A stretch of DNA of 64,000 nucleotides from NCBI GenBank assembly GCA_002898215.1, contig BEIF01000002.1, forward strand, positions 124,001 through 188,000. Reading direction: 5' to 3'. The DNA is from a bacterium HR29 (GTDB taxonomy: Bacteria; Chloroflexota; Dehalococcoidia; Tepidiformales; Tepidiformaceae). Of this stretch, positions 1-64,000 are shown piece by piece. The notes beneath the pieces are model-generated. The model was not told where the DNA came from and ran no database searches. It worked only from the letters and a program-made list of their open reading frames with translations. Made by a program: the position numbers and the translations under genes. Position 1 is the stretch's first letter; every line of letters starts with the position of its first letter.

Positions 1-24
1 ATCATCGAGCCAGCAGGTTGAGGG

Positions 25-1167
25 TTAGCGGAGCGTCCGCAGAAGGCGGCGTAGCCGGACGAGCGACTCGAGGGAGTTCGCCGGCAGGAAGTGGTCGACC
101 CAGGGCAACGCCGCTGCCATGCCGGCAGCGGTAGGCTCGTAGCCCGGGTGGCCTTTGAGTGGATTGAGCCAGAGGATGCGGAAGGACCGCCGCCGAAGTT
201 CGGCCATCTGCGTCGAGAGCCGGGCTGGGTCGCCGCGCTCCCACCCGTCGCTCAGGATGAGCACCACCGTTCGAGACCCCAGCAGTCGCCGCCCGTGACG
301 GAGGAGGAACTCTTCCAGGCAGGCGGCGATCGCTGTCCCTCCGCTCCATGCTGCGGTGGCCCGGCTGAGGGCCGCGGCCGCGGCCTCGAACCGCCGCCGG
401 CGCAACAGGGGGGTCAGCTCGAAGAGGCGGGTGCTGAAGGCGAAGGTATGGACGTCGCCTCGCTCGCGCTGCAGCGCGTGCAGGAACTGCAGCAGGAACC
501 CGGCGTACCGGTCCATCGAGCCGGAGACGTCGCAGAGGGCCACGAGGCGCAGCCGTTCCCGTCGCCGCCGCATCCGCTGGAGGTCGAGGAGCTCCCCGCC
601 CGTCCGCTGCGCCCGCCGCATCGAACGGCGGACGTCGACCAGCGGCCCCGATGCCGAACGCTCGAAGCGCCGGCTGGGGGCCGTTGCCAGAACAGGAGCG
701 AGCTTCGCCACTTCGCGCCGCACCCGCGCTGCCTCCGCAGGGGAGAGGTCGAGGAAGTCCTTCCGCACCAGGAGGTCGGTGTCGCCGGCGGTCGCCTCGA
801 AGCCGGGCAGAATCGACGCGCCTTCCTCCCGGTCGAACCTCTCAAGCGGCAGGGTCACGGGGACGTAGGCGGCGGCGGGCGGCCGCGGCTGCTCCTGCAG
901 CGTCGGCCTGAGCCGCTCCCCCGCTTCCTCCTCGGCGGACTGTCCGAAGAACCGCTCGAAAACGGCATCGAAGATGGGAAGTTCTTCCGGGGCAGTTACC
1001 GAGAGCGCCCGCAGGGCCGCGCGGAACGCCTCCCGGTCGGTGGGGTCGATGACGCCGAGCGCACGCACGGCCTCGACCGCCCGCGCCGGCGTGACCGCCA
1101 GCCCCTCGCGGCGGAGAGCGCGGCAGAAGGAGAGGACGCGGGCGGAGAGGCTGCCGCGGGGGTCCAT
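25..1167 (-). CDS. CoxE-like VWA domain protein
   Basis: 380-residue protein with a helical N-terminal half and a C-terminal von Willebrand A domain. The MIDAS metal-site signature DVSGS lies at residues 213-217, with the later Thr of SGGTAIAA and the Asp of LSDGWERGD completing the usual pattern. The architecture matches the CoxE/YehP-type VWA proteins, which usually work with a MoxR AAA+ ATPase in metal-centre or complex maturation; no such ATPase is in view, but the gene is transcribed leftward towards the window edge, so a partner could lie outside. It follows the CoA-transferase gene by 13 bp, suggesting one leftward operon. The family call is good; the target is unknown. Confidence 0.85.
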   Translation of the reverse strand: MDPRGSLSARVLSFCRALRREGLAVTPARAVEAVRALGVIDPTDREAFRAALRALSVTAPEELPIFDAVFERFFGQSAEEEAGERLRPTLQEQPRPPAAAYVPVTLPLERFDREEGASILPGFEATAGDTDLLVRKDFLDLSPAEAARVRREVAKLAPVLATAPSRRFERSASGPLVDVRRSMRRAQRTGGELLDLQRMRRRRERLRLVALCDVSGSMDRYAGFLLQFLHALQRERGDVHTFAFSTRLFELTPLLRRRRFEAAAAALSRATAAWSGGTAIAACLEEFLLRHGRRLLGSRTVVLILSDGWERGDPARLSTQMAELRRRSFRILWLNPLKGHPGYEPTAAGMAAALPWVDHFLPANSLESLVRLRRLLRTLR

Positions 1168-1180
1168 CGCTCCGATGCTC

Positions 1181-3460
1181 CTATGATGCGGCCGCCGCTC
1201 CGCGCTCGGCGAGTTCGGCTAGCACCTCCTCGGTGTGCTCGCCGAGGAGGGGCGGCCGCCGCGTGAACCCCGCCGGCGTTCGTGACCACTCGGCGTAGCT
1301 CCTCACGAGGGTGAGCGGCCCGAATTGGGGGTGCTCGCACTCCCAGAAGAGGCCGTTCTCGCGGTGCCACGGGCTGGCGAAGATCTCCTCGATGCGGAGG
1401 GCGGGGGCGCAGGGGACGCCGCGGGCCAGGAGCCGCTCGAGGGCGTCGTCCCGTTCCATCTCCGCGAACACCTCCGCTAGGAGGGAGGCCAGCGGGCCGT
1501 CGTTGGACTGCTGGAGGGCATCACGAGCGAGGAACCGTCCTGCCCATTCGGGATGCCCGAGGGCGGCGCACAGTTGGTGAAATTCCTCCTCCCGCCGACA
1601 GACGATCGCCAGCCAGCCGTCGCGGCACCGGTAGAGGCGGTCGAGGGCGCGGATGCCGGGGAAGTCGCGCCCGCCCTTCGCCGGCGCCGGCCGCCCCGCA
1701 TACCAGGTGAGTTCGCCCGATTGGAAGAGGATGCTCTGGGCCGCGAGGGAGGTTTCCACCCGCTGCCCGCGCCCCGTGCGCTCGCGAGCGAAGAGGGCGG
1801 CGAGGATGCCGAAGGCCGCCACCATGGATGTGGCCGTGTCGTTCACCGGGATCTGGTGGAAGACGGGCTCGTCGTCGCCCCCTTGGGCGGCCATCAGCCC
1901 GCTCTGCGCCTGGAGCAGCGGGTCGAACCCCGGCAGGGACGCCATCGGACCGGTGCTGCCGTAGCCTGTCACCGAGGCCTGAACGATGCGCGGGTTCCGG
2001 CGGGAAAGCGTGGGATAATCGATGCCGAGGCGCTCGAGGACGCCGAGTCGGTAGTTGTCGAGCACTGCGTCCGCGCCCTCGACCAGCCGATAGAACATCT
2101 CCCGCTGGGCCGGGTCTTTCAAATCGAGCACGACGCTGCGCTTTCCTTGGTTGTAACCGGCGAAGCCCAGTCCGTACTGCCGGAAAGGGTCGCCCTCGGG
2201 CGGCTCGACCTTGATGACCTCGGCGCCGAAATTGGCCAGGATGGCGCCGATGAACGTCCCCGCGATGACCATGCCGAGGTCGAGAACTCGTATCCCTGCC
2301 AGCGGCCCGCCCGGCCGTGCCGGCGGCGGCTCTCCGTGCTGCGGGGGCACGGGCGGCCGTTCGCGGAGGAGGGTGGCCGGGTCCACGTCCTCGATGAGGC
2401 CGCGGATGCTTCCCGGCGTCTCGGAGAGGCGGAGAGGAACGCCCGGCATGACGATGGTCCCTAGCTCGGGATGGCCGAGTTCGGCTCGCATGCCGATAGC
2501 CCGCACCTGCTCGCTTTCGAACCAACGCTCGCGGGGCCAGACAGGGGCGCGGGGCACGCCCGCTGCTTCCAAAAGGGCCAGCCATTCCTCCCGGGGGCGT
2601 TCGGCGAAGCGCGCATCGAAGCGGGCGATGACGGCCTCGCGGACCTCTGGGCGCATGAGGTTGGCGAACTCGCCGTCGACGCCCGGCATCGTCATCACAT
2701 CGAAGAGGTCGAGGACCTCGAGCGCCTTGTAGAAGTGATGGGGCATGAGGGTGCCGAGGAAGAGCCACTCCCCATCGGCGCAACGGTAGAGGCGGTAGTT
2801 CGGCAGGGCGCCGCGGGCTCCGGGGCTTCGCATCCGCAGCACTTCGCCCGCCCGGAGGGCGCCGCCGCTTTCGACGACGGCGAAGCCGTGGATGCCGCCC
2901 ACCGTGAGCGCTTGTCCCAACCCGCTGCGCTGCCGTTCGAGCAGCCCGGCGGCGATGGCGTCGGCAGCGATGAGCGCGTGGGCGTAGGCGAGCTGCGGCG
3001 TCACCAACTCGACCGGTACATCGTCCCAGCTGAACTGAAACCAGCAAGCCCCGCTCACCGCGGCGAGGAGCTGCTCCTCCGGCGGGAGAACGCTCCATCG
3101 GCCGCGTGGGGCGTAGGGCGGCATCCAGACGTGCAAGAGGCCAGGGTAGCGCGCCGTAAGGGTGCCGGCGTCGAAGCCGAGCCGCTCCAGCTCGCCCGGA
3201 AGGGCGTCGAACACCGCCGCGTCGGCGGAGGCGATGAGGTCCCGGGCGAGCCGTCTCCCCTCGTACGTGCCGAGGTCGAGGCGAACCCGTAGCTTGTTCC
3301 GATTCCAGCACCAGTAGCCGGGCTCGTGCTGGGCCCTATCGCCTTCCAGGGGCTCGACCTTGACGACCTCGGCGCCGAAATCGGCGAGCATCATGGTCGC
3401 CATCGGCCCGGCGATGCCCTGCGTGAAGTCGATGATGCGGATGCCAGCGAAGGCGCTCAT
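1181..3460 (-). CDS. fused tandem CaiB/BaiF family CoA-transferase
   Basis: 759 residues, about twice the length of a single CaiB/BaiF (class III) CoA-transferase, and built from two homologous halves (about 1-370 and 385-759), each opening with the I(R/I)(V/I)(L/I)D(L/F)... GAEV(V/I)KVEP pattern. Class III enzymes form an acyl-aspartyl intermediate. The Asp that aligns with the formyl-CoA transferase nucleophile is D541 in the second half (VNDTATSM); the aligned position in the first half is Ala, so the first half is probably structural. Likely moves CoA between carboxylic acids; substrate unknown. The start follows the DUF192 gene by 39 bp on the same strand. Confidence 0.9.
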   Translation of the reverse strand: MSAFAGIRIIDFTQGIAGPMATMMLADFGAEVVKVEPLEGDRAQHEPGYWCWNRNKLRVRLDLGTYEGRRLARDLIASADAAVFDALPGELERLGFDAGTLTARYPGLLHVWMPPYAPRGRWSVLPPEEQLLAAVSGACWFQFSWDDVPVELVTPQLAYAHALIAADAIAAGLLERQRSGLGQALTVGGIHGFAVVESGGALRAGEVLRMRSPGARGALPNYRLYRCADGEWLFLGTLMPHHFYKALEVLDLFDVMTMPGVDGEFANLMRPEVREAVIARFDARFAERPREEWLALLEAAGVPRAPVWPRERWFESEQVRAIGMRAELGHPELGTIVMPGVPLRLSETPGSIRGLIEDVDPATLLRERPPVPPQHGEPPPARPGGPLAGIRVLDLGMVIAGTFIGAILANFGAEVIKVEPPEGDPFRQYGLGFAGYNQGKRSVVLDLKDPAQREMFYRLVEGADAVLDNYRLGVLERLGIDYPTLSRRNPRIVQASVTGYGSTGPMASLPGFDPLLQAQSGLMAAQGGDDEPVFHQIPVNDTATSMVAAFGILAALFARERTGRGQRVETSLAAQSILFQSGELTWYAGRPAPAKGGRDFPGIRALDRLYRCRDGWLAIVCRREEEFHQLCAALGHPEWAGRFLARDALQQSNDGPLASLLAEVFAEMERDDALERLLARGVPCAPALRIEEIFASPWHRENGLFWECEHPQFGPLTLVRSYAEWSRTPAGFTRRPPLLGEHTEEVLAELAERGAAAAS

Positions 3461-3499
3461 GGCCGGGAGTATACGCTCGCTCCTGACGCCCGCGGGTGC

Positions 3500-4000
3500 T
3501 CAGCGCGCCGGTGGCAGAGCCGACGGCAATTCGACCCGAGCGGAGAGCGGTTCGAGGCCGCGGCGCGCGAACCAGCCTTGGTTCACTTCGAGGGCGTACC
3601 GGTAGGTCACCCCAGGGTCGAGCGGCGTCTCGTCGAGCGGCTGGCCGTCGACGACGGCGAGGATGCGGCCATCCGCTGCCAGGAAGGCGATGGTGAGGGG
3701 GATGAAGGTGTCCTTCATCCAGAAGCTGGTGCGCGTGTCTTCGGGGAAGAGGAAGAGCATGCCGGCGTCGTCCGGAAGCTCCCGCCGAAACATAAGGCCC
3801 CGCTGGCGCTCTTCTTGCGTGGCGGCGATCTCCACCGTGAGCGGGAACGCCCGGCCGTCGGGCGCGACGATTGCGATTCGAGCCGTAGGGAGCCCGGGGG
3901 CCGTGGGCGCCGCCGTTCCGGCAGCCCGGGGGTGCTCGCGGGCGGAGCAGGCCGCGGCGAGGAGAGCGGCGGCGGCGAGGGCCGCGAAGGCAACGCGCAC
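3500..4000 (-). CDS. DUF192 lipoprotein
   Basis: 166 residues. The N-terminus is a lipoprotein signal ending in the lipobox LAAAC, so the protein should be anchored outside the cytoplasmic membrane. The rest is a DUF192 domain with the family's RGLMFR and FWMKDTFIPL motifs. DUF192 proteins are small secreted beta-rich proteins of uncertain role. The start is a GTG (4000) with a TAGGCT -10-like box 8 nt upstream, which fits a nearly leaderless transcript. It heads the leftward group with the CoA-transferase and VWA genes. Confidence 0.88.
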   Translation of the reverse strand: MRVAFAALAAAALLAAACSAREHPRAAGTAAPTAPGLPTARIAIVAPDGRAFPLTVEIAATQEERQRGLMFRRELPDDAGMLFLFPEDTRTSFWMKDTFIPLTIAFLAADGRILAVVDGQPLDETPLDPGVTYRYALEVNQGWFARRGLEPLSARVELPSALPPAR

Positions 4001-4008
4001 GGCACCGT

Positions 4009-4014
4009 AGCCTA
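4009..4014 (-). promoter_or_regulatory. -10 box of the DUF192 gene
   Basis: TAGGCT on the minus strand, 8 nt before the GTG start and with no Shine-Dalgarno sequence between them. Confidence 0.5.
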
Positions 4015-4114
4015 CCGGTCAGCGACGCTGCGCGCCAACCGTCGCACGAACATCGGGGATCTACCGGTCAGGTGATCGGGGAGAGCCGCGATCGAGCGCG
4101 GCGGTGACGGCGCC

Positions 4115-4120
4115 TACCGT
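4115..4120 (+). promoter_or_regulatory. -10 box, leaderless-type promoter
   Basis: TACCGT ending 6 nt before the GTG start at 4127, so transcription would begin at or next to the start codon. Confidence 0.45.
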
Positions 4121-4126
4121 GGAGGC

Positions 4127-4960
4127 GTGGAAGGCCTGCCCGCATCTCGGGGTACGGCACGCTCGAACCTCGCCGCCAGGTTGCGGTCGCCGGTGTTCGT
4201 CCTGCCGGGAGCGGTCGTCGTGGCCGTGCTCGCCGCGGCCATCGCCTGGCAACCGGGCTCACCGTCGGCCGACGGCGGGGTCCACGTCGCCGCGCTGCCG
4301 GTGGCCGGAACGCCCGGACCTTCGCCGACGCCTTCCCCGTCGGCTGCGTCACCGACGGCGGGTGAGCGGAGTGCTCCGTCTCCAGCGGCGGGTGGAGGCA
4401 GCGCAACGGCGGAGGTTGCCGGCGCCCGCGCCACCGCCACGCCGACGCCCCCGCGCGTGTTCGCCAACGTGGGGGACTGCGGCGCGCTACGCGAGGCGGT
4501 GTACCCCCTCGCCGTGGAGCAAGGGCTTCAGGGGGTGACCGTCGCTGTCCGCACTGCGGCCGTCTATCCTCTCGAGTACCTTCAGTGCGTCCTGGCAGGG
4601 ATGCAGGGCGCCGAGGCGGAGGCGCTCGCCGGCGTGCTCGCCGAGCGGTACCGCGCCGGGGATACGCACGCCGTGCTCCTCGATCTCTGGGTGACGAACG
4701 GCTCCCGCACCTTCGCTCAGGTGAACCTTCGCCGCGCCTCGGTGGCCGCCGCCAGCCAGCTTTTCGCCCCGAGTGCCGTCATTGGGGGCCGCGCCGAGGT
4801 AGTGCTCAACAGCGGCGAAGGCCGGTCCTTGTCGATCCTCGTCACGCTCCGCAACACGGTGGGCGAGACGACGGGCCCGCTCACCCTCACAGTCGAGGCG
4901 CCGCTCGTAGGCGGGCAGCCCGTCGCCGGCCGGTACCAGCTCTTCATCCCGTTGCCCTGA
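4127..4960 (+). CDS. membrane-anchored hypothetical protein with Pro/Ser/Thr linker
   Basis: 277 residues. A single hydrophobic segment (about residues 24-43) follows a short basic N-terminus, then a linker of about 70 residues rich in Pro, Ser, Thr and Ala, then a C-terminal extracytoplasmic domain of about 165 residues with beta-strand-like segments. Two Cys (in VGDCGALR and YLQCVLAG) could pair. I do not recognise the family. The GTG start lies 6 nt after a TACCGT box at 4115-4120, a leaderless-type arrangement. It precedes the DUF411 and cytochrome c assembly genes, so an envelope role is plausible. Confidence 0.75.
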   Translation: MEGLPASRGTARSNLAARLRSPVFVLPGAVVVAVLAAAIAWQPGSPSADGGVHVAALPVAGTPGPSPTPSPSAASPTAGERSAPSPAAGGGSATAEVAGARATATPTPPRVFANVGDCGALREAVYPLAVEQGLQGVTVAVRTAAVYPLEYLQCVLAGMQGAEAEALAGVLAERYRAGDTHAVLLDLWVTNGSRTFAQVNLRRASVAAASQLFAPSAVIGGRAEVVLNSGEGRSLSILVTLRNTVGETTGPLTLTVEAPLVGGQPVAGRYQLFIPLP

Positions 4961-5003
4961 GCGGCGGTAACGGCTCGGGAAAGTTCCCCCTTGTACTGCG
5001 GCG

Positions 5004-5028
5004 TAGAATTTGTGACGAGAGGCACAAA
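5004..5028 (+). promoter_or_regulatory. -10 box plus CRP/FNR-like operator
   Basis: A TAGAAT box (5004-5009) is followed directly by the inverted repeat TTTGTG-N8-CACAAA (5009-5028). Its core TGTGA-N6-GCACA differs at one position from the CRP-type TGTGA-N6-TCACA. The site lies at the expected transcription start of the DUF411 gene, where a bound regulator would repress. Confidence 0.5.
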
Positions 5029-5043
5029 CGTCGGAGGCTAGTC

Positions 5044-5562
5044 ATGAAGGGGAAGTTCGCGGCCGCGCTGCTCCTTCTCGCAGGCGCGGTCGCTGCGGCG
5101 GCCGTCGCCGTCGCTCTGCGCGATCCCGCCGGGCAGCGCGCCGCGGGGCCCGTGGTGGCGCCGAGTGAGCGGGGCACGACGGGCGAGCTGGTCGTGTACC
5201 GCTCGCCGAGCTGTGGCTGCTGCGGTGAGTGGCTCGCCTATGTTCAGCGCCACGGCTTCCAGGTTCGCGATGTCGTGGTCGACGACCTGGCCGCGGTCAA
5301 GCGCGAGCTGGGCGTGCCCGAGGCGGTGTGGTCGTGCCACACGGCGGTCCTGGGTGGGGCCGTCATCGAAGGCCACGTTCCCGTCGAGGCGATCCGGGCG
5401 TTCGCCACGGCACCGCTCCCTGGGGCGGCCGGCATCGCCGTCCCCGGAATGCCAGCCGGGTCACCGGGCATGACCGGCGGGCTCGCCGGACCGCTCCAGG
5501 TGGTCGCATTCGGCGCTGCCGGGGTGGAGCCGTTCATGACGCTCGAACGCTTCGCGCCGTAA
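5044..5562 (+). CDS. DUF411 metal-binding protein
   Basis: 172 residues with an N-terminal membrane anchor or signal (residues 5-23). The DUF411 core contains SPSCGCCGEW and, further on, WSCHTAV and GHVPVEAI, the conserved Cys/His set of this family, which is usually linked to copper handling. The last 50 residues are Gly/Pro/Met-rich. I chose ATG 5044 because GGAGG lies 6 nt upstream and the -10 box at 5004 excludes longer starts. The next gene, 21 bp on, encodes a cytochrome c assembly protein, so delivery of metal for respiratory proteins is a reasonable inference. Confidence 0.87.
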   Translation: MKGKFAAALLLLAGAVAAAAVAVALRDPAGQRAAGPVVAPSERGTTGELVVYRSPSCGCCGEWLAYVQRHGFQVRDVVVDDLAAVKRELGVPEAVWSCHTAVLGGAVIEGHVPVEAIRAFATAPLPGAAGIAVPGMPAGSPGMTGGLAGPLQVVAFGAAGVEPFMTLERFAP

Positions 5563-5583
5563 CATCGGGGAAGCAGACGCGCG

Positions 5584-6531
5584 ATGGCGGAACTCTCCCT
5601 CTACCTCTTCTGGTCTGGGCTCGTCACGGCGAGCGTGTCGTCGCTGATGTACCTCGCCTCGCTTGCGGCGGGTGCCCTCGGAGCCCGGCGGATGGCTGCC
5701 GAGACGGGAAGCGGCACGGTTTCGGTGCCGGTTCCGACCGAACGCCCCGGGGAAGGGTTTCTCCAGCTTGGGACGACGCTGGCCGCCTTCGCCGCGGCGG
5801 CCTTTTCGGGCGCGGTGGCCGCCCGCTGGGCTGCCGTGGGCCACCCTCCGCTCTCGAACATGTACGAGGCGACCCTCGCCTTCACCGCGGCGATGGCGGT
5901 GTGCTACCTCGTCTTCGAGCGCGTCACCGGACAACGGCGCGTGGGCGCTGTGGCCATGCCCGTCTGTGCGGCCTTCGCGGGAGTGGCCACCCTCTTCCCG
6001 CACGAAATCCGGCCGCTAGTGCCGGCCCTCCAGAATCCGAACCTCCTCGCCCTCCACGTCAGCGTGATGATCGTCTCGTACGCGGTCCTTACCCTCGCCT
6101 TCGTGGGGGCGGCCGTCTACCTCGTGCAGGGCGGCGCGGGGCGTCGCCGCCTCTCGGCACTGCCGTCCGCCGAAGCGGCGGAGGAGTTCGCCCATCGCGC
6201 CGTGCTCGTCGGGTTTCCCCTCCTCGGGCTGGGCATCGCCCTCGGTGCCTGGTGGGCGAACAGCGCCTGGGGCCGCTACTGGGGCTGGGACCCGAAAGAG
6301 ACGAGCGCGCTCGTCACCTGGCTCTCCCTGGCTGCCTACTTCCATGCCCGGGCTGGTACGGGCACGGTGGCGAACGCGCCCCTCATCCGGCGGCTTGTGC
6401 CGGCCTTCATCCGCCGGGGGCCGCGGCCCGACCCCATGTGGTGGATCGTCGTCATGTGGGGGCTGATGCTCTTTACCTACTTCGGCGTGAACCTCTGGGT
6501 CACGGGCCTCCATTCCTACGCCGGTGTCTGA
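5584..6531 (+). CDS. ccsA: cytochrome c biogenesis protein CcsA/ResC type
   Basis: 315 residues with about eight hydrophobic segments. The haem-handling tryptophan-rich motif WGRYWGWDPKE is present near residue 230, and conserved His residues lie in periplasm-facing loops (for example near HPPLSN and LALHVSV). System II cytochrome c synthesis uses CcsA together with CcsB to carry haem out and attach it to apocytochrome c; no separate CcsB is visible in this window. The gene sits between DUF411 and a methyltransferase, whose start overlaps its last 8 bases. Confidence 0.92.
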   Translation: MAELSLYLFWSGLVTASVSSLMYLASLAAGALGARRMAAETGSGTVSVPVPTERPGEGFLQLGTTLAAFAAAAFSGAVAARWAAVGHPPLSNMYEATLAFTAAMAVCYLVFERVTGQRRVGAVAMPVCAAFAGVATLFPHEIRPLVPALQNPNLLALHVSVMIVSYAVLTLAFVGAAVYLVQGGAGRRRLSALPSAEAAEEFAHRAVLVGFPLLGLGIALGAWWANSAWGRYWGWDPKETSALVTWLSLAAYFHARAGTGTVANAPLIRRLVPAFIRRGPRPDPMWWIVVMWGLMLFTYFGVNLWVTGLHSYAGV

Positions 6532-7378
6532 GCCCCGCCGCGCCGAGTGGTTCGCTGCGAACCGCGCCAACTGGGAGGCCCGGGTGCCCGTCCACCTTCG
6601 CTCCCCAGCCTACGGGGTCGAGTCCTTTCTCGCCGGCCGGCTCGCCCTCGACCCCTACGACGTGGCGGCGGTCGGGGATATCCGCGGGAAGGAGCTCCTC
6701 CATCTCCAGTGCCACTTGGGTTTGGAAACGCTCTCCTGGGCTCGTCTCGGGGCTCGCGTGACGGGGCTCGACTTCTCCCCTGGCGCGCTCGCGGCGGCGA
6801 GGGAGCTCGCCTCGCGTGCGGGCATCGCGGCGGACTTCGTCGAAGCGAGCGTCCTCGACGCGCCCCGAGCGCTCGGCGGCCGGACCTTCGATGTCGTGTA
6901 CGCGAGCTCGGGGACGCTGGCCTGGGTTCCAAGCGCGCTGGAATGGATGCGCGTGGCGGCGGCTTGCCTCCGGTCCGGTGGCCTCCTCTTCCTCCGCGAC
7001 ACCCACCCCGTCCTCCAGGCTGCCGCCGACGATTCGCCGCCAGGTCGACTCTCCGTCGTCGGCCCATACTTCGAGACGACGGAGCCGCTGCGCATCGTCT
7101 CCGAAACGAGCTACGTCGGCGGCGAAGGCCGGCTGGAGCACCCGACCTCTTATCAGTGGAACCACAGCCTCGGCGAGATCGTCTCCGCCGCCCTGGCGGT
7201 CGGCCTCGCCCTCGAACGCCTGGAGGAGCTCGACTGGTGCGAATGGCCGGCGCTCCCGTGGCTCGAGCAGGATGGTGACGGACGGTGGCGTGCACCTGCG
7301 GCGGGAGAGCGCCTCCCGCTCTCCTTCGCACTGGCGGCGCGGAAGAGCACCCGTTCGGGTCGAAGGCCCCACGCTTAG
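6524..7378 (+). CDS. class I SAM-dependent methyltransferase
   Basis: 284 residues. The Rossmann methyltransferase fold shows as motif I (LHLQCHLGLETLSWA) followed by the acidic strand end VTGLDFSPGAL and the later DVVYASSGTLAWV. The substrate cannot be read from the sequence. GTG start overlapping the end of ccsA, so translation is probably coupled. The stop overlaps the stop of the convergent carotenoid oxygenase gene by 4 bp. Confidence 0.88.
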   Translation: MSEPRRAEWFAANRANWEARVPVHLRSPAYGVESFLAGRLALDPYDVAAVGDIRGKELLHLQCHLGLETLSWARLGARVTGLDFSPGALAAARELASRAGIAADFVEASVLDAPRALGGRTFDVVYASSGTLAWVPSALEWMRVAAACLRSGGLLFLRDTHPVLQAAADDSPPGRLSVVGPYFETTEPLRIVSETSYVGGEGRLEHPTSYQWNHSLGEIVSAALAVGLALERLEELDWCEWPALPWLEQDGDGRWRAPAAGERLPLSFALAARKSTRSGRRPHA

Positions 7379-8817
7379 GCCTCGCGCTGCGAGGCCATCT
7401 GCGCGGCACCGACCCACGCGCCGTGGAATCCGTACGGCACGCGTTGGGGGAGGATGACGCGGGCAACGGGCGGGGCATCGAAGTTCTGCGCGTCGAAGAT
7501 GACGAGCTCGCTCGTGCCCTCGCGGTCGTCGTAGACGAAGGTCATCACGTAACCGTCGTCCTCGCTTCGCGCCCGTGGTCGCGGCACGAAGACGCCCTCT
7601 CCGCCGGAACGGCCCCGTCCGAAGGGGTGAGGGATGGAGCGCCCCGTGGCGAGGTCGTACTTCACGAGGGCGTCGGCCAGCGGCCGGCCCCAGCGGTCGC
7701 GCACGAACCGGGCCGTATAGCCGTACCGGTTCGCTCGTCCGACGAGCGCCTCGTTGATGCGGGGGAAGTCCGTATCCGTATCGTCGAGCGGCTCCTGGCG
7801 GACCGCACCCGTCATGAGGTCGAACCGCCAACGGTGGAGGTGGTTCTTCGCCTGGGAGCTGAGCTGGCGCTCCCTCGCCGCGACCGGCTCCTCCTCGTCT
7901 CCGAGCTCGGCGAGGTCGACGCTCGGAAGGCTCCAGGCATCGAGGACGACTTCGTCCCCCTCTTCGAAGGCGTTGAGGACGTGGAAGACGTAACACGGGT
8001 CGGTAGAGAACCAACGTACCTCGCTCCCACTCCCGTACCGGGGCATGATCCCGAAGTGCGAGCCGCGGTCGGGCTCCCACTTCGCGATGGGCTCGCCCCG
8101 GAGGGCCCGTTCGAGGCTGAAGGTGTACGGGTGGTTCATGAAGATGGCGAACCGTTCGGTGATGGCGAAGTCGTGCATCATCACCCCGATGGGCAATTCG
8201 ATGGGCGTGGTGTGCACGATTTCTCCCGCCGCCGACACAACGGAGTACTGCAGGTACGGCGGTCGGATGACGTTGTAGCCGAAGAAGAAGAGCTCGCCGG
8301 TCTGGGCATCGACCTTCGGGTGTGCAGTGAAGGCATGGAGGAGCTTCCCGCAATAGGTGTACGGCCCGACGGTCTCGAGGCCCGGTACGCGGATGTGGTG
8401 GGGCTCGCCGCCTTCCCAGAGGGCCAGCAGTCTGCCGTCGTGCCACACGAGGGCGGTATTGGCGGCATTCTTGAACGGCCCGTGGGGGTTGTCGAACCGC
8501 GGAGGCTCCAGGAGGCCGGTGAAGAGCGCACGGCCAGCTTCCCGCTCGAGCTCCCAGCCCTTCGTGCGGACGTACCGGTTCCGGTAGCTCGCCGAGCCGT
8601 TCGCGATGCGGACCCCGTGGAGCATGCCGTCTCCGTCGAACCAGTGGTACCGTCCGAGCGGGTCGAACTGGGGGTTGGGGCCGTTGCGGATGAACATGCC
8701 GTCCAGGTCCTGTGGAAGCTCTCCGATGACGGGTAGGTTGTCGGCGGTGACCTCCTCGCGGACGGGGGCGAAGTTGTCGCATAGGTAAGGGCTGGTGGGG
8801 CAGGTCTCGAGGGTCAA
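7375..8817 (-). CDS. carotenoid oxygenase family protein
   Basis: About 480 residues from a TTG start at 8817, which has GGAGG 6 nt upstream; longer starts reach into the divergent promoter. These enzymes cleave double bonds of carotenoids or stilbenes using Fe(II) held by four His. All four contexts are visible: TAHPK, MMHDFAI, FHVLNAFEEGDEVVLD and, near the C-terminus, GFHGAWVG. The reading RNGPNPQF near the N-terminus is also typical. Products may be apocarotenals; no other carotenoid gene is in the window, so the physiological substrate is open. Confidence 0.92.
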   Translation of the reverse strand: MTLETCPTSPYLCDNFAPVREEVTADNLPVIGELPQDLDGMFIRNGPNPQFDPLGRYHWFDGDGMLHGVRIANGSASYRNRYVRTKGWELEREAGRALFTGLLEPPRFDNPHGPFKNAANTALVWHDGRLLALWEGGEPHHIRVPGLETVGPYTYCGKLLHAFTAHPKVDAQTGELFFFGYNVIRPPYLQYSVVSAAGEIVHTTPIELPIGVMMHDFAITERFAIFMNHPYTFSLERALRGEPIAKWEPDRGSHFGIMPRYGSGSEVRWFSTDPCYVFHVLNAFEEGDEVVLDAWSLPSVDLAELGDEEEPVAARERQLSSQAKNHLHRWRFDLMTGAVRQEPLDDTDTDFPRINEALVGRANRYGYTARFVRDRWGRPLADALVKYDLATGRSIPHPFGRGRSGGEGVFVPRPRARSEDDGYVMTFVYDDREGTSELVIFDAQNFDAPPVARVILPQRVPYGFHGAWVGAAQMASQREA

Positions 8818-8923
8818 GGGATTCCTCCGGAAGTCGGTATTCAAAAACTTGCGTACCGTAAGGGGCACAATACGCCTCTCCGGCCGGGGGCCGCAACGCC
8901 CGGACCGCGAGCGCGGGGGGTCG

Positions 8924-8929
8924 TAGAAT
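8924..8929 (+). promoter_or_regulatory. -10 box of LLM oxidoreductase gene
   Basis: TAGAAT 24 nt before ATG 8954; the leader carries a good Shine-Dalgarno (GAGGAGG at about 8940-8946). Confidence 0.5.
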
Positions 8930-8953
8930 ACGGCGGACGAGAGGAGGTTCTCC

Positions 8954-9892
8954 ATGGCGGAGCTTCACTTCGGGGTGACGATCCCGCAGATCAAGCGCAC
9001 CTGGGAGGAGGCGCGGGCGGCAGCGGTGGAGTTCGAAGCGATGGGGTTCGATTCGCTCTGGGTCTGCGACCACCTGTACGGCCCGCAGTCTCCCCATATC
9101 CCGATCCTCGAGGCGTGGTCGCTCCTGGCAGCGGTTGCGGCCGTGACCTCGCGCGTCGAGCTCGGGACGCTCGTCACGCCGGCGGGATTGCGGAACCCGG
9201 CGCAGCTCGGGAAGGTCATCGCCACGGTGGACAACATCGCCGGCGGGCGCATCATCGCCGGTCTCGGCGCGGGGTGGATGCCGCGCGAGTTCACCGACTT
9301 CGGCGTACCCTTCCACCCGACCCGCGAGCGGCTGCGCCAACTGGAGGAGACCATCGCCCTCTTCAGGCGGATGTGGGACCCGGCCGAGGAGGCGGTGACG
9401 TTCGAGGGGCGGTACGTAAAGGCGACGAACCTCGTATGTCTGCCGAAGCCGCCGCGGCGGGTGCCCATCCTCGTCGGCGGAAGCGGGGAGAAGGTGACCA
9501 TGCGGATCGCCGCCCGCGAAGCCGACATCTGGAACAACCTCGCCGTGCAGCAGTCGGCCCTTCCCCGCAAGGTCGAGGTGTTGCGCGAGCACTGTCGCGC
9601 GGTGGGGAGGGACCCGGCGACCCTGCGCATCAGTCAGCAGTGCCTGGTGATCATCGCCCCCGACGAGGCGCAGGCGCGGGGAATGGTCGATACGGCGAAG
9701 CGCATCTTCGGCGGCCACATGGGCGACCCCGAGGGGCCGCTCGCAATCGCCGGTAGCCCGGAGCGTGTGCGCGAGCAGATCCAGGCGCACGTGGACCTGG
9801 GTTGCACGATGTTCCAGATCGAATTCTTCGGTCGCGACACGCGGGAGCCGGCCCGGCTCTTCGCCGACCGGGTGCTGCCGCACTTCCGTTGA
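8954..9892 (+). CDS. LLM class F420-dependent oxidoreductase
   Basis: 312 residues of the luciferase-like monooxygenase fold. Typical features are the N-terminal FGVTIPQ strand, DSLWVCDHLYG, the VTPAG / NPAQLGKVIATVDNIAGGRIIAGLGAGW block and LPKPPRRVPILVGGSG. Members of this class with such motifs usually use coenzyme F420, which is inferred here rather than shown. Divergent from the carotenoid oxygenase gene; substrate unknown. Confidence 0.9.
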   Translation: MAELHFGVTIPQIKRTWEEARAAAVEFEAMGFDSLWVCDHLYGPQSPHIPILEAWSLLAAVAAVTSRVELGTLVTPAGLRNPAQLGKVIATVDNIAGGRIIAGLGAGWMPREFTDFGVPFHPTRERLRQLEETIALFRRMWDPAEEAVTFEGRYVKATNLVCLPKPPRRVPILVGGSGEKVTMRIAAREADIWNNLAVQQSALPRKVEVLREHCRAVGRDPATLRISQQCLVIIAPDEAQARGMVDTAKRIFGGHMGDPEGPLAIAGSPERVREQIQAHVDLGCTMFQIEFFGRDTREPARLFADRVLPHFR

Positions 9893-9929
9893 CGGCCGGT
9901 CGCCGCGGAGACGGCAGGCCGAACGCGTC

Positions 9930-9992
9930 GGGCGTCGGCGGCTGTGCCTGTCGCTCCGAAGCCGACGCCCCGGCCAAGGGGGCGCAAGCGCC
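9930..9992. terminator. inverted repeats between convergent genes
   Basis: A perfect 10-bp inverted repeat, GGGCGTCGGC (9930-9939) and GCCGACGCCC (9961-9970), is followed by the small hairpin GGCGC-AA-GCGCC (9981-9992). Both lie in the 141-bp gap between the convergent LLM and P450 genes. No T-tract follows, so a terminator is plausible but not shown. Confidence 0.4.
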
Positions 9993-10033
9993 GTCCCAGC
10001 CCGGGCTCTGGCTTGTCCTGTCCGGGCCCGACC

Positions 10034-11209
10034 TCAGGCGAAGTGGAAGCGAACCCGGAACGACTTCGGCCCGCCCGGGCGCACCGACATGGCCGGGTCG
10101 TCGATGAGCTCGAAGCGCCGGACACGCGGCAGCAGCTTGGAAAGAGCGACGTTCGCCTCGAGACGCGCCAAGGGTGCACCGAGGCAGTAGTGGATGCCCA
10201 TACCGAAGGAGAGGTGGCGGTTCGGCTCCCGATCGGGGATGAATTCGTCGGGCCGTTCGAATTCCGCCTCGTCGCGGTTCGCCGAACCGAGCAGGACGAG
10301 CACCCGTGCATTCGCCGGGATGGTCACCCCGCCGACGTCGGCATCGCGTACGGCGCGCCGGATGGTCGCCGGGAATGGTGCGTAGTATCGGAGGGCCTCC
10401 TCCACCGCCGTGCGCAGGAGCCCGGGCTCCGCGCGGACGCGGTCGTACACCTCGGGGAACTCGGCGAAGGCGCGGATGGCGTTCACGATGAGGCCGGTCG
10501 TCGTTTCGTTTCCGGCGACGAGGAGCAGCCGAGAGAACATGAGCAGCTCGTCCAGGGAGAGCTTCCCCTCCTCCGTCTCCACGTGGACGAGGTCGCTGAG
10601 GAGGTTCGGCTCCGGCTCGCGGCGCAGCTTCTCGATGCGGGCGGAGAAGTAGGCGTCGAGCTGCCGGTTCGTCTCGGCGATGACCGAATCGTCACCGGTG
10701 AGGAGGACGTAGCCGACATTCTCGATGATGTCGTCGGACCAGCGCTTGAAGGTGGCGAGGTCTCCGTCGGCCACGCCGAGCATCGTGGCGATCACCTGGA
10801 CCGGGAGGGGGTAGGCGAGCCCGGCGACGACATCGGCTTCCTCGGATTGGAGCATGGCGTCGATCAGCTTTTCCGAGTACGATTCGATCGCCGGGCGCTG
10901 GAGCTCCACCATGCGGGGGGTGAACGCCTTCGCCACCAGCGAGCGGAGGCGGGTGTGGACCGGCGGGTCGCTGAAGAGGAGCGACGGCGGGAGCTCGCCC
11001 GTGAGCTGCCGGACGCCCACGACGGAGGAGAAGGTGTCGGGGTCGCGCAGCACGCGCACGCAATCCGCGTACCGGGCGACCGCCCAGAGCCCTGTCCCAC
11101 CGAGCTGCGTGACCGGCGCGGTTCGGCGAAGCTGGGAGAAGAAGGGGTACGGGTTCGCTCCGACCCCCTGCAGCAGCCCTTGGAACCCTGGCGCGGCTGG
11201 CTGGGTCAT
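10034..11209 (-). CDS. cytochrome P450 (first)
   Basis: 391 residues, the normal length of a soluble bacterial P450. I-helix oxygen-activation motif AGNETTT, ExxR motif (EALR) and haem-binding loop HLSFGMGIHYCLGAPLAR are all intact, so the enzyme should be active. Ferredoxin and reductase partners are not adjacent. ATG start with GGTGAG upstream. A MarR regulator gene lies divergently 55 bp away with an inverted repeat between them, suggesting induction by a small-molecule ligand. Confidence 0.95.
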   Translation of the reverse strand: MTQPAAPGFQGLLQGVGANPYPFFSQLRRTAPVTQLGGTGLWAVARYADCVRVLRDPDTFSSVVGVRQLTGELPPSLLFSDPPVHTRLRSLVAKAFTPRMVELQRPAIESYSEKLIDAMLQSEEADVVAGLAYPLPVQVIATMLGVADGDLATFKRWSDDIIENVGYVLLTGDDSVIAETNRQLDAYFSARIEKLRREPEPNLLSDLVHVETEEGKLSLDELLMFSRLLLVAGNETTTGLIVNAIRAFAEFPEVYDRVRAEPGLLRTAVEEALRYYAPFPATIRRAVRDADVGGVTIPANARVLVLLGSANRDEAEFERPDEFIPDREPNRHLSFGMGIHYCLGAPLARLEANVALSKLLPRVRRFELIDDPAMSVRPGGPKSFRVRFHFA

Positions 11210-11239
11210 GGCTCACCTCCGTGAGGCGCCCGAAAGTAG

Positions 11240-11260
11240 TTCGCGCGTGCGAAAAGAATA
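11240..11260 (-). promoter_or_regulatory. putative MarR operator and P450 -10 box
   Basis: Inverted repeat TTCGC-GCGT-GCGAA at 11240-11253, next to TATTCT (minus strand, 11260-11255), a likely -10 for the P450 gene. The repeat would cover the transcription start, as expected for MarR repression. Confidence 0.5.
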
Positions 11261-11264
11261 ACGG

Positions 11265-11798
11265 ATGGCAGGAACGATGGAAAGCCGAGAAGGAATACAT
11301 CCTACCGCGCTCGACCCCGCTCTCCTCGAGCGCGCGGCCTACGCCTACTCCCGCGCCATGACGGTCCTCGACCCGGTCCGACTGGAGGACTGGGATGCTC
11401 GGGGGGTTACCCTCGGTCAGCTCCGGCTCCTTTACATCCTCTTCGCCGAAGGGAATGTCCCCGTGGGATACCTCGCCGAGCGGATGGGGGTCCGCCCTTC
11501 GACGGTCACGGGGATGATGAACCGCCTCAGCCGCCAGCGCCTCATCCGGCGCCGAACCGACCCGCGTGACCGGCGCGTCGTCCGCGTCGAGCTGACCCCA
11601 GCCGGGCGCGAAGCGGTCTGCGAGCTTTCGACCGCGGCCACGAATTATCTCGGCGAGCTCCTCGCTCGGTTGCCCCAGCCGACCGTCGAGCGGCTCGTGG
11701 AGGGTCTCGAGGCGCTCGTCGACGCCGCCCGCGCGCGCCAGCAAGAAGGCCGCAGCACCCCGCGCGACGCCGATACCGATCGCCTATCGGAGGGATAG
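11265..11798 (+). CDS. MarR family transcriptional regulator
   Basis: 177 residues. The winged helix-turn-helix is clear: VTLGQLRLLYILFAE, YLAERMGVRPSTVTGMMNRL (recognition helix) and the wing RRTDPRDRRVVRVELT. MarR proteins are dimeric repressors released by phenolic or other ligands. Position suggests it controls the divergent P450 and perhaps the downstream P450. ATG 11265; a second ATG four codons on (11277) is also possible. Confidence 0.92.
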   Translation: MAGTMESREGIHPTALDPALLERAAYAYSRAMTVLDPVRLEDWDARGVTLGQLRLLYILFAEGNVPVGYLAERMGVRPSTVTGMMNRLSRQRLIRRRTDPRDRRVVRVELTPAGREAVCELSTAATNYLGELLARLPQPTVERLVEGLEALVDAARARQQEGRSTPRDADTDRLSEG

Positions 11799-11842
11799 AA
11801 ACCGCCGTCGTCTTCGACCTGCCGTCGGATGCGAGCGGGCGC

Positions 11843-11848
11843 TACGCT
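11843..11848 (+). promoter_or_regulatory. -10 box, near-leaderless promoter of second P450
   Basis: TACGCT ending 8 nt before ATG 11857, without a Shine-Dalgarno sequence. Confidence 0.45.
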
Positions 11849-11856
11849 GGCTCCCG

Positions 11857-13056
11857 ATGCCCTTCTTCGCCCCCGCTCGTGCGGCCTACGTCGAAAACCC
11901 GTACCCGTCGCTCCACCGGCTTCGCCGCGAGGCGCCGGTCTGGCGCAGCCCCGACCTGGGGGCCTGGATCGTGACCGCTCACGCTGCCTGCGCCGAGGTG
12001 CTGCGCGACCATACCCGCTTCTCCTCCGACCCGGCGGTGGCGAGAGGTGTCGACCCCGCCCTCGTAGGCCGGCGGCGGGAGTCGATCCCGTTCGGCGAAG
12101 TGCCCTCCCTCTCCTCCATCGACCCCCCAGCGCATGCCCGACTCCGTCGGGTGCTGGTGGAACCGTTCTCCCCTGCTGCGGCCGAGCGGGTTCGAGGTGT
12201 GGTGCGCGAGGTGGTGGCCGACGTTCTCGGCACCCTGCCGGCGGACGGTCCGTTCGATGCGATGGCGTCGGTGGCCGACGTGGTGCCTGAGCGGGTAATG
12301 CTCGCTCTGGCCGGAATCCCTCCGGAGCGCCGAGAGGAGGTGGGCCGCTGGCTTCGCGCCATCGCCCGTGTCCGCGAACAAGTGAGCTTCGACCCGCTGG
12401 AGCTCGCCGACGCCCGCCGCGCCGCCCCGCTCCTGGCGGGCTTTGTCGAAGAGGTCAGGAGCGCCCGGGACGAGCACTCCCCGAACGTGCTCCGCGAGCT
12501 TCTGGAGGCCGAAGGGGACGGCGTCATCACCCCGGCGGAGCTCATGGCCTTGCTCGTGCACGTGGCCGTCGTCGGCACAGGGCCCCTGGCGGGCCTCATC
12601 GGCAACGCCCTCCTTGCCCTGGCGCGGTTCCCGGAGGAGCACCGCCGGCTCCTGGGCGGTGAGGTCTCGTGGGAGAACGCCGTGCACGAGTTCCTCCGGT
12701 ACGACGGCCCCACCCACGCGGTGCCAAGGGTCGTACGCTGCGACACGGAGCTGCGGGGGGCGCGGCTCCGGGCTGGCGATGTGGTCTACGCGATGGTCGG
12801 GGCGGCGAACCGCGACCCCGCGGTGTTCCCCGAGCCCGACCGGCTGGACCTCTCCCGCGACGCTCGCGCACACCTCTCCTTCGGTGCGGGGCCTCACTTC
12901 TGCCTGGGGGCGCCACTCGCTCGCATCGTCGCCGAGGAGACGCTGGCGCCGCTCCTCCAGCGGCTGGGAAGGTATCGCGTGGTGCGGGTGCGTTGGATGC
13001 ACCCCTTCGAGCTCCGCGCACCGAAAGAGCTCGTCCTGGAAAGGGGGGCCTACTAG
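11857..13056 (+). CDS. cytochrome P450 (second) with atypical I-helix
   Basis: 399 residues. The haem loop HLSFGAGPHFCLGAPLAR and ExxR (EFLR) are intact. The I-helix, however, reads VVGTGPLAGLIGN where P450s carry (A/G)Gx(D/E)TT, so the acid/Thr pair that activates oxygen is absent. Such P450s may use peroxide, rely on a substrate hydroxyl, or catalyse an isomerisation or coupling; I cannot tell which. The stop overlaps the stop of the convergent TPP enzyme by 4 bp. Confidence 0.92.
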   Translation: MPFFAPARAAYVENPYPSLHRLRREAPVWRSPDLGAWIVTAHAACAEVLRDHTRFSSDPAVARGVDPALVGRRRESIPFGEVPSLSSIDPPAHARLRRVLVEPFSPAAAERVRGVVREVVADVLGTLPADGPFDAMASVADVVPERVMLALAGIPPERREEVGRWLRAIARVREQVSFDPLELADARRAAPLLAGFVEEVRSARDEHSPNVLRELLEAEGDGVITPAELMALLVHVAVVGTGPLAGLIGNALLALARFPEEHRRLLGGEVSWENAVHEFLRYDGPTHAVPRVVRCDTELRGARLRAGDVVYAMVGAANRDPAVFPEPDRLDLSRDARAHLSFGAGPHFCLGAPLARIVAEETLAPLLQRLGRYRVVRVRWMHPFELRAPKELVLERGAY

Positions 13057-14684
13057 CCGCGGGGGCGGGGTGGTTGGGGGAAGCTGCGCATCGGCGTCAA
13101 GGCGTCGGCATCGATCTCGATGAGCGCGGGCGCGCCCTCCGCTACGGCCGCCGCGAACGCGTCCCGGAAGGCTACCGCGCTGCCGACGCGCTCGCCGCGG
13201 ATGCCCATCGCCCGAGCGAGGGCCGCAAAGTCGGGCGTCGCCAGGTCGACGCCGATGGTTCGCCCCTCGAACGTCCGGGCCTGAATCGAGCGCAGGACGC
13301 CGTATCCGTGGTCGTTGAAGACGCAAAGGATGACCGGGAGCCGATACTGGGCGAGCGTGGCCAGCTCGCCGACGCTGAGCATCAGCCCGCCGTCGCCCTG
13401 GATGACGGCGGCCCGTCTGCCGGCCGCGGCCGCGCCGATGGCGAGGGGCAGCCCAGGTCCGATGGCGGCCGAGGCGGGGTAAATGGACGTGCGAGGTTCG
13501 AGGATGGGGAGGAGGCGGTTCCCCCACAGATAAGCGGGAATGGTCGCGTCCCGGACGATCACCGCGTCGCGCGGGAGGAGCTCGCGGATGGCGTCCATGA
13601 TGGCAGCGTGGTCCGGGCCGATGTCCTCGCGGATCTGGCTCCGGGCGGCGTCCCGCGCCGCGACAGCCGCGGCCGTGAAGGCTGCGTCGTTCGCTGGAGC
13701 GTCCAGCCGCTCCAGAAGCGCCTCCAACGCGACCCGGGCGTCGGCCACGACGGCCGCGGCCGCGGGGTAGTTCCGTCCGATGACGCTCGGGTCGGCATCG
13801 ATGTGCACGATCGGCATCGAGAGGGGGAGCGACCAGTTGCGCGTGGCCCCGCCCTGGAAGCGGGTGCCCACCGCAACGAGGAGGTCGGCACCTTCGAAGA
13901 CCGCTTGCATTGCGGGGTGGGCGGTGAGCGGCCCCATGGCCAGCGGGTGGTCTTCGGAGATCACCCCGCGTCCGTTCACCGTGGTGAAGACGGGAGCACC
14001 GAGCCGCTCGGCGAGCTGGCGGAGGGGAGCGGAGGCGTCGATTGAGCCGCCGCCCGCCCAGAGCACGCGCCGGCGCGTCTCCCGGAGGAGCGCTAGGGCC
14101 CGTTCGAGCGGCTCCGGGTCGGGGCGCTGTGGCGCCGGTCGGTCGAAGGGCGGAACGACGACGGCGCCTCGGCGATACTGGAGGTCGATGGGTATCTCCA
14201 CGGCGCCCGGCTGCGGTCGGCCGTCGAGGATGTCGCGGGCGACCTCGATGATCGTGCGGGCGATGGCCTCGGTCCGGCGCACGCTCTCCGCTCGGCGGCA
14301 CACCGTCCGGAGCATCGGAAGCTGCGACTCCGCCTCGTGGAGGAAACCCTTCCCCTTGCCGTACCAAATGGTGTCGACCTGGCCCGTGATCAGAAGGACC
14401 GGACTGGAGGCGGCTGCCGCTTCGAAGAGACCGGTCATCGCATTGGTGGTGCCGGGCCCGGTCGAGGCGATGGCGACCCCTAGCCGGCCGGACGCTCGGG
14501 CGTACCCGTCGGCGGCGTGAACGGCCGCCTGTTCGTGTCGTACCGCGATCGGCTCGATGGTCCCGTCGCGGAGGATGGCATCGAAGATGGGGATGTTGTG
14601 GACGCTGACGATGCCGAAGACGCGGGTCACGCCGAGTGCCCGCAGGGCAGCGACGACGGCCTCGCCGCCGGTCCGCTCGGTCAT
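13053..14684 (-). CDS. thiamine pyrophosphate-dependent enzyme, acetolactate synthase-like
   Basis: 543 residues with the three-domain layout of the acetolactate synthase/benzoylformate decarboxylase family: N-terminal pyrimidine domain with the catalytic Glu (RHEQAAVHAADGYAR), central domain, and C-terminal TPP/Mg domain with GDGGLMLSVGEL followed about 25 residues on by ND. The substrate (2-oxo acid, oxalyl-CoA or other) is not evident. ATG 14684 overlaps the stop of the upstream TetR gene as ATGA, so the two are translationally coupled. Confidence 0.92.
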   Translation of the reverse strand: MTERTGGEAVVAALRALGVTRVFGIVSVHNIPIFDAILRDGTIEPIAVRHEQAAVHAADGYARASGRLGVAIASTGPGTTNAMTGLFEAAAASSPVLLITGQVDTIWYGKGKGFLHEAESQLPMLRTVCRRAESVRRTEAIARTIIEVARDILDGRPQPGAVEIPIDLQYRRGAVVVPPFDRPAPQRPDPEPLERALALLRETRRRVLWAGGGSIDASAPLRQLAERLGAPVFTTVNGRGVISEDHPLAMGPLTAHPAMQAVFEGADLLVAVGTRFQGGATRNWSLPLSMPIVHIDADPSVIGRNYPAAAAVVADARVALEALLERLDAPANDAAFTAAAVAARDAARSQIREDIGPDHAAIMDAIRELLPRDAVIVRDATIPAYLWGNRLLPILEPRTSIYPASAAIGPGLPLAIGAAAAGRRAAVIQGDGGLMLSVGELATLAQYRLPVILCVFNDHGYGVLRSIQARTFEGRTIGVDLATPDFAALARAMGIRGERVGSAVAFRDAFAAAVAEGAPALIEIDADALTPMRSFPQPPRPRG

Positions 14685-15364
14685 TTCTCGGTCGGTCTGA
14701 AGGCAGGGTCGTCGGGATTGCGGGCGATAGCCCTCGTGAGCAGCGTGCTGTAGATGCGCGCCACCTCTTCCGGCGTGAGGCGTCCGTTCGGGTCGAACCA
14801 AGCGGAGAGGCGGACCTGAGCGCCGAAGATGATGTAGGCGGCCATGAACGGGTCGGTCTCGATGAACTCGCCCGCCTCGATCCCCTTCCGGATCACGTCG
14901 ATGTAGGTGTACTCGTACTCCTTCAGGGGCGGCTTGAGGGCCTCCTGCACTTCTTCTGGCAGCTCTCGTGTCTGGGTAGCCGAGATTTCCGCGGCGCGGC
15001 GGTCGCGGATGAGGAAGAGCACGCTTTCGTAGATGAGCGTGCGGAGGATCTCCCGGAAGGGCCATCCCTCGGCCGTACCGCGCGCGACGACGCTGCGGGC
15101 AAGGTCACGGATGTCGTCGAGGTGGCGGCGGATGATGGCCTCGAGGATGGCGTCCTTGGAGGGGAAGTAGTAGTAGAGCGAGGAGACGCGGATGCCGAGT
15201 TCCGCCGCCAGGTCGCGCACGGAGGAGCGGCGGTAGCCGCGGACGAAGAGGCGCTCTGCCGCTTCGATGACCTCGTCGATCCGGGTACCTGGCCCGAGTT
15301 CCGGCGGGGGAGCGACCTCCGAAGCGGTGCCCCTGTGGGCGCGGGCATGGCGGGCCGAGCTCAC
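14681..15364 (-). CDS. TetR family transcriptional regulator
   Basis: About 227 residues from a GTG at 15364; earlier in-frame starts exist but give low-complexity sequence. The helix-turn-helix is VRDLAAELGIRVSSLYYYFPSKDAI, preceded by the usual helix IDEVIEAAERLFVRGY. The C-terminal ligand domain begins at about residue 95. It is the first gene of a two-gene operon with the TPP enzyme and probably controls it. An imperfect inverted repeat, CGAGCG-GA-CGTTCG (15409-15422), upstream could be its operator. Confidence 0.88.
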   Translation of the reverse strand: MSSARHARAHRGTASEVAPPPELGPGTRIDEVIEAAERLFVRGYRRSSVRDLAAELGIRVSSLYYYFPSKDAILEAIIRRHLDDIRDLARSVVARGTAEGWPFREILRTLIYESVLFLIRDRRAAEISATQTRELPEEVQEALKPPLKEYEYTYIDVIRKGIEAGEFIETDPFMAAYIIFGAQVRLSAWFDPNGRLTPEEVARIYSTLLTRAIARNPDDPAFRPTEK

Positions 15365-15513
15365 GCTGCCACGGTACGCGTATTCGCCCGGAGAATGCAA
15401 GCCTGTATCGAGCGGACGTTCGTTTCGCGGGAGCATTGCGGGCGGAGAGCGACTGAAGCCGCGCGGCGGGGGCGAACCCGCCGCGCGGCCTGCTGCGAGG
15501 AGAGGCGGCGCGC

Positions 15514-18285
15514 TCAGGCCGCCCGCCGCATGCGCCGGGCGAATCGGGCGAGGAAGCTCTCGGCATCGCTCGCCGGCAACGGCCGGGCGAAGAGGAACCC
15601 CTGCCCCAAATCGCACCGCAGCCGCTGCAGCCGCGAGAGCTGCTCCGGGTCCTCGATGCCCTCTGCCACCAGCTCCAGCCGGAGCGTGCGCCCCAGCTCG
15701 ATGATGGCGTGCGTGATCTCCCGGTCGACCCCGTCACCGGTGAGGTCCTCGATGAACGTCCGGTCGATCTTCAGCAGGTCGAAGGGGAAGCGGCGCAGGT
15801 AGGAGAGGGAGGAGCTGCCCGTGCCGAAGTCGTCGATGGCGAGGCGGATGCCCAACTCCTTCAGCTTCGACAGCCGCTCCAGCACCAGGTCCGGGTCCAT
15901 GACGAGGACGCTCTCGGTCAGCTCGAGGATGAGCCGCCTGGGGTCGAAACCGCTCTCGCCAACGATTCGCGTGACATCGGCAACGAAGTTCGGATGCTGC
16001 ACCTGCCTCGCGGAGATGTTGACGCTCATGGTCCATGGGCCGGTTCCCGGGTAGGCAACGGACCATTTCGCGGCCTGCTCGCAGGCTTGCTGCAGCACCC
16101 ACGCACCGATAGGAACGATGGCGCCCGATTGTTCGGCCAGCGGGATGAACTCCGCGGGGGAGACGAGTCCCCGCTCCCGGTGGCGCCAGCGCAGGAGCGC
16201 CTCGAAGCCGTAGATCTGCCGCCCCCGTAGCCGAACCAGCGGCTGGTAGGCGAGGAAGAGCTCGCCGCGGGCGATGGCCTGGTGCAGGTCGGCCACCAGC
16301 TCGGTGTGGGCTGCCACCTGGGCCTGCATTCGCTGCTCGAACACCTCGTAGGTGCCCTTGCCCCGCGCCTTCGCCACGTACATGGCCACATCGGCGCTCT
16401 GCATCAACGACTCGGCATCGACGCCGGCGCCGTTGTGGCCGCTGATGGCGATCCCCGCACTGGCCCGCACGTACAGCTCCCGGCCGTCGATCACGGTCGG
16501 CACGGAGACGGCTGCCAGCACGCGCTCGGCGACCGATTCGGCGTCGGCCGGGTCGTCCAGCTCTTCGAGGAGGATGGCGAATTCGTCGCCACCGAAACGC
16601 GCCACCGTGTCGCTGGCCCGGACGGCGGCCCGCAGCCGAGCGGCCACCTCGATGAGCAGTCGGTCGCCGGCCGAATGCCCGAGGCTGTCGTTGATGCCCT
16701 TGAAATCGTCGAGGTCGAGGAAGATGACCGCCGCCCGCGTCTGCGTCCGATGGGCGTGGGCCAGGGCGCGCCGCAGCCGGTCGGTGAAGGAGGCCCGGTT
16801 CGCCAGCCCGGTCAGCGGGTCGTTGAGGGCCTGATGACGGAGGGCCTCCTCGAGCCGCTTCCGTTCGGTCACATCGTGCATGTTCAGCACGAGCCCGCCG
16901 ATGGCAGGGTTGTCGCGCTGGTCAGTGGCCACCATCTCGAGGTGGCGCCAGCTCCCGTCCCGGTGGCGGAGGCGCACCTCGATCTCGAAGCGTTTCGCCC
17001 CGCCCTCGACGATGTCCTCGAACGCCGAAGCGAGCGTCGCCGAATCGGAGGGGTGAACGTACTCGATGAGACGCGTGCCCACGAATTCGTCGGGAACGTA
17101 GCCGAGGACGTGGGCCACCGCCGGGCTCTGATACTGGATGGTGGAATCGGGCGACACGACCGTGATGAGGTCGGCGGCGTTCTGCACCAAGGAACGGAAG
17201 CGTTCTTCCCGGCGGGCGAGCTCCTCACGCCACTCCTGGAGGTCGCGGTACAGCTGGACGCCCTTCACCGCGGTGGCGGCCTGGGAGACGAGCGCTTGCA
17301 GGAACTCGACCTCCGACTTCGGGAACGTTCGCTTGATGCTGGACGAGAAAGCGACCGTGCCGAGCGGGCGCCCCTGGTAGACCAAGGGGAACACCGCCAA
17401 GGAAAGGATGTGTGCACGCTCGTAGAACTTCTGCCAGGCTCGCACGTCGCCGAAGAAGCGCAGGGTGGGTGAATCCGGGTCGGCGAAGACATCCGGCACT
17501 AGCCAGGGCTCGCCTCGTTCGACGAGGATCTTCCCGAGGGCGGTGTTGCCGCGGGGTGAAATCGCTGTCCCGAAGCGCCCCTGGAGGTAGCCGGAGGCGG
17601 TCTCCGTGTCGGAGTGACGGTGGATGTTCTGGGCGACGTCGACGATCCGCTCCAGGTCGTCGCTGTACACGGTGATGGTCACCCAGTCGTACCCCGAGGC
17701 TTTCGCCAGCGCCGTCGCGAGGCGGGTGAGGACGGCTTCGCGATCTTCGGCGTCGTTGAACGCTGCCGCGACGTCGGCGAGCGCCTGGAGCTGCAGCTGC
17801 TGCCGCTCCCGGCGGGTGACATCGAGGTGGTTGGCTACCAGCGAGGCCAGGAGCGGGCGAGCGATCTCCAGGAAGCGGAGGTTCCGCTGCCCGATGCCGT
17901 GTGGCCAGGGCCCGCGGGCTACGAACATCTCCGAGCTGCTTTCGTAGCCGGGGAGGATCATCGCCACGTGCGTGGCCGGCTCGTTCGGCGTTGCCGGGAC
18001 GCATTGCAGGACGAACCTGTCGTCCGCTTGTACCGCTGCGACGAGCGTCTCAGGGTTGCCGGCGAGCTCCCGCCAGATGAGCCAGTACCCCCGTTGCTTG
18101 AGCTCGTACGAATCCGGGGGGCAGGGGCAACCGATCCGGATGAAATGGGGGTCGCCCGAGCGGATAACGTACGCCTCGGCGGCGCCCAGATAGCGGCCGA
18201 CCGCCGTCGCCGCGCGCACGACGTCCTTCGCCGTCGGCGTGGGTTGGCCGGCGAGCCGCGCCAGCCGCTGCAAGCGTGCCTGCAT
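15514..18285 (-). CDS. GAF-PAS-GGDEF-EAL cyclic-di-GMP signalling protein
   Basis: About 923 residues from ATG 18285, which has GGGGAGGAG just upstream. Order: N-terminal GAF-like sensor regions (about 1-345), PAS (about 355-475, starting FRSLVQNAADLI), GGDEF (about 485-650) and EAL (about 665-915). GGDEF is intact, with the inhibitory I-site RxxD (RASD) five residues before it; the EAL signature (EALLRW) and DDFGTGSSSLSYL loop are also intact. The protein could therefore both make and degrade c-di-GMP. No transmembrane segment is obvious, so it is probably cytosolic. Confidence 0.93.
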   Translation of the reverse strand: MQARLQRLARLAGQPTPTAKDVVRAATAVGRYLGAAEAYVIRSGDPHFIRIGCPCPPDSYELKQRGYWLIWRELAGNPETLVAAVQADDRFVLQCVPATPNEPATHVAMILPGYESSSEMFVARGPWPHGIGQRNLRFLEIARPLLASLVANHLDVTRRERQQLQLQALADVAAAFNDAEDREAVLTRLATALAKASGYDWVTITVYSDDLERIVDVAQNIHRHSDTETASGYLQGRFGTAISPRGNTALGKILVERGEPWLVPDVFADPDSPTLRFFGDVRAWQKFYERAHILSLAVFPLVYQGRPLGTVAFSSSIKRTFPKSEVEFLQALVSQAATAVKGVQLYRDLQEWREELARREERFRSLVQNAADLITVVSPDSTIQYQSPAVAHVLGYVPDEFVGTRLIEYVHPSDSATLASAFEDIVEGGAKRFEIEVRLRHRDGSWRHLEMVATDQRDNPAIGGLVLNMHDVTERKRLEEALRHQALNDPLTGLANRASFTDRLRRALAHAHRTQTRAAVIFLDLDDFKGINDSLGHSAGDRLLIEVAARLRAAVRASDTVARFGGDEFAILLEELDDPADAESVAERVLAAVSVPTVIDGRELYVRASAGIAISGHNGAGVDAESLMQSADVAMYVAKARGKGTYEVFEQRMQAQVAAHTELVADLHQAIARGELFLAYQPLVRLRGRQIYGFEALLRWRHRERGLVSPAEFIPLAEQSGAIVPIGAWVLQQACEQAAKWSVAYPGTGPWTMSVNISARQVQHPNFVADVTRIVGESGFDPRRLILELTESVLVMDPDLVLERLSKLKELGIRLAIDDFGTGSSSLSYLRRFPFDLLKIDRTFIEDLTGDGVDREITHAIIELGRTLRLELVAEGIEDPEQLSRLQRLRCDLGQGFLFARPLPASDAESFLARFARRMRRAA

Positions 18286-18426
18286 GACTCCTCCCCCTCG
18301 AGCGCATGATGACGTGGCGTAGGTAGCGGAACTGCGCCCTCGATCGGAAGAATCGGCAGAGTTGCAAATCGGGAAAGGCCCTGACACGAGGGGAATTCGT
18401 GGACAACCGTTGGTTGCGGGCGTTCC

Positions 18427-19440
18427 CTAGACCGTCACTCGGTGCGGGTGGGGGCCGAAGTCCGCCTCGTAGAACGGTGAAACCATGCTCCCGGGAGGGA
18501 CGAGCTCGTCTACCTGCCGCCGGTCCTCGTCGGTGACGGTCACGTCGAGCGCGCCGAGGTTGTCCTCGAGCTGCTCCAGGGTTCGCGGCCCGATGATCGG
18601 GCTCGTGATACCGGGCTGGTGCATACACCAGGCGAGCGCGAACTGGGAGAGCGTGCAGCCCTTCTCCCGGGCGATGGGCTGCAGCCCGTCGACGATGTCG
18701 AAGAAGCGCTCAGTCCAGCGTCGCCGCTGCAGTCCGGTGAGGTTCGGCTGCCCGAAGCGTGTGTCGGGAGGAGGTGGCTCGCCGCGGCGGTACTTCCCGG
18801 TAAGGAGGCCCCCGGCCAAGGGGCTCCAGGGGATGAGGGCGACTCCGAACGTCTGCGCCATGGGGATGAGCTCCCGCTCGATCCGCCGGTCGAGGATGTT
18901 GTAGGGCGGCTGTTCGGTCACGAACCGGTTGAGGCCGAGCTCCTTCGAGACCCAGAGCGCCTCGACGAGCTGCCAGGCGGCGAAGGTCGATGTGCCGATG
19001 TAACGCACCTTGCCCGAACGCACCAGGTCATCGAGCGCGCGCAGCGTCTCGTCGATGGGAATGTCGGGCTGGGGACGGTGAATCTGGTACAGGTCGATGT
19101 AATCGGTTTGCAGGCGCCGCAGGCTCTGCTCGCACTGCTCGATGATGTGCCGCCGGCTGTTCCCCCAGTCGTTCGGACCGTCGCCGACCCGAGCGTGCAC
19201 CTTCGTCGCCAGGACTACCTGGTGTCGCTTCCCGTTCGCCTTGAGGGCCCGTCCCACCGCTTCCTCGCTCCGGCCGCCGGCGTAGACGTTTGCCGTGTCG
19301 ATGAAGTTGATGCCCGCGTCGAGCGCCCGGTCGATGATTCGGGCCGCGTCGTCGAAGCTCGTGCGGCCCCCGAACATCATCGCTCCCAGGCAGATGGGGC
19401 TGACGCGGACTCCCGTTCTCCCCAGCGGTCGGTACTCCAT
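18427..19440 (-). CDS. aldo/keto reductase
   Basis: 337 residues, TIM-barrel NADPH-dependent reductase. The catalytic tetrad is visible as Asp and Tyr in DTANVYAGGRSEE, Lys in VVLATKVHA and His in YIDLYQIHRP. ATG 19440 (MEYRPLGRTGVRVSPI) is chosen over upstream starts because the family begins exactly there and GGAGGGAAAG precedes it. The gene follows the SDR gene by 55 bp in the same direction. Substrate unknown. Confidence 0.93.
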   Translation of the reverse strand: MEYRPLGRTGVRVSPICLGAMMFGGRTSFDDAARIIDRALDAGINFIDTANVYAGGRSEEAVGRALKANGKRHQVVLATKVHARVGDGPNDWGNSRRHIIEQCEQSLRRLQTDYIDLYQIHRPQPDIPIDETLRALDDLVRSGKVRYIGTSTFAAWQLVEALWVSKELGLNRFVTEQPPYNILDRRIERELIPMAQTFGVALIPWSPLAGGLLTGKYRRGEPPPPDTRFGQPNLTGLQRRRWTERFFDIVDGLQPIAREKGCTLSQFALAWCMHQPGITSPIIGPRTLEQLEDNLGALDVTVTDEDRRQVDELVPPGSMVSPFYEADFGPHPHRVTV

Positions 19441-19495
19441 CGTGCTTTCCCTCCTCTGCAGGGGTTGTGGCCTCGGCCTGGCGGTGGGGCGGCGC

Positions 19496-20278
19496 TCACC
19501 AAGCGGCGCCCATGCCGCCATCGACGTTGATCGCCGCTCCCGTGACGTAGCTGCCCGCGTTCGAGACGAGCATCAGGATGACCGCCGCGACCTCCTCGGC
19601 CTTGCCGATCCTGCCCAGCGGCACCGCTGCGCCCATGCGCGCGAAGGCCTCCTCCAGGGTGAGGTCCGGGAAGCGCTGTCGGGCGGCACGGGCGATCTGG
19701 GCGCTCTCGATGATCCCCACGCACACCGTGTTCACGAGGATGTTGTCGGCGGCCAGGTCCTTCGACATCGCCTTCGTGAGGGCGATTCCGGCCGCACGGC
19801 TCACGGAGCTGGGCAACGAGGCGGGCCCGGGCGTCTTGCCTCCCACGTGGGTGATGTTCACGATGCGTCCCCCGCCCGCGCGGCGCATGTGGGGCACCGC
19901 CAGCCGGCTGGCGCGGATGGCAGCGAACAGCTTCAGGTCGAGGTCGGCTTGCCAGGCGTCGTCGCCAACCGCTTCGAACGGAGCTGCGGCGGCCGTGCCG
20001 GCGTTGTTCACGAGAATGTCGATGCGACCCCACCGCGTGGCCGCCTCACCGACGAATCGCTCCAGGTCGCCGGGAACGGTGACGTCGGCAGGGATGGCGA
20101 GCACCTCGCCGCGGGCCGAAGCGCGAATGTCGTCCGCGGCTGCGGCCAAGACGTCGGGCCGGCGGGCGCAGATCGCGACGTGCGCTCCCTCGCGGGCGAG
20201 CAGCGCCGCGGTGGCCTTGCCGATGCCTTCGCTGCCGCCGGTGACGAGCGCGACCTTCCCCTCCAGCCCGAGATCCAT
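19496..20278 (-). CDS. SDR family protein lacking catalytic Tyr and Lys
   Basis: 260 residues. Cofactor motif VTGGSEGIGKATAALLA and the NNAG motif (LVNNAGTA) are normal, but the active-site YxxxK segment reads SSVSRAAG, with Ser in place of Tyr and Arg in place of Lys. Divergent SDR subfamilies of this kind exist; the usual proton-relay chemistry should not work, so the protein may bind a nucleotide or use another mechanism. It lies just upstream of the aldo/keto reductase and may act with it. Confidence 0.88.
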   Translation of the reverse strand: MDLGLEGKVALVTGGSEGIGKATAALLAREGAHVAICARRPDVLAAAADDIRASARGEVLAIPADVTVPGDLERFVGEAATRWGRIDILVNNAGTAAAAPFEAVGDDAWQADLDLKLFAAIRASRLAVPHMRRAGGGRIVNITHVGGKTPGPASLPSSVSRAAGIALTKAMSKDLAADNILVNTVCVGIIESAQIARAARQRFPDLTLEEAFARMGAAVPLGRIGKAEEVAAVILMLVSNAGSYVTGAAINVDGGMGAAW

Positions 20279-20303
20279 TCCGGCAACCTCCCTTGCGTGT
20301 CCT

Positions 20304-20462
20304 TCAGCCGATGGCCCAACTCACGATGCCGAAGCCTGCCCCGGCGAGAGCCAGGAGCCCCAGGGCCGATTGGGCGAGCATACCGTCTTCCTCGTTCCGG
20401 GCCTGCAGCCACGACCAGAGGAAGAGCGGGACGAGGAGGAAAGCGGCAACGAGCGTCACCAC
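20304..20462 (-). CDS. small membrane protein (52 aa)
   Basis: Short reading frame with two hydrophobic segments (VVTLVAAFLLVPLFLWSWLQ and SALGLLALAGAGFGIVSWAI) around a charged loop NEEDGM. A TAGAAT box (minus strand, 20474-20469) ends 6 nt before the GTG 20462, a leaderless-type start. The first three bases of that box are the stop codon of the MoaD-like gene. It is 25 bp upstream of the SDR gene. Function unknown; real gene status rests on promoter and membrane pattern. Confidence 0.55.
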   Translation of the reverse strand: MVTLVAAFLLVPLFLWSWLQARNEEDGMLAQSALGLLALAGAGFGIVSWAIG

Positions 20463-20468
20463 GCTGCC

Positions 20469-20474
20469 ATTCTA
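20469..20474 (-). promoter_or_regulatory. -10 box overlapping a stop codon
   Basis: TAGAAT on the minus strand; its TAG is also the stop codon of the MoaD-like gene. Confidence 0.45.
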
Positions 20475-20720
20475 GCCCGTGGCCCCGCCCTGGATGCTCA
20501 CCAGAAACTCGATGCGTTCGCCGTCGGACAAGGGCTCATCGAGGTCCGTCTGGGTGTCCCCTCGTACGGCCATGATCGCCTCCGTATCGACCTCGGAGAA
20601 CCCCTCCTCGCGCAGGATGTCGCGGGGGGTCAGCCCTTCGCGCCACGGGACCTCCGTTTCCGCCTGCTTCGAGCGGGTGCGAGGCACGAGGGTAGCGAAC
20701 CAGCGAACGTAAACGGACAT
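20472..20720 (-). CDS. MoaD/ThiS-like ubiquitin-fold sulfur carrier with C-terminal tail
   Basis: 82 residues with the beta-grasp pattern (SVYVRWFATLVPRTR, GLTPRDILREEG, LSDGERIEFLVSIQGG). Carriers of this family are activated at a C-terminal Gly-Gly, but here three residues, Ala-Thr-Gly, follow GG. If real, the tail must be removed by a protease (as JAMM proteins do for some relatives) before adenylation, or the protein is not a carrier. A TAGAAT box (minus strand, 20754-20749) lies 28 nt upstream of ATG 20720. Confidence 0.78.
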   Translation of the reverse strand: MSVYVRWFATLVPRTRSKQAETEVPWREGLTPRDILREEGFSEVDTEAIMAVRGDTQTDLDEPLSDGERIEFLVSIQGGATG

Positions 20721-20790
20721 GGCGGCTCCGGCAGATTGGCTCGGGACGATTCTACCCGGAGCGCCGCTGCCGGCGCGCGGCGTGCCGGCG

Positions 20791-20796
20791 TAGACT
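20791..20796 (+). promoter_or_regulatory. -10 box, leaderless-type promoter of CDF gene
   Basis: TAGACT ending 6 nt before GTG 20803. Confidence 0.5.
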
Positions 20797-20802
20797 GGGT
20801 AC

Positions 20803-21756
20803 GTGCACGGACACCGCCCCGACCCCGGGCGCGCGCTGGCCGTGGCGCTCGCCCTCACTCTCGGATTCGCTGCCGTCGAGGCGGCAGTCGGAGTTGCGAC
20901 CGGTTCCCTGGCGCTGCTCTCGGATGCGGGCCACATGCTCGTCGACTCGGCGGGGCTTCTCCTCGCCCTCGCGGCGACGGCCGTCGCACGCCTACCGGCC
21001 GATTCCCGTCGAAGCTACGGGTACGCCCGCGCCGAGGTTCTCGTGGTGCCGGTCCATGTGCTCCTCATGCTCGGGATCGCGGGCTACATCGTCTACGAAG
21101 CCGTCCGGCGCATCGGCGAACCGCCAGAGGTGCTTGCCTGGCCGGTGGTCCTCGTCGGCCTCGTCGGGCTCGTGATCAACCTGGTCGCCATACGCCTGCT
21201 GGTGGAGCATAGCGAGCGGAACCTGAACGCCCGCAGCGCGCTCCTGGAAGTGGCCGCCGATGCGCTCGGTTCGGTCGGTGTCATCCTCTCCGGCGCGGTG
21301 ATTGCCGCGACGAGCTGGACGGCGATCGACGTCATCGCCAGCCTCGGCATCGCCGCGCTCATCCTTCCCCGTGCGGGGAGCCTCCTTCGTCAGGCCGTCG
21401 AGATCCTCCTCGAAGGGGCGCCCGGACACCTCAGCCTGCGCGAAATCGAAGATGATGCCAGGCTCGTACCGGGCGTCCTCGCGCTCCACGACCTGCACGT
21501 GTGGTCGCTCGCACCGCACTTCGTCGCCCTCAGCGCCCACGTGGAGGTGGCGACGATGGAGGGGTGCGACCGGGTCATCGCGGACCTGGCCGAGGTGCTT
21601 CGCCGGAGGCACGGGATCGCGCACGTCACCCTCCAGCCGGAGACGCGGGCACTCCACGAGGCCGTGGAGTGCTGTGCTCTGCCCGATGCGGAGGGGGTCC
21701 TGACGCGACTCCACCCTGAGGGCGCCGTGCTCCGGGTGCCGCGAAAGGAAGGGTAA
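20803..21756 (+). CDS. cation diffusion facilitator (CDF) metal transporter
   Basis: 317 residues: six transmembrane segments and a C-terminal cytosolic domain (from about residue 210). Members exchange Zn, Co or other divalent metals for protons across the membrane. The TM2 metal motif SDAGHMLVD is standard (HxxxD). The TM5 motif, normally (H/D)xxxD, reads EVAAD, with Glu in the His position, so metal preference may differ from the Zn-type members. Divergent from the MoaD-like gene. Confidence 0.93.
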   Translation: MHGHRPDPGRALAVALALTLGFAAVEAAVGVATGSLALLSDAGHMLVDSAGLLLALAATAVARLPADSRRSYGYARAEVLVVPVHVLLMLGIAGYIVYEAVRRIGEPPEVLAWPVVLVGLVGLVINLVAIRLLVEHSERNLNARSALLEVAADALGSVGVILSGAVIAATSWTAIDVIASLGIAALILPRAGSLLRQAVEILLEGAPGHLSLREIEDDARLVPGVLALHDLHVWSLAPHFVALSAHVEVATMEGCDRVIADLAEVLRRRHGIAHVTLQPETRALHEAVECCALPDAEGVLTRLHPEGAVLRVPRKEG

Positions 21757-21798
21757 GCCAGCAGTCGCGTCACCCCCGGCTTGGTCGGGCGACCGCGC

Positions 21799-21804
21799 TA
21801 CGAT
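21799..21804 (+). promoter_or_regulatory. -10 box, leaderless-type promoter
   Basis: TACGAT ending 6 nt before GTG 21811; this supports that GTG over the GTG at 21781. Confidence 0.5.
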
Positions 21805-21810
21805 CCCCCT

Positions 21811-22752
21811 GTGCCGCTCGTTCGGGTCTCCCGCCGCGCACTGGCCGGCCTCGTAGGGGCGGCTCTCGCCGTCGCTGCCTGCGGTCCGCCGCCCGATGCT
21901 GGCGTCGCTGCCTCTCCCTGGCCCGGCGAAGAGCAACCCGGCGAGTTCGTCCCCCTGCGCGCGTACCCGGTCGGGAGCGATTGGTTCGTGGGGGAGAACA
22001 ACTTCGGTGTCGCGCTCCTCGGCGAGGACGGCCTCCCCATCCGTGGTGCGGCCGTGACGCTCGCCTTCTACGACCTCCGCGACCGCGAACGCCCGCTGCG
22101 GGTCGGCGAAGCTGCGGCGACGGAGAGCGTTCCCGCCAGCGACCCCCGCGTGGGCGCGTACTACGCTCGAGTGGAGTTCCCGCGCCCGGGGCTCTGGGGC
22201 GCCGAAATCCGCGCCGCCCTCCAGGATGGTCGAACGGGCGTTGCCCGGGTGGCCTTCGCCGTCACCGCCAAGCCGTCGGTCGCCGCGCCTGGGCAGCCGG
22301 CGCCACGCAGCGACAACCTCACCGCCGCCGAGGTGGCGGACCTCCGGGTCATCGATTCGGGCAACCCGCCGAACCGGATGCACACCTGGAAGATCCGCGA
22401 CGCCATTGCCCAAGGGTGGCCGCTCGTGGTGGTCTTCGCGACGCCGGCGTACTGCACGAGCATGGCCTGCGGGCCGGTCGTGGAAGAGGTCCAGGCACTG
22501 GCCGACGAGTACGACGGCCAGGTGGCGTTCGTCCACATCGAGGTGTGGGCCGACCCTGCCGCGGGCCAGGTGCACCGCGCCGTCCGCGAATGGCTCGTTC
22601 GCAGCGACGGCGGTTTCAGCGAGCCGTGGGTCTTCATCGTCGACCGGAGGGGGATCATCTTCGACCGGTGGGCAGGACCCGTCTCCCGGGAGCTGCTCGA
22701 GCCTTCCGTCGCCGCCGTGGCACGGGGGGAGGTATGGGAGCGGTCCCGCTAG
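21811..22752 (+). CDS. thioredoxin-fold lipoprotein with CX4C motif
   Basis: 313 residues. Lipoprotein signal ends in AVAAC. The middle (about 60-165) is beta-rich and Ig-like; the last 130 residues are thioredoxin-like, with WPLVVVFATPAYCTSMACGPVVEEVQ and a C-terminal SEPWVFIVDRRGIIFDRW strand-turn-strand. The two Cys are spaced CX4C instead of CxxC or the CxxxC of SCO proteins. Exported thiol-redox or metal-binding role is likely; partner unknown. The stop overlaps that of tsaD. Confidence 0.82.
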   Translation: MPLVRVSRRALAGLVGAALAVAACGPPPDAGVAASPWPGEEQPGEFVPLRAYPVGSDWFVGENNFGVALLGEDGLPIRGAAVTLAFYDLRDRERPLRVGEAAATESVPASDPRVGAYYARVEFPRPGLWGAEIRAALQDGRTGVARVAFAVTAKPSVAAPGQPAPRSDNLTAAEVADLRVIDSGNPPNRMHTWKIRDAIAQGWPLVVVFATPAYCTSMACGPVVEEVQALADEYDGQVAFVHIEVWADPAAGQVHRAVREWLVRSDGGFSEPWVFIVDRRGIIFDRWAGPVSRELLEPSVAAVARGEVWERSR

Positions 22753-23747
22753 TAGCGCCTCCCCACACGCGACCAGTCGTTCGCCGTGAAGATGTCCGCC
22801 TCCCACGGGGTGCGCTCGCCCAGGGCGAGGCGGAAGTAGGCGGCTGCCCCGATCATCGCTGCGTTATCGGTGCAGAAGTGGGGCGGGGGCACGCGCACAG
22901 GCACCGGCGAACGTGAGGCGATCTCCTCGCGGAGGCGTGCGTTCGCCGCCACACCCCCCGCGAGCAAGATTTCGGCAGCGCGGAGCTCGCGGGCAAGGCG
23001 CGCCGTCTTCCCGGCGAGGACATCGACGACCGCCTCCTGGAACTCCCAGGCAATGGTTGGGATGCTCCAGCGGCCGGCTCGCACGGCGTGGAGCACAGCG
23101 GTCTTCAGTCCGCTGAAGCTGAAATCGAAGGTTCCCGGAAGCCATGCCCGGGGGAGGCTGAGGTCGGAAGGCCCGCCTTCGGCCGCGGCGCGGGCGATGT
23201 GGGGCCCCCCGGGGTACGGAAGCCCCAGCAGCCGGGCGACCTTGTCGAAGGCCTCCCCGGCCGCGTCGTCGAGGGTACCGCCGAGGCGCTCGTATTGCCC
23301 GTGCCCGCGCATCAGCACCAGGTCGGTGTGGCCGCCCGAGACGACGAGGCAGAGCGCTGGGAAGGCGGGCTCCGGCCCCTCGATCAGCCAATTCGCGTAG
23401 ATGTGGCCCTCCAGGTGGTTCACGCCGAGGAAGGGGAGCCGGCGGGCGTAGGCAAGGGCCTTGCCGTAACCGAAGCCGACGAGGAGGGAGCCTGCCAGGC
23501 CTGGCCCCTGGGTAGCTGCGACCGCGTCGATCTCGTCGAGGGTGCAGCCTGCCGCGGCCAACGCCTCCTGCACGACGGGACCGATCGTCTCCAGGTGGCG
23601 CCGGCTCGCCACTTCGGGGACGACGCCCCCGTACTTTGCATGGAGCGCCGCCTGGCTCGCGACGATGGATGATCGCGCCGTGCGGCCATCGCTGACCACG
23701 GCTGCCGCCGTTTCGTCGCACGAAGTCTCGATGGCGAGGATGTTCAC
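22749..23747 (-). CDS. tsaD: tRNA N6-adenosine threonylcarbamoyltransferase
   Basis: 332 residues, standard TsaD length. It transfers the threonylcarbamoyl group to A37 of ANN-decoding tRNAs with TsaB and TsaE. Visible: N-terminal ILAIETSCDET, the metal-binding HLEGHIYANWL (HxxxH), VSGGHTDLVL and AGGVAANARLR. GTG 23747 is chosen because the family starts MNILAIETS here and a TACCCT box ends 6 nt upstream. Downstream of the universal stress protein gene by 35 bp on the same strand. Confidence 0.96.
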   Translation of the reverse strand: MNILAIETSCDETAAAVVSDGRTARSSIVASQAALHAKYGGVVPEVASRRHLETIGPVVQEALAAAGCTLDEIDAVAATQGPGLAGSLLVGFGYGKALAYARRLPFLGVNHLEGHIYANWLIEGPEPAFPALCLVVSGGHTDLVLMRGHGQYERLGGTLDDAAGEAFDKVARLLGLPYPGGPHIARAAAEGGPSDLSLPRAWLPGTFDFSFSGLKTAVLHAVRAGRWSIPTIAWEFQEAVVDVLAGKTARLARELRAAEILLAGGVAANARLREEIASRSPVPVRVPPPHFCTDNAAMIGAAAYFRLALGERTPWEADIFTANDWSRVGRRY

Positions 23748-23782
23748 AGCTCGAGGGTACCGCGGATGACCCCGCTGCGACT

Positions 23783-24652
23783 TTACTCCGCGCTGCGGAC
23801 GAGGATCGTCGGGACGTGGCCGTGTTGGATGAGGCCTACGCCCGTGCTGCCGGACACCAGGTGCCGTCGGGCGCTGTAGCCGTGCGTCGCGAGGGCGACG
23901 GCGTTCGCCCGGCGCGCCGAGGCCACCCGGAGAATCCCGTGGTCGACGCTCTCCAGGTCCTCGAGGTCCTCGACGGCGATCTCCAAGGAACCCACCGCCG
24001 GTAGCCGCTCGGCGAGCGCCTCGAGTCGGGCGCGGAGGTCGGCCTTCTCCTCCGCCGGCCCCCGATCGCCGAGGCGGGGTTCGTAGAGCGATACGAGAGA
24101 GACGGCGACCTGGCTTCCTTCGAGGAGCGGTCGCAGCGCCTCGGCGACCCGGGCAGCGGCCGGGGAGCCGTCGCTGCACACCACGAGCCGGTACGGCCCG
24201 TCCAGGTCGGCGGCACTCGATTCGACGTTCGGGCCGACGACGAGGGCGGGGAGGTCCGTGCGTGCGAGCACCCCAAGGGCGGTGGAGCCGACGACGAGGT
24301 GGCGGACGAGCCCCGCACCGTGGCTGCCGAAGGCGAGGGCGTGTGCTCCTCGCTCGCTGGCGATGCGACAGATGGCAGCAGGGGTATCCTCGTCGGGCCG
24401 CTGCGGCTCGATGGCGATGGCCGCCTGCACCCCGAGCATCCGCAGCTCCTGGCGCAGCTCCGCTTCCCAACGGTTGGCGAGAACGGCGGCCGCCTCCTCC
24501 GTCGAGGGGGCGACGATGCCAGACAGATCCTTGAGCCGATTCATCACTCGGACGACGGTGAGGGGGCGGTTCGTTCCCCGCGCCAGGGCCCAGGCGTGCG
24601 GGAGCATCCGGCTCGCGTGGTCGGAGCCGTCGGTGAAGGCGAGAATCGTCAT
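23783..24652 (-). CDS. universal stress protein, tandem UspA domains
   Basis: 289 residues with two UspA domains. Both ATP-loop motifs are present: SHGAGLVRHLVVGST in the first and THGYSARRHLVSGST in the second, so both halves probably bind ATP. ATG 24652 has GGAAGGAACGG upstream, and a TAAGCT box (24695-24690) lies at the end of the preceding gene. Likely stress response; exact role unknown. Confidence 0.92.
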   Translation of the reverse strand: MTILAFTDGSDHASRMLPHAWALARGTNRPLTVVRVMNRLKDLSGIVAPSTEEAAAVLANRWEAELRQELRMLGVQAAIAIEPQRPDEDTPAAICRIASERGAHALAFGSHGAGLVRHLVVGSTALGVLARTDLPALVVGPNVESSAADLDGPYRLVVCSDGSPAAARVAEALRPLLEGSQVAVSLVSLYEPRLGDRGPAEEKADLRARLEALAERLPAVGSLEIAVEDLEDLESVDHGILRVASARRANAVALATHGYSARRHLVSGSTGVGLIQHGHVPTILVRSAE

Positions 24653-24692
24653 CGCGCGTTCCGTTCCTTCCGGAGAGGGCGTCTCCCGAAGC

Positions 24693-27104
24693 TTACCATC
24701 GAACCCGCCACAGCTGGCCGTTCGCGAAGACGTATCCGGTGCCGTCCCTCCCCGTGGCGAGGGCGCTCACTGCCTGGAATTCGGGGTGTCGGTACTGGTG
24801 GTCGAACGTGCCGTCGCTGCGGAGTACCACCACCCGGCCCGCTGCCGGGTCGGCGAACGCGAGCTGTCCCTCTCCGAACGGTTGCGCCGGTGCGGGGTTC
24901 ACGAGCGGCGTATCGATGCCCGCTTGGGAGAGGGTCAGCGAGAGCTGCCCGCTGAAACGGCGAACCGTCCCGTTCGCATCGGTGGTGTAGATCTCCGAAT
25001 CGATGACGGCGAGCCGACGCGCGCCCGCGAGGTCCGGGGTCTTGAGGACTTCGCGCGGGGGTTCGCCGAAGGCGCCGTCGGTAGCGGTCCAGGCGTACAC
25101 TGCACCTGCCGCGGGGTCGAGGCCGAAGAGCGTGCCGGCTTCCCAGTCGAGGTCGTACAGATTCGCACCCGGCGGCAAGGCGAAGAGAATCGGCTGGAGC
25201 GCTCCCGAGCTCGGCGTGAAGCCCCAGAGGCGGCGGCTCGCATCGAAGATGAGGAGGGTCGGCTCGGCGAAGCCCGGGCCTTCGGCCAGGGTGACGGCGA
25301 TCGGCCGTGCCAGTCCAGCGGCTGGGTCTTCGCTGTAGATGGCGGTGGCGAGGTCGCCGGTGAGCGGCTGGCGGATGACACGGCCCGAAGCGGTGTCGAG
25401 CAGATACGCATCGGTGCTCGTGATCGTGAGGTGGGAAGGGGTCACGGGCCGGTCCCCGAAGGTGGAGAGGTCGCCGATCTGTTCGACGGCGGCGGGGGTC
25501 CGGATCGCGTCCATGGCTGCCAAGGCTTCGCGGGCGCGGGCGATCCACTGTTCGAGGCCGGCGTTGGTTCCGGCGGCCTCTCGGGCCTGGAGGAGGAGCG
25601 CCTGTGCGTCCTGGAGGAGCTGACGCCTGGCGGCAGGGTCGGCCTGCACTTCCGCGGCGGCCAGCTTCTGCTGCGCAAGGTCGACCAGGTCTTCCCAGCG
25701 CTGGCCGCCCGAGCTGTCGAAGAGCGAGGGGCCGAAGACGAACGAGAAGAGGCTGACGAGGATCGCCAGCCCCACGGCAACCACGAGCCAAGTTGGCGGC
25801 GCGGGTGCCGCTAACGCCCCTCGTTCGTGGATGGCCCCGTGACTCCGCCAGCGGGCGGTGGAGCGGCGCCGCGGCCGCACGAGGGGTCGGGCACGGAAGC
25901 CGCCCTCCCCGGTGAACGAGACCGAGTAGGCGGCGGAGGTGGTGCGTTGGGTCGCTTGCTGGCTGGCGGCGAGCTCCTCGCACAGCGGGGCGTCGGAAGC
26001 GGGGGGCTCGGGTTTGGGCGCGAGACGCTCGGGAACGAGGCTCCGGGCGAAACTCGCTCGGCCCTCCGTCACGCGTCCGCCGGCGCCGCGGCCCGAGCCG
26101 CCTGCCCCTGTTTGGACGCTCTTCGCGGCGCCAAGGGCGAGGGACACGAGGGCCGCCCGCGCAGCCGAGGCGCGGGCCCGGCTCTCCTCGACCCGGCTCA
26201 GGAACGCCTCGTCGCCGGCGGCGAGAGCGAGCACCTGCACCTCAGGTTGTCGGATGGCGGCGCGTGCACGCGTGCGCTCCGCCACGGCCTCGAGCTGGCG
26301 ACGGGCACGGGCAAGGTCCCACTCGTGCTGGTCGTCCGTGAAGAAGAGGCTCGGCTGGATCGCCGTCTCGCCTCCCGGGGCACGCCCCGAAGCGTCGCCC
26401 CCGGTCGCGTCGATGACGACCTCGGCGCCCTCCGCTTCGGCCTCCGCTTCGGGAGCGGCCGGATGCTCGACGAGGAGGACGGTGACGTTCCGAGCTTCGC
26501 GGACGCGGTAGTACAGCTCGCGGAGCGCCTGTTCGCCCGGAAGGCGGAGGATGCCTTCGATGGCCTCCTCGTCGAGGTAGCGGAGCGCAGCCGTGGAAAG
26601 CAGGAGCACCCGGTCGCCGGGGCCAAACTCGATGCGCGTGAGCTGCGGCTCGGCGGTAGCCAGCGAGCCCACAGGGGCGGCGTGGCCTTCGTCCGGCACG
26701 TGGGCGCGCACCGCGCCCTGCCGGAGGTGGAAGACGGTTGAAGGGCCAGCCTGGGCGATGACCGCCTGGTGGCCGCGCCGGGCGAAGACCGAAAGCCCCA
26801 ACGCCACCCGGTGCTGAGCGATGCTCTTCCGGTTCCAATCGAGGACGTTTCGCGCCGCTTCGGCGAAGGCGTGGCGGAGCGTGCCGGTGAGGCTGAGGTC
26901 GAGCTGGGCGACGAGCTGCCCGATGGCGGACACAACGTGGCCGGCGAACGCCTCCCCCGCCGGGGTCGTCCCTTCGGCCACCACGAAGAGCTCGGCGCGG
27001 TCGCCAGCCGGGCCCTTTCCGTGGAAGATTCCGCCGTTCGGTCCACAGTCGACCGGCTCGTGATCCACGATCGCGAACTGGCCGACCTGGAGTGGCTCGG
27101 TCAC
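24693..27104 (-). CDS. PP2C-like / beta-propeller membrane protein
   Basis: 803 residues from a GTG. N-terminal 220 residues resemble a PP2C-type phosphatase fold (FVVAEGTTPAGEAF, VALGLSVFARRGHQAVIAQAGPS, GDRVLLLSTAAL) but the Asp residues that hold metal in PP2C (DGMGG, DG, DN) are not evident, so it may be a pseudophosphatase. A variable linker follows, one transmembrane segment at about 438-458, a helical segment and a C-terminal domain of about 270 residues with repeated strand patterns like a propeller. Orientation predicts a cytosolic N-terminus and an external sensor. Function unknown. Confidence 0.75.
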   Translation of the reverse strand: MTEPLQVGQFAIVDHEPVDCGPNGGIFHGKGPAGDRAELFVVAEGTTPAGEAFAGHVVSAIGQLVAQLDLSLTGTLRHAFAEAARNVLDWNRKSIAQHRVALGLSVFARRGHQAVIAQAGPSTVFHLRQGAVRAHVPDEGHAAPVGSLATAEPQLTRIEFGPGDRVLLLSTAALRYLDEEAIEGILRLPGEQALRELYYRVREARNVTVLLVEHPAAPEAEAEAEGAEVVIDATGGDASGRAPGGETAIQPSLFFTDDQHEWDLARARRQLEAVAERTRARAAIRQPEVQVLALAAGDEAFLSRVEESRARASAARAALVSLALGAAKSVQTGAGGSGRGAGGRVTEGRASFARSLVPERLAPKPEPPASDAPLCEELAASQQATQRTTSAAYSVSFTGEGGFRARPLVRPRRRSTARWRSHGAIHERGALAAPAPPTWLVVAVGLAILVSLFSFVFGPSLFDSSGGQRWEDLVDLAQQKLAAAEVQADPAARRQLLQDAQALLLQAREAAGTNAGLEQWIARAREALAAMDAIRTPAAVEQIGDLSTFGDRPVTPSHLTITSTDAYLLDTASGRVIRQPLTGDLATAIYSEDPAAGLARPIAVTLAEGPGFAEPTLLIFDASRRLWGFTPSSGALQPILFALPPGANLYDLDWEAGTLFGLDPAAGAVYAWTATDGAFGEPPREVLKTPDLAGARRLAVIDSEIYTTDANGTVRRFSGQLSLTLSQAGIDTPLVNPAPAQPFGEGQLAFADPAAGRVVVLRSDGTFDHQYRHPEFQAVSALATGRDGTGYVFANGQLWRVRW

Positions 27105-27664
27105 TTGCGGGACCGTCCTTCTTCCAGGATAGGCACGGGGTATGGCGATGCCGTGGCGCCATCGCTGCCGAGGCAGCGATCACCCCGCCGGCGCCGGGCG
27201 AGCGTCACTGTACCATCCGCCGTCGCTACTGGCCATCCCTCGGTAAGGCCTTCCGACGAGGTCGCGCTTCCCCAACTCCGATGGCCGGAGTGCGAAGCCG
27301 ACCCGCTCGAGCCGGAGGACCGCTGGACCCGTCGCCACGGGCCGCCCCCGCGCTGATGGCCGGGAGGTCGATTGCGAACGCGTCCGGCGAACTCGTGAGC
27401 CGTACCAGGGGTGCCAGGGCTCACCCTTCAACCTCCTACTCGAGGGCGGCGAGCCAGGCGAAGACATCTGGCGCTTCGTGCGGGAATCACGCGCTGCCTT
27501 CCCATCCTTGGACCTGGGCGGAGGCCCCACGCAAGGCCCGCGGCAGGCGCCGTCTGCGAAATTCTGGCAGCACCCCCACGTTTCGTTCTCTCCGAGGCGT
27601 TTGGTCGCCAAGAACGTGGTTGGCGGGGCAGCCCGCGACGTCACGAGCTGACGCGCGCCGTCGC
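27105..27664. other. 560-bp gap without an intact gene
   Basis: No frame has a convincing start, promoter and conserved domain together. Two plus-strand stretches read like protein and are out of frame with each other: about 27254-27356, ending in WTRRHGPPPR, and about 27371-27651, containing FNLLLEGGEPGEDIWRFVRE. This fits a decayed gene. I recognise no family. Confidence 0.45.
27161..27180. repeat. perfect 20-bp palindrome
   Basis: ATCGCTGCC-GA-GGCAGCGAT, 57 bp upstream of the GTG of the PP2C-like gene. Next to it TGGCG and CGCCA form a second, shorter inverted repeat (about 27143-27161). Could be an operator for that gene or a cruciform. Confidence 0.55.
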
Positions 27665-27670
27665 TAGCAT
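27665..27670 (+). promoter_or_regulatory. -10 box, leaderless-type promoter of NYN gene
   Basis: TAGCAT ending 6 nt before ATG 27677. Confidence 0.5.
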
Positions 27671-27676
27671 AGGAGT

Positions 27677-28918
27677 ATGCGCGACGACGACCCCCGCAAT
27701 CACGCGGATGTCGCCCTGCTCGTCGATTGGGAGAACTTGAAGTTCAGCCTGATGCAACGCCAGCGGCGGCCGAACATCACCGCGCTCCGCGAGGCTGCGG
27801 AGCGCTTCGGCAGGGTGGTGTATGCCCGAGCGTATGCCGACTGGCAGGACCCGGTCCACGCCGACGACCCGAGGGCGCTCTACGCTGCCGGCCTCGAGCC
27901 GATGTACGTGCTGACGAAGCGGTACACCACCACCGAGGGAGAGACGACGATCAAGAACTCGGCCGATGTGAAGCTTGCCTCGGACTGCGTGGAGGCAAGC
28001 CACCTCTATCCCAACATCGGCACGTTCGTCATCGCGTCCGGCGACCACAGCTTCATGCACGTCGCCGCGCTCCTCCGCGCCCGCGGGAAGCGGATCGTCG
28101 TGATCGGCGTTTCCTGGGCCATGTCGCCCCAGCTTGTACAGCAGGCTGACGTGGTACTCTACTACGACCTCGACGTGGAACCGGAGCCGGGGCGCACCGC
28201 AGCGCCGCCCTCCGGCGCCGCACCGCCTCCTACTCTCGAGCCGCGGCTCGTCCAGGCTGCCGACCGCGCCTTGGAGCTGGCCCGCGCCCGGGGCGCGGTC
28301 GCGGCCGAGCCGCGGGAGGTCGCGGAGGTGCTTGACCTGGTGGTGCGCATCGTGCGTGAGTACCGGGAAGCGGGCCGCGACCTCCCCCTCTCGCTCGTCG
28401 GTCAGGAGCTGCAGAAACGGCTGGGCCCCGGCGAGTTCCAGCGCGTGGCGAGAGGCCGAGCGGGCGAGTTCGCCAAGGCGCTACAGGAGTACGGCTTCGT
28501 CAAGCTGGTGAATCATGAGTTCGCCGACTGGCTCTACCTCCCCCACGAGGAGCCGGAGCTCGCCCGCCCCGCCTCGGCTGCCCGTGATCTCCCCCGCTAC
28601 GACTACTCCCGGTTCAACTACAACGACCTCGATGCGGCGGCGAAGGGGCGCGTGATCTCGGCCATCCACGAGGCACGGTGGAAGCCCGGGATGAACTGGC
28701 TCACCTTCAACCGCATCGTGGAGGCGGTGAAGCCCGTCGTCGAGCGCGACGAGAGCGACGTCAAGAACCTGGTGAACAGCATGATCAGCTGGGGCATCCT
28801 GCGCATCGACCAGCGGCGTGAGGCGCGCGACCCCCAGACCGGTGCCCTCTACGAGTTCAATACCTTCGAGCTCGACCTGAACGCGCCGGACGTGCGGATG
28901 GCCCTGAAGCTCGGCTAG
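27677..28918 (+). CDS. NYN (DUF88) ribonuclease-fold protein with LOTUS/OST-HTH-like domain
   Basis: 413 residues. NYN/PIN-like domain (about 8-165) keeps the acidic residues expected for metal-dependent RNA cleavage: VDWENL, the Asp of NSADVKLASDC and the Asp of ASGDHSF. A winged-helix OST-HTH/LOTUS-like domain follows (about 200-280: LARARG ... LSLVGQELQKRLGPGEF ... YGFVKLV), then a third helical domain to the end. Such proteins are thought to process or bind RNA; the target is unknown. Convergent with the DUF2269-like gene, 4 bp between stops. Confidence 0.87.
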   Translation: MRDDDPRNHADVALLVDWENLKFSLMQRQRRPNITALREAAERFGRVVYARAYADWQDPVHADDPRALYAAGLEPMYVLTKRYTTTEGETTIKNSADVKLASDCVEASHLYPNIGTFVIASGDHSFMHVAALLRARGKRIVVIGVSWAMSPQLVQQADVVLYYDLDVEPEPGRTAAPPSGAAPPPTLEPRLVQAADRALELARARGAVAAEPREVAEVLDLVVRIVREYREAGRDLPLSLVGQELQKRLGPGEFQRVARGRAGEFAKALQEYGFVKLVNHEFADWLYLPHEEPELARPASAARDLPRYDYSRFNYNDLDAAAKGRVISAIHEARWKPGMNWLTFNRIVEAVKPVVERDESDVKNLVNSMISWGILRIDQRREARDPQTGALYEFNTFELDLNAPDVRMALKLG

Positions 28919-28922
28919 CCCC

Positions 28923-29390
28923 TTAGAACGGTTTGAAGACGGCGAGGACGGAGAGGGTCGGCACGCTCAACACGAGCATCGTGCCGAAGACGAGCGGGAC
29001 CTTGTCGTCGAGGATCTCCTGGAGTTCGGGCGTCACCTCCCCGCGCTTCGCCGCCGTCAGGGCCGCCACCCGCGCCCGGCGCAGTCCGAACCCCATCAGG
29101 GGGAGGCAGATGAAGTAGAAGAAGACGTAGAGGAGCGTCAGCGCCCCGAGCCAGAGGTCGGTGAAGAAGTTGTACCCTTCGGCCACGGCCCAGAAGAAGC
29201 CGGTGATGCCCGAGGCCATGGCCCCCGGCAGCAGCACTCGCGTCTCGTTGTTCGCCGCCTCTACGAGGAAGAACATCTGGCGCTGCACGTCCTTCGTCGC
29301 CCAGGCGCGAACGATGTGCGGGTAGGTGGCGCCGAGGCCCGCCCCCAGCCAGATGAGCGCCAGGACATGCACGAAGCGCCAGCCGTCCAT
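28923..29390 (-). CDS. DUF2269-like integral membrane protein
   Basis: 155 residues with four hydrophobic segments (roughly 4-22, 55-75, 80-102, 132-150). It begins MDGWRFVHVLALIWLGAG, which resembles DUF2269 membrane proteins; the assignment is tentative. ATG 29390 has GGAGGAAG directly upstream. It is last in a leftward series after FTR1 and the cupredoxin, but a strong hairpin separates it from them. Confidence 0.7.
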   Translation of the reverse strand: MDGWRFVHVLALIWLGAGLGATYPHIVRAWATKDVQRQMFFLVEAANNETRVLLPGAMASGITGFFWAVAEGYNFFTDLWLGALTLLYVFFYFICLPLMGFGLRRARVAALTAAKRGEVTPELQEILDDKVPLVFGTMLVLSVPTLSVLAVFKPF

Positions 29391-29409
29391 CCTTCCTCCG
29401 TGCAGGCCA

Positions 29410-29433
29410 CGGCCCCGGCCTCGGCCGGGGCCG
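29410..29433 (-). terminator. GC hairpin between cupredoxin and DUF2269 genes
   Basis: Perfect 11-bp stem CGGCCCCGGCC with a 2-nt loop and its complement. No T-tract follows; may act as a terminator or mRNA 3'-end stabiliser after the cupredoxin gene. Confidence 0.4.
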
Positions 29434-29461
29434 CTCACGCGGTAGTCTACCGTCACGGCGC

Positions 29462-29848
29462 TTACGGCGCCGGGTCCACGACCAGCAGGAGCTCCATCCC
29501 TGCCTCTCGGTGACCGGCGATGTCGCAGTACACCGGGTACCGCCCGGGCTGCTTCGGCGCCGTCCACGTTGTGCGACGCGTGCGCCCTTCGGGGATTACC
29601 ACTTCCTCGATGCCCGCTTCGTCGCTTTCGAACTCGTGGTCGCTCGCGCCCTCGTTCTCGATGACGAACGTCACCTTCTCTCCCGCCTGGACGTGAATCT
29701 CCCTCGGGTCGAAGTACATGTGCTGGGCATCCAGTTCGCCGGCGCGGACGATGATCTCCCGGCCACCGGACCCGCCGCAGGCGGCTGCGGCCGCAGCAGC
29801 GAGGAGGGTGGCAGCGACCAAAGGGAGCGCGAATCGGGAGCGGTGCAT
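29462..29848 (-). CDS. cupredoxin-domain lipoprotein
   Basis: 128 residues: lipoprotein signal ending AAAAC, then a plastocyanin-like domain. Copper ligands of a type-1 site are visible: His in SDHEFES, Cys and His in VYCDIAGH and Met in AGMELL. It is 46 bp after the FTR1 permease gene; in EfeUO-type iron systems a cupredoxin domain accompanies the permease, so it may oxidise Fe(II) or act as an electron carrier. The link to iron is inference from neighbourhood. Confidence 0.9.
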   Translation of the reverse strand: MHRSRFALPLVAATLLAAAAAAACGGSGGREIIVRAGELDAQHMYFDPREIHVQAGEKVTFVIENEGASDHEFESDEAGIEEVVIPEGRTRRTTWTAPKQPGRYPVYCDIAGHREAGMELLLVVDPAP

Positions 29849-29894
29849 GGCTCGTTTCCCCCTCGATAGGGTGTTCGATGGCTTCGTGCTCGTC

Positions 29895-30740
29895 TTACGC
29901 CCGGGCCGCTGCCCTTGGCTGGGCCGTCGAACCTTCGCCCGGACCGGTGAGCAGGTACAGCACGGGCATGACGGCTAGGTAGGCGACGTACGCCACTACC
30001 TGCCCCAGGAACGGGCTCGCGTCGTACCCCACCAGGGTGGCCAGGAAGCGCCCGAAGCTGGAGTTGTCGGGGAGCAGCTCGTACGTGTCCCAGGCGCGCG
30101 GGCCGAGGTTCCCGAAGAGGATGTTCGCTTCGTGCAGCTCCTTCAAGCCGTTCGTAAGCAGCCCGGCAGCCAGAACCATCAGCATGAGGCTGGTGACGGT
30201 GAAGAACGTGCGCAGGGGGATACGGTGCGAGCCCGAGTACACGGCCGCGCCGATGACGCTCGCCGTCCCCACGCCCGCGGCGGCGCCGGCCCAGTACAGC
30301 GCTTCCGAATCGGCGGTTGAGCCCCCAGCGAAGAGGAAAAGCGCCGTCTCCAGGCCCTCGCGGCCAACGGACGTGAAAGCGAGGAGGGCCAGGGCGGCGG
30401 CGGAGCCCGTCGAGAGAGCGGCATCGACCCGTGCCCGAAGGTTCGCCCCGACGGTCCGCGATTGCGCCCGCATCCAGAAGACCATCCAGGTCAGGATGGC
30501 AGTGGCGAGCAGCATTCCGATTCCTTCGATTGCCTCCTGGAGGCGGCCGGGAAGCTCGACTGCGAGCAGATGGAGGGCGACGGCGGCGGCGAGGCTGGCC
30601 CCGCCGGCGGCACCGGCCCCGAACCAAACCGGCCGCCAGTGCTGCCGGTGGCCAGTGCGAGCGAGGTAGCCGAGGATGATGGCGAGGATGAGGGCCGCCT
30701 CGAGCCCTTCGCGGAGCGTGATCAGGAACGAGTACCCCAT
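29895..30740 (-). CDS. FTR1/EfeU family high-affinity iron permease
   Basis: 281 residues with seven predicted transmembrane segments. The two REGLE iron motifs of the family are present as LREGLEAAL and GREGLETAL. I chose ATG 30740 (MGYSFLITLREGLE) because the family begins there; an upstream ATG at 30821 would add 27 unrelated residues. Takes up iron across the cytoplasmic membrane, usually with an oxidase or cupredoxin partner, here the next gene. An ATTAG-N6-CTAAT repeat lies upstream. Confidence 0.93.
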   Translation of the reverse strand: MGYSFLITLREGLEAALILAIILGYLARTGHRQHWRPVWFGAGAAGGASLAAAVALHLLAVELPGRLQEAIEGIGMLLATAILTWMVFWMRAQSRTVGANLRARVDAALSTGSAAALALLAFTSVGREGLETALFLFAGGSTADSEALYWAGAAAGVGTASVIGAAVYSGSHRIPLRTFFTVTSLMLMVLAAGLLTNGLKELHEANILFGNLGPRAWDTYELLPDNSSFGRFLATLVGYDASPFLGQVVAYVAYLAVMPVLYLLTGPGEGSTAQPRAAARA

Positions 30741-30835
30741 CGCTTGGCGCCTGTGGCGAAGCTCGGTCAGGCGTGGTGGCGCGCCCCCGATACGCCACTC
30801 CCTCACCGGCAACAGAAGCATCGCATGCCAAAGAA

Positions 30836-30851
30836 ATTAGCGCAACCTAAT
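30836..30851 (-). promoter_or_regulatory. putative metalloregulator operator upstream of FTR1
   Basis: Inverted repeat ATTAG-CGCAAC-CTAAT in the only AT-rich spot of the 217-bp gap. It resembles the outer half-sites TTAG..CTAA of DtxR/IdeR boxes but with shorter spacing. TAATTT on the minus strand overlaps it and may be a -10 box. Confidence 0.4.
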
Positions 30852-30957
30852 GTGGCGTTTTAGGCCGACGGCGACCCGCGGCGCTTGACACCGCCGTGGT
30901 GGGGGGCAATCGTTCGTGTCGGCCGAAGAGCCAAGTCCGAACCCGTGAGGTGAGCCC

Positions 30958-31773
30958 GTGCCCGACTACGCCTCCTATCGCGACCTCCTCGTCGAGACCC
31001 GCGACGGCATCGCCCTCGTCACCATGAACCGCCCCGAGGTGTACAACGCGACGGATCGCCGGCTCCACAACGAACTGGCGCGGATCTGGCTCGACCTCGG
31101 CGCCGATGAGGCGGTGCGGGTGGCTGTCATCACCGGGGCAGGCGATGCGTTCTCCGCCGGCGGCGATTTCGACATGCTTCAGCAAGGGATCGACGACCCG
31201 AACGTCGTCCTCGACGCTTTCTTCGGCGAGGCGCGCGACATCGTCTACAACATGGCCAACCTCGACAAGCCCATCATCTCCGCCATCAACGGACCGGCGG
31301 TCGGGGCGGGATTGGCCGTCGCCCTCATGGCCGATATCTCCATCGCCTCGGAGCGAGCCCGATTCACCGACGGACACATCCGGCTCGGTGTGGCCGCGGG
31401 CGACCACGCCTGCATCATCTGGCCCCTCCTCTGTGGGATGGCGAAGGCGAAGTACTACCTCCTCACGAACGACTTCATCGATGGACGCGAGGCGGAGCGA
31501 ATCGGCCTGGTCAGCCTCTGCGTGCCCCACGAGGAGCTCATGCCCAAAGCGATGGAGATCGCCCGGCGTCTGGCCGAGGGCCCGCAGCGCGCCATTCGCT
31601 GGACGAAGCGCGCGCTCAACCAGTGGGTCCGGCTGGGCGGCCTCGTCTCGTTCGAATACTCCCTGGCCATGGAGATGCTCACCTTTTTCGGCGAGGACGT
31701 GAAGGAGGGGCTCGCTTCGCTCCGCGAGCGGCGCGCGCCTCGCTTCCCATCGGCTGCGGCCCCGGCATCCTGA
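30958..31773 (+). CDS. enoyl-CoA hydratase/isomerase family protein
   Basis: 271 residues of the crotonase fold. [11 protein letters not shown], the oxyanion-hole segments [12 protein letters not shown] and [24 protein letters not shown], and [16 protein letters not shown] are typical. The class hydrates or rearranges acyl-CoA substrates; which acyl group is unknown. GTG 30958 with GAGGTGAG upstream. The following SDR gene starts 18 bp later, so the two form an operon. Confidence 0.93.
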
Positions 31774-31791
31774 CGCTGTTGGAGGTTCGTA

Positions 31792-32592
31792 ATGGAGCTC
31801 GGATTGCGCGGGAAGAGCGTGATCGTCACAGGCGCCGCGTCGAACATCGGCCGGGCCATCGCCCTCGCCTTCGCTCGCGAAGGCGCGCAGGTCGCGGTGG
31901 CGGACATCGATCGCGAGGGGGGCGAGCGCACCGCTTGGCAAGCGGAGAGCTTGGGGGCGCAGCGGGCAGCATTCGTCGCCTGCGACGTCACCGAACGGGA
32001 GCAGGTGGCGGAGATGATGGAGGAGGTAGTGCGGCGCTTCGGCCGCATCGATGTCCTGGTGAACAACGTCGGCTGGGACCGCCTTCGCCTCTTCCTCGAG
32101 GAGCCGTGGGAGGAGATGGAGCGGAAGGTCCGTCTCAACCTCTGGTCGGTGCTCATCTGCTCACGCATCGTGCTCCCGCGGCTGGTGGAGCAGCGCTCCG
32201 GCGCGGTGGTGAACATCGCCTCCGATGCCGGCCGCATGGGTGAGTTCCGGGAGGCGGTCTACTCGGCCTGCAAGGGCGGCGTCATCGCCCTCACGAAAGC
32301 GCTGGCGCGTGAGTGCGGACGGTACGGGGTCCGGGTCAACTGTGTCTGTCCGGGCACCACCATGCCCGCCTCGCCCGAGGATGCCGGTGCCTACAGCATG
32401 TGGCGGGCCGGCGAGGAGCTCGCCTCGTGGACGACGGAGGAGATGAAGGAGCGGATAGCGCGGGCCTACCCGCTGCGGCGCCTCGGCACGGCCGAGGAGG
32501 TTGCCAACGCCGTCGTCTTCCTAGCCTCCGATGCGGCGAGCTTCATCACCGGGCAGACGCTTTCGGTGAGCGGCGGCTACACGATGATCTGA
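31792..32592 (+). CDS. SDR family oxidoreductase
   Basis: 266 residues with VTGAASNIGRAIALAFA (cofactor loop), LVNNVGW and the intact active-site YSACK, so this is a functional NAD(P)-dependent dehydrogenase. GGAGG precedes ATG 31792 closely. As partner of the crotonase gene it may oxidise a hydroxyacyl-CoA or related alcohol. The stop is 6 bp from the stop of convergent pyrG. Confidence 0.93.
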   Translation: MELGLRGKSVIVTGAASNIGRAIALAFAREGAQVAVADIDREGGERTAWQAESLGAQRAAFVACDVTEREQVAEMMEEVVRRFGRIDVLVNNVGWDRLRLFLEEPWEEMERKVRLNLWSVLICSRIVLPRLVEQRSGAVVNIASDAGRMGEFREAVYSACKGGVIALTKALARECGRYGVRVNCVCPGTTMPASPEDAGAYSMWRAGEELASWTTEEMKERIARAYPLRRLGTAEEVANAVVFLASDAASFITGQTLSVSGGYTMI

Positions 32593-32598
32593 AACGCC

Positions 32599-34230
32599 TC
32601 AGCCGCGCGCCGGCACGGCGCCGGCAAGCGGCGCAAGCTGCCGCTCGATGGCCGCCTGCACGAGCGCACGAAAGAGGGGATGGGCGCGGTTCGGCCGGCT
32701 CTGCAGCTCGGGGTGGAACTGCGTCCCCACCATGAAGGGGTGGTTTGCGAGCTCGGTCACCTCCACCAGCGAGCCGTCGGGAGAGGTTCCGCTCACGACG
32801 AGGCCGGCTGCTTCCAATTGCGGCCGGAAGGCGTTGTTGAACTCCCAGCGATGTCGATGTCGTTCGTACACCAGGTCGCATCCGTACGCCGCGTGGGCGC
32901 GGGTGCCGGGGACCAGCCGGCAGGGGTAGGCTCCCAGCCGCATCGTGCCGCCGAGGTTGGTGATGCCCTGCTGCTCCTCGAGAAGGCTGATGACCGGGTA
33001 CGGGGTATCGGGCGCGAACTCCGTGGAGTTGGCGCCCTTCATGCCGCACACGTTGCGGGCGAACTCCGTCACCATCACCTGCATGCCCAAGCACAGCCCG
33101 AGGTACGGCGTGCCCGTCTCCCGCGCATAGCGGGCGGCCTCGATCTTCCCCTCCCACCCCCGCTCGCCGAACCCGCCGGGAACGACGATGCCATGCATCC
33201 CAGCCAGCAGTTCGCCCGCTGCCCGCCGCTCGAGCCACTCGGCGTGAACCCAATGGATGTTGATGGCCACACCATGGTGGATGCCGGCGTGAACCAACGC
33301 TTCCTTTACGGAGAGGTAGGCGTCGTGGAGCTCGACGTACTTCCCCACGATGGCGATGTCCACGCTCCCGTGAGGGTTCCGCAGCCGCTCGACCATCTCC
33401 CTCCAGGCGTCGAGGTCGCGCGTTCCCCGGAGCCCGAGCCGCTCGAGGATGTAATCGCCCAGCCCGCGCTCTTCCAGCAGAAGCGGCACCTCGTAGATGG
33501 ACTGGGCCGTTTCCAGGGGAATCACCGCCCGAGGCTCGACGTCGCAGTGCAACGCGATCTTGTCGCGGATGTCGAGCGGCACGGGGTGGTCGCTACGCGC
33601 GACGATTACGTCCGGCTGGATGCCCATGGAGCGGAGCTCACGCACGGAGTGCTGGGTGGGCTTCGTCTTCAGCTCCCGGGTCGCGCCGACCCAGGGAAGG
33701 AAGGTGACGTGGACGCTGAGGCAGTTCTCCCGCGGCTCCTCGTGTCGGATCTGCCGGATCGCCTCGATGAACGTCTGGCCTTCGATGTCGCCGACGGTGC
33801 CGCCCACTTCGCAGATGAGCACCTCGGCGCCCGCCGCTTCGGCGGCGCCGTAGATTCGCGACTTGATCTCGTTCGTGAGGTGCGGGACCGCCTGGATAGT
33901 GCCCCCCAGATAGTCGCCCCGTCGCTCCCGCTCGAGCACGGCGAGGTAGATCTGGCCCGAGGTGACCGAGCTGCTCGCGGGCAAATCCTGGTCGAGGAAG
34001 CGCTCGTAATGTCCGAGGTCGAGGTCGGTTTCCGCGCCGTCCGCGGTGACGAACACCTCCCCGTGCTGGTAGGGAGACATCGTCCCCGGGTCGACGTTCA
34101 GGTACGGGTCGAGCTTCTGGATCGAGACCCGGATGCCCCGCGACTTGAGGATCCGGCCGATGCTGGCGGTGGTGATGCCCTTGCCGACCGAACTCACCAC
34201 GCCGCCCGTGACGAAGATAAACTTGGGCAT
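32599..34230 (-). CDS. pyrG: CTP synthase
   Basis: 543 residues, normal PyrG length. N-terminal amidoligase domain with the P-loop GGVVSSVGKGITTASIG; C-terminal class I glutamine amidotransferase domain with the nucleophile Cys in LGLCLGMQ and the His/Glu in FHPELQSRP. Converts UTP, ATP and glutamine to CTP. ATG 34230 (MPKFIFVTGG) has AAGGA 5 nt upstream and is preferred over the TTG 15 bp earlier. Confidence 0.98.
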   Translation of the reverse strand: MPKFIFVTGGVVSSVGKGITTASIGRILKSRGIRVSIQKLDPYLNVDPGTMSPYQHGEVFVTADGAETDLDLGHYERFLDQDLPASSSVTSGQIYLAVLERERRGDYLGGTIQAVPHLTNEIKSRIYGAAEAAGAEVLICEVGGTVGDIEGQTFIEAIRQIRHEEPRENCLSVHVTFLPWVGATRELKTKPTQHSVRELRSMGIQPDVIVARSDHPVPLDIRDKIALHCDVEPRAVIPLETAQSIYEVPLLLEERGLGDYILERLGLRGTRDLDAWREMVERLRNPHGSVDIAIVGKYVELHDAYLSVKEALVHAGIHHGVAINIHWVHAEWLERRAAGELLAGMHGIVVPGGFGERGWEGKIEAARYARETGTPYLGLCLGMQVMVTEFARNVCGMKGANSTEFAPDTPYPVISLLEEQQGITNLGGTMRLGAYPCRLVPGTRAHAAYGCDLVYERHRHRWEFNNAFRPQLEAAGLVVSGTSPDGSLVEVTELANHPFMVGTQFHPELQSRPNRAHPLFRALVQAAIERQLAPLAGAVPARG

Positions 34231-34321
34231 CTCGGTCCTTGGCAAGGGGGGAAAGCGCTAAGCCGATGCTAGGGCCGGTGGCCCGCCATGTCAACGAACA
34301 GATGTGCGACCCCCTCGCGGG

Positions 34322-35380
34322 TCACTCCACCAGCCGGATGGCCCATGCATCGCCGGAAGCGGCGTTGTACTCCGCGTTCGGCAGCTCGCTGACGAACTGG
34401 ACGAACTCGACGCGCACGGCCGAGTTCGTCCCCGAGCCCGGCACGTCCGAGCGCAAGTAGAGGAAAGCGAAGCCGATCACCGTCGACTTCGATGGGTTCT
34501 GGATGCGATCCACCACGGGAACGATGAGGATGCGGGGGCTTCTCTCGCATCCGGGGCGGATGGACACCGTCCCGTCCGGGTTGTCGACGAGCACCTGGCC
34601 CCGCTCGTTCCCAGGGCAGCCGGGGGGAGGCGGCTGGGAGAGCCGCCAGTTCACTGCCTGCTGGGTCGGGCCACTCATGTTGCCGGTTTGGGCGTCGAGC
34701 TGGTCGCCCTTCTTCACGGGACGGCTCGAGCCGTGCTTGATGTCGTCGCGGTATTCGCTCGCTCCCGGACCGTCGATGGCGAGCGCACCGAAGTCGCCCC
34801 CGGAGTTCGTCCCGGCGCCGTACTTGATGGTGCAAACGGTGTTGTGACGGAAGCGGGGCGTTCCGTCCGCGTTCCATCCTTCGAAGCAGGCGTTCTGGAG
34901 CAGCGTGCTGGTCGGGTCGTTGCTGGCGATAAACCCCCACGGCATGACCCCTGTTCCGCCGCTGTAGTAGCCGATTCGTGCCGTGGCCCGCGCTCGGACC
35001 GTGGCCTGCGAAGTGCCGAGGAGGTGGAGGAAGGCGTAGCGCACCGGCCGGGCCACTTCGACGGTCACCGTGTCGTTCGGGTTGTACGTCTGCGAGAAGG
35101 TGACGGTCACGGTGACGTTGCTCCCGGCGTTCTCGCGCGCGTACTGTTCCGCGATCGTCCGCGCGGACCAGGGATGTGCGGGGAGCTCCTGGGCGGCGGC
35201 GAAGGCGGCCGCGTCCGCGGCTTTCTGGAGGTCGGTTCGGGTAACGACGAGCTGACCGACATCGACCGAGAGCGCCAGGAGCCCGACGATCACCGCGGCA
35301 CCCCCGGCGAAGATCGCGAGCGCCTGCCCCGCCTCGCAGGGTACGTCGCGCAGCCAGCCGAGCCATCCCCAGCTTCGCAT
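34322..35380 (-). CDS. TadG-like pilus assembly / secreted protein
   Basis: 352 residues. Residues 16-60 carry the TadE/TadG signature: EAGQALAIFAGGAAVIVGLLALSVDVGQLVVTR-type hydrophobic segment followed by DLQKAADAAAFAAAQEL. The rest is an extracytoplasmic domain with few Cys and strand-like repeats. TadG proteins are minor parts of Flp/Tad pilus systems, but no other tad gene is in the window. GGAGG precedes ATG 35380. Divergent from the first ECF sigma factor, so it may be a target of that circuit. Confidence 0.8.
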   Translation of the reverse strand: MRSWGWLGWLRDVPCEAGQALAIFAGGAAVIVGLLALSVDVGQLVVTRTDLQKAADAAAFAAAQELPAHPWSARTIAEQYARENAGSNVTVTVTFSQTYNPNDTVTVEVARPVRYAFLHLLGTSQATVRARATARIGYYSGGTGVMPWGFIASNDPTSTLLQNACFEGWNADGTPRFRHNTVCTIKYGAGTNSGGDFGALAIDGPGASEYRDDIKHGSSRPVKKGDQLDAQTGNMSGPTQQAVNWRLSQPPPPGCPGNERGQVLVDNPDGTVSIRPGCERSPRILIVPVVDRIQNPSKSTVIGFAFLYLRSDVPGSGTNSAVRVEFVQFVSELPNAEYNAASGDAWAIRLVE

Positions 35381-35568
35381 CGGACGCCTCCTCGTACACG
35401 CCGTCCGCTGGGAAGTAGCTCGGCCTTTCGCTTGGCGTTATGCGAATTTCGAGTCGACAAGGGGGCGGCTCGGTGACGTTCGGGTGCGTGCGTGAAAGCC
35501 GGTGGCCGAAGGGCGGCCAGCAGGTGACGATTGAGCGGATGCTCTGCACACCTTCGCGGTTCTGACGA

Positions 35569-35606
35569 GTCTCAAATAGAGACCCAGTCCTGCCCGGGTG
35601 TAGAGT
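35569..35606 (+). promoter_or_regulatory. inverted repeat and -10 box of first ECF sigma gene
   Basis: GTCTC-AAATA-GAGAC (35569-35583) lies in the -35 region 17 nt before the TAGAGT box (35601-35606). GTG 35614 follows that box by 7 nt. Could be an operator for an unknown regulator. Confidence 0.45.
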
Positions 35607-35613
35607 GAGGAGC

Positions 35614-36204
35614 GTGGAGGAAGCGTACCAGCTCGGCGGCGAGACGCTCGAGGGCGTCTCCCGTGACAGCGATGACCTCGATGAACTCGCTGCCCGGGTC
35701 GCCTCTGGCGATCGAGCGGCATTCGACGATCTGTACACTCGAACGGTCGACGAGGTGTACGCATTCGTGCGGGGCCAATGCCGGAACGATGCCGAGGCTG
35801 AGGACATCATTGCCAACGTTTTCCTGAAGGTTTGGCGCTCGGCTCGAAGCTATCGGGTCGGTTCGGGCCAGTTCCGCCGCTGGCTGTTCGCCATCGCTCG
35901 GAACGAAGTGAAGCGGGCCTGGGCCCAGCGGAAGCGCGAGGCGGCCCCCCTACCGGAAGAGATCGCGGAAGCGGAGGCGAATCGACCTGGGCTCGATATC
36001 CCCACCCGCGACTTACTTCACCGGGCGATGCTCGTCCTCACCCCGGAGCAGCGCGACGTGGTGGTTCTGCGTTACTACGGCGGGAAGTCCCACCAGGAAA
36101 TAGCCGCTATTCTCGGCAAGCGGGAGGGCGCGGTGCGGGCGTTGCTCCTGCGAGCCCTCCGAAAGATGCGAAAGGCGATCGACGATGCTGCGGGCGCGCG
36201 GTGA
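35614..36204 (+). CDS. ECF sigma factor (first)
   Basis: 196 residues (a GTG three codons earlier at 35605 lies inside the -10 box and is less likely). Sigma-2: FDDLYTRTVDEVYAFVRGQCRNDAEAEDIIANVFLKVWR and the DNA-melting region; sigma-4: LTPEQRDVVVLRYYGGKSHQEIAAILGKREGAVRALLLRAL. It overlaps the FecR-like repeat protein gene by 20 bp, the usual sigma/anti-sigma arrangement. Confidence 0.92.
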   Translation: MEEAYQLGGETLEGVSRDSDDLDELAARVASGDRAAFDDLYTRTVDEVYAFVRGQCRNDAEAEDIIANVFLKVWRSARSYRVGSGQFRRWLFAIARNEVKRAWAQRKREAAPLPEEIAEAEANRPGLDIPTRDLLHRAMLVLTPEQRDVVVLRYYGGKSHQEIAAILGKREGAVRALLLRALRKMRKAIDDAAGAR

Positions 36205-37729
36205 CCGCTGGGAGTACCTCGCCATCGAGGTGGCGCTGCGCCGGGCAGCTCCTCCTCCCCTCACGCCGGAGCAGCGGGAGCGGATTCGCGCTCGGATCAT
36301 GGCCCAGCTGGGCGCCCAGGAGCCGGCTCGGCCGCCGCTCGTCTTCCGCACCCGCTGGGTGGCGGTGCCGGTCGGTGCGGGGCTCGCGGCCACCATCGTC
36401 GCCGGTGTGCGGCTCGTCGCCCACAGGTTCTCGGGGGACGAGGGTGGTGCAGGTGTGGTCGTCGGCGGTCGGCTCCTGACCGGCGGACGAACCGTCGACG
36501 AGCTGGGAACGGGCCAGGTGGCTGTCGCCCGCACAGACACGACGGTCCTCTTCCCCGAGGCCGGGGCCCGCTTCGACGCCGTCGCTGGCAGCCGGTTCGA
36601 GCTCCTCGCTGACAGCGGAGAGCTCGTTTTCCGGCTCGAGACGGGACGGTTCTCCGTGGCCAGCGAGGCCACCCCGGTCCGCCTGCAGGGCCAGGGTTGG
36701 AGCGCGGTTTTCGCAACCGGCGGCGTCGGCTCGGCAAACGTCGCCTCCGACCGAGCTCGGTTCACGGTGTACGAAGGTGCGCTCACGGTGAGCGTGGGCG
36801 GCGCGATCTGCACGGCGGGGGCCGGCGATACGGTGATCGTCGAGGGGAACACTTGCCTGGTAATACCGGGGAACCCCGGCGGGAATCCGGCCGCGCCCGG
36901 CCAGGGGGGTGCGAATCCTGGGCAGGGCGGGAGCGCTGGCGGGAACCCGGCCGCGCCCGGTCAGGGCGGTGCGAACCCCGGCCAGGGCGGGAACGCCGGC
37001 GGGAATCCGGCCGCGCCCGGTCAGGGGGGTGCGAACCCCGGCCAGGGCGGGAACGCCGGCGGGAATCCGGCTGCGCCCGGCCAGGGGGGTGCGAATCCTG
37101 GGCAGGGCGGGAACGCCGGCGGGAATCCGGCCGCGCCCGGCCAGGGCGGAGCGAATCCCGGGGAGGGCGGGAACCCCGGCGGGAATCCGGCTGCGCCCGG
37201 CCAGGGGGGTGCGAACCCCGGCCAGGGCGGGAACGCTGGCGGGGATCCGGCTGCGCCCGGCCAGGGGGGTGCGAACCCCGGCCAGGGCGGGAACGCCGGC
37301 GGGAACCCGGCCGCGCCCGGCCAGGGGGGTGCGAACCCCGGCCAGGGCGGGAACGCCGGCGGGAATCCGGCTGCGCCCGGCCAGGGGGGTGCGAATCCTG
37401 GGCAGGGCGGGAACGCCGGCGGGAATCCGGCCGCGCCCGGCCAGGGCGGAGCGAATCCCGGGGAGGGCGGGAACCCCGGCGGGAATCCGGCTGCGCCCGG
37501 CCAGGGGGGTGCGAACCCCGGCCAGGGCGGGAACGCTGGCGGGGATCCGGCTGCGCCCGGCCAGGGGGGTGCGAACCCCGGCCAGGGCGGGAACGCCGGC
37601 GGGAACCCGGCCGCGCCCGGCCAGGGGGGTGCGAACCCCGGCCAGGGCGGGAGCGCTGGCGGGAATCCGGCTGCGCCCGGTCAGGGCGGAGCGAATCCCG
37701 GGCAAGGGAGCGCTGGTCGCGGGCGTTGA
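36185..37729 (+). CDS. FecR-like membrane protein with fourteen 20-residue repeats
   Basis: 514 residues. N-terminal cytosolic segment of about 55 residues, one transmembrane helix (about 57-75), a FecR-like beta domain (about 95-220: FPEAGARFDAVAGSRFELLADSGELVFRLETGRFSV..., VYEGALTVSVGGAI) and then 14 near-identical 20-residue repeats of the form GGNPAAPGQGGANPGQGGNA to the C-terminus. The overlap with the sigma factor gene suggests an anti-sigma role, with the repeat region outside the cell. Length of the repeat region is probably variable between strains. Two other frames are open across the repeats because a 60-bp GC-rich unit has no stops; they are not genes. Confidence 0.85.
   Translation: MLRARGDRWEYLAIEVALRRAAPPPLTPEQRERIRARIMAQLGAQEPARPPLVFRTRWVAVPVGAGLAATIVAGVRLVAHRFSGDEGGAGVVVGGRLLTGGRTVDELGTGQVAVARTDTTVLFPEAGARFDAVAGSRFELLADSGELVFRLETGRFSVASEATPVRLQGQGWSAVFATGGVGSANVASDRARFTVYEGALTVSVGGAICTAGAGDTVIVEGNTCLVIPGNPGGNPAAPGQGGANPGQGGSAGGNPAAPGQGGANPGQGGNAGGNPAAPGQGGANPGQGGNAGGNPAAPGQGGANPGQGGNAGGNPAAPGQGGANPGEGGNPGGNPAAPGQGGANPGQGGNAGGDPAAPGQGGANPGQGGNAGGNPAAPGQGGANPGQGGNAGGNPAAPGQGGANPGQGGNAGGNPAAPGQGGANPGEGGNPGGNPAAPGQGGANPGQGGNAGGDPAAPGQGGANPGQGGNAGGNPAAPGQGGANPGQGGSAGGNPAAPGQGGANPGQGSAGRGR
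36878..37717 (+). repeat. 60-bp tandem repeat array, 14 units
   Basis: Unit length is exactly 60 bp, in frame, encoding 20 residues; the last unit is degenerate. Bases 37022-37351 are identical to 37322-37651, a 300-bp (five-unit) higher-order duplication inside the array. Confidence 0.97.
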
Positions 37730-37748
37730 AGGCCCGTGGGCGAGCATT

Positions 37749-37772
37749 AACCTTTCGCTGGGCTGCGGCGTT
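37749..37772 (+). promoter_or_regulatory. candidate ECF-type promoter of the second sigma gene
   Basis: AACC (37749-37752) and CGTT (37769-37772) separated by 16 nt, the layout of many ECF promoters (-35 with AAC, -10 with CGT). Start codon GTG is 84 nt on. A TATCCT at 37800-37805 is an alternative housekeeping -10. Confidence 0.3.
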
Positions 37773-37856
37773 ATCGCTAGTGCGGAGAGCGGCCGACGCC
37801 TATCCTGCGAAAGGAGGGACTTCGGACAAGGACGGGCACCGCCCCAGGGGGCTCGC

Positions 37857-38426
37857 GTGGCGGAGACGACGCTGAACGGCCTCCGCCCGGAATTCGACGA
37901 GCGGGCGCTGGTCGAACGGGCGAAGGAAGGGGACCAGCAGGCGCTGGCCGAACTGTACGAACGGTACCTCCCCCGCGTTTACCGCTACGTCGCTGCCCGC
38001 GTACCCACTCCGGAAGACGCCGAGGACCTCACCGCCACCGTCTTCCTCAAGATGGTGGACTCCCTCGGTCGATACGAGTGGCGAGGGCTCCCCTTCGGAG
38101 CGTGGCTCTTTCGCATCGCCCGCAACGAAATCGTCAGCTTCGTCCGCCGGGCACGGTATCGCGACGCCGACCCCTTGGATGAAGCCCTGCGGGACCCGGC
38201 ACCGAGCGCGGCCCGCACCCTCGAGGACGCCGAACGGCTCGCGGCGATGCGGAATGCAGTGGCGCAGTTGCCTCAGGCCCAGCGCGAAGTGATCGAGTTA
38301 CGCTTCTTCGCCGGGCTGAGCGTTGCCGATACGGCCAAGGTGCTCGGGAAGTCCGAAACGAACGTGAAGGTCCTCCAGCACAAGGGCGTCGCCAAACTCC
38401 AGCGGCTGTTGGCCGAATGGGAGTAG
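37857..38426 (+). CDS. ECF sigma factor (second)
   Basis: 189 residues. Sigma-2: LAELYERYLPRVYRYVAARVPTPEDAEDLTATVFLKMV and WLFRIARNEIVSFVRR; sigma-4: LPQAQREVIELRFFAGLSVADTAKVLGKSETNVKVLQHKGV. GTG 37857 is the only start codon near the domain boundary. Its frame is open far upstream through the repeats, but that part is not coding. It overlaps the DUF5667 gene by 10 bp. Confidence 0.93.
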   Translation: MAETTLNGLRPEFDERALVERAKEGDQQALAELYERYLPRVYRYVAARVPTPEDAEDLTATVFLKMVDSLGRYEWRGLPFGAWLFRIARNEIVSFVRRARYRDADPLDEALRDPAPSAARTLEDAERLAAMRNAVAQLPQAQREVIELRFFAGLSVADTAKVLGKSETNVKVLQHKGVAKLQRLLAEWE

Positions 38427-39358
38427 TGGCGATGGGTCTCTTCCGCAAGCGGGACGCGCGGGCGGAGATGTTCGCCGAGGTCCTCGCTCTCATCGAGGAG
38501 GGCCTGGAGCCGGACTTCGTTCTGCCGCTCTACGGAGAGGATGCAGCCTGGCTTCGTCCGATGGTCGAGGTTGCCCGCGCCGCCCGCGCTGCCGCGGCGC
38601 GCGAAGAGCCCAGCTTCTACTTCGAGGCGACGCTGAAGCGCCAGGTGTTGGCTGCTTCCGTCCAGCGTGCCCGGGCGGCGGAGCGTGCCCCGGCGCGGGC
38701 CCCTTGGCGAACGGCTCTCGCGGCCTCCGCCGTGCTCACGGCGGCCGCCGGGCTCGGCACCGTGATGGTCGGTGCGGTCACCGCCGATTCCGCCCTTCCT
38801 GGCGATTGGAACTACGCCTTCAAGCTCGCCAACGAGCGGGTGGCCTACAGCCTCTCCCGCGGCGAAGGGCGTATCGGCGTCCAACTCGACGTGACCTACG
38901 CCCGCCTGCGCGAAGCTCAGGAGCTCGCCGAGCAGGGACGGGCCTCCGAAGAGGTGCTCCAGCGCATCGAGAGCGAGGCCGAGCAGCTCGGCGAGCTGCT
39001 CGAATCGAGGCCGATCGACGACGCTCAGAAGGCGCGGCTCGCGGCGCTCTCCGAGACGGCGGAGGAGGTGGCGAAGTCGCTCACCGCCTCCCGGCCGGAG
39101 CTCGCTCCGGCGGTCGAGCGGACGGTCAAGAAGGTGAACGAGGCTGTCGCCGCCGGCCTGGGCTCGTCGACGCCGGTCGTGACCCCCTCGGTCACTCCCT
39201 CGCCGTCGCCCTCCCCCAGCCCGACGCCGACTCTCACGCCAACTCCGTCCGCCACGCCGACACCGGAGCCCGTCTCGACGCAACCCCCGGTGGAGGTTAC
39301 CGGCAGCACAGCCACGAGCGAGGCGCCGGCGCCCCAGTCCGAGAGCGAAGAGCCGTAG
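38417..39358 (+). CDS. DUF5667 membrane protein, probable sigma regulator
   Basis: 313 residues. Cytosolic N-terminus, one hydrophobic segment (about 96-118), then the DUF5667 helical region (ALPGDWNYAFKLANERVAYSL... and long charged helices to about 245) and a Pro/Ser/Thr-rich C-terminal tail of about 65 residues that would face outwards. DUF5667 genes commonly follow ECF sigma genes in high-GC bacteria, so an anti-sigma or sensor role is likely. Overlaps the sigma gene by 10 bp. Confidence 0.85.
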   Translation: MGVVAMGLFRKRDARAEMFAEVLALIEEGLEPDFVLPLYGEDAAWLRPMVEVARAARAAAAREEPSFYFEATLKRQVLAASVQRARAAERAPARAPWRTALAASAVLTAAAGLGTVMVGAVTADSALPGDWNYAFKLANERVAYSLSRGEGRIGVQLDVTYARLREAQELAEQGRASEEVLQRIESEAEQLGELLESRPIDDAQKARLAALSETAEEVAKSLTASRPELAPAVERTVKKVNEAVAAGLGSSTPVVTPSVTPSPSPSPSPTPTLTPTPSATPTPEPVSTQPPVEVTGSTATSEAPAPQSESEEP

Positions 39359-39772
39359 GCTGCGCCAACGCCCTCAATTCGAGCGCGGGCCTACCGACGA
39401 GCTCCTCCACGACCTTCCTTCTCGCCCTCGTACGCCGGCTCGTTGCCGTCGAGGAGCTGGCGGCGCTGAGGCACCGTTGCTGCCTCGGGGGGACTTCGCC
39501 AGTACTTCCCGGAGGGAGCCGAGGGAGCCAACGGACGAGAGGTCGTCCCGACGTGAGATGGGCTCGCCGACAGCTCCCGGTCGACCTTGCGCGCACCCCG
39601 AGGGGAAACGGCGGTCCGTCGCGGAGCCACGGCTCGAACGGCGCCTCCACGCTGCCGTGGCTGCTCGCCTGCGTCCTATCGGCAGCGGCATCTGAGCTCC
39701 TCGACGCTTCGGAGCGGGACGCTACCGCAACGGGTGCCCGGCGTTTGCTGCCCATGAGGGCGCGGCGGCGTT
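39359..39772. other. 414-bp gap without a gene
   Basis: No frame combines a start, RBS and recognisable domain. A weak hairpin, GAGGCA-N7-TGCCTC (39468-39486), could end transcription of the DUF5667 gene; otherwise I see nothing. Confidence 0.5.
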
Positions 39773-41980
39773 TCAGTTCATGACGAGCGTCACGGGCTCG
39801 GTGACGTGGATCCAGTACACGCGGAGCTTCAGAAGCGCCTCGAAATCGTTGAGGAAGCGGCTCCGCCCCGGCACGTAGGACTTCCACTCGCCGGTTTGGT
39901 TATCCCAGTACAGCACCTGAGTGAACTTCCCGGCGATGGGCTGGAGCGCCTCGGCGATACGCTTGCTCGTCCCGGTGTAGACGAAGTTGTTCCAGCCCGG
40001 TGCAAGCTGGACCGTTCGTCCCGGCGGTGGATTCGGGTTGGGTACTTCGATCGTCGTGGGCGTCGCCGCCTCGACCCAGTACGCATCGTACCGGCGAACG
40101 GTCTGCCAGGAAGCGGTGTAGGCGGGTGCGTCGCGGAAGGCTCGCCGGAAGATGCCCATCCCGCCCAGGCCGTTCGGGACCGAGGGGTCCCAGGCGTACG
40201 CCGCCGTCCAGTCTTCGGGCAGGTACGCAAGGACGTCCGGAGCGGGTCCCTCCTCCGTGAGGTGGGCGATGTTGGCCCAGCTTCCGCCAACGAACTGCGT
40301 CACCGTGGGACCGGGGTCGGGCGTCATGATGCTGATGTCCCGGCCGACCAGGCCGAGGTCGGCGTCGGGCCCTGGCCAGGGAAAGGATGGGACCGCCGGC
40401 TGTCCCTGCATCGAGAGCGTGACCGTGCGCCCCGGCGCACCGCAGCCGGTTCGTTCGGCGTCGGCGGCGATGCGGATGATGTACGGGCTGGCCGGGCCGA
40501 AGGCGAAGGTGCCGCCCACGCCGCATTCGATGCCGCCGATGCGCGCCCGCACCTCGACGCCGGGGCCGATGTCCTTCCAGTCGAGGAACGCGTTCCCTGT
40601 CACCAGGGCCGGTACCTTGGGGACGGCGCGACCGACGTGGACGATCCCCGAGCCGGCCCAGTTCCCACCGTGGGGGGCCGGCGGAGCGGGCGAGGCCGTG
40701 GAGCGGAGCAGGTCGATGTATTCGCCCGCCGAAAGGCGCGTGTTGCGCGAAATGACGAGCGCGAAGGCGCCGCTCACCACCGGCGCTGCGAAGCTCGTCC
40801 CTCGCTGGGCGATGCGGTACGGCTGCGCGCCACCGAGGTCGGTACGAACGGTCGAGGCGAGCCCGTCGCCCGGTGCGGCGAAGTCGATTGCCGGGCCCCA
40901 AGCGGAATAGGTTGCCCAGCCCCCGGTCGAGGTGTCCATCGCGCCGACCGCAATCACGTTCGGGTACTGGGTGTAGGCTGCTGGGTACCCCGGAGCGGGG
41001 TTCGGGGTCGACCCCCAATTGCCCGCAGCCGCCACGAGGATCACTCCTCGCTGCTGGGCGAACTCGATGGCTGCCCGCAAGGCCGGCGTGTCGGCGGTGG
41101 TATCGCCAGGAGCGCTCGAAAGGCTGAGGTTGATGACCCGTGCACCCATGCGGACGGCGTAGTCGATGCCCTGGGCCACGTTGAACATGCTCCCCGACGG
41201 CGTTCCGGACGCTCCGCCACAGTCCAGCACCTTGACGATCATCAGCCGGACGTTCCAGGCGAGCCCGGTCACGCCGATGCCGTTGTTCCCGGCCGCGCCG
41301 ATGATCCCCGCAACCAGCGTTCCGTGCGAATGCGAAACCGAGGTGAGGGTGCCGTTGTCGTCGGCCACGTTGCCGGTGCGCAGCGAGCTTGTATAGCCGC
41401 AGGCGAGGGCGTTGCTCGGGGTGACGTCGACGAAGCGGCAGCCGTTGACGTCGTCGATGCAGCCGTTGCCGTCGTTGTCGAGGCCGTCCCCCGGGATCTC
41501 CAGGGGGTTCCGCCAGAGGCGCGGTGCGAGGTCGGGGTGGGTGAGGTCGGCCCCGGTATCGAGCACCGCCACCACCACCTCCTCGCGGCCGGTGCTCAGG
41601 TCCCAGGCCTGGGCTGCGCCGACGATGCCGAGGGTGGACGCCTGGTTCGCGGGGTAGAGGGGGTCATTGGGGATGCGGGCGGCGTACACCGGCGCATCGG
41701 GCACGGCCGAACGGATACCCGGGCGACGGGCGAGCGCGCGAGCGTACTCCTCGGCCGTCATCCCGGGAGGGACCGGGAGTTTCGCGAACCCCCGCTCTTC
41801 CAGCGGGAGGGGGTCGGCCTCGGCGGCGTACGCTGCCGCCCGTTCGTACTCCACCACCACGTAGGCGGAGGGAGGCGCCGACGGCGGGCCCTCGCCGGCG
41901 GCGGGCCTGGGGCCACCGCCCCCGGCGACCCATACCCCCACCAGGACCGCTGCGACGAGCCGGGCGAAGCGGACGGTCAC
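39773..41980 (-). CDS. secreted S8 family serine peptidase (subtilase)
   Basis: 735 residues with an N-terminal signal sequence (hydrophobic to about residue 20), an inhibitor-like propeptide (about 35-100) and a subtilisin domain. Catalytic Asp in VAVLDTGADLTHPDL, His in SHSHGTLVAGII, the Asn region AAAGNWGS and Ser in GTSFAAPVVSG are all present. The last 270 residues form extra beta-rich domains. GTG start. It should digest extracellular or surface proteins; position beside the sigma/DUF5667 genes allows regulation by them, not shown. Confidence 0.94.
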   Translation of the reverse strand: MTVRFARLVAAVLVGVWVAGGGGPRPAAGEGPPSAPPSAYVVVEYERAAAYAAEADPLPLEERGFAKLPVPPGMTAEEYARALARRPGIRSAVPDAPVYAARIPNDPLYPANQASTLGIVGAAQAWDLSTGREEVVVAVLDTGADLTHPDLAPRLWRNPLEIPGDGLDNDGNGCIDDVNGCRFVDVTPSNALACGYTSSLRTGNVADDNGTLTSVSHSHGTLVAGIIGAAGNNGIGVTGLAWNVRLMIVKVLDCGGASGTPSGSMFNVAQGIDYAVRMGARVINLSLSSAPGDTTADTPALRAAIEFAQQRGVILVAAAGNWGSTPNPAPGYPAAYTQYPNVIAVGAMDTSTGGWATYSAWGPAIDFAAPGDGLASTVRTDLGGAQPYRIAQRGTSFAAPVVSGAFALVISRNTRLSAGEYIDLLRSTASPAPPAPHGGNWAGSGIVHVGRAVPKVPALVTGNAFLDWKDIGPGVEVRARIGGIECGVGGTFAFGPASPYIIRIAADAERTGCGAPGRTVTLSMQGQPAVPSFPWPGPDADLGLVGRDISIMTPDPGPTVTQFVGGSWANIAHLTEEGPAPDVLAYLPEDWTAAYAWDPSVPNGLGGMGIFRRAFRDAPAYTASWQTVRRYDAYWVEAATPTTIEVPNPNPPPGRTVQLAPGWNNFVYTGTSKRIAEALQPIAGKFTQVLYWDNQTGEWKSYVPGRSRFLNDFEALLKLRVYWIHVTEPVTLVMN

Positions 41981-42229
41981 GGGCGCGCTCCTTCAACGGG
42001 TTCTTCCGGACCGCCGAAGCCCGGAAGGGCCGCTCGAGCGGGAGGGGACCGGCGCGGGACCGGCGCCGCTCGGACGATGATACTCCTTCCCGGCCGGTCG
42101 CGGCGCGGGCCCCGGCGGTCGCCAGCGGTCCCGGCAGCGGTTCGTGGCATCGTCGCTGCTCCCATCCTCAAACGATCGACCTGCCTCCCTGGTTCCGCTT
42201 ACAGGAAGACGCGGAGACGGAGGGAAGCG

Positions 42230-42235
42230 TAGGCT
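42230..42235 (+). promoter_or_regulatory. -10 box, leaderless-type promoter of rlmB
   Basis: TAGGCT ending 7 nt before ATG 42243; supports this start over the GTG at 42144. Confidence 0.5.
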
Positions 42236-42242
42236 ACTGGGC

Positions 42243-43046
42243 ATGGAACGCCCCCGCCGGGTCAAGGGAACGGAAGGAAAGGGGCGGGGAAGGCTGCGGC
42301 CGAAGCCGAAGGCAACGCCGGATGACGTCGCCTTCGGGATCAACGCCTGCGCGGCTGCCCTGGCCGCCGGTGCGGCGAAGCGCCTGCTCGTGGCGGAAGG
42401 CATCGCGAACCCGCGCGTCGCCGAGCTGGCGGACCAGGCGGCGGCGGCTGGGCTCCCCGTCGACCGCGTGCCGGCCGCCCGGCTCGACGAGCTCACGGGC
42501 GGGGGTGTCCATCAGGGCGTCCTCGCCCGTATCAGGGCCCTGCCGGAGGTGGACCTCAAGGCGACAGTCGGCGAGCCGGGCCCCGGCGTGGTGCTCCTCC
42601 TCGACCGGATCACCGACCCCCAGAACGTCGGCGCCATCCTGCGAACGGCGGTGGCCGTGGGCGTGCGCGCGGTGGTGCTGCCGAAGCGCCGCGGCGCGAC
42701 GCTCACGCCCGGCGTCCATCGGGCGAGCGCGGGGATGAGCTTCTTCGCTCCCGTCGCGGCGCCCCAGAACCTCGCCCAGGCGGTCCGCTTCCTCCAGGAG
42801 CACTCCTACTGGGTCGTGGCTGCCGACGCGGAGGAAGGGGCGGCCGATGCCACCCGCTTCGATTGGCCCGCCCGCACGGCCCTCATCCTCGGCAGCGAGG
42901 GCGAGGGCGTCGCCCGGCTCCTCCTGGAACTTGCCGATTTCCGCGTCGCGCTCCCCATGCGTCCGCCCGCAGAGTCCCTCAACGTCGCCGTGGCCTGCGG
43001 GGCGCTCCTCTACCTTTGGCGGCGGCAGTGGCCCGACGAGCGCTAG
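42243..43046 (+). CDS. rlmB: 23S rRNA (guanosine-2'-O-)-methyltransferase RlmB
   Basis: 267 residues. SpoU-class (knotted) RNA methyltransferase: N-terminal substrate-binding domain (about 25-105) and a C-terminal domain with motif 1 (LDRITDPQNVGAILRTA), motif 2 (LILGSEGEGV) and motif 3 (LPMRPPAESLNVAVACGALLY). RlmB methylates G2251 of 23S rRNA; a related tRNA or rRNA 2'-O target is possible. The stop overlaps that of the convergent SDR gene by 4 bp. Confidence 0.92.
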   Translation: MERPRRVKGTEGKGRGRLRPKPKATPDDVAFGINACAAALAAGAAKRLLVAEGIANPRVAELADQAAAAGLPVDRVPAARLDELTGGGVHQGVLARIRALPEVDLKATVGEPGPGVVLLLDRITDPQNVGAILRTAVAVGVRAVVLPKRRGATLTPGVHRASAGMSFFAPVAAPQNLAQAVRFLQEHSYWVVAADAEEGAADATRFDWPARTALILGSEGEGVARLLLELADFRVALPMRPPAESLNVAVACGALLYLWRRQWPDER

Positions 43047-43918
43047 GCGGTCCGCACCGGTGCTGGACGGATGGGCGTCCCCAATTCGCCGAGGATGCCC
43101 TCCAAGAGGGCGTACAGCTCCGGCGTGTAGTGCCCGCCCGTCATCGCGCTCGCCCCGCCGTCGACGGCGAGTACCTGGCCGGTGATGAAGCTCCCCGCCT
43201 CGCTAGCGAGGAGCAGGAGCGGGCCCTTCAGCTCGCGAGGGTCGCCGACGCGGTTCATGGCCGCCTGCGCCCGGAAGCGTTCCAGGAACTGGGGAACGGC
43301 GAACCAGGCGGCGGTCATCTGACTCGGGAACCAGCCCGGCGCGAGGGCGTTCACACGCACGCCCCGGTCAGCCCAGCTCGCCGCCAGGTTGCGCGTAAGG
43401 TTGATGACCGCTGCCTTCGTGGCCTGGTAGGCCGCGGGGAAGTGGGGCTGGCCGTTCAGCCCGGCGATCGAGGCGACGTTGACGATGGAGCCGCCCCTGC
43501 CGTCGGCGAGCATCCTCGCACCGAACTCGCGGCAGCAGTACCACGTACCGAGGAGGTTCACTCGCACGGTCTGTTCGAACAGCTCGTGCGGCACCCGCTC
43601 GGGGAAGATCCCCGCCTCGGCGGAGACACCCGCGTTGTTCACGAGGATGTCGACCCTGCCGAACGCCTCCCACGCGCGGGCCGCCAGGGCCGCGACCTGG
43701 GACGCGTCGGCCACGTCGCAGCGCACGGCCAGCGTGCGAACGCCGAAGCGGCCGAGGCTCGCGGCTGTTGCCTCCAGCTTGTCGAGGCTGCGCGCCGCCA
43801 GCACGACGTTCGCGCCCGCTTCGGCGAGCGTCTCGGCGAAGGTCACGCCCAGTCCGTAGGAAGCCCCGGTCACGACGGCTGTCTTCCCCTCGAGGCTGAA
43901 CAGTGAGGAAAGCGACAT
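43043..43918 (-). CDS. SDR family oxidoreductase
   Basis: 291 residues. VTGASYGLGVTFAETLAEAGANVVLAAR, ILVNNAGVS and the active site YQATK are intact. The C-terminus is longer than in minimal SDRs (ends about 35 residues after the ITGQVLAVDGG motif). ATG 43918 is preferred over the TTG 15 bp upstream. Alcohol or hydroxyacyl substrate unknown. Confidence 0.93.
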   Translation of the reverse strand: MSLSSLFSLEGKTAVVTGASYGLGVTFAETLAEAGANVVLAARSLDKLEATAASLGRFGVRTLAVRCDVADASQVAALAARAWEAFGRVDILVNNAGVSAEAGIFPERVPHELFEQTVRVNLLGTWYCCREFGARMLADGRGGSIVNVASIAGLNGQPHFPAAYQATKAAVINLTRNLAASWADRGVRVNALAPGWFPSQMTAAWFAVPQFLERFRAQAAMNRVGDPRELKGPLLLLASEAGSFITGQVLAVDGGASAMTGGHYTPELYALLEGILGELGTPIRPAPVRTA

Positions 43919-43975
43919 CGCGACTGCCCCCAAGCGTTGTCGTGGGGCGGAGTATGGCTCCCGCGACCCGGCCCG

Positions 43976-44572
43976 TCAACGGCGCCAGCGCCGCCAGTCG
44001 AAGGGGGCGATGCCGGGCCCGTCCTCCACGAGCTGCCAGATGCTCGCTTCGGCCGCGCCGCCCACGACCTCGAGAAAGCCGATGGTGCCGAGCTGCGGGT
44101 CCAGGTTGTGCGGGAGCGTGGGCGAGCCCGGATTGACGCAGAGGATGCCCCCGATTCGCTCCACAGCCTCGACGTGGGTGTCGCCGTAGACGAGGACGTC
44201 GATGGGGACGTCGCCGAAGGCACGCCGCAGGGCCCGTTCGAGGGTGAAGTGCGGCGGGATCTCCGGGATGGGCACGCAGTGCAGCATGGCGATGCGGAGG
44301 CCGCCGAGCTCCACGAGCCACGCGTCTCGCCAGGCGGGGTGCTCCGGCTGCAGAGGCCGGCCGCCGCTGCCGTCGTCACCGTTGCCCCGGACCGCCCATA
44401 CCGGGGCGAGGCGGCCCAAGGCGTCGAGCACGCCGGGGTCGTGGACGTCGCCCGCGTGGAGGATGGCGTCGACGTCCCGGAAGGCGTGGAAGACCTGCGG
44501 CCAGAGCTCGGGCCCTGCTTCGGGAATGTGCGTGTCCGCGATGAGGCCGATGCGGAGCCGCGCCACGGGCAC
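43976..44572 (-). CDS. YfcE/MJ0936-like metallophosphoesterase
   Basis: 198 residues with the calcineurin-like motifs in order: LIADTH, HAGDVHD, VRGNGDD, LVYGDTH and NPGS. These place two metals; such small enzymes hydrolyse phosphodiesters. Physiological substrate unknown. ATG or GTG near 44572; the next element upstream is the palindrome of the XRE gene. Confidence 0.92.
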   Translation of the reverse strand: MPVARLRIGLIADTHIPEAGPELWPQVFHAFRDVDAILHAGDVHDPGVLDALGRLAPVWAVRGNGDDGSGGRPLQPEHPAWRDAWLVELGGLRIAMLHCVPIPEIPPHFTLERALRRAFGDVPIDVLVYGDTHVEAVERIGGILCVNPGSPTLPHNLDPQLGTIGFLEVVGGAAEASIWQLVEDGPGIAPFDWRRWRR

Positions 44573-44622
44573 CAGCCTACTCCGCCGCCGTCAGCTGCCG
44601 CGAGCCCTTGCGAGGACGGCGC

Positions 44623-44640
44623 TTACACGGTACCGTGTAA
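44623..44640. promoter_or_regulatory. perfect 18-bp palindrome, probable XRE operator
   Basis: TTACACGGT joined directly to ACCGTGTAA, 18 bp before the ATG of the XRE gene. It is the sort of site a dimeric HTH repressor binds, so autoregulation of the XRE/DUF2851 pair is likely. Confidence 0.7.
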
Positions 44641-44658
44641 GGACGTCTGGGAGCAGTG

Positions 44659-44898
44659 ATGAGCGAGCAGCCGCCAATTCGGAAGGACGATTGGTCCGCT
44701 GAGGCGGTGGCCGCCCTGCGAAAGCGGCTCGGGCTCACCCAGGCCGCCTTCGCGCGGCGCCTCGGCGTACGTCAGCAGACCGTGAGCGAATGGGAGACGG
44801 GCCGGTACCGCCCGCGGGGTGCGAGCGCTCGGCTGCTCTCCATCCTGGCCGAGGAGGTCGCGCCGTACGATGCGGGCGAGTCGGGCAGCTCCGGCTGA
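44659..44898 (+). CDS. XRE family HTH regulator
   Basis: 79 residues, almost only one helix-turn-helix: VAALRKRLGLTQAAFARRLGVRQQTVSEWETGRYRPRGAS. ATG 44659 follows GGGAG; a GTG one codon earlier (44656) is also possible. It lies just behind the 18-bp palindrome and overlaps the DUF2851 gene, so it probably regulates its own operon. Confidence 0.9.
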   Translation: MSEQPPIRKDDWSAEAVAALRKRLGLTQAAFARRLGVRQQTVSEWETGRYRPRGASARLLSILAEEVAPYDAGESGSSG

Positions 44899-45976
44899 GG
44901 AACGAAGGGAGGCGGCTCTCGCCGCCCGCTGGCGGGCGGGGCTCCGCGGCCCGCTGCGGCTGGAGGACGGCCGCCTCCTCCGTGTCATCTTCCCGGGTGT
45001 GCCAGGGGGCGGACCGGGGCCGGACTTCCGCGGTGCCATCCTCGAGGCCGATGGGGACCTCCTCTTCGGGGACGTGGAGCTCCATCTGAAGGCCAGCGGT
45101 TGGCGGGAGCACGGCCACCACCGGGACCCGGCCTACGCGAGCGTCGTCCTCCACGCGGTTGTCGAGAACGACACGGGCGCGGCCACCACGCTCCACGCGA
45201 GCGGCCGGGCCGTGCCGGTCCTCGTCGTTCCCATCGAGCCGATGCAGCCCCTGCCGGGGTTCGCTCCGCCCTGCACCGGCGCCGCCGCGGCTGGGTTCGA
45301 CATCGCTGCGGTTCTCGAACGGCTGGCGCGCCGGCGCTTACGGGCGAAAGCCGCGGCGTTGGTGCCGCTGGTCGCGAACCGGGGTGCCGGCGAAGCCCTC
45401 TGGCGGGCCATCCTTAGGGCCCTAGGCGGCCCCGCGAACGGCGCGGCCTTCTGGGTCGTCGGCGAGCGGGTCGGCCTCGCGGCTGCTCGCGAGTGCCTCG
45501 CTCGCGGCGGTCCGGCGGCCCTCGCGGCCGCGCTCGGCCAGGCGGCAGCGGGCCTGCCGTTGCGGCGGGCCAGCGTTCGGCCCGCGGCCGCGCCAGGGGC
45601 ACGCCTGGCGCAGGCGGCGGGCCTCGCCGCCCGCCTCTGGCCCTCGGCCGATGCTCCCGCCTGGCCGGCGGCCTTGGCGGAACCTGCCCTCCTTCCCCGC
45701 CCCCTCGTGGCGGTGGGCCTCGGTCGCGCGACGGCGGTCGAGGTCGCGGTGAACGCCGTGCTCCCCGCCGGGGTCGCCGCGGGCATCTGGAGCGAAGAGG
45801 CGGCCCTCGCGGCCGTTAGCCGTCTCCCCTCTCCTGGGACGTACGGCCTCCTCCGGCCGCTGGAGGGATGGCTCGGCGTGCGCTTCCGGACGGCGGCGGC
45901 GCTGCAGGGCGCCATCCTCCTCCACCGCGACTACTGCACGCGCGGCGCCTGCGGACGCTGCCCCCTCAGTTCGTGA
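44870..45976 (+). CDS. DUF2851 family protein
   Basis: 368 residues from ATG 44870, which overlaps the XRE gene by 29 bp. N-terminal part has the DUF2851 pattern VIFPGVPGGGPGPDFRGAIL...GDVELHLKASGWREHGH, with Asp/Glu/Lys spacing (DF...E.H.K) that recalls a PD-(D/E)xK nuclease core. The C-terminus carries CTRGACGRCPLSS, a Cys cluster that could hold a metal or Fe-S centre. Function of the family is unknown; a nuclease is inference. Confidence 0.85.
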   Translation: MRASRAAPAEERREAALAARWRAGLRGPLRLEDGRLLRVIFPGVPGGGPGPDFRGAILEADGDLLFGDVELHLKASGWREHGHHRDPAYASVVLHAVVENDTGAATTLHASGRAVPVLVVPIEPMQPLPGFAPPCTGAAAAGFDIAAVLERLARRRLRAKAAALVPLVANRGAGEALWRAILRALGGPANGAAFWVVGERVGLAAARECLARGGPAALAAALGQAAAGLPLRRASVRPAAAPGARLAQAAGLAARLWPSADAPAWPAALAEPALLPRPLVAVGLGRATAVEVAVNAVLPAGVAAGIWSEEAALAAVSRLPSPGTYGLLRPLEGWLGVRFRTAAALQGAILLHRDYCTRGACGRCPLSS

Positions 45977-46083
45977 AGGAAGCTGCGCGAGCTAGTCGAG
46001 CGTGCCACCATGGAGGAGCCGAGACCTCTGCCGCGGCTTCCGCTTCGCGCTGACGAATCCGCCCGCCGGGGGTAACGCCGACC

Positions 46084-47436
46084 GTGACCGCCGAGCCAGA
46101 CGCTGCCACTGCCGCGCCGGATTTCCCCGGCTGGCGGCGCAACCTCGCCTTCGTCTGGCTGGGCGTCTTCGTCGGGCTGTTGGGTGCCAACTTCGTCTTC
46201 CCCTTCATCCCCTTCTTCATCAAGGAGCTCGGCGTCAGCGACGAGTCGAAGGTCGCCTACTGGACGGGCGTCACGGCGAGCGTGACCGGCCTCTCTCTGA
46301 CGCTGACCGCGCCCGTCTGGGGAGCGTTGGCCGACCGGTTCGGTCGGAAGGCGATGTTCCTCCGGGCCCTCGTCGGAGCCGGGATCACGATCGGCCTCAT
46401 GGGGGTCGCCCGGAGCGTCTGGCAGCTTGTGGCGCTCCGCTTCGTGATGGGCGCCTTCGCGGGCACGATGGGCGCGGCGGCGGCTCTGGTGGCGGCGAAC
46501 ACGCCCCGCCCGAAGGTTGGCTACGCCCTCGGGACCCTCCAGACGGGGCTCTTCGCGGCGAACATGCTCGGCCCGGTGATGGGAGGGCTCGTCGCCGCCA
46601 ACCTCGGCATTCGCGAATCCTTCTTCTTCTGCGCATCGCTCTACGGGGCCGCGTCGGTGCTCGCCTTCCTCTTCGTCCGCGAGCACGCCCGTCCCAGCGG
46701 GGCGGCGGGAGGCCGGGGTTCGGGACGAGGAGGGAGCATCCTCGCCAACCTTCAGGCTGTCGTACGCGAGCGCCAAGCGGTGGTGGTGCTCGTGCTCCTC
46801 TTCGTCCTCTGGCTCAGCACGACCTACGTCCGGCCCGTGATGCCCCTCAGCATCGACGGTTTCGCCGGTCAGGACGGCGCACCGCCCGACCGCGTCCACC
46901 TCACCCTCTTCGGGTGGAGGACGGACATGCGCGAGGAGGCGGCCACTGGCTTCGTGTTCGGCATCATCGGCCTCACGAGCACGGTGGCGGCCCTCGCCGT
47001 AGCGCCGGTAGGCCAGCGGGTCGGCTACCGGAACGCGGTGCTCGGGGCTGCGCTCATTGCCGGGCTCCTCTACGTGCCGGTTGCCCTGGCCCGGAATTTC
47101 ACCGCCTTCCTCTTCTTCTTCGGCGCTGTGGGGCTCTTCCAAGGGGCGATGGTGCCGGGGACGAACGCCCTCATCGCCGCCAGCTCGCCGGAGGGGAAGC
47201 AGGGGAGCGCCTTCGGCCTGGCCGCCAGCATGCAGTCGCTCGCGCTCCTGGTGGGCCCTCTGGCCGGCGGGGCGACGGCGGGAAAGCTGGGCATCGAGGC
47301 GGTGTACGTCGTCATCGCTGCCGTGCTCGTCCTCGCGGCCGTCGTTGCTCGGCCCCTCATCCGCGAGCCCGAGGTGTTCGCCGCCGGCCGCGGAGCCGCG
47401 CACGTCCCCCAGGAGCGCCCCAGCGGCGCCGAGTAG
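46084..47436 (+). CDS. MFS transporter
   Basis: 450 residues with 12 predicted transmembrane segments. The loop 2-3 signature of drug/sugar MFS carriers is present as GALADRFGRKAMF. A cytosolic loop of about 40 residues lies between TM6 and TM7, and an inserted segment near 265-280 (GQDGAPPDRVHLTLFGWRTD) is unusual. GTG start. Substrate unknown; may be multidrug-like efflux. Confidence 0.9.
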   Translation: MTAEPDAATAAPDFPGWRRNLAFVWLGVFVGLLGANFVFPFIPFFIKELGVSDESKVAYWTGVTASVTGLSLTLTAPVWGALADRFGRKAMFLRALVGAGITIGLMGVARSVWQLVALRFVMGAFAGTMGAAAALVAANTPRPKVGYALGTLQTGLFAANMLGPVMGGLVAANLGIRESFFFCASLYGAASVLAFLFVREHARPSGAAGGRGSGRGGSILANLQAVVRERQAVVVLVLLFVLWLSTTYVRPVMPLSIDGFAGQDGAPPDRVHLTLFGWRTDMREEAATGFVFGIIGLTSTVAALAVAPVGQRVGYRNAVLGAALIAGLLYVPVALARNFTAFLFFFGAVGLFQGAMVPGTNALIAASSPEGKQGSAFGLAASMQSLALLVGPLAGGATAGKLGIEAVYVVIAAVLVLAAVVARPLIREPEVFAAGRGAAHVPQERPSGAE

Positions 47437-47456
47437 GCGGGCCCGGTCTGCGGGCC

Positions 47457-47462
47457 TAGAAT
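47457..47462 (+). promoter_or_regulatory. -10 box of enoyl-CoA hydratase gene
   Basis: TAGAAT overlaps an ATG at 47461, showing that this ATG is upstream of the transcript and not the start. Confidence 0.5.
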
Positions 47463-47505
47463 GGCTGGGAAGCATCGGAAGTCAGCCGGCAGGAGGGCCC
47501 CCGCA

Positions 47506-48309
47506 ATGACCGACCACGTCCTCTATCGGAAGGAAGGCATGGTGGGCATTCTCACCATGAACCGCCCCGAGGTCTTGAATGCGATGAGCGACGAGATGCT
47601 GGAGGGGCTCATCGCCTACACCCAGCAGGCCATCGACGACCCCGACGTCCGCTGTCTCGTCCTCACCGGCGCGGGGCGGGGTTTCTGCGCCGGCGGCGAC
47701 GTGAAGGCGATGGCTGCGGGCGCCGGCGACGGCGTCAGCGGCACTGGCGGCATGGCGGCGCGCGCCTTCCGCCTCCGCCAGCGCGTCGAGATCTCCCGGC
47801 TGCTCCACGAGGGGGGCATTCCTACCGTCGCCGCCGTGAACGGCGCCGCGGCCGGCGCGGGGCTGAGCCTCGCCATGGCCTGCGACCTCCGCATCGCCAG
47901 CGACCAGGCGAAGTTCACCACCGCCTTCGCCCGCGTGGGCTTCAGCGGCGACTTCGGCGGCACCTGGTTCCTTCAGCGGTTGGTGGGCCCGGCCCGGGCC
48001 CGGGAGCTGTACTTCCTCTCGCCCGTCATCGATGCCCAGGAGGCAGCGCGCATCGGGCTGGTGAACGAGGTCGTGCCCCAGGAGAGGTTCTGGGACCGGG
48101 TGATGGAGGTGGCGAACCGGCTCGCCGGCGGGCCGCCGATCGCCTACGCGCGGATGAAGGACAACTTCGTCTTCGGCGCGACGCACTCTCTCAGCGAAAC
48201 GCTCACCCGGGAGGCCGAGAACCACACCTTCTGCGGCTCCACCGAGGACCATCGGAACGCCGCTCGCGCCTTCGTCGAGAAGCGCGAGCCCGTCTTCCAG
48301 GGCCGTTGA
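47506..48309 (+). CDS. enoyl-CoA hydratase/isomerase family protein
   Basis: 267 residues. MTDHVLYRKEGMVGILTMNRPEVLNAMS, GAGRGFCAGGDVKAM and AAVNGAAAGAGLSLAMACDLRIA show the crotonase fold; FSGDFGGTWFLQRLVG is close to the hydratase active-site Glu region. ATG 47506 is chosen: AGGAGGG lies 8 nt upstream and an earlier ATG sits inside the -10 box. Likely hydrates an unsaturated acyl-CoA. Flanked by two MFS genes. Confidence 0.93.
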   Translation: MTDHVLYRKEGMVGILTMNRPEVLNAMSDEMLEGLIAYTQQAIDDPDVRCLVLTGAGRGFCAGGDVKAMAAGAGDGVSGTGGMAARAFRLRQRVEISRLLHEGGIPTVAAVNGAAAGAGLSLAMACDLRIASDQAKFTTAFARVGFSGDFGGTWFLQRLVGPARARELYFLSPVIDAQEAARIGLVNEVVPQERFWDRVMEVANRLAGGPPIAYARMKDNFVFGATHSLSETLTREAENHTFCGSTEDHRNAARAFVEKREPVFQGR

Positions 48310-48347
48310 GGGCCTCGAGCGCCTCGCTGAGCACGGTGTCGGTTCGT

Positions 48348-48353
48348 TAGACT
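48348..48353 (+). promoter_or_regulatory. -10 box, leaderless-type promoter of MFS gene
   Basis: TAGACT ending 7 nt before ATG 48361. Confidence 0.5.
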
Positions 48354-48360
48354 CTCCTCA

Positions 48361-49698
48361 ATGGTTCGGGAGGCCGTACGCATACCGCCGGCGGCGCGCA
48401 TCTTGCCGCGCCGCTGGTTTTACGGCTGGTACATCGCCCTCGCCTGCGCGGCGCTCATGTTCGTGGGCATGGGGGTGGGGTATTACGGCCTCGCCGTCTA
48501 CCTCAGCCCGCTGAAGGAGGCCCACGGCTGGTCGACGACGGCCGTCAGCGGGGCGACGGGGCTCTACTTCAGCGTGATGGGGCTCACGAGCGCCTTCGTC
48601 GGCCCGCGCATCGACGAGCGGGGCCCGCTGCGGTTCATGGTCGTCGGGATGCTCCTCTGCGGAGTCGCCGCTTCGCTCATCGGCTTCGTTCGCGAACTCT
48701 GGCAGCTGTATGCCGTGTACGCCGCGTTGGCCGTGGCCATCGGTATGTCGGCCGGGGTGGCGATCAACGCCATCATGACGCGCTGGTTCGTCCGCCGCCG
48801 CGCCCGGGCGATGAGCATCTCCGCTACGGGCGTCTCCCTGGGCGGCGTCGTCCTTTCGCCCCTCATCAGCCGGCTGATCGACGTGGGCGGGCTCGAACTG
48901 GCGGCGCCGGCGATGGGCGCCCTCATCGTCGCCGTTGCGCTCCCCGTCATCCTCCTCGTCATCGCGTGGGACCCGGCGGAGATGGGGCTCCATCCCGACG
49001 GCCTTCCCTTGGAGGAGGCGCCCGTCCGGGGAACGCTGGCGGCGAGCGTTCAGCTCCGCCGCTGGACGCCTCGCGAGGCGGTCCGCACCGTGCCCTTCTG
49101 GGCCATCCTCGTTGCCTTCCTCCTCGTCCTGCTGGCCCAGACGGGGTACGTCATCCACCAGATCGCGTTCCTCTCCGACCGGATGGGTTCCCGGAGCGAG
49201 GCCGCCTTCGCCCTCAGCGTGACCGCCTTCGGTTCCATCGTCGCCCGCCTCGTCGTGGGCAGCTTCGCCGATGCCCTCGACAAGCGCTTCCTGACCGTCG
49301 TGCTGCTGGTGGTCCAGGCTTCCGCAGTCGTGGGCATCGTGCTCGTGGAGAACCTCGTCTCCACCTGGCTGCTTACGCTCGTCTTCGGGTTCACCATCGG
49401 GAACGTGTACATGATGCAGTCGCTACTCGTGGGCGAGATCTTCGGCCTCGTCTCCTTCGGAAGCATCTTCGGGCTGGTGAACTTCGCCGGGCAGGTGGGC
49501 AGCGGCGGCGGCCCCTTCCTCGTCGGCCTGCTCGAGGACCTCACCGGGAGCTACACCGTGCCCTTCATGGTGACCGCTGGGCTCACCTACCTCGCCGCGG
49601 TCGTCATCCTGTTCGCCCGGCCGGTGGCGGCGGCCGCGCCGACGACGGCGGCGCAGCCACAGGCGGGCGCGGCCGTTGCCGGAGGGGATGGCGCCTGA
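48361..49698 (+). CDS. MFS transporter, monocarboxylate/OFA-like
   Basis: 445 residues with 12 transmembrane segments. The start RRWFYGWYIALACAALMFVGMGVGYYGLAVYLSPLKEAHGWSTTAVS is typical of monocarboxylate/oxalate:formate-type MFS carriers, as is MTRWFVRRRARAMSISATGVSLGG. It could import a carboxylic acid for the nearby acyl-CoA enzymes; this is inference from neighbours. Confidence 0.9.
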   Translation: MVREAVRIPPAARILPRRWFYGWYIALACAALMFVGMGVGYYGLAVYLSPLKEAHGWSTTAVSGATGLYFSVMGLTSAFVGPRIDERGPLRFMVVGMLLCGVAASLIGFVRELWQLYAVYAALAVAIGMSAGVAINAIMTRWFVRRRARAMSISATGVSLGGVVLSPLISRLIDVGGLELAAPAMGALIVAVALPVILLVIAWDPAEMGLHPDGLPLEEAPVRGTLAASVQLRRWTPREAVRTVPFWAILVAFLLVLLAQTGYVIHQIAFLSDRMGSRSEAAFALSVTAFGSIVARLVVGSFADALDKRFLTVVLLVVQASAVVGIVLVENLVSTWLLTLVFGFTIGNVYMMQSLLVGEIFGLVSFGSIFGLVNFAGQVGSGGGPFLVGLLEDLTGSYTVPFMVTAGLTYLAAVVILFARPVAAAAPTTAAQPQAGAAVAGGDGA

Positions 49699-49708
49699 GC
49701 CGTCGCTC

Positions 49709-50761
49709 TCAGGCGCGGGGCGGCTCCTCGGTGTCGGCCTCGCCCACCAGCTGGACGAAGCGGGCCAGCGTCTCGAGCCGTTCGTCGAGGGTCTCCCCCG
49801 CCGGCTCGACGCGGAGGGTCGTGACGCCTGCCCGCCGGTACGCCCGCACCCGCTCCCGCACCATCGCTTCGGTGCCGAGCAAGTTGGCGTCGAGGACGAA
49901 CTCGTCCGGGATGATCGCTGCGGCTTCGTCTCGACGCCCCGCAAGCCAGAGCTCCTGGACCCGCTCGGCCAGCTCGCCCCATCCCTGCCGCACGTAGGCA
50001 TCCTTGTAGAAGTTCCGCCTGGGCGAACCCATGGCTCCGATTTCGAAGGCGAAGCCGGGCTTCCGCGCCGCTGCCAGCCGCTCGACGTCGTCGGAGAAGG
50101 CGACGACGCCGCCGGCTTGGATGTCGAACCCCTCGAGGGTACGTCCCGCCCGCTCCGCCCCGCGGCGGATGGCTTCCACGAAGACGTGGCCACGGCTCGC
50201 GAGGAAGGCGCTGGCGATCCATCCGTCGGCAAGCTCCCCCGTGGCTTCGAGAGCACGAGGGCCGAGGGTGGCGAAATAGATCGGCACAGGCCGAGGCGGT
50301 GCCGCCAGACGGAGCGCCTTCCCCTCGCCGCCCGGGAGGGGGAGCCGGTAGCACTCGCCCTCGAAGAGGAGCCGCTCGCCCCGCATCGCCATGCGGAGGA
50401 TGGCGGCGGTTTCTCGCAGTCGAGTTAGCGTCCGTTCGAACGGCACGCCGTGGAGACCCTCGATGACTTGCGGCCCACTCACCCCAAGGCCGAGGAGGAA
50501 GCGTCCCTTCGTGAGCGAGGCGAGGGTCAGAGCCGTCATCGCCAGCACCCCCGGGGTGCGCGTTCCCACCTGGGCGATGCCCGTGCCGAGGAGGAGCCGC
50601 TCGGTCCGCGCTGCCAGGTAAGCGAGGGGCGTGAAGGCGTCGAACCCCCACGCTTCGCTCGACCAGGCGCTCGTGACCCCGAGCCGCTCCGCCTCGCGGA
50701 GGTACGCCGCCTCGCGCTCCCAATCACCGTTCCAGGTGCCGATGCCGATGGCGACCCTCAT
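49709..50761 (-). CDS. LLM class F420-dependent oxidoreductase
   Basis: 350 residues of the bacterial luciferase-like fold. Motifs: EAERLGVTSAWSSEAWG, TERLLLGTGIAQVGTRTPGVLAM, LASLTKGRFLLGLGVSGPQVIEG and VPIYFATLGPRALE. Related proteins reduce or oxidise substrates with F420; the cofactor is inferred. The gene follows the DinB-like gene by 12 bp and is probably in one operon with it. Confidence 0.91.
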   Translation of the reverse strand: MRVAIGIGTWNGDWEREAAYLREAERLGVTSAWSSEAWGFDAFTPLAYLAARTERLLLGTGIAQVGTRTPGVLAMTALTLASLTKGRFLLGLGVSGPQVIEGLHGVPFERTLTRLRETAAILRMAMRGERLLFEGECYRLPLPGGEGKALRLAAPPRPVPIYFATLGPRALEATGELADGWIASAFLASRGHVFVEAIRRGAERAGRTLEGFDIQAGGVVAFSDDVERLAAARKPGFAFEIGAMGSPRRNFYKDAYVRQGWGELAERVQELWLAGRRDEAAAIIPDEFVLDANLLGTEAMVRERVRAYRRAGVTTLRVEPAGETLDERLETLARFVQLVGEADTEEPPRA

Positions 50762-50773
50762 GCCCGGGCGCTC

Positions 50774-51301
50774 CTAGGTCGAAGCTCCGAAGGCGCGGGC
50801 GATGGCTTGCACCTGTCGCAGGTGGTCGAGGTCGTGGACCCGCATGAAGAGGAGCCACTCCCGCCAGGAGAGGTCGCCGAAGAAGGGATGCCGCAGCTTC
50901 CGGTCGAGGTGCTCGTTTCCCTCGGTCCGCAGCACCCGGGCCAAGAGCGCTTCCCGCCGGGGTTCGAACGCCGCCCAGAACGCCTCCGCCGACTCCGGCA
51001 GCTGTCGAGCGGTGGCGCCGACTTCGTCGCTCGGCGGCGCCGGGAGGGGGCGCTCCTCGAGCACGGCTTCGATCGCGTCGGCGCCCCATTCGTTCATCTC
51101 CAGGACGTGACCGAGTACCTCGGCGGCGGACCACTCGCCGGGCGCGGGGCGCTCGCTGAAGCGCTCCGCCGGCACGGCGAGCGCCGCCTCGCGGAGAGGG
51201 AGCACATCCTGGCGCACCTTCTCCACCAGTTCGGGGATGCTGAGCCGGTTCGCGACGGTGACGAGGTAGCTGCGGATCCGGTCCCGTTCCTCTTGGGGCA
51301 T
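50774..51301 (-). CDS. DinB family protein
   Basis: 175 residues, four-helix bundle of the DinB/YfiT type. The metal-binding His pattern is visible: EVLGHVLEMN and MRVHDLDHLRQ. DinB-like enzymes include thiol- and mycothiol/bacillithiol-dependent transferases. ATG 51301; a TTG two codons earlier is less likely. First gene of a pair with the LLM oxidoreductase. Confidence 0.88.
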   Translation of the reverse strand: MPQEERDRIRSYLVTVANRLSIPELVEKVRQDVLPLREAALAVPAERFSERPAPGEWSAAEVLGHVLEMNEWGADAIEAVLEERPLPAPPSDEVGATARQLPESAEAFWAAFEPRREALLARVLRTEGNEHLDRKLRHPFFGDLSWREWLLFMRVHDLDHLRQVQAIARAFGAST

Positions 51302-51412
51302 GGTCAAGGCGCCGTCCCTCCCGAAGGGGATGGCGCGATGCTAGCCGAGTGCGTTGCAGAGCGCAACTCACTCGGCGGCAACCCACCCTGCTCGCCAGGG
51401 GCGGGCGATGCC

Positions 51413-53101
51413 CTACCCCTCGCCCCAGACCCGGTCGAGCAGTTCGTCGGGGATGTCGAAGACCATCGGCCCGTCGGGCGTCTCCAGCGGCTCTTCCCGC
51501 AGCCAGCGTGGGAGCCGGTCGTGGGAAGGGTCCAGCCCTGCCCGCCGGTTGAACTCCCGCTCCGCCTCGATCGCCCGGCGCGCCATGGCGAGCACGTCGG
51601 TGTCCTTCCACTCCACGCCGAAGCGGTGGCTGACGAAGCGGGCGAGGTCGGCCGGGAGGGCGTTCGAGAACTGGCACACGCCCATGGAGTCGATGGCCAT
51701 CATCACGAGCTGCTCGTGCCGGCTCTGCTTCACCAGGGTCTCGGGGGTGGCCCCTCGCGCCGTCACCATCCCTGCCGTGTGGTCCGCCCCCTGGGGGCTG
51801 GTCGCGTAGGTGATGCCCATGCCCTTCAGCGTCCGCGGCTCCCAGGCCGGGAGCCCCTGCCCCTTCACCGCCGGCACCCTGGCGATCCCGAAAGTGCGGG
51901 CGGTGTGCTCCGTCCCGTTGCCGACGATCCGGCCGAGGGGCGTGCCGGCGCGGATTTCCTCCAGCAGCCGCATCGTGCCTTCCCAGTCGCCCCAAGGAAG
52001 GACGCCGGCCTCCATGGCCACGCCGATGGCGTTCCCGATCTCGATGGTGTCCAGACCGATGTCGTCGCACATCCGGTCGAGCTCGGCGACCAAGTCCGCC
52101 GGCTCGATCTCGAGGTTCGACCCCAACAGGGCGAGCGTTTCGAACTCCAGCGCGGTGGTGACGTGCTCGCCCCGCTCATTGTTGAAGAGGATGGCGCACT
52201 TGATGATGCACCCCGCCATGCAGGGGAGCATCTTGCCGCCACGACCCTTCCCCAGCTCCTCGATGTACTGGCCGCTGATGGCGTCGGCCCGTTCCCACCG
52301 GCCGTAGCGGTGGTTTCGCGTGGGCATCGATTGCACGTTCTCGCGGTTCACGAACTTCACGACGCCGGCCGTGCCGTAGCGGCTGAGGTTGTGCGTGCGC
52401 GGGTCCTCCAGCACCACCTTGCTGAAGGCCACCACCTCGCGCTTGAACTCCTCCTTCCGCTCGCCGTTGAGGACGCGCGGGGCACCGCTGTCGTCTACGA
52501 CGATGGCCTTCAGCCCCTTCGACCCCATGACCGCACCCGGCCCGCCCCGGGCGGCGTGGCGCGTCGGCCGGCCCTCGGGGTCGGTGACGGCCACCGAGGC
52601 GGCCGCTAGGCGGTGCTCGCCTGCCGGTCCGATGGTGGCCGCCGCCTTCGTCTGCACCGCCTCGCCCACCAGGAGGCGGTGGAGCTCGTAGTTCGATTTG
52701 CCCGCCAGCTCGTCGGCGGGGAGCAGCCGGGCTCCCTGGGCGTCGATCTCGAGGAGAAGCCAGCCGTCCAACGCTGCGCCCTCGAGAACGATGGCCTTGA
52801 TGCCCAGCCGCGCAAGCCGGTGCCCCAGCAACCCGCCGACGTTCGCCTCCTTCGTGCCGCCGGTCAGGGGGCTCTTGAAGCCGAAGCTCGTGCGGCCGCT
52901 GGTGGTGACCGCCGTCCCGCCCAGGAGGCCGGGGGCGATGAACAGCTTCGCCTCCGGCGCCAACGGGTGGATGGCGGGGTCGCACTCATCGAGGAGCATC
53001 GTCGCCGTCAGCGCCCGTCCTCCGAGAAACCGATACCGTTCGGGAACGGGCTCCTCGCTGACGGTCCGGCGCGTCAGGTCGACGCGGAGGATGCGGTCCA
53101 T
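51413..53101 (-). CDS. aldehyde:ferredoxin oxidoreductase family (tungsten enzyme)
   Basis: 562 residues. N-terminal domain DRILRVDLTRRTVSEEPVPERYRFLGGRALTATML, pterin-binding SGRTSFGFKSPLTGGTKEANVGG, and HAARGGPGAVMGSKGLKAI are characteristic. Cluster ligands CMAGCIIKC and a late Cys in DSMGVCQFS should hold [4Fe-4S]; the first spacing is CX3C rather than the common CX2C. Likely oxidises an aldehyde (or reduces an acid) with ferredoxin. ATG 53101 follows GAGGAGCG. Confidence 0.92.
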   Translation of the reverse strand: MDRILRVDLTRRTVSEEPVPERYRFLGGRALTATMLLDECDPAIHPLAPEAKLFIAPGLLGGTAVTTSGRTSFGFKSPLTGGTKEANVGGLLGHRLARLGIKAIVLEGAALDGWLLLEIDAQGARLLPADELAGKSNYELHRLLVGEAVQTKAAATIGPAGEHRLAAASVAVTDPEGRPTRHAARGGPGAVMGSKGLKAIVVDDSGAPRVLNGERKEEFKREVVAFSKVVLEDPRTHNLSRYGTAGVVKFVNRENVQSMPTRNHRYGRWERADAISGQYIEELGKGRGGKMLPCMAGCIIKCAILFNNERGEHVTTALEFETLALLGSNLEIEPADLVAELDRMCDDIGLDTIEIGNAIGVAMEAGVLPWGDWEGTMRLLEEIRAGTPLGRIVGNGTEHTARTFGIARVPAVKGQGLPAWEPRTLKGMGITYATSPQGADHTAGMVTARGATPETLVKQSRHEQLVMMAIDSMGVCQFSNALPADLARFVSHRFGVEWKDTDVLAMARRAIEAEREFNRRAGLDPSHDRLPRWLREEPLETPDGPMVFDIPDELLDRVWGEG

Positions 53102-53997
53102 GGCGCTCCTCGTCTCGCGTGATTTCGTTTTATGGTACACGCCCGTCTCGAATCGGTCCGGGACCCAACGGCCCGTCGCCTCGTCCCCCGCGACAGATAC
53201 CGGGCCCTGCTCGGGAACACCCCGCAAAGAGGTGGATGCGGAGAACCGCGTGGGCCGCCGAGGTCGATTCTGGGGAACGGGAACGGAGAAGTCTGCCAGG
53301 TCCGCTGTTGCGGCAACGCCCAGCTCCTCCTCGTCGGGTTCGTTGCGGCGGGCTGGAGGTTCGCGGCCCTCGTGATGGTGCGGCTTGGCGAACTGCAGAG
53401 GCCGCCTCGCTGGGTCGGGAGGGGTGGACCCGCCGGGCCTTCACGGTCGAGGAGTGCTCCATGGTCGGGGGCACGATTCGAGCCTGGGCGCGGCGGGTGC
53501 CGAACGACTTCGAGGACTTGGCGAAGTTCCACTTCTTCTCACGGGTGGCGCCGACCAAGCCGGGGGGCATCGCCCTTCACAACGCTGGGGTCGAGTAGGG
53601 GGAGGAGCAGCCGGAGAGGTGGATGGACGCCGGCTGTCCGGACGACGGGATCAGAGGTCGTACGCGGGGATCGGCGTTCCCGGTTCGGGGCAGTGCGGCT
53701 TGCTGGTATACCGGCCCCGCACTCGAGTGGGCGAGGGCGACCGGGTACCCGCTGTCCTCCGACCCTGGTCCGGCTCCGGTCCGCCACCCCTGGGAGTGAC
53801 CGGGCAGGGCGTGCCCCGAGCGCCGGCACCTGCTCTTCCGCCGTCGTGAGGCGAAGCTCGGCGTCGAGGGTCGGCGCGACGCGGCGCGGCTGTGGCTCGC
53901 GAAGGTCGAAGGCTCTCCGCCTTCCGAATGAGGGCGGCCGAACGCGCGCCTCACCTTCTCCTCCTGGTCGAGCGACCAGGGCGCGGCGGTGAGAGAG
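53102..53997. other. gap of about 900 bp with decayed coding sequence
   Basis: No intact gene. The plus-strand frame ending at TAG 53596 finishes with 60 codons that read like protein (TRRAFTVEECSMVGGTIRA ... APTKPGGIALHNAGVE), but it has no domain upstream of them. A second protein-like stretch ends at about 53790 (WYTGPALEWARATGYPLSS). They are in different frames. I do not recognise a family. Confidence 0.4.
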
Positions 53998-54026
53998 CGG
54001 AGGCCCGGGGGTTCCCCGGGCCTCCG
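53998..54026 (-). terminator. strong hairpin after the P450 gene
   Basis: Perfect 13-bp stem CGGAGGCCCGGGG with a 3-nt loop and its complement, 24 bp beyond the P450 stop. No T-tract, but position and stability fit a terminator of the ferredoxin/P450 operon. Confidence 0.65.
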
Positions 54027-54049
54027 CGCAGGGTTCGCTGCCGCCTTGG

Positions 54050-55324
54050 CTACGCTTCGGGGGTGAAGCGTACCGGCAGGTGCTTGATGCCGCCGATGAA
54101 GGTTGAGCGGAGCCGGGCCGGCGGACCGGCGAGCTCGATGTCCGGGAAGCGGCGGAAGAGCTCTTCGAACATCACCCGAATCTCCAGCCGGGCGAAGTTG
54201 GCGCCGAGGCAGTAGTGCTCGCCAATGCCGAAAGCGATGTGGTCGTTCGGCTGCCGGGTGACGTCGAAGCGGTACGGGTCGGGGAAGATGTCCTCGTCCC
54301 GGTTCGCCGACGGGTACCACATCACCACCCGCTCACCCTTCCGGATTGTGACGCCGCGGATCTCCACGTCCTCCTTCGCCACTCGGGCCATATGGAGGAC
54401 CGGCGAGGTCCAGCGGACGATCTCCTCCGTGGCGATGGGCATGATGCCCGGGTTGTCGAGGATCTTCTGCTTCTCCTCCGGGTGCTCGAGGAGGGCGAGG
54501 AGGCCACCGGCGATGGCGTTCCGCGTCGTTTCGTTTCCCGCGAGGATGAGGAGGAAGCAGAACCAGAGGATGTCCTCGTCGGTGAGCTTCTGCCCGTCCA
54601 CCTCCGATTCGAGGAGCACCTGGACGAGGTCCTCCTTCGGCTGGGCGCGGTGTTCGGCCAGCTTCGTCGCGAAGTACTGGAACATCTTGGCCGTGCCGAG
54701 GTTGATCTGCTGGCGGGCGCCCTCCGGGGTACCGCGGAGCTCCTCGGGTACGTCCGTCTGGAATTCGGGGTCGCCGCCGCCGAGCACCTGGTTCGTGTAC
54801 TGGAACATCTTCTCCCAGTCCTCGCGCGGCACGCCCATGATCTCGCAGATGACCGCCAGCGGCAGGAGCGCGGCGACTTCGGTCACGAAGTCCGCCTCAC
54901 CCTTCTTCGCGATGCCGTCGAGGATGTGGTTCGTGATCTCCCGGATGTGGGGCTCCCAGGCGGCGACCGCTCGCGGCGTGAACCCCTTGTTCACGAGCCG
55001 CCGCATGCGGACGTGCCGGGGCGGGTCCATGGTGATGATCATCTTCCCGTAAAGCCGCGTGCCGACATCGTTGAGGTCCGGCTCCTTCGGCTCGAAGGAG
55101 GTGATGCCCCGCTCCGAGCTGAAGATCTGCGGGTTCCGGGAGACGTGGACGATGTCCTCGTACTTGGTGAGCGACCAGAAGCCCTTGACGTTCTCGGTTT
55201 CCGGCGTCCAGTGGACCGGCGCCTCCCGTCGCAGGATGCGGAACACCTCGTGGGCGCGGCCCTCTTCGAAGATGGCCGGGTCGTCGAGGCGGATTTCGCT
55301 CGGATGCAGCGTCGCCTGGGTCAT
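54050..55324 (-). CDS. cytochrome P450 (third), CYP124/CYP125-like
   Basis: 424 residues. I-helix AGNETTRNAI, ExxR (EEIVR) and haem loop FGIGEHYCLGANFARLE are intact. The sequence around PVLHMARVAKEDVEIRGVTIRKGERVVMWYPSANRDEDIF and the C-terminal LRSTFIGGIKHLPVRF resembles actinobacterial P450s that hydroxylate terminal methyls of sterols or isoprenoids; substrate is inference. Its redox partner is the ferredoxin gene 50 bp upstream. Confidence 0.93.
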   Translation of the reverse strand: MTQATLHPSEIRLDDPAIFEEGRAHEVFRILRREAPVHWTPETENVKGFWSLTKYEDIVHVSRNPQIFSSERGITSFEPKEPDLNDVGTRLYGKMIITMDPPRHVRMRRLVNKGFTPRAVAAWEPHIREITNHILDGIAKKGEADFVTEVAALLPLAVICEIMGVPREDWEKMFQYTNQVLGGGDPEFQTDVPEELRGTPEGARQQINLGTAKMFQYFATKLAEHRAQPKEDLVQVLLESEVDGQKLTDEDILWFCFLLILAGNETTRNAIAGGLLALLEHPEEKQKILDNPGIMPIATEEIVRWTSPVLHMARVAKEDVEIRGVTIRKGERVVMWYPSANRDEDIFPDPYRFDVTRQPNDHIAFGIGEHYCLGANFARLEIRVMFEELFRRFPDIELAGPPARLRSTFIGGIKHLPVRFTPEA

Positions 55325-55374
55325 GGTTCGGCTCCTTTCCTATCTCCCCCTCGTGTGGATCGTCGGCACCGCCT

Positions 55375-55569
55375 TCAGTCTTCGAACAGGCGGATGGCCT
55401 GGCGCGGGCAGAGCCGCGCGGCCTGCTCCACCTTCGCCCGCAGCTCCTCCGGCGGCCGTTCGATGAGAACGCGCGCCAGTTCGTCCTCTCCCACCCGGAA
55501 GACTTCCGGCGCGGCGAGCTCGCACTTGCGGTTCCCTTCGCAGAGGTCGGGGTCGACCACCACCCGCAT
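55375..55569 (-). CDS. [3Fe-4S] ferredoxin, P450 partner
   Basis: 64 residues. Three Cys at positions 10, 16 and 54 (DLCEGNRKC ... RLCPRQAI); the position that would be the second Cys of a four-Cys site is Asn13, so a [3Fe-4S] cluster is expected. Such ferredoxins pass electrons to bacterial P450s. ATG 55569 follows AAGGAGG. In operon with the third P450. Confidence 0.92.
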   Translation of the reverse strand: MRVVVDPDLCEGNRKCELAAPEVFRVGEDELARVLIERPPEELRAKVEQAARLCPRQAIRLFED

Positions 55570-55595
55570 CAGCTCCTCCTTCGGCAAACATCGCT

Positions 55596-55610
55596 GGAAC
55601 CAATGGTTCC
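55596..55610. promoter_or_regulatory. 15-bp palindrome upstream of ferredoxin/P450 operon
   Basis: GGAACCA-A-TGGTTCC, 26 bp before the ferredoxin start and just downstream of a TAAACT -10-like box (minus strand, 55628-55623). A repressor bound here would block the operon; no regulator gene is adjacent. Confidence 0.6.
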
Positions 55611-55628
55611 TGGGACGCGCCTAGTTTA

Positions 55629-56766
55629 CCGCAAGGTAGGGCCCTGTGAAGCCCCCTTCGCGAAATTTCCATTCACTTTATGCGGGGATACCCAGCCTCT
55701 CGCAGGGCCATCGTGGTACCTGCTCGCACGTACGATACGCCTCCATGGACCGAACGATGCGACGCGTCCTCTTCCGCTCAGGCATCAGCCTCCCTTCCGG
55801 GTGCCCGACCGATTGGCGACTTCGCGGAGCGGAACGGGAGGAGCGGTCGTGCTGGTCCTCGGCGGTGCCGTTGCAGCCCACGCCGTCGGGTGCGAGGTCG
55901 GAGGACGCCGCGGCGGTACGACGTCGTTGCGGCGGTGGGCGGGGATCGGTCGGGCGGGGTCGATTCCTTCACCAATTGCACTCGCTCGGCGACGTGGAGC
56001 CCGCGGTCTCCCTCCGGCGGTGGAAGCCCACGTCCCCCGCCTCGTGGCGGGGCGGCAGCGCGTGTCGGGGACGGGCCCTGTAGCCATCTGGGAACGGGGG
56101 ATAGGAAAGGTCTTGCGAGTTTTCGGTGCGCGGCGAGGAAGCACCCCGGCCCCCGTTCCGGGGTTCGGTGTGGGTCATCGCCGACTTCCAGCTTCGGGCT
56201 CATTGACATTGACATAAGGGTAGCGTCGTCGCTGTTCGGGGGGCTGTCGCCCTCGGATACGTGGTCGCTGCGCTCCCTGTCGGGGAGCTCGTCGGTGCCG
56301 TCGTCGTCTTCGACCCGGGCGGCGAGGGAGGCGTCGAAGCGCGGATTGCTCCCGTCTGGGGATAGGTGGCTCTCACCGCCGAGGAGTGCGCGCGCCGACG
56401 GAACCCTGGCGGCGACGAGGGAGATCGTCGAGCGACGGCCCGTTGCGCCGCTTGCCCACGTCACCGTCGTCGAGGCCGAGGTGACTCTCCTCCGCGCCTC
56501 GTTCGGCGAGGAGTACGCCAAGGCGCAGCGCAGGGTCGCCGCGGGCTGCGCCGTTGACGGCATCTGCGGCCTCCTCCTCCGCCGGCGCTCCCCTCGACCA
56601 CGGGGCGCCAGTTCTTCGCATGCCCCGACGTCGGTTCGTGGCTGGTCGCCACGGGCAAGCGCGAGGGCCACAAGGCCGTGGTGATTCCTCGAGACTCCGT
56701 GGACGACCCGGTAGGATTGCGGCGCCTCACCGTCGCTCCCCCTGTCGGTGGGTCCTTCCGGGTCGC
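55629..56766. other. gap of about 1.1 kb with decayed coding sequence
   Basis: No intact gene on either strand. Two stretches read like protein: 56222-56365 on plus (contains GYVVAALPVGELVGAVVVFD, ending at a TAG) and about 56415-56545, which contains EVTLLRASFGEEYAKAQRRV, reminiscent of the C-terminal tail of isoprenylcysteine carboxyl methyltransferase-like membrane enzymes. They could be fragments of one degraded membrane protein gene. Confidence 0.35.
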
Positions 56767-56772
56767 TAAAAT
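56767..56772 (+). promoter_or_regulatory. -10 box of acyl-CoA synthetase gene
   Basis: TAAAAT; it overlaps an ATG (56771) that therefore cannot be the start. Confidence 0.5.
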
Positions 56773-56803
56773 GCGCGGGACAGCAGAGCAGCAGGGGGAA
56801 ACG

Positions 56804-58384
56804 ATGCAGGTTCCGCTTCTCGTGGGGGACTTCCTCCGCCGCGCCGCCAAGCTGTATCCGGGCAAGACCGCCGTCGTCGATGGGCCGAACCGGCACACCT
56901 ACGCCGAATTCCAGGCTCGGGTGAACCAGCTCGCCCACGGACTCCTCGACCTCGGTGTCGGCAAGGGTGACCGCGTCTGCATTCTGAGCCCGAACTCCCA
57001 CTTCTTCCTGGAGAGTTATTTCGGCGTCAACCAGATCGGCGCCATCCTCGTCCCGCTCAACTACCGCCTCGTGGCCGCCGACCACCAGTACATCATCAAC
57101 CACGCCGGCGTGAAGGTGGTCATCGTCGACTACGAGTACACCCACCTCGTGGACGCCATCCGGGACGACCTACCGACGGTTGAGCACTACATCGTCGCTC
57201 AGGACGACGGTGCCGCGCCCCCGGGCTGGATCGACTGGGAATCGCTCACGCGGCGGCAGCCCGCTGGACCCACGCCGCCGGTCGACCTCGACGAGAACGA
57301 TATCGCCACCATCAACTACACCTCCGGCACGACCGCCCGGCCGAAGGGGGTGATGATCACCCATCGGAACGCCTACATCAACGCCTACAACTTCATCGCC
57401 CACCTGCGCGTTTCCCACGACGACGTCGAGCTGTGGACGCTCCCCATGTTCCACGCCAACGGCTGGGGAGGCGTCTACGCCATCACCGCCATGGGCGGCA
57501 CCCACGTTGTCCTCCGCCAGGTGATCGCCTCGGAAATCTACCGGCTCATCGAAGAGGAAGGCGTCACCTTCGCCTGCATGGCTCCGGCGGTGCTCAACAC
57601 CATCCTCCAGTACCCGGACAAGGCGAGGCACCGCATCCGTACCCGGCCGCGCTTCGTCGTGGCCGGGGCGCCGCCGCCAGCGGCCTTCATCGAACGCCTC
57701 GAAATAGAGCTCGGCTGGGAGTTCATCCAGATCTACGGGCTCACCGAGACCGCCCCGATCCTCACCGTCTCCACGCCCGATTTCCACAACCCCGACGGCG
57801 CCGACTACCAGCGGCGGGCCCGTGCAGGGGTGGAGGCGATCGGCTGCGACATCCAAGTCCTGGACGAGGCCGGCAACCCGGTGCCGAAGGACAACAGGAC
57901 CATCGGCGAGGTGTGTGCCCGCGGCAATATGGTCTTCGCCGGCTACTGGAACCAGCCGGAGGAGACCGCGAAGGCGATCTACGATGGCTACTTCCACACC
58001 GGCGACCTGGCCGTGTGGGACGAATACGGCAGCATCCACATCGTCGATAGGAAGAAGGACGTCATCATCTCGGGCGGCGAGAACATCTCTTCGGCCGAAG
58101 TGGAGGACACGCTGTACAAGCATCCGGCCGTCTTGGAGTGCGCCGTCATCGGTGTCCCGCACGAGAAGTGGGGCGAAACGCCGAAGGCGCTGGTGGTCCT
58201 TCGCGAAGGGGCTTCGGCCACCGAACAGGAACTCATCGAGTTCTGCCGCGGGCGGCTGGCTCACTTCAAGTGCCCTACCTCGGTCGAGTTCGTGGAGAGC
58301 CTCCCTCGCACGGCCACGGGAAAGCTCCAGAAGTTCCTCTTACGGGAGCGGTACTGGCAAGGCCGGGAACGCCGCGTGAACTGA
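56804..58384 (+). CDS. acyl-CoA synthetase (AMP-forming)
   Basis: 526 residues of the ANL superfamily. Motifs: NYTSGTTARPKGVMITHRN (ATP loop), QIYGLTETAPI, YFHTGDLAVWDEYGSIHIVDRKKD and the C-terminal catalytic Lys in PRTATGKLQK. Activates a fatty or related carboxylic acid as acyl-AMP and then acyl-CoA. ATG 56804 has GGGGGAA upstream and lies 31 nt after the -10 box. It could feed the nearby P450 and enoyl-CoA hydratase pathways. Confidence 0.94.
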   Translation: MQVPLLVGDFLRRAAKLYPGKTAVVDGPNRHTYAEFQARVNQLAHGLLDLGVGKGDRVCILSPNSHFFLESYFGVNQIGAILVPLNYRLVAADHQYIINHAGVKVVIVDYEYTHLVDAIRDDLPTVEHYIVAQDDGAAPPGWIDWESLTRRQPAGPTPPVDLDENDIATINYTSGTTARPKGVMITHRNAYINAYNFIAHLRVSHDDVELWTLPMFHANGWGGVYAITAMGGTHVVLRQVIASEIYRLIEEEGVTFACMAPAVLNTILQYPDKARHRIRTRPRFVVAGAPPPAAFIERLEIELGWEFIQIYGLTETAPILTVSTPDFHNPDGADYQRRARAGVEAIGCDIQVLDEAGNPVPKDNRTIGEVCARGNMVFAGYWNQPEETAKAIYDGYFHTGDLAVWDEYGSIHIVDRKKDVIISGGENISSAEVEDTLYKHPAVLECAVIGVPHEKWGETPKALVVLREGASATEQELIEFCRGRLAHFKCPTSVEFVESLPRTATGKLQKFLLRERYWQGRERRVN

Positions 58385-58399
58385 GCCCCGCGCCGGCGG

Positions 58400-58405
58400 T
58401 ACCCT
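58400..58405 (+). promoter_or_regulatory. -10 box, leaderless-type promoter of CYTH gene
   Basis: TACCCT ending 7 nt before ATG 58413. Confidence 0.45.
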
Positions 58406-58412
58406 CGCACCG

Positions 58413-59069
58413 ATGGCGCTCGAGGAGCCGAGGGAGGGATCGTCGGTCGAACGCGAGTGGCAGTTCGAGGGGAGCCTCGCCGTAGCGGAGGCTTGGCTCG
58501 CCTCGCTTCCGGCCGGGTATTCCGCCCAGCCGCCCGTCGGCGAGGAGATCCACGACGTCTACTTCGAAGGCGAGGACTGGCGGCTCGCCCGGGCGGGGTT
58601 CACCTGCCGCATCCGCGTGACCGCGGCAGGCACGGTCCTCACCTTGAAAGGGTTCGGGACCTTCGAAGAAGGGGCGCGCGTCCGGAGCGAGCTCCACCAG
58701 GCGTTGGTCGGCCCGGTGCCGCCCTCTGCCTGGCCGCCGGGCCCGGTCGTCCTGGTCCTTACCGAGCTGGGAGGGGCCGAGACCCTCGCTCCCCTCTTCG
58801 GGCTGCGGACCCAGCGTCGTACCTGGCGGCTCCTGGCGGCGGGCGCACCGGCCGCAGCCGTGTCGCTCGATCGCTGCGAGGTGTACGACGTCGACGGCCG
58901 CCTCGCCGGTGCTTTCGAGCGGGTCGAGGCGGAGGCCGTCGGCGACGCGCCCACCGCGGCCCGCGTGGCCGCCGCCCTGGCCGCTGGGGCGGGCCTTCGC
59001 CCTGCGGCCTCTTCGAAGTTCGTGACCGCTTGCCGGATGTTGGGGCTGCCGGTGCCGGTCGTCGAGTGA
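58413..59069 (+). CDS. CYTH domain protein (triphosphate tunnel enzyme family)
   Basis: 218 residues. N-terminal signature of CYTH proteins is ExExK; here it reads EREWQ, with Gln replacing Lys. Later tunnel residues are recognisable: DVYFEGEDWRLARAG, CRIRVTAAGTVLTLKGFG, TQRRTWRL, VSLDRCEVYDVDG and FERVEAEAVG. Family members hydrolyse triphosphates or cyclise ATP with metal; the changed residue may reduce or alter activity. The stop is 3 bp from the stop of convergent recF. Confidence 0.82.
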   Translation: MALEEPREGSSVEREWQFEGSLAVAEAWLASLPAGYSAQPPVGEEIHDVYFEGEDWRLARAGFTCRIRVTAAGTVLTLKGFGTFEEGARVRSELHQALVGPVPPSAWPPGPVVLVLTELGGAETLAPLFGLRTQRRTWRLLAAGAPAAAVSLDRCEVYDVDGRLAGAFERVEAEAVGDAPTAARVAAALAAGAGLRPAASSKFVTACRMLGLPVPVVE

Positions 59070-59072
59070 GCC

Positions 59073-60242
59073 CTACTCGCCCTCGAAACGGCTGATCGTT
59101 CCGGCGATGACCACGAACCGGCCCGACGCCCGGGTCAGGACATCCCGCACCCGGTCGGGGTCGGCCGTGGTGACGATCGTCTGCTGGAAGGTGTCGAGGA
59201 TCTCGAGCACGCCCCGGCGCCGGCGTGCGTCGAGCTCGCTGAGAACGTCGTCGAGGAGCACCACAGGGTCATCCCCCAGCGCCTGACGGAGGTACATCGC
59301 CTCGGCGATGCGCAGCGAGAGAGCCGCCGACCGCTGCTGGGCCCGCGAACCGAAGGCATCGGCGGGCATCCCGTCGATCTCTACCGCGAAGTCGTCGCGG
59401 TGCGGCCCCACCACCGTCGTCCCCTGCTGGATCTCCCGCTGGCGCACGCGCTGGAGAGCCCGCAGAAGCCGGGCGATCCACTCCGGCTCGTCGAGCGGGC
59501 AGTCCACATCTTCGAGGCCGCCCAGCGCCGGGCGGTAGGTGAGGTCCAGTCGCTCCTGGTCGTCGCTGAGCCGCTCCATGTGGAGCTTGGCGTGGGGGAT
59601 AATCTGCGCCAGCGCCTGCGCCCGACCGAACATGATGATCCCGCCCGAGTGGGCGAGCTCCTGGTCCCAGAAGTTCAGCTCCGTAGCCGATGCCTGCCCG
59701 CCTTGGATGCGCTTCAGGAGGCTGTTCCGCTGTTGGAGCACCCGCGCGTACCGCTGCATCGCCCGCAGGTAGCCGCGGTCGACCTGCGAGATCATCATGT
59801 CGAGGTACCGTCGGCGCAGGAGCGGCGCCCCGGCGACGATGCCGATGTCGAGCGTCGTAAAAAGGACGGCAGCGAGTTGCCCTACCGCGTCCGAAGCCTT
59901 CCGAGGGATGCCGTTCACCCGGACGCGCTTCCCTGCTCGGTGCGAGGGGTCCACCGTTCGGCCGACGATGGCCACCTCGAGGCGGAGGTTGCCAGCGGAG
60001 CGCTCCACCTCGCATTCGAGCCGCGCCACCGGAAAGGGGGATTCGAGTACGTCACGGCGCACGAGGTCCGCGTCGCTCGCCGCCCGGCTGGAGCGCAGGG
60101 TCGAGAGGAGATAGATCGCCTCCAGCAGATTCGATTTTCCTTGGGCATTCTCGCCGACGAAGAGGCTGAGGCCGCGGTCGAGCTCGAGGTCGACGGAGGC
60201 GTAATTCCGGAAATTGCGCAGGGAGAGCCGATAAATGTACAT
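59073..60242 (-). CDS. recF: DNA replication and repair protein RecF
   Basis: 389 residues. Walker A GENAQGKSNLLEAI, the ABC signature region (SAALSLRIAEAMYLR) and Walker B PVVLLDDVLSELDARRR are intact. RecF loads RecA at single-strand gaps with RecO and RecR. A TATACT box (minus strand, 60264-60259) lies 16 nt before ATG 60242. Divergent from dnaN, unlike the usual dnaA-dnaN-recF order. Confidence 0.97.
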   Translation of the reverse strand: MYIYRLSLRNFRNYASVDLELDRGLSLFVGENAQGKSNLLEAIYLLSTLRSSRAASDADLVRRDVLESPFPVARLECEVERSAGNLRLEVAIVGRTVDPSHRAGKRVRVNGIPRKASDAVGQLAAVLFTTLDIGIVAGAPLLRRRYLDMMISQVDRGYLRAMQRYARVLQQRNSLLKRIQGGQASATELNFWDQELAHSGGIIMFGRAQALAQIIPHAKLHMERLSDDQERLDLTYRPALGGLEDVDCPLDEPEWIARLLRALQRVRQREIQQGTTVVGPHRDDFAVEIDGMPADAFGSRAQQRSAALSLRIAEAMYLRQALGDDPVVLLDDVLSELDARRRRGVLEILDTFQQTIVTTADPDRVRDVLTRASGRFVVIAGTISRFEGE

Positions 60243-60292
60243 CGCCGCGCCCGCGGCCAGTATACGACAGGTTCGTTCGCCCGATCCTTATC

Positions 60293-60346
60293 GTTTTCGC
60301 GAATCCCTTACCTCGAACCGCGCCCAGGCCCGGAGAACGCGAAAAC
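60293..60346. repeat. 9-bp inverted repeat between recF and dnaN
   Basis: GTTTTCGCG (60293-60301) and CGCGAAAAC (60338-60346), separated by 36 nt, in the 193-bp shared promoter region. No DnaA box of the TTATCCACA type is visible. Could be a paired operator for co-control of both genes. Confidence 0.6.
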
Positions 60347-60370
60347 TGATCACTCGCTTGAGCATTCACC

Positions 60371-60400
60371 TTGTCGCCAGCGGCGCAACCGGCCTATAAT
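60371..60400 (+). promoter_or_regulatory. dnaN promoter
   Basis: TTGTCG (60371-60376) and TATAAT (60395-60400) with 18-nt spacing: a good housekeeping promoter, 35 nt before GTG 60436. Confidence 0.7.
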
Positions 60401-60435
60401 CGGCCGATGCCCGAACGCCGAGAGGTGCGCCAGCC

Positions 60436-61560
60436 GTGAAGGTGGAAGTCCTCCAGGAGAACCTGCAGCGGGGACTCTCGCTCGTTGGCCGGGCAGTGGC
60501 CACCCGTTCGACCCTCCCCATCATGGGGAACGTCCTCTTGGCGACGGACCGCGGCCGGCTGAAGCTCGCCGCCACCGACCTCGACATCTCCATCCGCGCC
60601 TGGATCGGCGCGAAGGTCGATGAAGAGGGTGCGACGACGGTGCCCGCGCGCCTCCTCACCGACTTCGTGGCCGCGTTGCCGCCTGCCCCCGTGCTCCTGG
60701 AGATCCCGGAACGTGGGCGACAGCTCCGCCTCTCCTGTGCGCGGAACGAGTCCTCCATCAACACGATGGACCCGGAAGACTTCCCCAAGCTCGGCGGGAT
60801 CACCGAGGGCACGGCGATCGCCGTCAGCGCTCCACTGCTCCGGAAGGCGATCGAGCGGGTGGAGTTCGCCGCCGCCAGCGACGAATCCCGCCCTGTCCTT
60901 ACCGGCGTGCACATGAAGGCTTCCAGCGACCGGCTGACCCTGGCTGCGGCCGATGGCTTCCGGCTGGCGGTGGCCGACATCCCTCTCGAAGCGCCGCCCG
61001 AGCCGTTCGAAATCATCGTTCCCGCCCGCGCCCTGCGCGAGCTCGCCCGTCTCCTCGGCGACACGAAGGAGTCGGTCGAGATCCGCGTGAACTCCCAGCG
61101 CAACCAGGTGCAGTTCACCCTTACCGACATCGAGATGGTGGCGCAGCTGGTGCAGGGGACCTTCCCCCACTACGCGCAGCTCATCCCTTCGGAGTGGAAC
61201 ACGCGCGTCACCGTGCCCGTGGACGACTTCCGCCGGGAGGTGCGCGGCGCCTCCATCTTCGCCCGCGACGGCTCGGGCATCGTGCGGCTGTACATCCACG
61301 CCGCCGGCGAGGGGCCGGCGCGGCTGGTGGTGAGCGCTCGGGCGGAGGAGATTGGGACGTACGAGGGCGAGATCGACGCTGAGGTCGAGGGGGAGTCTTC
61401 GCGCATCGCCTTCAACGCCCGGTACCTCCAGGACGTGCTGGCCGTGTTGGAGGGCCGGGTTTCGCTCGAGATGACGAGCCCCTCGGCGCAGGGTGTGTTC
61501 CGCAATCCCGCCGATCCCACCTACGTCCACGTCGTCATGCCCATGTTCGTCCAGTGGTAG
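60436..61560 (+). CDS. dnaN: DNA polymerase III sliding clamp (beta subunit)
   Basis: 374 residues, full length for a beta clamp. Typical segments: MKVEVLQENLQRGLSLVGRAVATRSTLPIMGNVLL, the three repeated clamp domains (breaks near 120 and 250), and the C-terminal VHVVMPMFVQW (usual end VYVVMPMRL). It tethers polymerase to DNA. GTG start. dnaA is not adjacent. Confidence 0.97.
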   Translation: MKVEVLQENLQRGLSLVGRAVATRSTLPIMGNVLLATDRGRLKLAATDLDISIRAWIGAKVDEEGATTVPARLLTDFVAALPPAPVLLEIPERGRQLRLSCARNESSINTMDPEDFPKLGGITEGTAIAVSAPLLRKAIERVEFAAASDESRPVLTGVHMKASSDRLTLAAADGFRLAVADIPLEAPPEPFEIIVPARALRELARLLGDTKESVEIRVNSQRNQVQFTLTDIEMVAQLVQGTFPHYAQLIPSEWNTRVTVPVDDFRREVRGASIFARDGSGIVRLYIHAAGEGPARLVVSARAEEIGTYEGEIDAEVEGESSRIAFNARYLQDVLAVLEGRVSLEMTSPSAQGVFRNPADPTYVHVVMPMFVQW

Positions 61561-62024
61561 CGAACCCTTGAGGGCTATTCGGGTCCGCTCCGTCCCGCCG
61601 TCGTCGACACAGCCCCGACACTAGCGGAGGCAGGGAGGCTGGTGCGCTTGGACGGCGACCGTCCGGCTGGGAGCAACGGCGAACGGCGCAGCCAGTTCGC
61701 GTGTTGTCCGGGTAGGGTCGCCAGGCTAGGGCGCGACTGATCGACCTCCCTCAATTCTTCCACCGGGGCCCGGGCCACCTTCTTGGTTGGCCTTGCCGAA
61801 GTCGAGCCGCCGCTGGTCGAACCTTCCGGGGATGGGGGAATGCGAAGCGTCTCCTCCTGGGTCGATGACGACGCATGCCTCCGTCATGAAGCAATCGAAG
61901 TGGTCGGGCGGCTCAGCATTTGCCGAGGCTCGAGCCTTGGGCACGATCCCGCGCGCTGGCGCCGTCAACGTGCGGGGAACCCATTCGCGTGCCGACATCG
62001 CCTGTAGTAGCGGAGGGCATGAGA
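61561..62024. other. gap of about 460 bp without a recognised gene
   Basis: Short open frames on both strands (for example plus 61783-62007, minus 61726-61998) but none with start context and known domain. It joins directly to the truncated helicase remnant and may mark the edge of an acquired segment. Confidence 0.4.
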
Positions 62025-62028
62025 AGTA

Positions 62029-62501
62029 GCACTGTGCGTTGGGTCGCAGATACTGGGCAATTGCTTAATGTCGCGATCACGAGGGCGCGCGGCGCGCTGC
62101 ATATCTTTGGGGACCTGGAGGCGTGTCGGAGGGCTGGTGGGTATCTCGGGCAGCTAGCGGAGCAGGTCGGCGCTGGATTGGCTGGGGGAGAGAGGCGTGC
62201 GGCGTTTGATAGTGATGCAGAGGAGAGGATGGCCGAGATCCTAGACGATATAGGGCTTTGGTACCATCCGCATTATAAGGAGGGGAGATACGAGTTCGAT
62301 TTTCTGGTGGTATCCCCCTTTGGGAATCGGTACGACGTCGAAGTGGATGGACTTATGCACTGGAGTGCTGAGTCACTTGCTCAAGACGCGGTCCGCGACG
62401 GTGCGGTGGAGGCATCAGGATACCGGGTGATTCGGGTCGCGGCGCGAGACATTTACCTGCGCCCGGAGGTGGTTCGGGGGCGGTTGGCTCGCTTGTCGTG
62501 A
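62029..62501 (+). pseudogene. C-terminal remnant of SF1 helicase with nuclease domain
   Basis: The frame reads from about residue 35 of an otherwise meaningless upstream extension. It begins with helicase motif VI (LLNVAITRARGALHIFGD) of DNA2/NAM7-type superfamily 1 helicases, and continues with DSDAEERMAEILDDIG, KEGRYEFDFLV and YDVEVDGLMHW, a DUF559/MTES_1575-type PD-(D/E)xK nuclease core (D, E-x-D with following residues), then SGYRVIRVAARDI. Everything before motif VI is missing, so it is a 5'-deleted gene. Base use is clearly less GC-rich than neighbours (for example TTGCTTAATGTCGCGATCACG), pointing to transfer. Confidence 0.8.
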
Positions 62502-62674
62502 AGGGGAGGCGACGCGATGCGGCGTGCTCCGAGAGGACGATACCCGGGCAACTGGCGTGTTCGGTCGCGGTCGCGCGGGCCGTCCCGCTCCAGACGAGCA
62601 GCGCCAGCGCCTGAGCAATTACCGTGACGGTCACGTGCGTTGTGATTTCTGTACGCCACCGCGCCGGCGGCGGT

Positions 62675-63847
62675 TCACACGAGGGGGCTTCCCGGCTCGA
62701 GCCCGAAGAGCACGCGGCCTGCCGTCTCCCAGCGTCCGTCCTGCACCCCGAGGTGCTGGGCGGCGGTGTGCACGTCCCGCCAGCAGCGCTCGAGCGGCGA
62801 GGACTGGAAGACCGCGCTCGTCCCCGCCAGCCGGTACAGGAGATCCGCCGCCGCCACGCTGTTCTCGGCCGCCGTGAGCGACGCGATCCGGACCGACGAC
62901 AGCGCCTCCAACGAGGGCTCGCCGCCGCCGGACACGGCGTCCCAGAGCGCCTCGACCTCTTCGTACCAGTAGCATCGCGCCGACCGCACCAGCGCCTCCG
63001 CTCGGGCGAGACCGGCCTGAGCCTGCACCGTCTCGCACAGCTTCGAAGGGCCGAAGGAGACCGGCTTCGCAAGCGCCAGCGCGCGGAACTCCTCGATGGC
63101 CCGCCGCGCCAGACCGAGGCAGACCGGCGGTGACTGGGCCAGGTGAAGCAGCGGGAACAGGGGTATCCTTGCCAGCAGGCAGTCCCGCACCGGCCGCGGG
63201 CCGGCCGGCAGCGCGATGCCGCCCGTCATCTCGTCGGGCACGAAGACGTCCTCGACATAGAGGTCCTGGGTGCCGGTGGCGCGGAGGCCGGTGACGTGCC
63301 AGGTGTCGATGATCTGCGCCTCCGACGGCCGGATGAAGAAGAACACGAGTTCAGGCTGCCCCTGTTCGTCCAGCACAGGCGCATCGCCCTGGAAGACAGG
63401 CGCGGGCGAGCCGACCCAGTCGGCGTTGGGGGCGCCGCTGTTGTAGGGCCAGCGACCGCTGAGACGGTAGCCGCCGTCGACGCGCCGGGCCCGCACGCCG
63501 AGCGCGGGGGCGCCGGCGATGAGCGTCGCGCCCGAATCGAGCACGCGGGCGGCGGAGGGGGCGGCCAGCACGGACGTGAAGTAGCCGTTGGCGATCCCGA
63601 GCGCCACTGTCCAGCCCGTCGAGCCGTCGTGGCGGGAGACCTCCTCCACCACGCGCAGCGCGTCCGGCAGAGGCAGCTCCAGCCCGCCGAACTCCTTGGG
63701 CGTGTAGATGGAGAAGAGGCCCGCCTTCTTGAGCCGGGACATCAGGGCGTCGGGGAGCCGGCGCTCCGCCTCCGCCTGCGCCGCCATCTTGCGGATGTCG
63801 TCCGCGACCGGCGCCACGAGGTCTGTGGGTGCGATGCTCGACGTCAT
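62675..63847 (-). CDS. acyl-CoA dehydrogenase-fold flavin monooxygenase/oxidoreductase
   Basis: 390 residues from ATG 63847 (longer starts exist). Acyl-CoA dehydrogenase fold of the HsaA/DszC/HpaB-like group (C-terminal PF08028 type): SRLKKAGLFSIYTPKEFGGLELPLPDALRVVEEVSRHDGSTGW and WHVTGLRATGTQDLYVEDVFVPDE are characteristic, and the C-terminal ends HTAAQHLGV, replacing the catalytic Glu region of true dehydrogenases. Such proteins often hydroxylate phenols or steroids with reduced flavin. Needs a flavin reductase, not seen here. Confidence 0.88.
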   Translation of the reverse strand: MTSSIAPTDLVAPVADDIRKMAAQAEAERRLPDALMSRLKKAGLFSIYTPKEFGGLELPLPDALRVVEEVSRHDGSTGWTVALGIANGYFTSVLAAPSAARVLDSGATLIAGAPALGVRARRVDGGYRLSGRWPYNSGAPNADWVGSPAPVFQGDAPVLDEQGQPELVFFFIRPSEAQIIDTWHVTGLRATGTQDLYVEDVFVPDEMTGGIALPAGPRPVRDCLLARIPLFPLLHLAQSPPVCLGLARRAIEEFRALALAKPVSFGPSKLCETVQAQAGLARAEALVRSARCYWYEEVEALWDAVSGGGEPSLEALSSVRIASLTAAENSVAAADLLYRLAGTSAVFQSSPLERCWRDVHTAAQHLGVQDGRWETAGRVLFGLEPGSPLV

Positions 63848-64000
63848 CGATGTGGTCCTCCTGCTGCGGGTGTGGCCGGCCCGCCGGGGACACGCGGGAA
63901 CGGCGCTGGGGAACACGCTACGCGGTCACGCCGGCGGTGCCATCGCAGGGATCAACCAATCGAGCGCAGGACGCCGTGGTTAATGTTGACCAGTGGCGGG
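63848..64000. other. window end, upstream of the monooxygenase gene
   Basis: No gene can be called. The sequence ends in a locally AT-richer stretch (about 63950-63990) that may contain the promoter of the leftward monooxygenase gene. Confidence 0.4.

Follow-up and report, generated by a model that had tools for sequence, protein, structure and literature searches.

The central finding of this work is a two-gene module at 35605-37729 of the window (the whole stretch of 64,000 nucleotides that was analysed), in which a gene for an ECF sigma factor overlaps a gene for a putative single-pass membrane partner that is predicted to carry a FecR-type fold and, beyond it, a long disordered tail. We favour reading this pair as an ECF sigma factor and its anti-sigma factor that work as a stand-alone module, with a disordered tail that reads the state of the envelope, and consider that this has about an even chance of being correct. 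The module is laid out as follows.

35605-36204, forward strand: ECF sigma factor, 199 aa, GTG start as called; Sigma70_r2, Sigma70_r4_2 and TIGR02937
36185-36204, forward strand: overlap of the sigma and anti-sigma candidate genes, 20 nt
36185-37729, forward strand: FecR-fold single-pass membrane protein, anti-sigma candidate, 514 aa
36185-36352, forward strand: residues 1-56 of the partner, predicted cytoplasmic sigma-binding segment with two helices (alignment A1, AlphaFold2)
36353-36430, forward strand: predicted transmembrane helix, residues 57-82, RWVAVPVGAGLAATIVAGVRLVAHRF (sequence, AlphaFold2 models)
36449-36868, forward strand: all-beta FecR-fold (juxtamembrane) domain, residues 89-228 (AlphaFold2, Foldseek, hhalign)
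36869-37729, forward strand: disordered Gly/Ala/Pro/Asn/Gln tail, 14 x 20 residues, unit GNPAAPGQGGANPGQGGNAG (TRF, AlphaFold2, composition)
37060-37659, forward strand: higher-order repeat, a 5-unit (300-bp) block that is doubled
37706-37729, forward strand: basic C-terminal tip GSAGRGR and stop

The sigma ORF matches Sigma70_r2 (E 8.8e-15) and Sigma70_r4_2 (E 1.6e-16) in Pfam, each above the cut-off, as well as TIGR02937 in NCBIfam (97 bits), and with region 2 and region 4 alone in about 200 residues it belongs to the ECF group. An earlier note on this DNA had placed an ORF for a sigma-linked membrane protein at 36185-37729 on the forward strand, and we confirm both that ORF, which encodes 514 residues, and its overlap with the ECF sigma ORF. 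The overlap measures 20 nt in the window and 14 nt in all seven homologues, and it likely reflects translational coupling of the two genes. When the regions upstream of the sigma genes at eight loci were compared, no ECF-type promoter common to the window and its relatives was found, and so autoregulation by the sigma factor is unsupported. Some k-mers are common to these upstream regions because 5/8 homologues share a conserved divergent gene there, and they were rejected as a promoter for that reason. In these five relatives (L102-L106) the module is divergent from a gene beginning MPEQYAA..., and the short intergenic region between the two has a conserved GAATA-CGTA-GAT-like motif, which the window does not have.

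The surroundings of the module in the window hold several further genes. Immediately upstream of the sigma gene, and divergent from it, lies a gene for a TadE/TadG-like Flp-pilus-assembly protein (34322-35380, reverse strand; Pfam Tad, 5e-10), which is not conserved beside the module in relatives. Directly downstream, at 37857-39358 on the forward strand, there is a second ECF sigma gene together with an overlapping gene for a DUF5667 membrane protein. This second sigma factor is BldN-like by NCBIfam ranking, at a score under the NCBIfam cut-off, and the DUF5667 protein likewise ends in a low-complexity Pro/Ser/Thr tail, which places two tailed sigma-linked membrane proteins side by side. Convergent with this second module is a gene for a 735-aa subtilase (39773-41980, reverse strand; Peptidase_S8, 7.7e-48), conceivably an extracellular protease. 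No plasmid match and no Rfam match was obtained.

A search of 119 relatives returned seven homologues of the partner, all within its own family, and an order-wide profile search placed the partner in 8/38 genomes, the genome studied here included. The sigma search at a strict cut-off recovered the identical eight of these 38 genomes and none besides. The two genes are adjacent and overlapping in 8/8, which means that the gene linkage to an ECF sigma factor, a feature of the FecR family, is found in every case. No other gene of the window neighbourhood is conserved beside the module in the relatives. Given that the pair is confined to the same eight genomes, always overlaps and keeps no other neighbour, it is, on this comparative evidence, an old and co-inherited two-gene module, and the sigma linkage claimed in the earlier note is strongly supported by the perfect co-occurrence and the conserved overlap. 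The sigma alignment was also used to search named genomes. The six best matches come from Chloroflexota/Dehalococcoidia/Thermoflexaceae MAGs, and in all six the partner gene lies directly downstream of the sigma gene; behind the seventh match (38% identity) lies a gene for another protein.

Most of the family's invariant residues lie in residues 1-56 of the partner (M1, L2, R3, D7, E10, E15, L18, L26, R35, R37, I38, L42, G43 and Q45 are invariant in alignment A1). AlphaFold2 models helices here at about residues 8-20 and 28-41, followed by a helix long enough to span the membrane (about residues 63-82), in both cases with low to moderate confidence. No known anti-sigma N-domain matched residues 1-56, Pfam and NCBIfam assigned no family to residues 1-232, and the RsgI N-terminal and juxtamembrane domains gave no Pfam match in the partner even with E allowed to rise to 1. 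The partner's Pfam matches to Cupin_2 and YmiA-like families were weak, fell under the cut-off and were set aside.

The folded part of the partner was modelled by AlphaFold2 with an eight-sequence alignment, and residues 89-228 were returned as an all-beta domain with a pLDDT of about 92. When this model was compared with the PDB by Foldseek, all four matches below E 0.001 were FecR-family anti-sigma structures (4m0h_A, E 3.2e-6; 6ovk_R, E 3.9e-6; 4m0h_B and 4m0n, E 5.1e-6), representing Parabacteroides BDI_1681 (4m0h A/B and 4m0n) and the PupR periplasmic domain (6ovk), and the next, unrelated match stood at E 0.027. With 11-14% identity and a TM-score of about 0.4 over the whole model, the likeness is one of fold. 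At the level of profiles, hhalign aligned the eight-sequence profile to that of 13 Chloroflexota FecR domains with a probability of 88% and E 3.5e-6. The A1 profile also weakly picked up two loci in a 400-genome search of the phylum (G232 C12 and G227 C2), both of which were found at the identical place by a Pfam FecR search, and when it was run on the ORFs around 30 Pfam-found FecR loci and its own three phylum hits, FecR ORFs ranked high. A weak phylum match, L020, overlies an unrelated protein and was ignored. Searches of solved structures by sequence gave poor matches (OspA variants), and by profile an FtsZ match (E 0.0016); both conflict with the outcome of the fold comparison and were discounted.

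Since FecR-family structures alone account for the significant Foldseek matches, the outer domain of the partner is, in the model, of FecR-type fold, and the FecR-like call of the earlier note is right at that level. The structure prediction that the note had proposed thus returned a FecR fold, with a well-modelled outer domain and four FecR-family matches, and the profile comparison agrees with it. The Pfam family itself is not matched: PF04773 gave no match above the cut-off in the window protein or its seven homologues, and none anywhere in the genome.

Beyond the FecR-fold domain, the fourteen near-identical repeats of 20 residues described in the earlier note are borne out by TRF and by translation, as 13 near-perfect 20-mers followed by a shortened fourteenth, all in frame. 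The array (36869-37701; period 60, 13.9 copies, 91% matches, no indels, score 1337) is the sole strong tandem array found by TRF in the window, and no other occurrence of its 60-bp DNA unit was found in the genome or the order. Its best self-shift is 300 bp, with block 37060-37359 identical to block 37360-37659 at 298/300 positions. This higher-order structure was absent from the earlier note, and the near identity of the two copies argues that the duplication is recent. Variable columns of the array are distributed 3/1/9 over the three codon positions, and distinct single-base codon variants number 9 synonymous to 4 non-synonymous, where 50 and 130, respectively, are possible. Because this variation is mostly synonymous it is indicative of constraint on the annotated protein frame, bearing in mind that the units are not independent. 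Alternative frames are open across the array because the repeat has no stops (36909-38426 on the forward strand and 36107-37747 on the reverse). They were rejected, since the variation fits the annotated frame best; the next-best frame, on the reverse strand, has 7 synonymous to 6 non-synonymous variants as against 9 to 4.

In the full-length AlphaFold2 model residues 231-514 have a pLDDT of 32-47 and no secondary structure, and the window tail is predicted to be fully disordered. The partner accordingly has, in this model, the disordered outer region that is a feature of RsgI, its extracellular side following from the putative topology. A polyglycine-II or collagen-like fold of the tail was also considered and rejected, with Gly not at every third position and AlphaFold2 returning no structure. 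The GSAGRGR tip holds the only K/R residues of the window repeat tail.

All eight partners have a low-complexity Gly/Pro/Ala/Asn/Ser tail past the FecR domain, so that the layout of sigma factor, FecR domain and repeat, whose absence among homologues would have spoken against the earlier note, is found in 8/8, with regular repeats in only some of the tails. The tail is 288 aa long in the window and 237-323 aa in the other complete homologues, and at least 114 aa in L003, where the contig ends inside it. Across the eight tails hydrophobics make up 0-9% and Cys is absent, Gly and Pro dominating together with Ala and Asn or Ser. The units themselves are unrelated (NAPGQADPPGNSG in L004, GGENPGNGPPSDPPGQ in L005 and SAPGLAGDDGDAPGSSG in L009), and the tails of L006-L008 consist of irregular Pro/Gly/Asn runs. 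That every relative found has a tail, in different repeats, suggests that what the switch would need is a floppy outer tail rather than a fixed sequence. A basic tip carrying 1-4 basic residues ends each of the seven complete tails (the window and six homologues). These tips hold 18 K/R in 84 residues, which none of 20000 permutations reached, although this overstates the enrichment because ancestry is shared and a C-terminal K/R bias is possibly general.

As a control we considered the Pfam-FecR proteins of the phylum, which are present in 106/301 genomes. Among the 30 loci looked at, the majority carry folded C-terminal modules and acidic low-complexity tails occur at three, and a sigma gene was nearby at only 2/33 of the Chloroflexota FecR loci examined, in the search used. 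Given that most of the Pfam-FecR proteins sampled are without a long Gly/Pro tail, this feature belongs to the sigma-linked family and not to the FecR proteins of the phylum generally. Separately, the proteins at L124, L126 and L128 carry Glu/Thr/Pro-rich acidic tails of 90-120 residues, so that FecR domains may have gained disordered tails there independently.

How, then, might such a module receive its signal? The input route known from FecR is missing here, since the 97%-complete genome has no PF00593 match that would represent a TonB-dependent receptor, and no STN domain was matched by Pfam in the partner, where the disordered repeat occupies that region. The genome does have four strong matches to PBP transpeptidases, as well as M50 site-2-protease homologues. 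Taken together with the precedent of RsgI and RsdA, these observations lead us to favour an envelope-reading tail. The partner would bind and inhibit its cognate sigma factor, the N-terminal segment holding it at the membrane, and the putative topology would put the tail outside the cell. Sitting immediately outside the membrane, the FecR domain would act as a gate that exposes or hides a cleavage site or conformation. The tail, about 240-320 residues of flexible and inert chain with a basic tip, would reach into or lie against the peptidoglycan or envelope, and by analogy may sense its state. Were the tail to lose its normal contact, or to become crowded, access to the FecR domain or the stability of this domain would change, and regulated intramembrane proteolysis by a site-2 protease would then release the sigma factor. 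Selection would keep the length, flexibility and hydrophobic-poor make-up of the tail and leave its sequence free. This would be the working mode of RsgI on a FecR scaffold, with the tail standing where iron-signalling FecR proteins carry their receptor-docking STN domain. Several points count against parts of this proposal. A freely varying low-complexity tail can equally be neutral, which bears on sensing, and no anti-sigma family was matched by the N-terminal segment, whose model is of only moderate confidence, which bears on sigma binding. The FecR likeness is one of fold, no cleavage motif is conserved, and no promoter common to the window and its relatives was found.

The main rival to an envelope-reading tail is a passive spacer or shield. 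Here the folded FecR domain would be the sensor and the tail a spacer, entropic bristle or protease shield, and the repeat would be a recent in-frame expansion without a sensing role, and we regard this as a distinct possibility, if one that we doubt on balance. Tail sequences and units that differ wholly between relatives speak for such a reading, as do a window array recently enlarged by a 300-bp duplication (298/300) and the lack of any visible binding motif, sortase signal or SLH domain. A low-complexity Pro/Ser/Thr tail is present on the neighbouring sigma-linked DUF5667 protein too, and so tails of this kind may be a general habit of such membrane proteins. What a passive tail accounts for less readily is that 8/8 homologues retain a long and compositionally similar tail whilst most of the phylum's Pfam-FecR proteins sampled lack one, that codon variation in the array is chiefly synonymous, and that a basic tip ends 7/7 complete tails.

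The same tips could be taken to favour a surface tether or adhesin, in which the tail crosses the wall, the basic tip binds an anionic envelope polymer or another cell, and pulling or contact would switch the sigma factor (mechanosensing). The tail would span roughly 70-100 nm if fully extended, it has no cysteine and few hydrophobics, and its Gly/Pro make-up is typical of flexible spacers. The tip, however, amounts to just 1-4 basic residues, no anchor motif accompanies it, and the permutation result (18 K/R in 84, 0/20000) is inflated by shared ancestry and perhaps by a general C-terminal bias, so we give the tether only a slim chance. It seems to us similarly improbable that the partner is not an inhibitor but mainly a positive regulator like E. 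coli FecR, or that the neighbourhood is coincidental. ECF activity depends on the N-terminus of FecR (PMC7406223), and in the window protein the N-terminal segment is short and unlike known anti-sigma domains, both of which would suit a positive regulator. Coincidence is ruled out because the sigma factor and partner occur in the identical 8/38 genomes with overlapping genes.

Returning to the envelope-reading tail, the earlier note saw in this protein a new sensing device, which holds only in part. FecR-fold sigma regulators and disordered-tail anti-sigma factors are both known already, and the latter have been implicated in wall sensing (RsgI and RsdA). To our knowledge it is the combination, a FecR fold with a disordered tail at the place of STN, that is new, and a light search of the literature found no description of it. 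A broader proposal, which we think unlikely but worth setting out, is that in a Chloroflexota clade the FecR scaffold, formerly that of a receptor-docking regulator, became an envelope sensor that works without a receptor and bears an elastic tail, the physical state of which, and not a ligand, sets the sigma factor. If this is true, a fast-evolving Gly/Pro-rich tail with a basic tip stands where STN sits, the relevant physical state would be reach, crowding or tension in the wall, and changes in repeat number would therefore retune the sensor.

The wider question is how the disordered outer regions of anti-sigma factors sense the wall, as has been proposed for Bacillus and corynebacteria. The module would carry the same design into a distant phylum and onto a different scaffold, the FecR fold, and its tails come in at least four unrelated designs of similar length. 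Unrelated tails of similar length may separate what matters (length and flexibility) from sequence, and the repeat-based tails represent a natural series for asking whether tail length tunes a sigma switch. The module also indicates the form that a FecR-type regulator may take where a TonB-dependent receptor is absent.

Among known systems, the closest in layout are PupR, FecR and FoxR, which resemble the partner in having an ECF sigma neighbour, an N-terminal cytoplasmic segment, one membrane helix and, judging from the model, a juxtamembrane all-beta domain of the same fold (6ovk, 4m0h). In PupR the FecR-fold (CJM) domain is followed by STN, and docking of the signalling domain of the TonB-dependent receptor requires both domains (PMC7186176). 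The statement in the earlier note that FecR-type regulators as a rule stop at the FecR domain is therefore not quite right, as the proteobacterial ones have STN there (PMC7186176) and Chloroflexota FecR proteins have many kinds of C-terminal extension. The window partner differs from this group in having a disordered tail in place of STN, in its N-terminal segment, and in coming from a genome with no TonB-dependent transducer to serve as its partner. A Gly-Thr self-cleavage site has been defined in FoxR (PMC11637429). Gly-Thr stands at the corresponding position of alignment A1 in only 3/8 partners (L003, L005 and L009), and no cleavage motif is conserved across the eight. The PF04773 proteins of Chloroflexota (for example L124, L126 and L128) share the phylum and a FecR-type domain, and a few have low-complexity tails, but their C-terminal regions are acidic or folded where those of the window family are rich in Gly, Pro and Asn.

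In the way the outer region may work, the nearer comparisons are with RsgI and RsdA. The disordered outer region of B. subtilis RsgI, the anti-sigma factor of SigI, has been postulated to sense wall integrity, and RsgI is cleaved twice in succession, the site-2 protease being RasP (PMC10128001, PMC10202637). RsgI and, as predicted, the partner are single-pass proteins with a long disordered extracellular region, which in RsgI is implicated in wall sensing. They differ in that the partner has none of the Pfam RsgI domains and a folded outer domain of FecR type, and in that its sigma factor belongs to the ECF group whereas that of RsgI is SigI. RsdA, the anti-sigma factor of corynebacterial SigD, has a disordered outer domain of ~160 residues proposed to read envelope defects (PMC11175481). 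The partner is like it in having a long outer region predicted to be disordered, but the window tail is longer and highly repetitive, and an additional FecR-fold domain is predicted to lie between this tail and the membrane.
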